Shown here piece after piece: positions 1 through 32,980 of a stretch of 32,980 bases of DNA. The stretch's first letter is position 1; every line of letters starts with the position of its first letter. The DNA is from an uncultured Clostridia bacterium (GTDB taxonomy: Bacteria; Bacillota; Clostridia; Lachnospirales; Lachnospiraceae). A program made the translations under genes and the position numbers. The notes beneath the pieces are model-generated. The model saw only the letters and a program-made list of their open reading frames with translations, did not search any database and was not told the DNA's origin. The stretch is taken from contig CAMVIN010000012.1 of the NCBI GenBank assembly GCA_947167565.1, positions 1-32,980 on the forward strand, in the 5' to 3' direction.

Positions 1-2230
1 GGAAGTTTCTCATCCGCAGCATACCTGCTGTCGGATAGTAGAAGTTCAATCCACGCATCTGCAGCGTTGGCAGCATATCAATCACATCGTCAATGGTCTC
101 AGGAATCGGAATTCCTAATTTCTCTAACACATCACTTCGATAGAAGAGAACCCAGAAGTTCATCGTCTCCGGCATAGAGTAAACCTTATCTCCAATTGTA
201 CCGGTCAGGAAGAATCCCGGCTCAAACTGTCTTGCTGACTCCTTAAAGCCCTCAAACTGTGTCATATCAGCCAAAGCACCTCGAATTGCAAGCTCATACG
301 GTATCGTATAGTTGATACCTGTCGCAACATCCGGCGCATTGCCTGCCGAGTTCGCCAGCACCAGTTTCTGCTGATCCGGCATGATACTGATATCCACATC
401 AATACCTGTCTGAGGAGTAAACTTCTCATCAATCAACTTCTGCATAATCTGTACATACTGACTGGAACGGTTCACCCACACCTGCAAGTGATTTGGGTCG
501 GTATTGTTCGTATTGTATGCCTGATTGGTAAAGGATGCCGCAAAACGACTAATATTCATGCCAATAGACTTGAAGAAGCCAGGGCTCTTCGGAAGTTCTG
601 CATTGTCCTGATAAAGATAAATCCGGTCAATTGCCACGCCATTTACCATAAGGTCATCAATCGCCTGTGCCAGATAGTGGTTGACCGAGTTTGTACTCGT
701 TGACAACTCACTGATACGATAAGGAATCTCGTCCGGATTGTCTGCCAGACTCTCCAACTGCTTCGCCGCAATCAGCATTGAGGACATAACTGCCACATTC
801 TTGTCACTGTCGCTCCACTGGATCGCGCTCTTCTCAAGTTCGCGCAACTTTGTTGCATATCCATACAATGTCTGCTCCAGATTCGGAATATAACGGGAAA
901 GTTTCAGGTCGCGATACTTATCGGCGTTGTTACCCGCAACTTTTGTAATTTCCAAAGCAAGATCATTTACCTCTGACATGATGATGTCAAGTTCTTCCAT
1001 AATATAGCGAATATTGTCCATGCTGATTGTGAAAGAAATTGTATGCTCACCAGGCTCTAAATTAACACTAAGATTATTTCCGTTTGAATCCTGTAATGTA
1101 CTTGTTTTATACTTTGTTGTATAAGCCATTCCATAGGAGCGGAATGCCTCATTCGGAATCTTCCCGTCAATCGCTACATCGACAAACACAGGGAAGTCTG
1201 TCTTATCCGACTGACGATAGTTCAGGGCAATGTTGTAGTTACCGCCGGTAGTGACGTTAAACTTATAAGTAACTCTCTGCCCCGCCTCATTGAACGAATC
1301 TGAATCAAGGGTATTCAGAACTGTCTTTTGTGTCGCATATGGGTCAATGCTGGTATCATATTCCGCAATTGCGTGAATAGAAGAGTCATTCGTCTCCGCA
1401 TACGCTTCACCCTGAATCGGAATCATCTGGTTGCCGCTCGCCGTCTCTGAAGAAGTATAACTCTCAACCTTGGCCGGTGCTACCAAATCGATATTGCCGA
1501 GGAGGAAATTTCCTTCCTTCACTTCAAATTCCAGTGTATGCTTTCCTGCCGGAAGTTCAACCTTCAAAGGATCGGAATAGCGGTAACTGGAATCCATAAT
1601 ACTCTGTGTCTCCCAGCGAATATCCTTGGTAGGAACCGCCACAACCTCATTGCCATATCGGTCATAATTTTTCTCTTTTGACAAATTCCAAGTCGTTGTC
1701 AATTTGATGTTGCGGCTCTCATAAAATGGAAAATCGCCGTCAATCTTCATTGCCAGAGTAACCGGCAAAATCGATTCATCATATGACAAATAGTTGAAGT
1801 TCATGTAGTACAACCCATCGGTCGGTACATTAATTTCAAGTGTTGTCTTATCCCCTGTTGACAACTTAAGTACTTTCGATGCATCCGCATAATTCTGCGT
1901 GTCATCTGTCAATGCCTGTGCCGAAGAACCTTTTGCCGCCTCAGAAATATCAATCGAGACGTCATCTCCCTTGTAGTCCGACAGCTTATAAGCACTGCTT
2001 TTTTGCGTATAATTGGTCGATATACGCTCGCTGGCATATTCCTTCGAAGAAACAGCCGAGCCACTTGCAGTGGTATTTGCCGTGCTGCTTGTAACGCCAT
2101 AATCCTGCGGTTCATCCGCCGACGCCACATCTGCATTTACCCGCTGGCCTACACAGGTAGCCACCAGGGCAATAGCAAGCGCAGATGCCACCACTTTTTT
2201 TGCATTTTTTGCTATGATTTTACGCCGCAT
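1..2230 (-). CDS. Exported extracellular solute-binding protein with two carbohydrate-binding-like modules (3' end outside window)
   Basis: About 743 codons are visible and the C-terminus lies beyond base 1. The ATG at 2230 follows a GAGGAGG ribosome binding site. Residues 1-35 form a basic, hydrophobic signal peptide. Its Cys is preceded by VAT, a poor lipobox, so I cannot say whether it is a lipoprotein. A Ser/Thr/Ala linker follows. Two related beta-rich stretches (about 85-250 and 290-400) with phrases such as LPAGKHTLEFEV and LEPGEHTISFTI resemble CBM6/35-type galactose-binding folds. A helical linker leads from about residue 580 into a family 1 solute-binding domain (QTGIDVDISIMP, NAPDVATG, WVLFYRSDVLEKLGI). 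Known role of that domain: it delivers oligosaccharides to an ABC importer. The permease genes would be expected beyond base 1. The neighbouring GH43 enzyme suggests a plant-polysaccharide substrate (inference). Confidence 0.85.
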   Translation of the reverse strand, partial: MRRKIIAKNAKKVVASALAIALVATCVGQRVNADVASADEPQDYGVTSSTANTTASGSAVSSKEYASERISTNYTQKSSAYKLSDYKGDDVSIDISEAAKGSSAQALTDDTQNYADASKVLKLSTGDKTTLEINVPTDGLYYMNFNYLSYDESILPVTLAMKIDGDFPFYESRNIKLTTTWNLSKEKNYDRYGNEVVAVPTKDIRWETQSIMDSSYRYSDPLKVELPAGKHTLEFEVKEGNFLLGNIDLVAPAKVESYTSSETASGNQMIPIQGEAYAETNDSSIHAIAEYDTSIDPYATQKTVLNTLDSDSFNEAGQRVTYKFNVTTGGNYNIALNYRQSDKTDFPVFVDVAIDGKIPNEAFRSYGMAYTTKYKTSTLQDSNGNNLSVNLEPGEHTISFTISMDNIRYIMEELDIIMSEVNDLALEITKVAGNNADKYRDLKLSRYIPNLEQTLYGYATKLRELEKSAIQWSDSDKNVAVMSSMLIAAKQLESLADNPDEIPYRISELSTSTNSVNHYLAQAIDDLMVNGVAIDRIYLYQDNAELPKSPGFFKSIGMNISRFAASFTNQAYNTNNTDPNHLQVWVNRSSQYVQIMQKLIDEKFTPQTGIDVDISIMPDQQKLVLANSAGNAPDVATGINYTIPYELAIRGALADMTQFEGFKESARQFEPGFFLTGTIGDKVYSMPETMNFWVLFYRSDVLEKLGIPIPETIDDVIDMLPTLQMRGLNFYYPTAGMLRMRNF

Positions 2231-2304
2231 AACATCCTCCTCGCAACTAGATTTTATCAAACGATGATAATCTTAGATTATTGTAAAATATCTTAGCACC
2301 TTTT

Positions 2305-2333
2305 ATAGTAATATAAATATGTCAAAAAGTCAA
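2305..2333 (-). promoter_or_regulatory. Putative sigma-A promoter of the solute-binding protein gene
   Basis: On the minus strand TTGACT (2333-2328) is separated by 17 bp from TACTAT (2310-2305). It lies about 75 bp upstream of the start codon at 2230. The -35 is good and the -10 matches four of six positions. Confidence 0.5.
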
Positions 2334-2456
2334 TACGCCTGACGTTATTTTATTGTTAATTCTCATAAAAAACCTTGTTTTTATTTCTTGATTTTAGTAT
2401 AAAGTGTACACATTGTCCAGAATTCACGTCCTTTTCCATCATGTAAGAGAGACAAA

Positions 2457-2501
2457 AAAAAGTCGAAAAGCCACCTATTTCCGTGCACTTTTCGACTTTT
2501 T
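2457..2501 (-). terminator. Rho-independent terminator after the arabinanase operon
   Basis: A perfect 14-bp inverted repeat (AAAAAGTCGAAAAG with CTTTTCGACTTTTT) has a 17-nt loop. On the minus strand it is followed by further T residues. It sits 36 bp after the stop of the small membrane-protein gene at 2537. The stretch 2231-2536 otherwise holds only the solute-binding-protein promoter. Confidence 0.85.
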
Positions 2502-2536
2502 GTGCTGCCTTTCCTTGTCTTTCTACTTTGGTAGTA

Positions 2537-2830
2537 TCACTCTGCCATATACTTGGCGATCCGATGTTCTTTCTTCCTCCGGCGCACAAGCGATATCACA
2601 TAAATGACTGTCGTTACAACCATCAATACAATAGAATAATCCACCAATTGATCGAACTTAACATGCCAGTAGTTTAACAGCACCAGAGATGCAAACAGTA
2701 ACATGACCAGCCAATAAAGAAAAGATATTCCCGCTATCACAACGCAGCCGATGATGTCTTTTACCCGTTCAACATTAGGATTATCCGGTGCGGCTTTTTT
2801 CTTTCTTCCTGCCCATCTTCTCTTTTCCAT
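2537..2830 (-). CDS. Small two-TM membrane protein coupled to the arabinanase gene
   Basis: This is a 97-residue protein. I chose the ATG at 2830 because it overlaps the stop of the upstream arabinanase gene by one base (TAATG) and has GGAG about 10 nt upstream. The in-frame TTG at 2848 has no better signal. The N-terminus is very basic (MEKRRWAGRKKK). Two hydrophobic helices (about residues 27-53 and 62-80) are joined by a short loop, and the C-terminal tail is basic. No catalytic motif or known family is recognised. Tight coupling to the arabinanase suggests co-expression, but no function can be assigned. A terminator follows at 2457-2501. Confidence 0.75.
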   Translation of the reverse strand: MEKRRWAGRKKKAAPDNPNVERVKDIIGCVVIAGISFLYWLVMLLFASLVLLNYWHVKFDQLVDYSIVLMVVTTVIYVISLVRRRKKEHRIAKYMAE

Positions 2831-4422
2831 TAATATTTCACTCCCCAAATGCTCTGATTATTTCCGACAGCAGAAAATGTCATACATGCTGTTCCCGCCT
2901 CGTCATTCATCTTACAGAACACACCACTGTACTCTTTTCCATCATAGTTAATGTGCATGAAGTAGGAATTTTCTTTCTGCTCCCAGGTTCCGGTAACGCC
3001 TTTCCCGAACACATTTCCCTTCTCCGTGAGAACAAGTTTGATTGGTTCCGCTATGTCTGCATTAATTGCCGAGCCCTGATTAATCACATAATATTCGCCG
3101 GCAATTTCCTGTGCGGTATAGCCGGTTTCTGATATTGTCTCTCCATCGGTCATATACGGCAGCATACACGGCCATCCCTCTTCATTCGTGAAGTACTGAT
3201 GAACTCGCGGCTCGTGAAATTCACCTTTTTTCTCAAATCTGGTGTGGTATGCAATATACCGCTTGCCGTCACTGGCAACCATGGCAGAATTATGTCCGGT
3301 CGCCATATAAGCCTGACTGAGTGAAGGGAGCATGTAGTTCCCCGTCATTTTAAGCCCAAACAGTACCGGATTGCCACTTCTGATCTGCGGTGCCTGACCA
3401 TTCATGTCCACATAATTGCCATCCGGTGTCTCAGAACGGAATACGCGAATCTGGTATCCGCCGGAGCGCTGAAGCGCACCGTAAGAAACAAACAAGTAAT
3501 AATAACCACTCACATTATCATACAGAATGTACGGTCCCTCTATCGATGTATGACCGCCTCCAATCAGGCGCTTGCCATAATATGGGTCAACATTGTTTGC
3601 CACATCCTCTTTTGGACGGATTGCCTCACCGGTCGTCTCATCAATCTCAAGAAGGAAGATACCGCCTGACCAAGAACCATATGTCATCCACATTCTTCCG
3701 TCTTTGTCCCAGAAGATTGTCGGGTCAATGCAGTTCGGCCACTTCTGATTGTTGTATTTATAAGAAACACCCTGATCTACCATATAAGTCTCTTTTACAT
3801 GTTTCTCATCCACAACATCCAGCACATTGGTCTTCTTAATATTGTCCATATCATACCCGGAATAGACAATATTGCCTTTCCACTCGAACGGACCATCCGG
3901 CGAATCTGATGTCGCATAACATACGGTAGAAGAATAATAGTTCGACGATGTACAGAAATACATGTAGTATTTGCCCGCCTTCGCACTGTATTTCACATCC
4001 GGCGCCCAAATATGTGTCGTCCCGTCATCGGTACGAATCGGACTCTTCGGACTTCCCGTCAAAACAAACGGTTCGTCTCTGTTCGCAATGTCGTAGTACA
4101 CGGAACCTTTCTGGGCCGCTCCGCCCTGTACGGTCTCCCAAGTATGAAAATCTGTTGTCTTGGCTGTCGCCCTGTGAGAACCATATATATAGTATGTTCC
4201 CTCAAATTCCACAATCGATGGATCATGGACACTAACTTTTGCCGAGTAATCGGATACTGCAATTCCATCGTAATTTACTGAAAAATCAGTAGTAAGTGCT
4301 GCTTTTTCTTCGTCAAAAGCTTCCTTTGCAATCTCCTCGCTGCTCTTGCTTTTACCGCATCCGGTAAACACGAGTGCTGCAACAGTCAATATGCTCACTA
4401 CCTTGCTCGCTGTTCGTTTCAT
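2830..4422 (-). CDS. GH43 arabinan endo-1,5-alpha-L-arabinosidase, lipoprotein
   Basis: This is a 530-residue protein. The ATG at 4422 is preceded by GGAGG, and a longer reading frame reaching 4479 would run into the promoter. A lipoprotein signal with lipobox VFTGC puts the acylated Cys at 22. The GH43 five-bladed propeller carries the three acidic residues expected for the family: D67 (VHDPSI, base), D233 (CIDPTIFWD, pKa modulator) and E295 (HTSIEGPYILYD, acid). Residues of about 430-530 form a separate beta domain typical of the C-terminus of larger endo-arabinanases. The predicted role is hydrolysis of alpha-1,5-arabinan at the cell surface. The stop codon overlaps the next start by one base. 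It diverges from the GGDEF-EAL gene. Confidence 0.93.
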   Translation of the reverse strand: MKRTASKVVSILTVAALVFTGCGKSKSSEEIAKEAFDEEKAALTTDFSVNYDGIAVSDYSAKVSVHDPSIVEFEGTYYIYGSHRATAKTTDFHTWETVQGGAAQKGSVYYDIANRDEPFVLTGSPKSPIRTDDGTTHIWAPDVKYSAKAGKYYMYFCTSSNYYSSTVCYATSDSPDGPFEWKGNIVYSGYDMDNIKKTNVLDVVDEKHVKETYMVDQGVSYKYNNQKWPNCIDPTIFWDKDGRMWMTYGSWSGGIFLLEIDETTGEAIRPKEDVANNVDPYYGKRLIGGGHTSIEGPYILYDNVSGYYYLFVSYGALQRSGGYQIRVFRSETPDGNYVDMNGQAPQIRSGNPVLFGLKMTGNYMLPSLSQAYMATGHNSAMVASDGKRYIAYHTRFEKKGEFHEPRVHQYFTNEEGWPCMLPYMTDGETISETGYTAQEIAGEYYVINQGSAINADIAEPIKLVLTEKGNVFGKGVTGTWEQKENSYFMHINYDGKEYSGVFCKMNDEAGTACMTFSAVGNNQSIWGVKY

Positions 4423-4450
4423 GAGAACCTCCATATCTGTTTTTTTCTTC

Positions 4451-4479
4451 ATTATAGCAAATCCCACAAACAGAATCAA
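4451..4479 (-). promoter_or_regulatory. Sigma-A promoter of the arabinanase operon
   Basis: On the minus strand TTGATT (4479-4474), a 17-bp spacer and a consensus TATAAT (4456-4451) are present. TGC directly before the -10 makes it an extended -10. The start codon is about 30 bp downstream. Confidence 0.8.
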
Positions 4480-4517
4480 TATTTGATAAAAAATTTATAG
4501 CATTTTTTCTAATACTA

Positions 4518-4526
4518 TGTTAAAAT
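4518..4526 (+). promoter_or_regulatory. Possible extended -10 promoter of the GGDEF-EAL gene
   Basis: TGTTAAAAT on the plus strand gives TGn followed by TAAAAT (4521-4526). No convincing -35 hexamer lies 17 bp upstream. It is about 37 bp before the start codon at 4564. Confidence 0.35.
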
Positions 4527-4563
4527 AATATAAACTATGTTATGCGGAAAAGGGGTGTATGTC

Positions 4564-6498
4564 ATGGCTAAAATCGAATACGATTATCTGACAGGTCTGG
4601 CCAATCGTCAGGGACTGTATGTTTATTACCAAAAACTCAAAAAACACCACGTTGTTCATGCCATGTTCATTGACATTGACAACTTCAAAAGAGTGAATGA
4701 CATATATGGACACAGCATGGGGGATAAACTTCTTATTGAAATCAGCCATCTGATTCAACAGCACAGCAACGGATTCACTTCCCGTATCGGCGGCGATGAG
4801 TACGTTGTTCTTTTGGATGGCTCCATGCAGCAGAAAGCAGTGGAAAAGATTGCCTCTGATTTAATCGAGGACATGGAAAACATTGATTTCCGCGCTGATA
4901 TCCTGTCTCTTGTGTCACTCAGTATTGGTATTGTATTCAATCAGACTGCCGGACAGCCTCTGGATGACATCCTTGCCAAATGTGATGCTGCTATGTACCA
5001 ATCAAAGTATGATGGCAAGAACCGCTACACGATTTATCATTCTTACGACAAGACATTGGAAATCAGCCGTAACATTGAAGCCGAGATGGAAGACGCCCTT
5101 GCAACCGGACAGTTTCAGATTTATCTCCAGCCAAAAGTCAATATCATTTCAAGCAAACTCGTCGGAGCAGAAGCACTGTCCCGCTGGATTCATCCGATTG
5201 ACGGCATTAGAACTCCGAACATGTTTATTCCGCTCTTTGAAAAGAACGGTTTTATTTCCAAACTTGACATGTACGTTTACGAGGAAGTCTGCCGACTGAA
5301 AGCCTCTTGGGAAGGCCAGCCTTACCAGCATATTCCGATCTCGGTCAATATGTCGAGGCTTCACCTCTATAATAAAAATTTTGCCAATGACTTAGAAAGA
5401 ATTGCAGGCAAATACGGAATTCCAACAGATGAATTGGAATTAGAGATAACAGAAAGTACGTTTTTGAAAGATAACAAAGAATTAATCAATGTTGTCAACA
5501 GCCTGCAGTCCCGAGGCTTTCACGTATCGATTGATGACTTCGGTTCAGGCTTCTCTGCACTGAACCTGTTAAAAGATTTAGATGTTGATGTCGTTAAAAT
5601 CGATCGTGAATTTCTTCAGACTTCCGCACATACTGCACGTGGAAGAACAGTCATCCGAAGTGTGATTATGATGTGCCGCGATTTAAAGATTGATGTTGTG
5701 ACAGAGGGCGTAGAGACACAGGAACATATTGATTTATTGAAAAAATGCGGATGCCAAATCGTACAGGGATTTTTCTACTCCCGCCCGCTTCCGGTAGCGG
5801 ATTTCATCCGTTTTGCCAATGAATACCTGTCTAACATTCAGGCCAACTTCACGTTCCGCTTGAACGGCAATCTAAAATCCGAGGATGGAAATTTTGAGGC
5901 AATCATTTGCGGAACCGGCTTAACTTATGAAGAGGGAATTTTCACTGATTCCAAAGCCCTGCATTTTCCGGGCGGGGACACGATGTGTAATATTATTGAA
6001 CTCCCCGCAGACACAATTCTCAGCGACAGTTTTACCCTGTCCATGTGGATACGCCCTGAACAATTAACGCAGTGGACTGCCGTTCTTTACATCAAGTGCG
6101 AGACCGGTTTTTATGCAATCTGTCCACTCGCCTGGGAGGGACACTCAGATTTCCGCATTCGTGATTCCCGCGAATTCAACGGCTGGTATGATGCAAGTGC
6201 CTGTCAGCTCCATCAGGATTATTGGTGGCATGTCGTGATTACATACAACGCTAACACCGAAATCGGCACATACTTTATCAACGGAGACATGATTGCTCAA
6301 TCTGTCGATGTACCGACCAACCATTATGTTAAGATGATTACCATCGGTGGCGATGTATTTCAGCCATCCTTTGTCGGAAGGGTCTGTGAAATTGTCATTT
6401 ATAACGAGACACAGGACTATGATTTTGTCAAAGAACTGCATCGCTCTTACATTGAAGCCGAAAATTTTAATGCCGGTGAACTTAAGAGTCTCATCTGA
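4564..6498 (+). CDS. Cytoplasmic GGDEF-EAL cyclic-di-GMP enzyme with C-terminal LamG/ConA-like domain
   Basis: This is a 644-residue protein. The ATG at 4564 follows GGGGTG by 7 nt, and the in-frame ATG at 4537 lacks a ribosome binding site. There is no signal peptide, membrane helix or N-terminal sensor; the protein begins directly with the GGDEF helix (YDYLTGLANR). The active site is GGDEY (76-80), with no RxxD inhibitory site upstream. The EAL domain (about 170-415) keeps E203 (AEALSR), the ELEITES motif, DDFG (324-327), KID and EGVE with QG, so phosphodiesterase activity is likely. Residues of about 465-620 form a beta-rich LamG-like fold (FTLSMWIRPE, DYWWHVVITYN, IGTYFINGD). Such folds usually bind glycans outside the cell. 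Its presence in a predicted cytosolic c-di-GMP enzyme next to an arabinanase is unusual. Confidence 0.93.
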   Translation: MAKIEYDYLTGLANRQGLYVYYQKLKKHHVVHAMFIDIDNFKRVNDIYGHSMGDKLLIEISHLIQQHSNGFTSRIGGDEYVVLLDGSMQQKAVEKIASDLIEDMENIDFRADILSLVSLSIGIVFNQTAGQPLDDILAKCDAAMYQSKYDGKNRYTIYHSYDKTLEISRNIEAEMEDALATGQFQIYLQPKVNIISSKLVGAEALSRWIHPIDGIRTPNMFIPLFEKNGFISKLDMYVYEEVCRLKASWEGQPYQHIPISVNMSRLHLYNKNFANDLERIAGKYGIPTDELELEITESTFLKDNKELINVVNSLQSRGFHVSIDDFGSGFSALNLLKDLDVDVVKIDREFLQTSAHTARGRTVIRSVIMMCRDLKIDVVTEGVETQEHIDLLKKCGCQIVQGFFYSRPLPVADFIRFANEYLSNIQANFTFRLNGNLKSEDGNFEAIICGTGLTYEEGIFTDSKALHFPGGDTMCNIIELPADTILSDSFTLSMWIRPEQLTQWTAVLYIKCETGFYAICPLAWEGHSDFRIRDSREFNGWYDASACQLHQDYWWHVVITYNANTEIGTYFINGDMIAQSVDVPTNHYVKMITIGGDVFQPSFVGRVCEIVIYNETQDYDFVKELHRSYIEAENFNAGELKSLI

Positions 6499-6525
6499 GC
6501 AATTGCCAGGTGACACGTTGAGTAT

Positions 6526-6565
6526 AGAATCAAAAAAGTGGTGTTTTCACCACTTTTTTGATTCT
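6526..6565. terminator. Bidirectional terminator between convergent genes
   Basis: A perfect 18-bp inverted repeat has a TTTT loop. Its A-rich and T-rich flanks serve both strands. It lies 27 bp after the GGDEF-EAL stop and abuts the end of the DUF4846 gene at 6568. Confidence 0.92.
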
Positions 6566-6567
6566 AT

Positions 6568-7566
6568 TTAATATTCCGGATGCATCAAACTTCCTTTTTC
6601 AAAAGTGTATTCCGGTGTCTTGAGCGGATACTTAATTTCTTCCTGATAATACCATGGATCCTCTTCGTGAGCCGGATTTTTTAATACATGAAACTGCTGT
6701 GCCGGTGTATAGCCCTGCGCCAGCAAAAATGCCTTCTTTCCATCCGCATTCTCGCAGACATCCACTACCATGACAACATGTCCGGGGCTTCCTGCTTTAA
6801 TGAAAATATCTCCAATCTGTATTTTTTTCAAAGAAATGCTCTTTGATTCGTTTTTTAGAGAAATCGTGCTGGCATAGGCGTAGACAATTCTCATGAATTT
6901 GGCAAATGCTTCATAGGACTTATCTTCTTTGCCTCCGTCAATCCATGCCGTCTCACCCATCCCGACCTGAATCCGTTTGCCTTTTCGCCATTTACTGTAC
7001 TCTGCAAGAAAACCATCCACAAAATGAAACGCTATTCTGTCGTACTGTCCTGTCTGCCAGAAGTATTCCGCATATACTCTCATAACAGAATCGGCACACT
7101 GCTGCAATTCCTCTCCGGCAAGCGGAAATTTAAACACTGCTGCATGCGCACTCTGGTTCGTCTTGTCACTTCCATCAAACAGTTTGACTTTTGCCCCTGC
7201 CTTTTTCAGCGGATAGGTCCGAAGGAACGTCCCCAGACTCTCCTCATCTGCCGGAACTCTTGTGTAACCCTCCGGAACCTGAAATCTTGTCAAAAGTATA
7301 TTGCCCTTTTCCGCATTGACAACAGCACCGGACACAACTGCACTGCCGCATGCCGTATCATTGAGCTCAATATCGAATGGTTCTGTTATGACACTGCCGG
7401 ATACAGCTCCTGCCGAAACCACATCACCCGACACAGCTGTTCCCGTTCCCGTTACCGCAATCTCACTCTCCCGTCCCCAGGTAAACGGCCGGCAGACTGC
7501 AAGTATCAATACCAACGCAATAATTCCCAAAAAAGTCGCCAAAGTTATCGCTCGTCTCTCTGTCAT
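6568..7566 (-). CDS. DUF4846-type exported protein
   Basis: This is a 332-residue protein. The ATG at 7566 follows GAGGA; an in-frame TTG at 7584 is less likely. An N-terminal hydrophobic helix (about residues 6-25) acts as signal or anchor. A low-complexity linker (about 30-75) has repeated Ala-Val-Ser-Gly units. Residues 90-330 match the DUF4846 family as I know it: GYTRVPADEESLGTFLRTYPL near the start, SAHAAVFKF, QCADSVMRVYAEYFW, FHFVDGF, and the His-containing GSPGHVVMVVDV. The biochemical role of this family is not established to my knowledge. The conserved His and Asp residues would suit a surface hydrolase or binding protein (inference). It diverges from the 7799 lipoprotein gene and shares a central palindrome with it. 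Confidence 0.85.
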   Translation of the reverse strand: MTERRAITLATFLGIIALVLILAVCRPFTWGRESEIAVTGTGTAVSGDVVSAGAVSGSVITEPFDIELNDTACGSAVVSGAVVNAEKGNILLTRFQVPEGYTRVPADEESLGTFLRTYPLKKAGAKVKLFDGSDKTNQSAHAAVFKFPLAGEELQQCADSVMRVYAEYFWQTGQYDRIAFHFVDGFLAEYSKWRKGKRIQVGMGETAWIDGGKEDKSYEAFAKFMRIVYAYASTISLKNESKSISLKKIQIGDIFIKAGSPGHVVMVVDVCENADGKKAFLLAQGYTPAQQFHVLKNPAHEEDPWYYQEEIKYPLKTPEYTFEKGSLMHPEY

Positions 7567-7636
7567 ATCTTCCTCACATTCCAACGCGCACTAATACGCA
7601 CGCTCTTTCGTTTTCCATAGAATCTACTATATGCCG

Positions 7637-7665
7637 ATTATAGCACGTTTTTTTCAAAATTGCAA
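7637..7665 (-). promoter_or_regulatory. Extended -10 promoter of the DUF4846 gene
   Basis: On the minus strand TTGCAA (7665-7660), a 17-bp spacer and TATAAT (7642-7637) are present, with TGC before the -10. The start codon is about 70 bp downstream. Confidence 0.75.
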
Positions 7666-7681
7666 AAGGAGTGCGCTGTTG

Positions 7682-7710
7682 GTTTGTGTCAAGTAAACGT
7701 TGACACAAAC
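7682..7710. promoter_or_regulatory. Perfect 11-bp palindrome midway between two divergent promoters (candidate operator)
   Basis: GTTTGTGTCAA (7682-7692), a 7-nt spacer and TTGACACAAAC (7700-7710) form a perfect inverted repeat. It lies 16 bp from the -35 hexamer of each flanking promoter. Without a T-tract or transcript around it, it is more likely a protein-binding site than a terminator. The cognate regulator is unknown. Confidence 0.6.
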
Positions 7711-7726
7711 ACCACTTTTTCCCTCA

Positions 7727-7755
7727 TTGACAAAAGTTCAAAATGCCTCTATAAT
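7727..7755 (+). promoter_or_regulatory. Consensus sigma-A promoter of the Lys-rich lipoprotein gene
   Basis: TTGACA (7727-7732), exactly 17 bp, then TATAAT (7750-7755): a full consensus match at both hexamers. It predicts strong expression of the gene at 7799. Confidence 0.92.
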
Positions 7756-7798
7756 GTATTCATTATAAAAAACCATTATTAACAAGGAGGAAATGAAT

Positions 7799-8743
7799 AT
7801 GAAAAAAATTTGTAGTTTTTTATTGTGTCTGAGCATGGTTTTTGCTCTGACAGGGTGCTTCTATGTAGACACCACAACAGTTGTTGACACATCAGATAAC
7901 ATTAAAATGACATCCAAAATGGGATTCACAAAAGCATCGGTAGATGCTGCAGGTTCCGAGTACGCCGAGATGGTCAAGGACATGAAACTGGAAACCATTA
8001 ACGGAACCGAGTACTATACCGAAACCCAGACCGCTTCCACAACTGTTTCCGAATGGAACGAAGCATACAAGGGCGTTAGTATAATCAGCCAGAATATGGT
8101 TTATTTTTACGCTGATTACGCAGAGCAACTCGCCTCACAGTCGGGCGGTGCATCTGAAGCTTTAACTAACGTTGATATGTCCGGTGCTTACCTCGCTTAC
8201 ACCTTTACTCTGACTGGTGAAATCAAAAAGACAAATGGAACCGTGAGCGAATCCGACAACAAAACAGTTACATTTGAACTGAAACCGGATGCAAACACCA
8301 AAGAAATTAACTGGTACGCTTACACTTCTGAAGATGCCAATCCGGAAACAGACAAAGCACAGATTATAAAAGATTTGGCTGAAAAGAAAGCTGCAGCTCA
8401 GCAGTCCAATGAAGAAACTACTAAGGACACAACCAAACCAGTCATCAAGGGCGTGAAGAAAAACAAAACTTACAAAAACAAAGTAACTGCTTATATTAAA
8501 GATAATGTAAAAGTTAAATCTATTAAGCTCAACAAAAAGACTGTTAAGGTCAGCAAATTGACAAAGGTAAAAAAAGGCAAATATAAAGGATATTACAAGC
8601 TTCTCATCAAGACCGGCAAGAAAAAACTGACCGTTAAACTGACTGTTACTGACAGTTCTAAGAACAAAAAGTCTGTTTCTTTCAAATTGAAAGGTACAAA
8701 GAAATTCATCAAAAAGGTGAAAGGTTCTTTCCAGTACAAATAA
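7799..8743 (+). CDS. Lipoprotein with lysine-rich Ig-like C-terminal domain
   Basis: This is a 314-residue protein. The ATG at 7799 is 8 nt after AAGGAGG; the ATG at 7793 is only 2 nt from it and is unlikely to be used. A lipobox (ALTGC) gives an acylated Cys near residue 20. Residues of about 22-200 are a soluble domain rich in Thr and Asp that I cannot assign. A Lys/Gln/Glu-rich helix (about 195-215) leads to a C-terminal Ig-like domain (about 215-314), extremely Lys-rich, with KPVIKGVKKNKTY and LTVTDSSKNKKSVSF. A positively charged surface domain may bind anionic wall polymers (inference). It has a consensus promoter and its own terminator, so it is probably an abundant monocistronic product. 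Confidence 0.85.
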   Translation: MKKICSFLLCLSMVFALTGCFYVDTTTVVDTSDNIKMTSKMGFTKASVDAAGSEYAEMVKDMKLETINGTEYYTETQTASTTVSEWNEAYKGVSIISQNMVYFYADYAEQLASQSGGASEALTNVDMSGAYLAYTFTLTGEIKKTNGTVSESDNKTVTFELKPDANTKEINWYAYTSEDANPETDKAQIIKDLAEKKAAAQQSNEETTKDTTKPVIKGVKKNKTYKNKVTAYIKDNVKVKSIKLNKKTVKVSKLTKVKKGKYKGYYKLLIKTGKKKLTVKLTVTDSSKNKKSVSFKLKGTKKFIKKVKGSFQYK

Positions 8744-8756
8744 ACAGAATAATCGC

Positions 8757-8790
8757 AAAAGAGGTGTCCAACATCGGACACCTCTTTTTT
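8757..8790. terminator. Bidirectional terminator
   Basis: A 9-bp stem (GAGGTGTCC 8761-8769 with GGACACCTC 8776-8784) has a 6-nt loop. AAAA precedes it and T6 follows. It ends both the 7799 gene and the convergent methyltransferase gene ending at 8810. Confidence 0.92.
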
Positions 8791-8809
8791 ATGAGTCTAT
8801 AGTTTCTTC

Positions 8810-9724
8810 TCAATCTTTACGTTCCCAGCGGCCACTCGCGCCACATGGGAGAACAAGCGACAACTCTTTGCTGCGAATCGGTATGCCAATCTCCTCTGCC
8901 TCAACGTGACCGCCAAATTTCGCTATGAGTTCTAAATTCATCATATGAGATAAAACCCCCGGCTGAAGTCCCGTCGTATAAGAATTTACCAGAAAGAACA
9001 GCGCATCCCGTGACAAAATCTGTGCGCACAGGGAAATGAGCGGATATATTTTTTCCTCAATCTTCCACACCTCGCCCTTTGGCCCCCGCCCGTAAGACGG
9101 AGGATCCATAATAATCCCGTCATAGCGGTTGCCCCGGCGGATTTCTCTCTCCACAAATTTTACGCAGTCATCAACTAGCCAGCGAATCGGCGCTTTCTCA
9201 AGCCCGGATGCATGTGCATTTTCCTTTGCCCAGGTGACCATCCCCTTGGATGCATCTACGTGAGCGACTGCCGCTCCCGCTTTGGCGCACGCCACGGTCG
9301 CTCCGCCGGTATAGGCAAATAAGTTTAATACCTTAATCTCTCTTGTGGGATTCTTTTTCTTTTCCTGATAAATCAGGTTGCTGCACCAATCCCAGTTGAC
9401 TGCCTGTTCCGGAAAGAGACCGGTGTGCTTAAAACTAAATGGTTTTAAATGAAACCGCAGGGTATTTTCCCCCTGCGGCAAATTCGCAAGTTCATAGGAG
9501 ACATCCCACTGCTCAGGCAGATTAAAAAACTCCCACTGTCCCCCGCCTTTGTTGCTGCGGTGGTAATGTCCGTTCTTTTTTTTCCACTCCGGCGCCCGGT
9601 GCGGAGTATTCCAAATCACCTGCGGGTCAGGTCTCACAAGAATATACTCTCCCCACCGCTCTAATTTTTCGCCGGATGAAGTATCCAGCACTTCATAGTC
9701 ACTCCATCTGTCTGCCAGCCACAT
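8810..9724 (-). CDS. Class I SAM-dependent methyltransferase, rRNA-methyltransferase-like
   Basis: This is a 304-residue protein. The ATG at 9724 has GAGAGGA upstream. The N-terminal third is a substrate-recognition region (WLADRWSDYEVLDTSSGEKLERWG). The Rossmann SAM-binding motif I is NLFAYTGGATVACAKAGA, then HVDASKGMVTWAKENA (motif II acidic residue) and IMDPPSYGRGPKGEVW (motif IV, DPPSY). This organisation matches the Methyltrans_SAM group related to RlmI/RlmK, which act on 23S rRNA. The exact target base is not readable from sequence. It starts 13 bp after the purB stop, so it is co-transcribed with purB. Confidence 0.88.
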   Translation of the reverse strand: MWLADRWSDYEVLDTSSGEKLERWGEYILVRPDPQVIWNTPHRAPEWKKKNGHYHRSNKGGGQWEFFNLPEQWDVSYELANLPQGENTLRFHLKPFSFKHTGLFPEQAVNWDWCSNLIYQEKKKNPTREIKVLNLFAYTGGATVACAKAGAAVAHVDASKGMVTWAKENAHASGLEKAPIRWLVDDCVKFVEREIRRGNRYDGIIMDPPSYGRGPKGEVWKIEEKIYPLISLCAQILSRDALFFLVNSYTTGLQPGVLSHMMNLELIAKFGGHVEAEEIGIPIRSKELSLVLPCGASGRWERKD

Positions 9725-9737
9725 AATCTATGTCCTC

Positions 9738-11192
9738 TCAACAAGTAATCTCTGCTGTCATTCCAATCAAATCCTTATTTTCTTCAAGAATCGGCTGAAT
9801 GACCTCCTCTACAAATTCTTTCACCTGACTCGGGGCACGTCCTACGTATTTGCCCGGTTCCATTGTCTTCTGCAATTCCTCAAGTGTCATTGGAAAAGCA
9901 TCATCTGCCGCAATCAGTTCTAACAGGTTGTTATCCAAGCCTTTCTGCTTAACATTGGCACCCGCTTCCATAGAGAGTTCTCGAATTTTCTCGTGGAGTT
10001 CCTGACGGTTGCCGCCGGCTTTTACCGCATCCATCATAATATTCTCTGTCGCCATAAATGGCAGTTCTGACATCAGACGCTTGGTAATCACCTTATCATA
10101 GACAACGAGACCATCTGCCACGTTCATGTATAAATCCAGTATTCCATCTATTGCAAGGAAGCCCTCTGCCACACTGAGACGTTTATTTGCAGAGTCATCC
10201 AGTGTTCTCTCAAACCACTGTGTCGCCGAAGTGATCGCCGGATTCAAGGCATCAATCATCACATAGCGGGAGAGCGATGCAATCCTCTCGCTGCGCATAG
10301 GATTTCTCTTATATGCCATCGCTGAAGAACCAATCTGCCCCTTTTCAAACGGTTCCTCAACTTCTTTCAAATGCTGAAGAAGACGAATATCATTGGAAAA
10401 TTTGTGTGCGCTGGCCGCGATTCCCGCCAGCACGTTGACAACCCGTGTATCCAATTTTCTGGAATAAGTCTGACCGGATACCGGGAAGCATGCGTCATAT
10501 CCCATCTTTTTTGCAATCAGTTTATCTGCCTCTTTGCACTTGCTCTCGTCGCCGTCAAACAGTTCGAGGAAACTTGCCTGCGTTCCTGTCGTTCCCTTAG
10601 AGCCGAGAAGCTTCATATTGGAGAGCACATAGTCCAAATCCTCCAAATCCATGACAAGTTCCTGCATCCAGAGCGTCGCTCTCTTCCCCACAGTCGTCGG
10701 CTGAGCCGGCTGAAAATGGGTAAATGCCAGCGTCGGCAAATCTTTGTATTTCATCGCAAAATCTGACAAAATACTGATGACATTTACCAGTTTCTTCTTC
10801 ACAAGGCGAAGTGCCTCTGTCATAATAATTACGTCTGTATTGTCTCCTACATAACAGGAAGTCGCTCCGAGATGAATAATCCCTGCTGCCTTCGGACACT
10901 GCTGCCCATAGGCGTACACATGACTCATGACATCATGGCGCACTTCTTTCTCTCTCGCCTTTGCCACGTCATAGTTGATATCCTCGACATGGGCTTTCAA
11001 CTCCTCAATCTGCTCGTCTGTGATGCGCGGATTTCCGTCAGCATCCTTTAATCCAAGTTCCTGTTCCGTCTCTGCAAGCGCAATCCATAATTTTCTCCAT
11101 GTGCGGAATTTCATATCCGGCGAAAAAATAAACTGCATCTCCTTACTTGCGTATCTCTCCGATAACGGACTTACATATCTGTCTGTACTCAT
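9738..11192 (-). CDS. purB: Adenylosuccinate lyase
   Basis: This is a 484-residue protein. The ATG at 11192 is preceded by AAGGAGT. It catalyses two fumarate-releasing steps of purine synthesis (SAICAR to AICAR, adenylosuccinate to AMP). The fumarase/aspartase superfamily signature SSAMAYKRNPMRSERI is present. So are the substrate-binding TTVGKRATLWMQEL and HLGATSCYVGDNTD stretches, which read more like the longer, eukaryote-like ADSL branch than the short Bacillus PurB. The length is full. It has its own promoter and is followed by the methyltransferase gene 13 bp later. It is separated from purF by two secreted-protein genes. Confidence 0.96.
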   Translation of the reverse strand: MSTDRYVSPLSERYASKEMQFIFSPDMKFRTWRKLWIALAETEQELGLKDADGNPRITDEQIEELKAHVEDINYDVAKAREKEVRHDVMSHVYAYGQQCPKAAGIIHLGATSCYVGDNTDVIIMTEALRLVKKKLVNVISILSDFAMKYKDLPTLAFTHFQPAQPTTVGKRATLWMQELVMDLEDLDYVLSNMKLLGSKGTTGTQASFLELFDGDESKCKEADKLIAKKMGYDACFPVSGQTYSRKLDTRVVNVLAGIAASAHKFSNDIRLLQHLKEVEEPFEKGQIGSSAMAYKRNPMRSERIASLSRYVMIDALNPAITSATQWFERTLDDSANKRLSVAEGFLAIDGILDLYMNVADGLVVYDKVITKRLMSELPFMATENIMMDAVKAGGNRQELHEKIRELSMEAGANVKQKGLDNNLLELIAADDAFPMTLEELQKTMEPGKYVGRAPSQVKEFVEEVIQPILEENKDLIGMTAEITC

Positions 11193-11262
11193 TCCCGTAC
11201 TCCTTCCTTTAAATTCTCATCTTTACGTGTAACAATAACCTTTTCATATCATTGCTCAATTT

Positions 11263-11291
11263 ATCGTACCACGCCGCCATATATTCGTCAA
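11263..11291 (-). promoter_or_regulatory. Promoter of the purB operon
   Basis: On the minus strand TTGACG (11291-11286), a 17-bp spacer and TACGAT (11268-11263) are present, with TGG before the -10 (extended). The start codon is about 70 bp downstream. I see no purine riboswitch in the leader. Confidence 0.7.
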
Positions 11292-11307
11292 CAAAAACTT
11301 AACATCA

Positions 11308-11342
11308 AAGAGAAAAGACCGGCATAACCAGTCTTTTCTCTT
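11308..11342 (-). terminator. Stem-loop terminator after the FN3/Ig-like secreted protein gene
   Basis: A perfect 12-bp stem (AAGAGAAAAGAC with GTCTTTTCTCTT) has an 11-nt loop. It lies just past the stop at 11348. The T-tract on the minus strand is weak, so termination may be partial. Confidence 0.65.
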
Positions 11343-11347
11343 GTAAC

Positions 11348-12424
11348 TTATGCACCCTCAAAAGAATCTGAAAGCCAGTGGGGCGCAATACAATTCACAT
11401 CGTCACGATACATATTTCTCGTATTATATGTGACGTATGTATAGACATTACCTATCATAAATTTCACATAGCCCCTTTCGTAGTAAATTGAAAGCGGATA
11501 AGCATACTCATTCATTAATTTCTTAAAATCATTCTCAATCTGAGAAATATCCTTTATTTGCGGGATTCCTGTGATATTTCCCTCATCATCTACAGATACT
11601 GTTCCATATTTTTTTTCAGTGTCCTTGATTTTAAAAAACTCACCAATATTGCACACTTCACTTTTATCCTTGCGTAATAATAGACTTATAGACGGAACAT
11701 CACCATAATATCCAGGAAAACTATCTGGTCTTGCATAATTCTTCACTTCCAAATCAAAAGTTCCAATAACCCCATTATGAGCTCTCATTTTTATTTTACA
11801 TTTACCTGTTTTTGTATATGTGGTGACATTTCCTTCCTGATCCACACTGGCAATACTGGTATCACTGCTGCTCCACACTACTTTTTCAGAGACATAGACT
11901 GTATTTGTTATATCCATTTCCTTCGTTTTACGATAAAAATCTTCAGCGAAATAAGTATATAATTTATCCTGTGAACAAATACTCAGTTCATGTTCATCAC
12001 TTTTAAAATCAGCTACTACATCTCCGACATTGATTTTCAGCGACTTCTTTCCATAAGTCATCGCCCAGATAACATAAGAGCGTTTGCTAAACTTTTTCTT
12101 CTTTTTCTTTGTCTTTTTATATGCCGCAACTTTGTACTTGTAAATTTTATTTTTCTTAAGTTTTTTATTGACCCAGTTCTGGGTATTTTTCTTTTTAATC
12201 GTCTTGACAGCGACATATTTCTTCTTTTTCTTGCTATATCGATAAATCCGGTAACCGCTTGCCCCCTTTACCTTCTTCCAATGAAGTTTCAGGGAATGGG
12301 ATCCAACACAGGTTACCGTGGGGGTTTTCGGTGTTTTGATAGCCGCCTGTGCGTGAGTTTTTTGTGTAATTAACGATAAGAATAATATTAAGGTTGTTAT
12401 GATTAAAAATTGTAAATTTTTCAC
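11348..12424 (-). CDS. Secreted protein with lysine-rich FN3 domain and BIG2-like domain
   Basis: This is a 358-residue protein. It starts in a 4-base ATGA overlap with the metalloprotease gene, so the two are translationally coupled. A signal peptide covers residues 1-27 (cleavage near THAQA). Residues of about 32-125 are an FN3 domain (LKLHWKKVKGASGYRIYRYS) with many Lys runs. Residues of about 125-230 form an Ig-like BIG2 domain (VVWSSSDTSIASVDQEGNVTTY, GKCKIKMRA). The remaining 130 residues are unassigned. No catalytic motif is seen. The partnership with the upstream protease suggests a binding partner, inhibitor or shared wall-anchored complex (inference). Base composition is clearly more AT-rich than purB or purF on either side, hinting at later acquisition. 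Confidence 0.8.
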   Translation of the reverse strand: MKNLQFLIITTLILFLSLITQKTHAQAAIKTPKTPTVTCVGSHSLKLHWKKVKGASGYRIYRYSKKKKKYVAVKTIKKKNTQNWVNKKLKKNKIYKYKVAAYKKTKKKKKKFSKRSYVIWAMTYGKKSLKINVGDVVADFKSDEHELSICSQDKLYTYFAEDFYRKTKEMDITNTVYVSEKVVWSSSDTSIASVDQEGNVTTYTKTGKCKIKMRAHNGVIGTFDLEVKNYARPDSFPGYYGDVPSISLLLRKDKSEVCNIGEFFKIKDTEKKYGTVSVDDEGNITGIPQIKDISQIENDFKKLMNEYAYPLSIYYERGYVKFMIGNVYTYVTYNTRNMYRDDVNCIAPHWLSDSFEGA

Positions 12425-14748
12425 TCTTCATACCTCCCTTTATAATAATCACGAGTATTTGATATTACTTCAGAAATTGTTGCTTTTATTGCTGGAATAG
12501 ACTTATAAAATTGTTTTTGTAACCAAGGCTGTCCCGAACTTTGTTCATACGCCTTAAATATCATCTGTATATCATTAGGTAGTATTGTTGTGTAATAACT
12601 ATTCTCGACCATTATGTTTTCATATTGCAATTCATTATCTTTCACATCATACAATATACCAGTCTCATCATTATCTGAAAATCTATCATACCCATCTTTC
12701 ATAGTGTATCCATCTTTCAGACCTAACATATGACCTGTCTCATGGGCTGAAATGTGACGATATCGGGCAATTTTTTTGTTATCATCTCCAAAAAAACTAT
12801 GCCCATCCGTTATTGCGTCTTTAATAAAAGGCATATAAATATAAGCAGTATTTGAATTATTAATTATCCCAGAACAATACCAATGGTCATTAGATTCACC
12901 ATACTTGTTATCTCCGCCTATTAGAACTTCATTAAAAATTTGGTTCTTGTTATAATATCCACTTTTACTATCATGAATAATTGCTTTTACGGCAAAATTA
13001 ATTCCTACAAATTCATATTTATCATCTACTACATGAGTTTTGTATAAATCTTCTACTCCTTGCTTAAAATCTTTGATGTAGTCAACCTTAGTTATTCCGT
13101 CAGCAGAAGAAACCGAAGATTGTTTCTCGAAACTTTTCTTATCATCTATCCATTCATAACTGGTAAATTCCAAATACAAATGAATCTCTAAGGTATCCCC
13201 TGTAAATTTATACTTTATCGGAGAATAATAATCGGGCTTGTCGGAATTGCCGGAATAAACATAATACTGGTTCATATCCTTGTTTGAATCAATACATACA
13301 AAAGGATAATTCTTTTTAAAAAATTGAATATTCTTTTGTTTGTCAACTTGGTAAGTTGACGTAAATGCAACTTCATTACTGTATAATGCTTTTCCCAGAG
13401 TTCTATAAACAACAACTCGATACTTGTATGTAATACCATATTCAATACGATTATCTACAAATTCTTTTTTCTTGGCAGATAGTTCATCCCAATTTACATA
13501 ATTTCCTGTACCTGTTTTTTTCTGTACAACAAACTTATCCGTATATTTCGGTTCTTTCCACCTCAATTTTATTTTCAGTTTATCTACCTGATTTAACTGA
13601 ATACTAAAATCCACATTCAAATTCTCGCCCTTGCCGCTCACAATCTTACTCTTTATATCCTTCTTTTTCTTGCTCTTCTTCGCGACAACACGGTACCAGT
13701 ATTTTTTATTCTTCTTAACTTTCTTGTCAGTATATTTTGTCTTGCTTTTCTTTACCGTGGCGATTTTCTTTAGTTTTCCATTCTTGCTCGCCTTTCTCTG
13801 TATCTCATATTTCTTGGCACCGCTCTGTTTGTTCCATGTGATTCGGATTTTCTTTTCTGCAATCCCCTGAGCTTTGACTTGAAATCCGGTTACCGTTTTT
13901 GTTGTTGATGCCTTTGAACTGCCGGAACTTCCTGTGCTGCTATTGTTATTACTTCCTGACTTCTTGGCGTTGCTCTCGCTCCACGCAATGTCCTCTGCGT
14001 CTAAAGTGACCTCAACGGCACAGGACGCACTCAGTTTTCCGTCCTTTGACTTTGCTGTGATGGTGGTCTCTCCGACTTTTACTCCGGTCACAACTCCCTT
14101 GCTGTCAACTTTGGCAATCCGCGGATTTGCGCTTGTAAATGTGACAGCCGGCTCATAAGCAAGCTCCGGCTCCACACTGGTTTCCAATGTTTCACTCTGT
14201 CCGATGGCAAGTGTAATCTCATCTTCATCAAAGAGAAGTTTCGTAGGAGGAATTGTTATCGCGCTTTTCGGAACAAATCCGTTTTGAAATCCATCAACAA
14301 ACGTCACCGCCGTCTGCTTAATAACGTAATAATCCTTACATTCTCCATAAATGGTTACACTGCTATTTTGTGCGAGGCTTCCCTTGATGTCCTCATTTTC
14401 TACACCCGCATTCGTTGTTGCTGCTCGGTAAACATTGGTTTTTGCTTTTATGAGACCACCACATTCATCAATCGAAGAATAGACAGAAATAAAAATTCTT
14501 TCTGTAACCGTTTTATCATTGGAGGTTCTGATCTTCAATTCAAAATATCCTGTTCCTTCCTCTATCGCCTGAATCTGACAGGTTCCCTCCTTTTGATTAA
14601 TAATCTTAAACACATTCGTGTTGGTACTTGAATAAGCTGCTGTCTTGACTCCAACTCCTCCTGTGTATTCATAAGTAATCAAACCGGATGTTTTCCCTTT
14701 CAAAAAAGAAATATGACATCTGGCACCGGTTATAGAACTTCCACTCAT
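12421..14748 (-). CDS. Zn metalloprotease (HExxHxxGxxD) with SH3-like, BIG2 and FN3 domains, lacking a signal peptide
   Basis: This is a 775-residue reading frame from the ATG at 14748. Order: Ig-like region (1-95), SH3b-like region (about 98-165), BIG2 (about 167-250), a Ser/Asn linker, two FN3 domains (about 285-375 and 380-470), then a catalytic domain. HETGHMLGLKD (near residues 669-679) gives two zinc His, the catalytic Glu and a third ligand Asp, as in snapalysin-type metzincin-like enzymes. These domains are normally extracellular, but no signal peptide is encoded. No ribosome binding site precedes the ATG. The open frame extends upstream without a stop to the purF TAG at 14791, encoding residues (NDNQLSVY) that look like the missing start of the first Ig-like domain. 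It is therefore probably 5'-truncated by a deletion against purF and may not be exported. Confidence 0.8.
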   Translation of the reverse strand: MSGSSITGARCHISFLKGKTSGLITYEYTGGVGVKTAAYSSTNTNVFKIINQKEGTCQIQAIEEGTGYFELKIRTSNDKTVTERIFISVYSSIDECGGLIKAKTNVYRAATTNAGVENEDIKGSLAQNSSVTIYGECKDYYVIKQTAVTFVDGFQNGFVPKSAITIPPTKLLFDEDEITLAIGQSETLETSVEPELAYEPAVTFTSANPRIAKVDSKGVVTGVKVGETTITAKSKDGKLSASCAVEVTLDAEDIAWSESNAKKSGSNNNSSTGSSGSSKASTTKTVTGFQVKAQGIAEKKIRITWNKQSGAKKYEIQRKASKNGKLKKIATVKKSKTKYTDKKVKKNKKYWYRVVAKKSKKKKDIKSKIVSGKGENLNVDFSIQLNQVDKLKIKLRWKEPKYTDKFVVQKKTGTGNYVNWDELSAKKKEFVDNRIEYGITYKYRVVVYRTLGKALYSNEVAFTSTYQVDKQKNIQFFKKNYPFVCIDSNKDMNQYYVYSGNSDKPDYYSPIKYKFTGDTLEIHLYLEFTSYEWIDDKKSFEKQSSVSSADGITKVDYIKDFKQGVEDLYKTHVVDDKYEFVGINFAVKAIIHDSKSGYYNKNQIFNEVLIGGDNKYGESNDHWYCSGIINNSNTAYIYMPFIKDAITDGHSFFGDDNKKIARYRHISAHETGHMLGLKDGYTMKDGYDRFSDNDETGILYDVKDNELQYENIMVENSYYTTILPNDIQMIFKAYEQSSGQPWLQKQFYKSIPAIKATISEVISNTRDYYKGRYEE

Positions 14749-14790
14749 ATAGACACTTAACTGATTATCATTCGCCTTTCGCCATGCTGC

Positions 14791-16227
14791 CTATTTCTCA
14801 TAGTCTCCCCTGATGTCTTCTGTCGGTGGGTCCACCGGATAATTCCCCGAAAAGCAGGCGTCACAGTAACCGGTATCTCCCTCAATCAGCTCCGGAAGCC
14901 GCTCGCCATCAAGATAGCCGAGCGAATCCGCTCCAATCAATTCGCAAATCTGTTCAATGGTGTTGTTGTGCGCAATCAGCTGGTCACAACTCGGCACATC
15001 TGTCCCAAAGTAGCAAGGATACAAAAACGGCGGTGAACTGATGCGGACATGCACCTCGGTTGCTCCCGCATCTTTCAAAAGTTTGACAATCCTTCCACTG
15101 GTTGTTCCACGCACAATCGAGTCATCCACCATGACAACACGCTTACCGCGAACGACCTCGCGCAGCACGTTCAGCTTGATGCCGACACTGGACTCTCTCG
15201 CGGACTGCTTTGGTTTGATAAAGGTTCGTCCAACGTAATTGTTCTTAATAAAAGCTACTCCGTACGGAATGTTTGACTGCAGGGCAAATCCCATCGCTGC
15301 CGCGTTTCCGGAATCCGGCACTCCGACAACAATATCCGCCTCGGCCGGGTGCATCTGCGCCAGAATCTTACCCGCCATAATACGGGAATTATAGACGCTG
15401 ATACCATCCAGATAACTGTCCGAACGGGCAAAATAAATATATTCAAAAATACATTTGGCAGGTGTCTGTGTGCACATGCTCTCATCGCAGGAAATTCCGT
15501 CCTTGTCGAGCATCACAATCTCGCCCGGCTTCACATCGCGGACAAATTCTGCTCCGATGGCATCCAGTGCACAGGTCTCACTGGCAAGCACGTAAGCATT
15601 CTCACGCTTGCCGATAACCAAAGGGCGAAATCCAAACGGATCACGCGCACCTATCAGCTTGCGCGGACTGGAAATTACCAGGGAGTACGCTCCCTTTAAT
15701 TTCTTCATAGCATTTTTCACGGCATCCTCAACGGTTCCCACATTCAGACGCTCTCTGGCAATCAGATACGCAATCACTTCTGTGTCAATCGTCGTCTGGA
15801 AAATCGCACCGGAATATTCAAGTTCCCGGCGAAGATCCAGAGCATTGACAAGATTGCCATTGTGAGCCAGCATGAGAATTCCCTTTACATAATTCAGAAC
15901 CAAAGGCTGAACATTGTGACTGTTGCTCGCCCCTGCCGTCGAATAACGGACATGGCCGACACCGATATTTCCCTTGAGTGTCTCCAGCTTTTCCGCATCA
16001 AAATTTTCATTGACAAGCCCCATTCCCTTAGAGGACACAACCTGTCCTTTCGGTCCCTCGGTATCGCTTACTGCTATGCCGCAGCTCTCCTGACCGCGAT
16101 GCTGCAAAGCAAACAGTCCATAATAAATGGAAGACGCTACATCTGCACCGTCTAAATCGTACATCCCAAATACACCGCACTCTTCGTGCAAGCCTTCTGA
16201 ATAATCATGGTTCATCTGCGAATTCAT
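14791..16227 (-). CDS. purF: Amidophosphoribosyltransferase
   Basis: This is a 478-residue protein. The ATG at 16227 follows GAGAGGG. It catalyses the first committed step of purine synthesis: PRPP plus glutamine to phosphoribosylamine. A propeptide of about 16 residues precedes the N-terminal nucleophile C17 (EECGVFG), as in the Bacillus-type enzyme. The glutaminase domain includes ALQHRGQESCGI. The PRTase domain has VVMVDDSIVRGTTSGR, the PRPP loop. Conserved Cys residues in CIFEYIYFARSD, SCDQLIAHN and CDACFSGNYP fit a 4Fe-4S enzyme. It lies 21 bp after the GH3-like gene, so it is probably co-transcribed with it. No terminator separates it from the downstream protease frame. Confidence 0.96.
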   Translation of the reverse strand: MNSQMNHDYSEGLHEECGVFGMYDLDGADVASSIYYGLFALQHRGQESCGIAVSDTEGPKGQVVSSKGMGLVNENFDAEKLETLKGNIGVGHVRYSTAGASNSHNVQPLVLNYVKGILMLAHNGNLVNALDLRRELEYSGAIFQTTIDTEVIAYLIARERLNVGTVEDAVKNAMKKLKGAYSLVISSPRKLIGARDPFGFRPLVIGKRENAYVLASETCALDAIGAEFVRDVKPGEIVMLDKDGISCDESMCTQTPAKCIFEYIYFARSDSYLDGISVYNSRIMAGKILAQMHPAEADIVVGVPDSGNAAAMGFALQSNIPYGVAFIKNNYVGRTFIKPKQSARESSVGIKLNVLREVVRGKRVVMVDDSIVRGTTSGRIVKLLKDAGATEVHVRISSPPFLYPCYFGTDVPSCDQLIAHNNTIEQICELIGADSLGYLDGERLPELIEGDTGYCDACFSGNYPVDPPTEDIRGDYEK

Positions 16228-16248
16228 TCCAGTCCCTCTCTTATTTTC

Positions 16249-17535
16249 TTAATTGTTGTTTTCTAACACATAAATTCCTCGCTGAATCTTGTTCTGCAAA
16301 ATTCGGCGGACGGATGTGTTAATTACTTTTTCATCTATTTGGCCGGATTGTACGGCTGCGAGCAATCCCTCATAGGCCGCACGAAAATCAGCCGGCTCAA
16401 CGAGCATGTCACAGCCCGCCTTAACTGCCTTAATCGCCAGTTCTTCCTGCTTATAGTTCTGTGTGAGCACAGGCAGATTCAAATCCGATGTCAAAATCAC
16501 GCCCTCAAAATCCAGTTCCTGCCGCAGAATACTTGTCACAATATCACTGGACATGAATGCCGGTAATTTCTCATCAACGGTAATCTTTGGTACAGCGACA
16601 TTGCTCATCATAATACAGTCTGTCCCCGCCTTGATTCCTGCTGAATACATCTTGAAATTCTCGCTCCTCAGTGTCATCAGGCTGTCGTTATTCTTCAGAA
16701 TCTCATTGGTGTAATCTCCGGGCACGTTGCCGATTCCCGGAAAATATTTCAGTGAAGTCGCAAGAGCATGGTCTCTCATCCCCTCCACATAACTGCTGAC
16801 CGCCTTAGATACACGGGATGCGTCAGCCGAAAAACATCGCCGCTTATAGCCTGTATTCCGCGAAGAAGCGATATCCGCCACCGGACCGAGATTCATGTTG
16901 ATGCCCCAGGTTCTCAATTCTTCCGCAATCCGGCTCGCTGTCTGGTAAATCTGATCCTCAGTCATAGAGTCACCGATATCTGCAGCCATCATGTAACCCG
17001 CAACATTCAAGTCTTCAACTTTGCCGGAAAACGAATGCTCACCGCCACCTTCTTCCTCAACGGCGATATAGAGCGCACTTCCGGAAACACTATCCTGTAA
17101 ATCCTGAATCATCTGCTTTGCCTGATCAGCACTGTCTACATTGTCCTCTGTCAGTATAATACCTCCGACAGGATACGTGGCAAGCCAGTTCTTTGCCTCC
17201 TCAGACACCTCAGTAATCCTGCCCTTTCCGGCTTTCTTACCTTCTGTCTGCGACAAGTCAAGGGCAGACATATTCACCAAAAACATCTGTGCGATCTTCT
17301 CTTCCCTTGTCATGCTCTGAACAATGTCCTCTGCCCTGGAAAATGCCTCCGTGTCCGACATCTGCAACTGCTTCAGCGCAATGCTGTCTCCTGAAACACC
17401 ACCCATAGAAACACTTCCCTGATCGTCCGTGCCCTTTGGTGCCTCCCCCGGACTACCGCCGGCTTTCCTCGGACCACACGCATAAAGCATAAGTCCTATC
17501 ACCATAATAACGGCTACTATCAAAAAACGTCTCAT
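16249..17535 (-). CDS. GH3/NagZ-like lipoprotein with degenerate active site
   Basis: This is a 428-residue protein. Its lipoprotein signal (LYAC, Cys20) is followed by a Gly/Ser linker. The fold matches beta-N-acetylglucosaminidase NagZ of family GH3: MTREEKIAQMFLV, YPVGGIILTEDN, GINMNLGPVADI, EGMRDHALATSLKYFPG, GVILTSDLNLPVL. Key residues differ from active NagZ. KHFPGHG reads KYFPGIG (263-269). The Asp-x-His acid/base loop (DSH) reads DYT. The nucleophile Asp of the (S/T)D(D/S/A)L motif aligns with S350 in LTSDLNL. The substrate motif DxEGGR reads VEEEGGGEH. It is therefore probably a non-catalytic sugar-binding or scaffolding protein, unless the shifted D351 can substitute. It sits upstream of purF. 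Confidence 0.85.
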   Translation of the reverse strand: MRRFLIVAVIMVIGLMLYACGPRKAGGSPGEAPKGTDDQGSVSMGGVSGDSIALKQLQMSDTEAFSRAEDIVQSMTREEKIAQMFLVNMSALDLSQTEGKKAGKGRITEVSEEAKNWLATYPVGGIILTEDNVDSADQAKQMIQDLQDSVSGSALYIAVEEEGGGEHSFSGKVEDLNVAGYMMAADIGDSMTEDQIYQTASRIAEELRTWGINMNLGPVADIASSRNTGYKRRCFSADASRVSKAVSSYVEGMRDHALATSLKYFPGIGNVPGDYTNEILKNNDSLMTLRSENFKMYSAGIKAGTDCIMMSNVAVPKITVDEKLPAFMSSDIVTSILRQELDFEGVILTSDLNLPVLTQNYKQEELAIKAVKAGCDMLVEPADFRAAYEGLLAAVQSGQIDEKVINTSVRRILQNKIQRGIYVLENNN

Positions 17536-17582
17536 ATACTTTTGTACCTTTCCTGATATGGTCTTTCTTTTGAGTATTTACT

Positions 17583-17611
17583 ATTATACTATATTATCCG
17601 TCTACATACAA
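17583..17611 (-). promoter_or_regulatory. Promoter of the GH3-like gene and purF
   Basis: On the minus strand there is a consensus TATAAT (17588-17583) with TTGTAT 17 bp upstream (17611-17606). The -35 is weak. The start codon is about 48 bp downstream. Confidence 0.55.
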
Positions 17612-17697
17612 ACAAAATATTTTTTATTTTTGACTGTAACACATCGAACTTAATCCGCATATGATGACAGTGTAATTGAACAATAGGAGGCAAAATT

Positions 17698-17940
17698 ATG
17701 AGCGATTTATCAGCAACACAGTGTGGGGGTGGCTGCGGAGAGGGCGGCTTCGGAGGAAACAATAGCTGCTCCTGTCTGATTATCATTCTTCTTCTGCTCA
17801 GCTGCTGCGGCGGCAACGGAGGTTTTGGTAATGGCGGATGCGGCGGCTTCGGAGACAATAGCTGCATCTGGATTATTCTTATCCTTCTCTGCTGCGGAAA
17901 CAACGGCGGCTTCGGCAATGGCTGCGGCTGCGGATTCTAA
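17698..17940 (+). CDS. Gly/Cys-rich hydrophobic mini-protein with internal repeat
   Basis: This is an 80-residue protein. The ATG at 17698 is 7 nt after AGGAGG. A short polar N-terminus is followed by two copies of one unit: NSC, a hydrophobic stretch (LIIILLLLS or IIWILILL-like), Cys-Cys-Gly, then a GGFGNG tract ending in CGxGF. About 13 Cys and more than 25 Gly are present. Similar Clostridial proteins carry the misleading database label 'chorion class high-cysteine protein'. Function is unknown. The composition suggests a membrane-associated or cross-linked envelope or spore-coat peptide (inference). It has a strong terminator and stands alone. A CATATGAT element at 17658-17665 resembles sporulation sigma-E/K -10 sites, but no matching -35 is evident. 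Confidence 0.8.
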   Translation: MSDLSATQCGGGCGEGGFGGNNSCSCLIIILLLLSCCGGNGGFGNGGCGGFGDNSCIWIILILLCCGNNGGFGNGCGCGF

Positions 17941-17950
17941 TTCTTCCGCT

Positions 17951-17989
17951 AAAAATCCCTCTGCGACATCACTCGCAGAGGGATTTTTT
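17951..17989. terminator. Strong bidirectional terminator
   Basis: A 16-bp perfect stem (17951-17966 with 17973-17988) has a 6-nt loop. A5 and T6 flanks allow it to serve both the Gly/Cys-rich gene and the convergent small gene ending at 18010. Confidence 0.93.
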
Positions 17990-18009
17990 GATACACAGCA
18001 ATAAGAAAC

Positions 18010-18168
18010 TCAATCGAATGGCTCCTCCGCATACATTCGTTCCTGCTCATCAAAAAATTTGTCTTTTTCTTCTTTGGCAAGACATTGGTAGCACTCCAAA
18101 TCAACCTCATAAACGGAAGTGTTGTCCACAACGAGATAGCCCCCCGGCACCTTCTGGTACTGTTTCAC
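18010..18168 (-). CDS. Small hypothetical protein downstream of aroC
   Basis: This is a 52-residue protein. I chose the GTG at 18168 because AGGAGA lies 7 nt upstream. The in-frame ATG at 18204 has no ribosome binding site, and using it would make that site part of the coding sequence. The sequence begins MKQYQKVPGGYLVVDNTSVY, has a Cys-x-x-Cys pair (ECYQC) near residue 30 and an acidic Lys/Glu C-terminus. No family is recognised. The CxxC pair alone does not establish metal binding. It starts 60 bp after the aroC stop and ends at a strong terminator, so it probably forms the end of the aroC transcript. Confidence 0.65.
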   Translation of the reverse strand: MKQYQKVPGGYLVVDNTSVYEVDLECYQCLAKEEKDKFFDEQERMYAEEPFD

Positions 18169-18227
18169 ATTCTGTCTCCTTTTCCAGTTGCTATAATTTA
18201 TCATATGACAAAATGCGAGTCTATGTT

Positions 18228-19334
18228 TTATTTTCTTCCATAATAGTTCATAATTTTATCCATCCTTGAGGTCATCCCCAAAAACAGTTCATCCACAAGG
18301 GCCAGCGCTGTCATCGCCTCGACAACAACAACTGCCCGCGGCATAATCACAGGGTCGTGCCGCCCCTTGATCTGAACACAGGTTTCCTCCCCCTGACGGG
18401 TGACTGTCTTCTGACTCTGAAAAATAGAAGGCGTAGGCTTGATTGCCGCCCGAAGCACAATGTCGTCACCATCGCTGATTCCTCCCAGAATTCCTCCGGC
18501 AAAATTGGTACGCTTTTTTACACAGCCACTTTCATTTATGTAAAACTCGTCGTTATTCTGAGAACCTGTCATTCCTGCAACAGCAAATCCGGCGCCGATT
18601 TCTACTCCTTTGACAGCACCTATGGAAACAATATTCCTTGCCAGAACAGCATCCAGTTTGTCAAAAACCGGCTCCCCTATCCCGGCAGGCATGCCGCTGA
18701 CAATGCACTCAATCATTCCCCCGACAGAATCCATCTCTTTCATTTTCTGTGTGAGATATTCCTCTGTCTTTGCCGAAATCTCCAAATCAGGCATACGAAG
18801 CGGACTTTTCTCAATGTTTTCCCGTGCCGAAAAGTCCGGTCTGCAGGAAAATTCCCCAATCTGTTTTGTGTAGGCAGTTATTGTGACACCCAGTTTTTCC
18901 AGAATCTTTATGGCAATTGCACCGGCAGCCACGCGCCCGATTGTCTCCCTTCCTGACGATCGCCCGCCTCCCCGGTAATCGCGAAATCCATATTTGGCAT
19001 CAAACGTATAATCTGCATGTCCCGGTCGATAATAGCCGGCAATTTCTGAGTAATCTGCCGATTTCTGCGAAGTATTCATCACAACCATGGAAATGGGGGT
19101 TCCTGTCGTCTTCCCCTCGAAAATGCCGGACAATATCTGAACCTCATCTCCTTCTTTCCGTGGCGTAGAATATTTTGTCTGCCCCGGTTTTCTTCGGTCA
19201 AGATATTTCTGAATATCCTCTTCTGTCAGTTCCAGTCCTGCCGGACAACCATCCACTACTACTCCGATTCCTTTTCCATGGGATTCCCCCCAAGTGGATA
19301 CCCGAAACACTTCACCTGCTATCGAACCAGCCAT
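18228..19334 (-). CDS. aroC: Chorismate synthase
   Basis: This is a 368-residue protein. I chose the ATG at 19334 (MAGSIAGEVFRVSTWGESHG) because GGAAG precedes it and the family starts here; the frame is open 15 codons further. It catalyses the last step of the shikimate pathway, EPSP to chorismate, with reduced FMN. All three family signatures are present: WGESHGKGIG near the N-terminus, YRGGGRSSGRETIGR in the middle, and RHDPVIMPRAVVVVEAM near the C-terminus. The length is typical. It diverges from the CheX-type gene. Confidence 0.96.
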   Translation of the reverse strand: MAGSIAGEVFRVSTWGESHGKGIGVVVDGCPAGLELTEEDIQKYLDRRKPGQTKYSTPRKEGDEVQILSGIFEGKTTGTPISMVVMNTSQKSADYSEIAGYYRPGHADYTFDAKYGFRDYRGGGRSSGRETIGRVAAGAIAIKILEKLGVTITAYTKQIGEFSCRPDFSARENIEKSPLRMPDLEISAKTEEYLTQKMKEMDSVGGMIECIVSGMPAGIGEPVFDKLDAVLARNIVSIGAVKGVEIGAGFAVAGMTGSQNNDEFYINESGCVKKRTNFAGGILGGISDGDDIVLRAAIKPTPSIFQSQKTVTRQGEETCVQIKGRHDPVIMPRAVVVVEAMTALALVDELFLGMTSRMDKIMNYYGRK

Positions 19335-19402
19335 TCTTGCACTTCCTTTCCAAATACTGTCCGTCACTTTCTCAGACAATGTCTTAAAAAATCATTTTTT
19401 GC

Positions 19403-19431
19403 TTTTCATTTTCCTCGTTCTATTGTATAAT
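19403..19431 (+). promoter_or_regulatory. Promoter of the CheX-type/CheY-type operon
   Basis: A consensus TATAAT (19426-19431) has TTTTCA (19403-19408) 17 bp upstream. The -35 is weak. The start codon is 30 bp downstream of the -10. Confidence 0.55.
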
Positions 19432-19461
19432 AAAAATAATAGAATTGAAAGGAGATTTTTC

Positions 19462-20334
19462 ATGTTTAGTCAGTTTTTTGGAACATATTTGAAAAAATCC
19501 GGGAAAATTACCGCTGAACAATTATCTGCCTGCATGGATTATATCCGGACGAACCGCGTGCAGTTAGGACTTATTGCAGAAAAAGAGGGATTACTGACAC
19601 GCCAGCAGGCTACGGAATTAAATTATATGCAGATGCATTCTGATACAAAGTTTGGTGTTCTTGCCATTGAGAAGGGATACCTGACCGAGGCTGATGTCAA
19701 TTATCTCTTGGACAAGCAGGACACACCTTTTTTCATCTTTGTTCAGGCACTGGAAGTCAATGAGGTTATGACCAAGGAAGAGATTGACGAAGCTCTCGAC
19801 AACTTCCAGAAAGACAACAATTACTCGGATGAAGTGTTCGAAGCACTTAAATATGAAGATATTGACGGTTTTCTTCCGGCCTTTGTTCAGGCAGAGGATT
19901 CCCGTTACAGGGATTTCATCGGACTTGCCCTGCGCAATATTGTGCGCTTTGTCAGTTCCTATGTTCATATTGAGAGCGGCGAATTTGTCTCTTCGATTAC
20001 AGCCAAGTACATTGCCTGCCAGCACACAGTAGGTGATCATGATGGATTTCTCGGGTTCTGTTGTGATACCGATGACATTCTCGCCATCGCCGACGGATAC
20101 GCCAAAGAAGAGTTTGATGCGGTAGACGAGGATGCTCTTGACGCTGTAGCTGAATTTACCAACTGCGTCAACGGTCTCCATGCTGTAGAATTGAGTTACA
20201 ATGACATCAACATCGATATGCTTCCACCGGAGTTATTATTTGATGAAACAATCGAAGATTCAGAACAGTTTTATGCACTTCCGGTCTTCATCGAAAATAA
20301 AAAATCTACTTTAATTGTAAAGATTGGAAATTAG
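19462..20334 (+). CDS. CheX-type chemotaxis phosphatase with MshEN-like N-terminal repeats
   Basis: This is a 290-residue protein. The ATG at 19462 follows AAAGGAG. Residues of about 155-290 match the CheC/CheX/FliY phosphatase fold, with the catalytic pair E231 and N234 in the EFTNCVNG helix (family rule ExxN). These enzymes remove phosphate from CheY. Residues of about 15-115 hold two or three helical repeats: QLGLIAEKEGLLTRQQATEL, KFGVLAIEKGYLTEADVNYLL, then TKEEIDEALDNF. They resemble the MshEN/GspE-N fold, some members of which bind c-di-GMP. Whether these do cannot be told, since the expected RLG motifs read QLG and KFG. The next gene, 12 bp later, is a CheY-type receiver and is the obvious substrate. 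Confidence 0.85.
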   Translation: MFSQFFGTYLKKSGKITAEQLSACMDYIRTNRVQLGLIAEKEGLLTRQQATELNYMQMHSDTKFGVLAIEKGYLTEADVNYLLDKQDTPFFIFVQALEVNEVMTKEEIDEALDNFQKDNNYSDEVFEALKYEDIDGFLPAFVQAEDSRYRDFIGLALRNIVRFVSSYVHIESGEFVSSITAKYIACQHTVGDHDGFLGFCCDTDDILAIADGYAKEEFDAVDEDALDAVAEFTNCVNGLHAVELSYNDINIDMLPPELLFDETIEDSEQFYALPVFIENKKSTLIVKIGN

Positions 20335-20346
20335 GAGGCAGGCTAT

Positions 20347-20715
20347 ATGGCAAAAATTTTAATTATTGATGACTCTCGAACCTCCCGCCGTATTCTGAGC
20401 AATATTTTATCGCAGGCCGGTCACGAAATTATCGGCGAGGCGCAGAACGGTCAGGTTGGTTACGAAAAATATAATGAGCTAAAACCGGATATCGTGACTT
20501 TGGATATCACTATGCCGGTTCTGGACGGACTCGGGGCACTCAAGAAAATTATGGCAGACGATCCGAACGCTGTTGTTGTTATGGTTACGGCAGCCGGACA
20601 GAAAGATAAGATGGTCGAAGCGATTAAGCTGGGAGCTACAGAATTTATCCAAAAACCATTTCAGCCTTCACAGATATTATCCATTATTTCAAGTGTTGCA
20701 AGTGTTGATATGTAA
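20347..20715 (+). CDS. CheY-type single-domain response regulator
   Basis: This is a 122-residue protein. The ATG at 20347 follows AGGAGG. A complete receiver domain is present with no output domain: acidic pair D8/D9, phospho-acceptor D53 (VTLDITMP), T81 (VMVTAAG) and K103 (IQKPF). The KPFQPSQI C-terminus is CheY-like. It is co-transcribed with the CheX-type gene 12 bp upstream, pointing to a matched receiver and phosphatase. Its target could be the flagellar switch or another partner. The main chemotaxis operon is not in the window. Confidence 0.92.
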   Translation: MAKILIIDDSRTSRRILSNILSQAGHEIIGEAQNGQVGYEKYNELKPDIVTLDITMPVLDGLGALKKIMADDPNAVVVMVTAAGQKDKMVEAIKLGATEFIQKPFQPSQILSIISSVASVDM

Positions 20716-20716
20716 T

Positions 20717-20747
20717 AAGCGCGCGGTTTCAGCCGCGCGCTTGTTTT
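20717..20747. terminator. GC-rich terminator, overlapping the end of the convergent gene
   Basis: A 10-bp stem (AAGCGCGCGG 20717-20726 with CCGCGCGCTT 20733-20742) has a 6-nt loop and is followed by GTTTTG. Its right arm lies inside the last codons of the minus-strand membrane-protein gene ending at 20729. Confidence 0.85.
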
Positions 20748-21496
20748 GTCAACCATTTATGAATCAAAAAGCCTCCTGCCAATGCTGTCACAATAAAAAT
20801 ACTGTGAAGAATGACGGTTCCCGCAACTTCACTTGTCACATACTGTCTGACCAGCGCATTGGTAACAGAGAGGAAACACTGAACAAGAAATACAATCAGC
20901 AGACTTTTAGCTGCATTCAAATATCTTCCAACCACATAACCGAGCGCCATGTAGATTACAATAAGATAAATGCTCTTGAGTGAATCTAACATAACCGCTA
21001 ATGGGCGGATTTCTGAAATTGACAGTGCCAGCTCATCGGAACCGACAAATGAACCTGTATTAATTCGCGCCGCATAGTACATGCTGCTCACATAAGGTAC
21101 AAGAATATTCCATATTACATTCCCCATTCCGAAGCCAATACCCATGGCCGCAGAGCGAATCAACGATTTTTTCTCTTGATTTACTTTGCCGACGCCCCAG
21201 CAGAGGCACAGAGCAATCAGCATACTATACACAACCGGCAGAATAACAAGCATTGTCACCCGGTTTGCCAAAAGTACATTCTGTAGCCAATCATACTTCT
21301 GAACCAGTACAACCACAAGTTCATAAACGAGAGTCTGAATTCCAAATGCAATGAGACCATATCCAAACGAATTAAGAATTCCTGTCCTCTCTTTATTGGT
21401 ATAATGATAGAGCAGCGCACAGCCACCCAAGGCAACAATCAATGGTATAATCGGTGCCAACAGCATACTGACCATCTGACCATTTGTAATAAACAT
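20729..21496 (-). CDS. Polytopic membrane protein (weakly YhfC-like)
   Basis: This is a 255-residue protein with about seven hydrophobic segments, starting 2 bp after the hom stop. GAGGG overlapping the hom stop serves as ribosome binding site. The general layout and the stretch SAAMGIGFGMGNVIWN resemble the YhfC intramembrane-protease family. However, the Gly-His-Gly-Gly-x-Glu motif expected there reads GFGMGN, so the catalytic assignment is not supported. Alternatives are any small multi-pass membrane family. It is the last gene of the prfB-cheW-hom transcript. Confidence 0.7.
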   Translation of the reverse strand: MFITNGQMVSMLLAPIIPLIVALGGCALLYHYTNKERTGILNSFGYGLIAFGIQTLVYELVVVLVQKYDWLQNVLLANRVTMLVILPVVYSMLIALCLCWGVGKVNQEKKSLIRSAAMGIGFGMGNVIWNILVPYVSSMYYAARINTGSFVGSDELALSISEIRPLAVMLDSLKSIYLIVIYMALGYVVGRYLNAAKSLLIVFLVQCFLSVTNALVRQYVTSEVAGTVILHSIFIVTALAGGFLIHKWLTKQARG

Positions 21497-21498
21497 AA

Positions 21499-22710
21499 TT
21501 ATCCCTCGAATCCAACACGAATTCTTGTCTTGAAGGTATTAAAATCGGAAATCGCTTCATCAAATTGCTTCTCTGTCATCTTCGGCGTAACGAAGCCAAA
21601 TTCTCCCTCGACACCGCCGTCAATTACTGCGATATCATCAAAATCCGCCATCGCCTTTTCTTTTTCCTCTGCGCCAATACGCACAAAGAAACGATTCTCC
21701 ATTTCATCCATTGGAGACACCTCTAATTTTTCTACCTCCCATTTCACTTTAACATGCTCCGCACTGTGTTTTACGGCATCAACAACGTCGGATACCACCG
21801 CACTTGCTGTCGCCTCTTTGCCGGCGCCCTTTCCATAAAACATAACATCTCCAAGCATATTCCCGGTCACGCTGATGGCATTAAACACATCATCTACACT
21901 GTAGAGCGGGTTGTCGCTTTTAATCATCTGTGGCGCAACCATGGCGTAGAGTTTACCACCAATTTTCTTGCTGGAACCAAAAATTTTGATGACTGCTCCC
22001 ATTGCTTTGGCGTATTTGAAGTCCTCTGCGGTAATCTTTGTAATTCCCTCGGTATAAATGTCTTCATAATCCACCTGCTGTCCATATGCCAGTGAAGTGA
22101 GGATAGCAATTTTACGGCAGGCATCATACCCCTCAACATCTGCAGTCGGATCCTTCTCCGCATAGCCGAGTTCCTGTGCCTCCTTGAGAACCACATCAAA
22201 GTCAGAACCTTCCTTGGCCATCTTTGTCAGGATATAGTTCGTTGTTCCATTGAGAATACCGTTAATCTGCTCTATTTTATCCGCAGTCAGGCACACATTC
22301 AAAGGACGGATAATCGGAATACCGCCTCCGACACTTGCCTCGAAGAAAAAGTTGATGTTTTTCTCTTCAGCAATATGTATCAATTCTGCCCCATGTGCCG
22401 CCACAAGTTCTTTGTTCGATGTACATACACTCTTGCCTGCAAGAAGCGCATTTTTCACAAATTCATAAGCCGGCTTTGTTCCTCCCATTGTCTCAACAAC
22501 AACAGAGACCTCCGGATCTTCAAGAATTATAGAATAATCATGAACAACTTTGCTCTGAATCGGATCCTCCGGAAAATCTCTCAGATCCAGAACGTATTTC
22601 ACTTCTATCTCTTCTCCGGCACGCCCCGCAATGAGCTTGGCGTTCGTATTCAAAACTTTGACCACTCCGGAACCCACTGTTCCATATCCTAACACTGCTA
22701 TCTTTACCAT
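21499..22710 (-). CDS. hom: Homoserine dehydrogenase
   Basis: This is a 403-residue protein. I chose the ATG at 22710 because AAGGAGG lies 9 nt upstream. The frame could begin at a GTG (22737) overlapping the cheW stop, but that would place the ribosome binding site inside the gene. It reduces aspartate semialdehyde to homoserine in the Thr/Met branch. Motifs: nucleotide-binding VLGYGTVGSG, catalytic-domain SVGGGIPIIRPL and NGILNGTTNYILTKM, then DVEGYDACRKIAIL. A C-terminal region of about 70 residues (ENRFFVRIGAEEKEK) resembles a shortened ACT regulatory domain. Confidence 0.95.
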   Translation of the reverse strand: MVKIAVLGYGTVGSGVVKVLNTNAKLIAGRAGEEIEVKYVLDLRDFPEDPIQSKVVHDYSIILEDPEVSVVVETMGGTKPAYEFVKNALLAGKSVCTSNKELVAAHGAELIHIAEEKNINFFFEASVGGGIPIIRPLNVCLTADKIEQINGILNGTTNYILTKMAKEGSDFDVVLKEAQELGYAEKDPTADVEGYDACRKIAILTSLAYGQQVDYEDIYTEGITKITAEDFKYAKAMGAVIKIFGSSKKIGGKLYAMVAPQMIKSDNPLYSVDDVFNAISVTGNMLGDVMFYGKGAGKEATASAVVSDVVDAVKHSAEHVKVKWEVEKLEVSPMDEMENRFFVRIGAEEKEKAMADFDDIAVIDGGVEGEFGFVTPKMTEKQFDEAISDFNTFKTRIRVGFEG

Positions 22711-22733
22711 TTTTATGCTTCCTCCTTTTTCGG

Positions 22734-23222
22734 TCACTCTGCATCAGGCAATCGCTGTTTTTCTTCTTCTATTTTTGCAAACATGTTCCGAACCTGCTCC
22801 CAATCCTCGTCGCTGAGCAGATTATCCGGATTGATAATCAAAATAAGGTCGTTGCCGTTTTTTACAATGCAATCAAGACAGTGAATATCTCCTGTCTGCG
22901 TCAACTCCGGCATCCCCTTGATATTAGCATCTTCTGCTTTAAATATATTGGAAATTCCATCAATTCGACATGCCAACCTCTGGTTTCTCGTCAAAAAAAT
23001 AATGTATTTTGTCTCGTCTGTAATCCCGGTAGGCGGCAATGTCAAATGCTTTCGGATATCCACAACAGGAATTAAGTCACCCCTTATATTAACCAGCCCT
23101 TGCAGACACCCGGGCAAATCCTTTGCCGGCACAAGTTCCTGATACGGCTCAATCCCCTGCATATGGGCGATATCTGCCCCATATAGTTTCCCACTGAGAA
23201 AAAAAGCAACAAATTCTTTCAC
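22734..23222 (-). CDS. CheW-like coupling protein
   Basis: This is a 162-residue protein. It starts with GTG at 23222, 7 nt after a G-run (TGGGGGG). A CheW domain covers most of it: FVAFFLSGKLYGADIAHMQGI, LPGCLQGLVNIRGDLIPVVDIRKHL, TRNQRLACRIDGISNIF. CheW proteins link the CheA kinase to receptors. The C-terminal 30 residues are acidic and helical (SDEDWEQVRNMFAKIEEEK). It lies between prfB (18 bp upstream) and hom, far from any receptor gene here. It may therefore serve a non-chemotactic or auxiliary array (inference). Confidence 0.88.
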   Translation of the reverse strand: MKEFVAFFLSGKLYGADIAHMQGIEPYQELVPAKDLPGCLQGLVNIRGDLIPVVDIRKHLTLPPTGITDETKYIIFLTRNQRLACRIDGISNIFKAEDANIKGMPELTQTGDIHCLDCIVKNGNDLILIINPDNLLSDEDWEQVRNMFAKIEEEKQRLPDAE

Positions 23223-23240
23223 CCTTCAACCCCCCATTTC

Positions 23241-24345
23241 TTAACTGTTCAGCCACTTCAGGTACGCATTCATGAACATGTCGATATCGCCATCCAGAAC
23301 CGCCGCAACATTCCCCGTCTCCGTATCTGTCCGATGATCTTTGACCATCGTGTACGGCTGCATGACATAGGAACGAATCTGGCTTCCCCAGCCAATCTCT
23401 TTTACCTCACCGCGAATGTCGGACTCCTTCTCCAGATTTTCCTGTTCGCGTAAAAGTAATAGTTTTGCCTTCAACATCTGCATCGCTTTATCCTTATTCA
23501 TGTGCTGGGAGCGCTCATTCTGGCACTGCACAACAATCCCGGTCGGATAATGCGTAATTCGGATTGCCGATGAGGTTTTATTGATGTGCTGTCCACCGGC
23601 TCCACTTGAACGATACGTAGCAATGCGGATATCGTCGTCATTTACTTCAATATCAATATCTTTTTCAATGTCCGGCATGACGTCACAGGACACAAAAGAT
23701 GTCTGCCGTTTCCCTGCCGCATTAAACGGAGAAATTCGTACCAATCGGTGTACTCCATGTTCACTCTTCAGATAACCGTATACATTCTCCCCGGAAATCT
23801 CCAGCGTGACGGATTTGAGCCCGGCCTCATCACCATCCAGTGAATCCAGGACTTTCACCGAATAACCGCGCTTATCTGCCCATCGCTCATACATACGGCA
23901 CAACATACTGGCCCAGTCACAACTCTCTGTTCCTCCTGCTCCGGCGTGAAGAGTCAGGATTGCATTTTCACTGTCATGCTCTCCCTTTAACATTGTCGTA
24001 ATGCGCAAATCGTCAAAATCTTTGCGGAATTCATCAAATTCCTGCTGAACCTCCGGAATCAACGACTCATCCCCTTCCTCATTCCCCATTTCAATGAGTG
24101 TCATGATGTCGTCATACGCCTCGCTCAGATGATCTGCGCGCTCCACAATATCCTTCAGTTCTTTGTTCTCCCGCATCGCCTCGCTTGCCTTATCGGCATC
24201 GTCCCAGAAGTCCGGAGCTTCCATATTGCGCTCCAGTTCTTCAATCCTTAACTTTTTCTCTGCTAAGTTAAAGTGAATCCCTTACTTCCAGAAGCGGCTT
24301 TTCAAAACTACTCAGTTCAATTCGGATGTTATCCAATTCAACCAC
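23241..24345 (-). CDS. prfB: Peptide chain release factor 2, programmed +1 frameshift at CUU UAA C
   Basis: Two overlapping frames encode 367 residues. GTG at 24345 (8 nt after AAGGTGG) opens a 25-codon frame (start MVELDNIRIEL, end VRDSL) ending in TAA at 24270-24268. Slipping +1 at CTT (24273-24271) skips base 24270 and continues NLAEKKLRIEELERN into the main frame. This aligns exactly with other RF2 proteins (in Bacillus, RGSL then the shift). TAAGG lies just upstream as internal Shine-Dalgarno. RF2 features follow: SPF in RISPFNAAGKRQ (stop recognition) and GGQ in SSGAGGQHINKTS (peptidyl hydrolysis). The in-frame stop is UAA where UGA is the usual choice. UAA is also read by RF1, so autoregulation should be weaker. 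Confidence 0.94.
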
Positions 24346-24385
24346 TTAAATCACCACCTTGTTTTATATTATATTTAATAGTCGT

Positions 24386-24430
24386 AAGAATAGCTTTGCC
24401 ATTCTTAGATGCGCACATGAAATGTGCACA
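24386..24430 (-). other. Two tandem hairpins between secA and prfB
   Basis: Right after the secA stop the minus-strand transcript can form a 9-bp stem with one U-G pair (24422-24430 with 24410-24418). It can then form a second 9-bp stem with loop AAA and one G-U pair (24398-24406 with 24386-24394). There is no T-tract, so these are not clear terminators. They could be processing or 3'-end-stabilising structures. A TATAAT at 24373-24368 downstream could drive prfB, but no -35 is evident. Confidence 0.4.
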
Positions 24431-26966
24431 TTATCTGCCGCAGCAGTGTTTATACTTCTTACCGGAACCACAAGGACACGGATCATTTCGTCCCACTTTC
24501 TGCTCCTTGCGGACAATCGGTCCATTTGCCGAGTCATCTTTGTTGGTGCCGGTAACCTTAGCTACCTGCTCGCGCTCAACCTTTTCCTCTATGCGAACAT
24601 GCATGAGCATGCGCACAGTCTCCTCTCGAATCGATGCTGTCATATCGTTGAACATATCATATCCCTGCAGACGATATTCAACCACCGGATCTCTCTGTCC
24701 AAATGCCTGAAGCCCGATTCCCTGACGAAGCTGATCCATGTCATCGATATGATCCATCCAGCGGCTGTCTGTTGCCTTCAAGAGAACCACACGCTCAACT
24801 TCACGAATCTGCTCCTCCTCCGGGAACTCAGCCTCTTTTTTCTCGTATATCTCAAGTGCTTCTTCCTGCAGTTCCTCAATCAACTGCTTCTTTGTCATCC
24901 CCTCAAACCGCTCGCGGTCAAAAACAAGTGGCTTTACAGGAATCATCGGAATCAGAATCTCGTTCAGTTCTGCAAGATTCCACTCCTCTGGCTGTGTAAT
25001 CTCACCGATTACACTGTCCACGTATTTTTCAACAAGCTGCTTAATCATGAAAATAATGTCATCGCGCATGTTGTCGCCATCAAGTACCTTGCGTCTCTCG
25101 GCATAAATAATCTCACGCTGCTCATTGTTAATCTGATCATATTCGAGCAAGTTCTTACGAATCCCGTAGTTGTTGCCCTCGATCTTTTTCTGGGCGCGCT
25201 CAATCGCTTTCGTGAGCATGCGGTGCTGTATCTGTTCACCTTCCGGCATACCGAGCGAGTTGAACATCTGCATGAGATTCTGAGAACCAAACAGACGCAT
25301 CAAGTCATCTTCCAGCGAAATGTAGAACTTCGATTCACCCGGATCGCCCTGACGTCCGGCACGACCGCGCAGCTGATTGTCAATTCGTCTGGACTCATGT
25401 CGCTCTGTACCGATAATCTTGAGACCACCCAGCTCTTTTACTCCCTCACCGAGTTTGATATCCGTACCACGACCCGCCATGTTGGTGGCAATCGTGACAG
25501 CGCCCTTCTGTCCGGCATCCGCTACAATCTCCGCCTCCATTTCATGGAACTTCGCATTCAATACCTTGTGCGGTATTCCGCGCTTTTTCAGCATTCCGGA
25601 CAATTCCTCAGAGGCATCAATCGTAATTGTACCGACAAGCACCGGCTGACCTTTCTCATGGCTTCTCTCAATCTCTTCCACAATCGCATTCAGCTTCTCA
25701 CGTTTTGTCTTGTATACAGAATCCTCCAAGTCGATACGCTTCACCGGAAGGTTCGTCGGAACTTCCACAACGTCCATACCATAAATCTCGCGGAACTCCT
25801 TCTCCTCTGTGAGAGCTGTACCGGTCATACCACATTTTTTGTCATATTTATTAAAGAAGTTCTGGAACGTAATCGTAGCAAGTGTCTTGCTCTCTCTCTT
25901 AACCTTAACATGTTCCTTCGCCTCAATTGCCTGATGAAGTCCATCGGAATAACGTCTTCCCGGCATAATACGCCCGGTAAATTCATCAACAATCAATACC
26001 TGATCATCCTGAACAACATAATCTTTGTCCAGATGCATGAGCGCATGAGCTCTCAACGACAAGTTCACGCAGTGCTGAATCTCCAGATTCTCCGGGTCAG
26101 CCAGATTCTCCAGATGAAAGAACTTCTCCACCTTCTTAATACCCTGAGCCGTCAGATTGACCGTCTTCTCTTTTTCATTGGCAACATAATCGCCGGTCTC
26201 TTCGTTGTCCTCCTGCATGATAATGTCCATCTTGGACAACTCTTTTTCTGTTCCTTTTTTCAACTGGCGGACAAGATTGTCACACGCCTCGTAAATCTTC
26301 GTGGACTTTCCGCTGGAACCGGAAATAATAAGCGGTGTTCTCGCCTCATCAATGAGCACCGAATCGACCTCATCCACAATCGCATAGTGAAGGTCCCGCT
26401 GAACCAACTGTTCTTTATAGATGACCATGTTGTCTCTCAGGTAATCAAAACCAAGCTCATTGTTTGTCGCATACGTGATATCGCAATTATATGCCTCACG
26501 TCGCGCGTCATTGTCCATGCTGTTGAGAATCACGCCAACTTTCAATCCGAGAAATTCATGAATCTGTCCCATCCACTCCGCATCACGCTTTGCCAGATAG
26601 TCGTTGACCGTCACAATATGAACACCCTTGCCTTCCAAGGCATTCAGATATGCCGGCAAGGTGGACACAAGCGTCTTTCCCTCACCGGTACGCATTTCTG
26701 TAATACGCCCCTGATGAAGTATAACACCTGAGCCCGATTGTTCTCTTGGATGCCTCTCTCACGACTGCATACGCCTCCGGCAAAATGTCATCGAGCGTTG
26801 CTCCCTCGCTAAGACGCTTCTTGAATTCGTCTGTCTTCGCTTTCAACTCATCATCCGAGAGTTTCTCCATCTCCGGCTCCAACGCCTCGATTTTGTCTAC
26901 AATCGGAATCACACGCTTCACTTCGCGCTCGCTGTGCGTCCCTATCACCTTATCTAATAATCCCAT
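24431..26966 (-). pseudogene. secA: secA, preprotein translocase ATPase, interrupted by a deletion/frameshift
   Basis: The start is ATG at 26966 ([18 protein letters not shown]), with GGAG upstream. The first frame runs to a stop at 26682 and departs from SecA after [11 protein letters not shown]. The second frame picks up at [19 protein letters not shown] and continues to the normal C-terminus at 24431. Compared with SecA proteins, about nine residues (the HFDVQLIGG region with the Q motif) and two further bases are missing near 26725. That fits a 26-nt deletion between short GG repeats. Downstream everything is intact: Walker [46 protein letters not shown] and the C-terminal zinc motif [13 protein letters not shown]. 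Restored length would be about 853 residues. SecA is essential, so an assembly error or a second copy must be considered. Confidence 0.9.
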
Positions 26967-27053
26967 CTTTTCACTCTCCATTACATATTCTTGGGTATCA
27001 ATTTACTCTATATCAAGGCAAAATGTCACTGCGGACGATTACTGCCCCATAGT

Positions 27054-27082
27054 ATTGTAACATTACTCGATAGCCGTTTCAA
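27054..27082 (-). promoter_or_regulatory. secA promoter
   Basis: On the minus strand TTGAAA (27082-27077), a 17-bp spacer and TACAAT (27059-27054) are present, preceded by TGT (extended -10). The -35 overlaps the last codons of the acyltransferase gene. Confidence 0.8.
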
Positions 27083-28095
27083 CTCATTTTTTCATTCTTT
27101 TTTAAAAATACTGCTCCCAAACACCCAAAAAACTTACGATATCCTGCGCAGATTTTTTTTCGGGAACAGACGTATACAACCACAAGACTGACAAGAATAC
27201 TGAGAAGCACTAACCTCACTCCATTAGCCGCAAGTACGCTAGTCATATGAAGTTCATCCGTTAATTTTCTAATTCCATAAAGAATAAAGCAGGATAACAG
27301 GTAAATCGTTACCGTCTCTTTTCCAATCCCGGTGATACGAAGTTTTTTGTCCGGCAACACATTGAGCCATGCCAATAAAAGAACCACCGCAATTATCATC
27401 TGTATCAATCTCATAATAATTCCCTGCAGATTATTCACGCCAATATCGTGATAGCAGAGCATATTTTCATATGACTTCACCGGAAATATACCGTATATGT
27501 TACACAACGCCGTTATTCCAAAGCAAACAAGGAGCATGAACCATCCCCAAATACGTGGAATCCTTCTGATTTTTTGTATGTGTTTTTCTGTTGTGTAATA
27601 TCCCAACAAAAAAAACGGAAAATATACAATTGTTCTTGAAGCACTTAAGAACCTGTTGAATTCAGGAAAACATCCCACATACAGAGCGAAAGCAGCAAGA
27701 ATCAGAAGCGCAAAACGAAGCCGGGCAAAATAGGGGGTAAGAACGCGCCAGAAAAACAGGCTTAAAAGATACCAAAATGCATAATTCGCCACGAACACAT
27801 TAATCTGCCATATTTTCATACTATGCTCCAACACTTGTACCAGAAATATCCAGATTGTATTGAACACAAGATATGGCAATATGCACCGCTCCCACGCGAT
27901 TTCCATGTTTTTCTCCACATTTTTAGAAAAAAAACCTGACAAAAACACAAATGCCGGCATATGAAAACTATAGATTATCGCCCGAAAAACTCCCGGAAGC
28001 GACGCAACGCTATACCACTCCATCAAATGTCCCAAAACCACCAGAAAAATAAGCATGACTTTATAATTGTCAATTAAATCGCTTCTATTTTTCAT
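27079..28095 (-). CDS. Membrane acyltransferase, acyltransferase-3 family (fucose 4-O-acetylase-like)
   Basis: This is a 338-residue protein. I chose the ATG at 28095 (MKNRSDLIDNYKVMLIFLVVLGH) because this is where the family begins. The longer open frame to 28143 runs into the hpf terminator. AGGAG lies 15 nt upstream, which is far, so translation may be weak. About ten hydrophobic helices are present. The active-site His of the first helix (VVLGHLMEW) and SFHMPAFVFLSGFF are typical. Family members O-acetylate surface sugars or peptidoglycan; the acceptor here is unknown. The gene sits between hpf and secA, usually adjacent in Firmicutes. It is AT-rich, which suggests insertion. Confidence 0.85.
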   Translation of the reverse strand: MKNRSDLIDNYKVMLIFLVVLGHLMEWYSVASLPGVFRAIIYSFHMPAFVFLSGFFSKNVEKNMEIAWERCILPYLVFNTIWIFLVQVLEHSMKIWQINVFVANYAFWYLLSLFFWRVLTPYFARLRFALLILAAFALYVGCFPEFNRFLSASRTIVYFPFFLLGYYTTEKHIQKIRRIPRIWGWFMLLVCFGITALCNIYGIFPVKSYENMLCYHDIGVNNLQGIIMRLIQMIIAVVLLLAWLNVLPDKKLRITGIGKETVTIYLLSCFILYGIRKLTDELHMTSVLAANGVRLVLLSILVSLVVVYVCSRKKICAGYRKFFGCLGAVFLKKNEKMS

Positions 28096-28152
28096 GATAA
28101 CATAACAACTCCTAATCTCACTCTCAAAAAAAACAAAAACCATAATATAAAA

Positions 28153-28179
28153 GGGGCATTTTCATAGAGAAAACACCCC
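28153..28179 (-). terminator. Minus-strand terminator of hpf
   Basis: In the minus-strand RNA GGGGUGUUUUC pairs with GAAAAUGCCCC over a 5-nt loop through 11 pairs, two of them G-U, followed by UUUU. On the opposite strand those pairs become A-C mismatches, which shows the direction. It isolates hpf from the acyltransferase gene. Confidence 0.8.
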
Positions 28180-28236
28180 GGCATTTTACATCCCATATTT
28201 CCTTTAACTACCCTCCCGCCCCATCGGGAATCATTA

Positions 28237-28764
28237 TCAGTACTCCGGCTCGATCAGTCCATAGGACTTACTCTTGCGCTTGTAAACCACATTTACTTCG
28301 TCTGTGTCCGCATTGCGGAACACAAAGAAGTTATGTCCGAGTAATTCCATCTGTACGCAAGCTTCTTCCGGATCCATCGGCTTAATCGCAAATCTCTTAG
28401 AACGGATAATCTCAATCTCTTCTTCTTCAAAAACATCCTCATCGATAAATGCCTGACTCAACTGCTTGGCATTCTGCTCTTTGTCAATGAGCTTGTTCTT
28501 ATATTTGCGAAGCTGTCTCTCAATCACTTCTTCCACTAAGTCAATGGACACATACATATCCGTGCTTGTCTCCTCCGCACGAATGATGTTGCCTTTCATC
28601 GGAATCGTAACCTCAATCTTCTGCCGATTCTTCTCCGTACTCAGAGTAACATTTACCTCAGTCGAATCATTGAAATACCTCTCCAGTTTTCCAATCTTTT
28701 CTTCCACCGCTGAACGTAAACCTTCTGTTATGTCGATGTTTCTTCCGCTAATTACTAAATTCAT
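28237..28764 (-). CDS. hpf: Ribosome hibernation-promoting factor, long form
   Basis: This is a 175-residue protein. The ATG at 28764 follows AAAGGAG. The N-terminal domain (1-100: MNLVISGRNIDITEGLRSAVEEKIGKL, then NVTLSTEKNRQKIEVTI) is the S30AE/YfiA fold that binds the 30S decoding region. After an acidic linker (DEDVFEEEEIEI), the C-terminal domain (about 120-175: KRFAIKPMDPEEACVQMELLGHNFFVFRNADT) is the dimerisation domain that joins two 70S ribosomes into 100S particles. Long HPF is the standard Firmicutes form. It usually precedes secA; here an acyltransferase gene and a terminator intervene. Confidence 0.95.
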   Translation of the reverse strand: MNLVISGRNIDITEGLRSAVEEKIGKLERYFNDSTEVNVTLSTEKNRQKIEVTIPMKGNIIRAEETSTDMYVSIDLVEEVIERQLRKYKNKLIDKEQNAKQLSQAFIDEDVFEEEEIEIIRSKRFAIKPMDPEEACVQMELLGHNFFVFRNADTDEVNVVYKRKSKSYGLIEPEY

Positions 28765-28825
28765 AATGCTCAGCTCCTTTGCCCATAAGTTTCAAGCAAA
28801 ATCCTCAGATTTTTCTTGTACTTGT

Positions 28826-28854
28826 ATTATACACCAAAATGCCCTTTGGGGCAA
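28826..28854 (-). promoter_or_regulatory. hpf promoter with small overlapping palindrome
   Basis: On the minus strand TTGCCC (28854-28849), a 17-bp spacer and TATAAT (28831-28826) are present. A 5-bp inverted repeat (TGCCC 28840-28844 with GGGCA 28849-28853) overlaps the -35 and could be an operator. Confidence 0.65.
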
Positions 28855-28874
28855 GGAAAATATGCCTGCAAATC

Positions 28875-28893
28875 CAAGTTGTCACACAACTTG
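28875..28893. repeat. 8-bp palindrome upstream of the hpf promoter
   Basis: CAAGTTGT, CAC, ACAACTTG is a perfect inverted repeat, 20 bp upstream of the hpf -35. It has no T-tract. It may bind a regulator; this is unproven. Confidence 0.45.
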
Positions 28894-28942
28894 CAAAATT
28901 GAGTGATATTGTTTTTTTTATGCTACGAAAGTCTACTTCTCT

Positions 28943-29012
28943 TGTTGATATTGTTGATAACTTTGTGTATAACTTGCAAATGTCGTAATTTCGACCTTTA
29001 TAATGTTGATAA
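28943..29012 (+). promoter_or_regulatory. Cluster of DnaA-box-like 9-mers
   Basis: Four plus-strand 9-mers resemble the DnaA box complement TGTGGATAA: TGTTGATAT (28943), TGTTGATAA (28952), TGTGTATAA (28964) and TGTTGATAA (29004). Three differ from it by one base. The middle pair is spaced like the paired boxes at Firmicutes origins. No dnaA or dnaN is nearby. The intergenic stretch 28765-29087 holds this cluster, the hpf promoter and the palindrome at 28875, and no gene. Confidence 0.45.
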
Positions 29013-29087
29013 CTCTGTGCTCGATTTCGCTCTACTCTTGTCGGCGTACAACCGTTCGAAAAATAAGTTGTCATACATTTTTGCCCA

Positions 29088-30500
29088 CTATCGCTTTATA
29101 AAATCTTCTCTATTCAAATCTTTTTCATATCTGAGTTCTTTCCCACTCGCATCCACACTGAATAACACATGACTAGTCTCACTTACTTCTCCCTTGCGAA
29201 TCTCAATCTCTGTGTCAAAATACAGCCGACCTCCGGAACTTCCACAAAATTCTATAGAACCACAATATTTTAAAGTCGTCTCATCTGCCACTTTTTCATC
29301 AACCAAAAGTTGTCTCAATTTTTCATCCGACACAATACAGGAAAAAGTTGAGCTATCATAGTCCCGAAGATAAAATTCCTTCGTCTCCTCCTCTGACACA
29401 GAGAACAGAATTTTCCTTTCACCCTTTCCTACGGTATGGTAATAACCATCCTCAATTAAAAAAGGACTAATATCACCAGTCTCTTCATCCTCATCAATTT
29501 CCACCACTGCGGACTCATCTTTCCACAATTTTTCCCATTTCATTGTGTTCAGATTTTGAGACCATAAGCTCTGTCCACCGTTTTTATCAATTACGCTAAC
29601 AAAAATCTCATCGCCATCAATAGACTCAGAAACCATATCACAATAAAAATCTTCTTCTGAACTCTCTATTGTTTTCCCAAAGAACTTCTCCTTGAGCAAT
29701 TTCCCATTTTCCCTCTCATATCGAAAATAGACCGTTCCCCTGCTCGAAGCACCTATCACATAGTCGGAGTCCACATATATATCAAAATGTTCCTCTAACT
29801 TCACGGACAACTTCATGGAAAAAAGGAGTTTCTGCTTCTCTTTTTTTATTACGTCGTTGCCATTTTTTACCTTTTTTAATGGAATTTCATAAAAATCATA
29901 CTGTCTTTTCTTTTTCTCCCTGTTATAATAGCGGTCATAATAAACAAGGGCATTGTCATCTGCGTACAAATATTCATAAGTACGGTAATGCACCCCGTCT
30001 TGTGGAAATTCTACATTCCCGCACACTTTGTCATCCAAAGTTTTTTGATAGAATCCTCTTGGATCGTCCTCGGAATCGTACATATCCTCATAAAAATTTG
30101 TCGAATTTTCCAGTGCGTTGGCAGACAGAGAAGTCGTGCCGAGAAAACCACTCATATTCCTTTCCTCATTTTCACCATCCTCTATAATCACCCCATCATA
30201 ATACTCGGAAACTCTCTTGCCGGAGGCCGTCATCTTCACCCCCGACTTACTCCTCTTATATTTTACTTTCTTGTGTACCATCTTCGCACTATCTGTCTGA
30301 TTTTCCGACTCCTTTCCGGTGTCATCTTCACCGTCTGACTCTATCGCCTCCCCACTGACCACATTGTCTCCGCTCACTGCCTCTGCCACAGCACTACCGC
30401 TTGAAGTACCGCCAACACCTGCTGTATTGTCCCACGTCCCGCATCCCGCAAGACTCACTGCCATCATCGCCGCAAAAAAAAACGCTGAAAATCTTCTCAT
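29088..30500 (-). CDS. Large lipoprotein, probable beta-propeller, function unknown
   Basis: This is a 470-residue protein. The ATG at 30500 is 8 nt after GGAGG. The lipobox VSLAGC puts the Cys at 20. Residues of about 25-75 are a low-complexity linker with SGSAV, AVSGD and VVSGE units, then an acidic patch. A basic stretch (HKKVKYKRSKSGVK) follows. From about residue 150 the sequence alternates short beta strands with YDRYYNRE, FDIYVDSDYVIGAS, VYFRYERENGKLL and DIDGDEIF-like turns, as in DUF5050/WD-like propellers. No catalytic motif is seen. No terminator is visible after its stop. The gene diverges from cysK. Confidence 0.75.
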   Translation of the reverse strand: MRRFSAFFFAAMMAVSLAGCGTWDNTAGVGGTSSGSAVAEAVSGDNVVSGEAIESDGEDDTGKESENQTDSAKMVHKKVKYKRSKSGVKMTASGKRVSEYYDGVIIEDGENEERNMSGFLGTTSLSANALENSTNFYEDMYDSEDDPRGFYQKTLDDKVCGNVEFPQDGVHYRTYEYLYADDNALVYYDRYYNREKKKRQYDFYEIPLKKVKNGNDVIKKEKQKLLFSMKLSVKLEEHFDIYVDSDYVIGASSRGTVYFRYERENGKLLKEKFFGKTIESSEEDFYCDMVSESIDGDEIFVSVIDKNGGQSLWSQNLNTMKWEKLWKDESAVVEIDEDEETGDISPFLIEDGYYHTVGKGERKILFSVSEEETKEFYLRDYDSSTFSCIVSDEKLRQLLVDEKVADETTLKYCGSIEFCGSSGGRLYFDTEIEIRKGEVSETSHVLFSVDASGKELRYEKDLNREDFIKR

Positions 30501-30553
30501 CTACTTTTCCTCCCTGTATATGCTCAATTTATCCCTCTGATAACTTTTATTCT

Positions 30554-30582
30554 ATCATAAAATAAAGATAGCAGTATTTCAA
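30554..30582 (-). promoter_or_regulatory. Promoter of the 30500 lipoprotein gene
   Basis: On the minus strand TTGAAA (30582-30577), a 17-bp spacer and TATGAT (30559-30554) each match the consensus at five of six positions. The start codon is about 55 bp downstream. Confidence 0.8.
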
Positions 30583-30646
30583 GCAGAAAGTCTATATGAG
30601 CATGACCTTATAAGTGCGTTGGTGTGAGGTCTTCTATACTTTCCCC

Positions 30647-30675
30647 TTGTAATTTTTCAATGTTTCATGCATAAT
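30647..30675 (+). promoter_or_regulatory. Promoter of the cysteine synthase gene
   Basis: TTGTAA (30647-30652), a 17-bp spacer and CATAAT (30670-30675). The leader to the start at 30708 is too short for a T-box riboswitch. Confidence 0.6.
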
Positions 30676-30707
30676 ATACAGTACAAGTGGAAGGATAGGA
30701 GCGAATT

Positions 30708-31637
30708 ATGATTTATAATAATATATTAGAAGCAGTAGGAAACACCCCTTTGATACAGTTAAATAATATGCCTGAGCCGGGAAGCGCGAGAATCCTTGTC
30801 AAAATGGAAGCTCTGAACGTCGGCGGTGCCATCAAAACAAGGACTGCGCTGAACATGATTGAGCAGGCGGAAAAAGAAGGGTTGATTCAACCGGATACTA
30901 TTATTGTTGAACCAACCAGCGGCAATCAGGGAATCGGACTGGCACTGGTCGGCGCTGTTAAGGGGTACCGGACAATTATCATTATGCCGGATTCTGTCAG
31001 CGAAGAGCGTGCCAAACTGGTCCGTCACTATGGAGCAGAAGTACAATTTATACACGATGCCGGTGACATTGGGAAATGTATTGATGAATGTCTCCAGACT
31101 GCCCTCAATATGAAAAAGAAGAATCCTAAGGTTTTTGTGCCTCAGCAGTTTGGAAATCCCAACAACACACTGGCTCACAAGAATCACACGGCACTGGAAA
31201 TATTAGAACAGGTCGATGGACCGATTGATGGATTCTGCAGTGGAATCGGAACCGGTGGCACGATTACCGGCATCGGGGAAGTTCTGAGAGAAAAGAACCC
31301 GAATATTGAGATTTGGGCAATTGAACCGGAAAATGCTGCCATTCTTGCAGGCGGCACAATTGGCACTCATCTTCAGATGGGGATCGGCGATGGCATTATC
31401 CCAGAGATTTTGAATCAGTCTGTCTATGATAATATCTACGTCACGACAGACGCTGAAGCCATCACGACCGCCAAAAGACTCGCCCGCGAAGAAGGGCTTA
31501 TGTGTGGAATTTCCAGCGGAACCAATGTGGCGGCCGCCCTGAAACTTGCCAAGAAACTCGGCGAGGGTAAGACAGTCGTCACAATTCTCCCGGACACTGC
31601 AGAACGGTATTTTTCCACCCCGCTGTTCAGGGAATAG
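30708..31637 (+). CDS. cysK: Cysteine synthase (O-acetylserine sulfhydrylase family)
   Basis: This is a 309-residue protein. The ATG at 30708 follows GGATAGGAG. It is a PLP fold-type II enzyme that makes cysteine from O-acetylserine and sulfide. The PLP lysine is K43 in NVGGAIKTR, where most CysK proteins read NPGGSVKDR. The phosphate and substrate loop is PTSGNQGIGLA, where TSGNTG is usual. The glycine-rich PLP-phosphate loop GIGTGGTITGIG, EEGLMCGISSG and the C-terminal PDTAERYFSTPLF are typical. The altered loops may mark a sub-family with different substrate preference, so the symbol is given with moderate confidence. No terminator is seen after the stop. Confidence 0.88.
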   Translation: MIYNNILEAVGNTPLIQLNNMPEPGSARILVKMEALNVGGAIKTRTALNMIEQAEKEGLIQPDTIIVEPTSGNQGIGLALVGAVKGYRTIIIMPDSVSEERAKLVRHYGAEVQFIHDAGDIGKCIDECLQTALNMKKKNPKVFVPQQFGNPNNTLAHKNHTALEILEQVDGPIDGFCSGIGTGGTITGIGEVLREKNPNIEIWAIEPENAAILAGGTIGTHLQMGIGDGIIPEILNQSVYDNIYVTTDAEAITTAKRLAREEGLMCGISSGTNVAAALKLAKKLGEGKTVVTILPDTAERYFSTPLFRE

Positions 31638-31639
31638 TT

Positions 31640-31763
31640 TTACTGAAACAAAGCGTCTGCTATTTTATCCAAATCATAACGTCTTCTGTGTTTTTTCAAA
31701 TTATATGTATACAATGTAAAATAATACCCATTTTTTTCATTGTAAAAATTTCATTATCTGCAT
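31640..31763 (-). pseudogene. Broken small ORF (40-codon frame with one extra T)
   Basis: AAGGTG lies 6 nt before ATG (31763), which opens MQIMKF and would stop after two more codons. Removing one T from the T5 run (31748-31744) continues the frame as YNEKNGYYFTLYTYNLKK, then HRRRYDLDKIADALFQ and TAA at 31640. This low-complexity-free, protein-like continuation suggests a small gene with a homopolymer indel, or a sequencing error there. No family is recognised. It would converge with cysK, ending 3 bp after that gene's stop. Confidence 0.4.
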
Positions 31764-32018
31764 AAGTATCACCTTCTTTCATATATAATAACGAATGAAA
31801 CAGGGAAATTCTTGCAATAAATTTGAAATTTTTCCCTTCACCTTATATAACGCAGAAATCAGCAAAATGGCTACAAACTTTTTTTATTTTTTTGTTTTAC
31901 TTATTTAGCGAGTCACCGTACCACTATATTATGAAGTCTTTTCACTCTTTCCCTATACCTTGATTTTGACAACAAAAATTTATAAAATCCCCCCTTCGCG
32001 TCTTGTCCGCCCCCGCTC

Positions 32019-32036
32019 GTGTCAAGTATGTGACAC
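32019..32036. repeat. Perfect inverted repeat GTGTCA-N6-TGACAC
   Basis: 6-bp arms with a 6-nt spacer. The half-site matches the inner part of the palindrome at 7682-7710, where the spacing between the same half-sites is 9. Confidence 0.4.
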
Positions 32037-32072
32037 CTAAATTGTGATTTTTATTCTGAATTAGAAATTGAT

Positions 32073-32091
32073 AACGTATCACAGATACGTT
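32073..32091. repeat. Perfect inverted repeat AACGTATC-N3-GATACGTT
   Basis: 8-bp arms with a 3-nt loop. There is no T-tract on either side, so a binding or recombination site is as likely as an RNA structure. Confidence 0.45.
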
Positions 32092-32109
32092 TGATAGATT
32101 AGTGCTGTT

Positions 32110-32156
32110 GCACCTTTTTAGAAAAGGGTGCTATGCCGATAGACAGGCACAACACC
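32110..32156 (-). terminator. Nested hairpins after the small gene, possible terminator
   Basis: On the minus strand GGGTG-TTGT-GCC can pair with GGC-ATAG-CACCC (32156-32126). The same CACCC tract can alternatively pair with GGTGC through GCACCCTTTT and AAAAAGGTGC (32131-32110). The two pairings exclude each other. They follow the stop at 32174 by about 18 nt. Confidence 0.4.
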
Positions 32157-32173
32157 CGGATAGATACAGATAC

Positions 32174-32368
32174 TTATCTGTTAATTTCAAACTTCTTCAT
32201 TTCGCTTTCTGTCAACGTTCTTCCTAAACGCTTTGTTTCTGCTATGGCATCCCTCAGCCGATATATTTTTCCGTCAGACGGTTCCGTTAATCTGCCATCC
32301 GGCATTGCCTCACCAAAATGATCAAAACAGGTTAATGCCACTTTAGGTTTTCTTTCTGCAACAATCAT
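32174..32368 (-). CDS. Small hypothetical protein downstream of a GNAT gene
   Basis: This is a 64-residue protein. The ATG at 32368 follows AAGGAGG, which lies in the ancestral 3' end of the GNAT gene. The sequence begins MIVAERKPKVALTCFDHFGE and continues with a charged helix (YRLRDAIAETKRLGRTLTES). It is probably a compact alpha/beta protein, and no family is recognised with confidence. The GNAT frame's original stop is 1 nt upstream, so the two genes form one operon. An interaction with the acetyltransferase, for instance as a partner or antitoxin, is possible but unproven. Confidence 0.65.
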   Translation of the reverse strand: MIVAERKPKVALTCFDHFGEAMPDGRLTEPSDGKIYRLRDAIAETKRLGRTLTESEMKKFEINR

Positions 32369-32369
32369 T

Positions 32370-32898
32370 TTACTGCACCTCCTTCGGAAAATACTTCTGA
32401 ATCAATGTTATTGCACCATAACTGTCTATATACACATTGTCTGTGCATCAATATTCTTAGCCCCAAGTGTATTTCTGTAATGCTCTACCAGGTTTGTCTT
32501 TGCTGTAAACTGAACAAATCCCTCATTTCCGGCATCCCAACTTAATTTGCAGGCAATCGCAAACAAATGTCCACCGACACCTTTATAAAGACCATCACAC
32601 CCGATATTAAAAGGAGCAGCCTCCAAAATATCTACATGCGTATAATACTGGCTTCTGATATGCTTTAATGCAATCATTCCCTGCAATTCTTCGGTATCTT
32701 TCAAAAGTAGCTCATACACTTCATATCCCTTTTGGTGCGGTATGCTCCAGTCAAACTTCCATCCATCGCTTTTAACATCTTTGCATCGTTCTTGCTGATT
32801 GTCCGCGTCACAAGACGATATTCTGTATCACATTCCTCTCCTGTTTCACTTGAAATCAGACAATTTGTCAATTCATCAATCGAAATATCTATCTCCAT
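32370..32898 (-). pseudogene. GNAT N-acetyltransferase gene with two frameshifts
   Basis: ATG at 32898 follows GGAGG. The first frame reads MEIDISIDELTNCLISSETG to about residue 44 (KNDAKMLKA) and then leaves the family. The next frame supplies DGWKFDWSIPHQKGYEVYEL and the acetyl-CoA region GVGGHLFAIACKLSWDAG with LVEHYRNTLGAKN. One missing G after GCG (32767) explains the first break. After QTMCI a TAG (32428-32426) appears because of an extra TA in TATATA. Removing it continues DSYGAITLIQKYFPKEVQ to TAA at 32370. Without the lesions it would encode about 180 residues. Either the gene is decayed or the indels are sequencing errors. Its substrate is unknown. Confidence 0.75.
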
Positions 32899-32919
32899 AT
32901 TGTTCCTCCATTTATGAAA

Positions 32920-32925
32920 AGTATA
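32920..32925 (-). promoter_or_regulatory. Possible extended -10 of the GNAT operon
   Basis: TATACT (32925-32920) is preceded by TGG on the minus strand, 21 bp upstream of the start codon. No clear -35 at 17 bp is present. Confidence 0.4.
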
Positions 32926-32980
32926 CCATAAAATCCGCTACTCTGCACAAGAACTTTGTTCCTATACTGTTTCTTGTCCC

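Follow-up and report, generated by a model that had tools for sequence, protein, structure and literature searches.

The locus described here is closest to bacterial SecA (NCBIfam PRK12904 / TIGR00963), and its break is best compared with the indel errors of draft and metagenome assemblies. As in other bacteria, the window (the whole stretch of DNA analysed, contig C12 of the draft genome G000, 32,980 bases) carries all SecA Pfam domains in order, with hpf upstream and prfB downstream of secA. It differs in that the nine residues ahead of Walker A are missing and the frame is broken in the recorded sequence. Isolated frame-breaking indels in conserved genes, several per draft, are also what assembly errors look like. 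The usual ones are one-base homopolymer errors, whereas the lesions of 26 nt and 10 nt in the window's assembly exceed this size.

The divided secA locus

The G000 draft consists of 271 contigs totalling 3,079,021 bases (95.27% complete, 0.18% contaminated). According to the ORF list and Pfam matches, the minus-strand gene order in the window is a gene with no Pfam match, hpf, an acyltransferase gene, secA and prfB. The acyltransferase-family gene (PF01757, 27079..28143, minus strand) is situated between hpf and secA, and no Pfam match was found for a 470-aa ORF (29088..30500, minus strand) whose start resembles that of a lipoprotein.

The whole secA locus spans 26981..24431 on the minus strand. 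Its N-terminal fragment (26682..26981, minus strand) is a 99-aa ORF matching SecA_DEAD positions 2-80 (E 6.8e-20); the start that agrees with relatives is the ATG at 26966, and the ORF terminates in a TGA outside the secA frame. The C-terminal open frame (24431..26755, minus strand; matched by PF07517, PF01043, PF21090, PF07516 and PF02810) runs for 765 codons from the junction without a stop, and its first ATG, at 26695, gives a 754-aa ORF. Matches to SecA_DEAD positions 80-290 and to the SecA domains that follow fall in this frame, which contains the Walker A, preprotein-binding, P-loop, wing/scaffold and SEC-C parts. PF01043, PF07516 and PF21090 (the preprotein cross-linking, wing/scaffold and second motor domains) are above cut-off, and the SEC-C zinc-binding motif lies at the C terminus (PF02810, E 2e-10). 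The SecA DEAD motor domain (PF07517) is thus divided between two frames rather than held in one, as it is in SecA. The intact secA of a same-genus genome, G036, clears the SecA equivalog cut-offs.

An earlier note on this DNA, made from the sequence by eye, had described two secA frames separated by a deletion of about 26 nt with loss of the frame, and had regarded the rest of the gene as intact. The ORFs, the two SecA_DEAD halves and the alignment bear out the former, and the open C frame with all later SecA domains matched bears out the latter. The same note placed the break in 26682..26740 with the frames meeting at about 26725. The break itself stands, and its position is corrected to a point: the 26-nt gap falls between plus-strand bases 26728 and 26729 (26728..26729 as a minus-strand feature) in an alignment of 20 loci. 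These are 20 of the 34 nearest loci, the 14 opposite-strand loci being left out of the alignment and covered by the comparison of 109 loci given below. GG repeats, which the earlier note had pointed out, flank the junction in the alignment of related loci and leave slight slack in the placement.

The deletion removes nine residues together with the reading frame. The lost residues align with residues 80-88 of the solved SecA chain 7xha_A, immediately preceding Walker A, and are present in 109/109 related loci, so that the claim of nine conserved residues lost just before Walker A is sustained. This stretch is presumably what the label 'Q motif' refers to; a literature search for the Q motif together with SecA found nothing. 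A contig-edge artefact was considered and rejected, with the junction interior to C12 and zero N in the 1.46 Mb of G000 looked at.

The adjoining prfB (24361..23241, minus strand), downstream of secA, has a programmed +1 shift site at about 24265-24285, which reads CTT TAA C in place of the usual CTT TGA C. The same-genus prfB loci (n=29) have TAA in 13 cases and TGA in none, while 16 have no site, the region being read through by an open frame. Loci from beyond the genus carry TGA in 54 cases and TAA in 3. Over 98 distinct loci including the window, with three further loci set aside as duplicates, the counts are TGA 54, TAA 17 and no site 27. UAA is recognised by both release factors, according to PMC13245932, so weaker autoregulation by release factor 2 alone would be expected, and the TAA site may be a stage toward the loss of prfB autoregulation. 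A UAA version of the prfB site was not found among the titles that a literature search listed, and we do not claim it as unpublished.

Related secA loci and the search for another SecA

All 109 related secA loci have the N and C parts in a single frame, separated by exactly nine residues, and the 26-nt deletion was found in none of the 109, although the loci are partly non-independent, since at least three pairs are identical sequences from two collections. A deletion common to the relatives is thereby ruled out. Lachnospiraceae metagenome-assembled genomes supply the closest related secA among named records (best 89% identity over 753 aa), and a same-genus copy reaches 95% identity to the window copy over 753 aa. 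Which relative is nearest changes along the gene: the N part is closest to L016 (94%), the next 200 residues to L010, L012 and L033 (97.5%), and the C end to L004 (94%). The L004 secA itself is 97% and 94% identical in three C segments and 81% in the first 79 residues; recombination or fast change in its N part is possible.

The earlier note had called for a search of the remaining genome for a second secA. In G000 the PF07517 profile search matched only the two halves in the window, and a protein search detected elsewhere only two short C-terminal SEC-C-type matches. The note had concluded that either another SecA exists or the break is an assembly error. For the first option, the searches of G000 turned up no further SecA motor domain, and the second is favoured by the three further frame changes described below. 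A second secA might be absent from the draft, which is 95.27% complete.

Across a family sample of 200 genomes, a SecA_DEAD match was detected in 194 and none in 6, among the matches listed. On the best score per genome, and for the motor domain only, 187 of the 194 score E 1e-118 or better, corresponding to an unbroken motor domain; the seven weaker-scoring genomes are G000 and six others. We re-inspected these six and three more genomes, and two adjacent SecA frames on one contig were found in none of them. What the nine show instead is SecA cut at a contig edge or scattered over separate contigs, a lack of any true SecA (G090) or a full frame (G080).

Frame breaks elsewhere in the assembly

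We surveyed 80 pieces of G000 (1,460,946 bases, about half of the genome) and 60 pieces of the same-genus G036 (1,200,000 bases, 72,000 masked). The reference set was 852 non-overlapping G036 ORFs, of which 223 were testable in G000. The first flags (25/269 in G000 and 19/258 in the reverse direction) were inflated by antisense ORFs and start-choice stops; removal of overlapping ORFs left 13/223 and 9/221 flagged genes, with 4 and 0 internal frame changes, and the others have in-frame stops close to the ends of the reference ORFs. Internal frame changes thus affect 4/223 conserved genes in G000 versus 0/221 in the reciprocal G036 survey (one-sided p 0.06, two-sided 0.12), a difference that is suggestive only and comes from an unequal comparison, G036 being better assembled (30 contigs, 99% complete). 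With 219/223 tested genes unbroken, the G000 assembly is not rotten in general.

The earlier note had taken the region to be otherwise clean; other parts of the assembly hold three more frame-broken conserved genes, so this view does not extend to the draft. These breaks lie at about 5062-5104 in L238 (G000:C46), about 14256 in L132 (G000:C20) and about 19118-19146 in L134 (G000:C1:40001-60000). The genes affected are a PBP2/MrdA-like gene with one base missing, a SpoVD-like gene with ten bases missing and an ABC-2 permease gene with one additional base within a T run.

The PBP2-like gene, for which the best family model is pbp2_mrdA (444.5 bits, slightly below the cut-off of 455), is full length and in a single frame in 17 of 22 same-genus genomes, in contig-edge pieces in 2/22 and frame-broken in G000 only. 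It was undetected in 3/22, and these genomes are 68%, 84% and 79% complete. The end of the SpoVD-like gene is reached in 11 of the 22 genomes and the gene is cut in 1; the remaining 10/22 have no close copy, which makes it dispensable. We considered both broken penicillin-binding-protein genes as essential and dropped this for the same reason. In G000 a related gene adjoining the SpoVD-like gene has a 648-codon open frame. The ABC-2 permease may be dispensable as well. SecA and PBP2 are essential proteins, so half of the four broken genes, namely secA and the PBP2-like gene, belong to essential kinds.

Origin of the secA gap

Two lesions of essential kinds and two others in half a draft, with no substitute SecA detected, suggest that the secA gap most probably stems from a consensus or assembly error in the draft, or from the DNA of an inviable cell. 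We infer that an error would have arisen in sequencing or assembly rather than in the cell. The secA in the window would then be an ordinary housekeeping gene, from a bacterium related to Lachnospiraceae, with a recorded sequence short of 26 nt, and living cells of the source species would carry an intact single-frame secA. Several observations weigh against an error. A gap of 26 nt bounded by nothing more than short repeats would be unusual for k-mer overlap errors and would need reads, gap filling or a library chimera as its source; 219/223 tested genes are unbroken and the contrast to G036 is weak (one-sided p 0.06); and the SpoVD-like and permease breaks could be real mutations, these genes being dispensable or possibly so. 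The GG repeats on either side of the junction would fit a real deletion of 26 nt through slippage or microhomology, whether in part of the population, in a lineage that is dying out or in a cell sustained by a SecA absent from the draft, and the completeness of 95.27% leaves room for a missed second secA. Drafts without secA do occur, as in the 6/200 family genomes that lack a SecA_DEAD match among the matches listed. We nevertheless consider such a deletion unlikely: G000 shows no second SecA motor domain, the gap occurs in 0/109 related loci, and breaks affect several conserved genes of this assembly.

If the recorded secA were functional, its product being made as separate chains of 99 aa and 754 aa or joined by ribosomal frameshifting, this SecA would be without the nine residues. 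The ATG of the C frame at 26695 falls within the end of the N frame and the adjoining prfB does have a programmed frameshift, but no frameshift signal is apparent at the secA junction, and the nine residues just ahead of Walker A are kept in 109/109 loci. The ATG is explained by coding, the Met that it encodes being conserved ahead of Walker A. A functional split seems barely credible. Equally improbable is that secA is a chimera put together from two strains or species, as the change of the closest relative along the gene (L016; L010, L012 and L033; L004) could suggest; every part of secA is close to one genus, rate differences and recombination could yield the same pattern, and a homologous join would preserve the register without the loss of 26 nt.

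The preferred reading being an error or the DNA of an inviable cell, the locus carries a warning that calls of pseudogenes or gene loss in essential genes from a single draft need to be weighed against the frame-break rate of the assembly. If the deletion were real, the need for the pre-Walker A segment in SecA would be questioned. It is very doubtful that a cell lives with a SecA without this stretch, whether made as a pair of polypeptides or backed by an unseen SecA elsewhere; if a living cell did have a SecA without the segment, it would be a natural motor ATPase working without a conserved segment of its nucleotide site.
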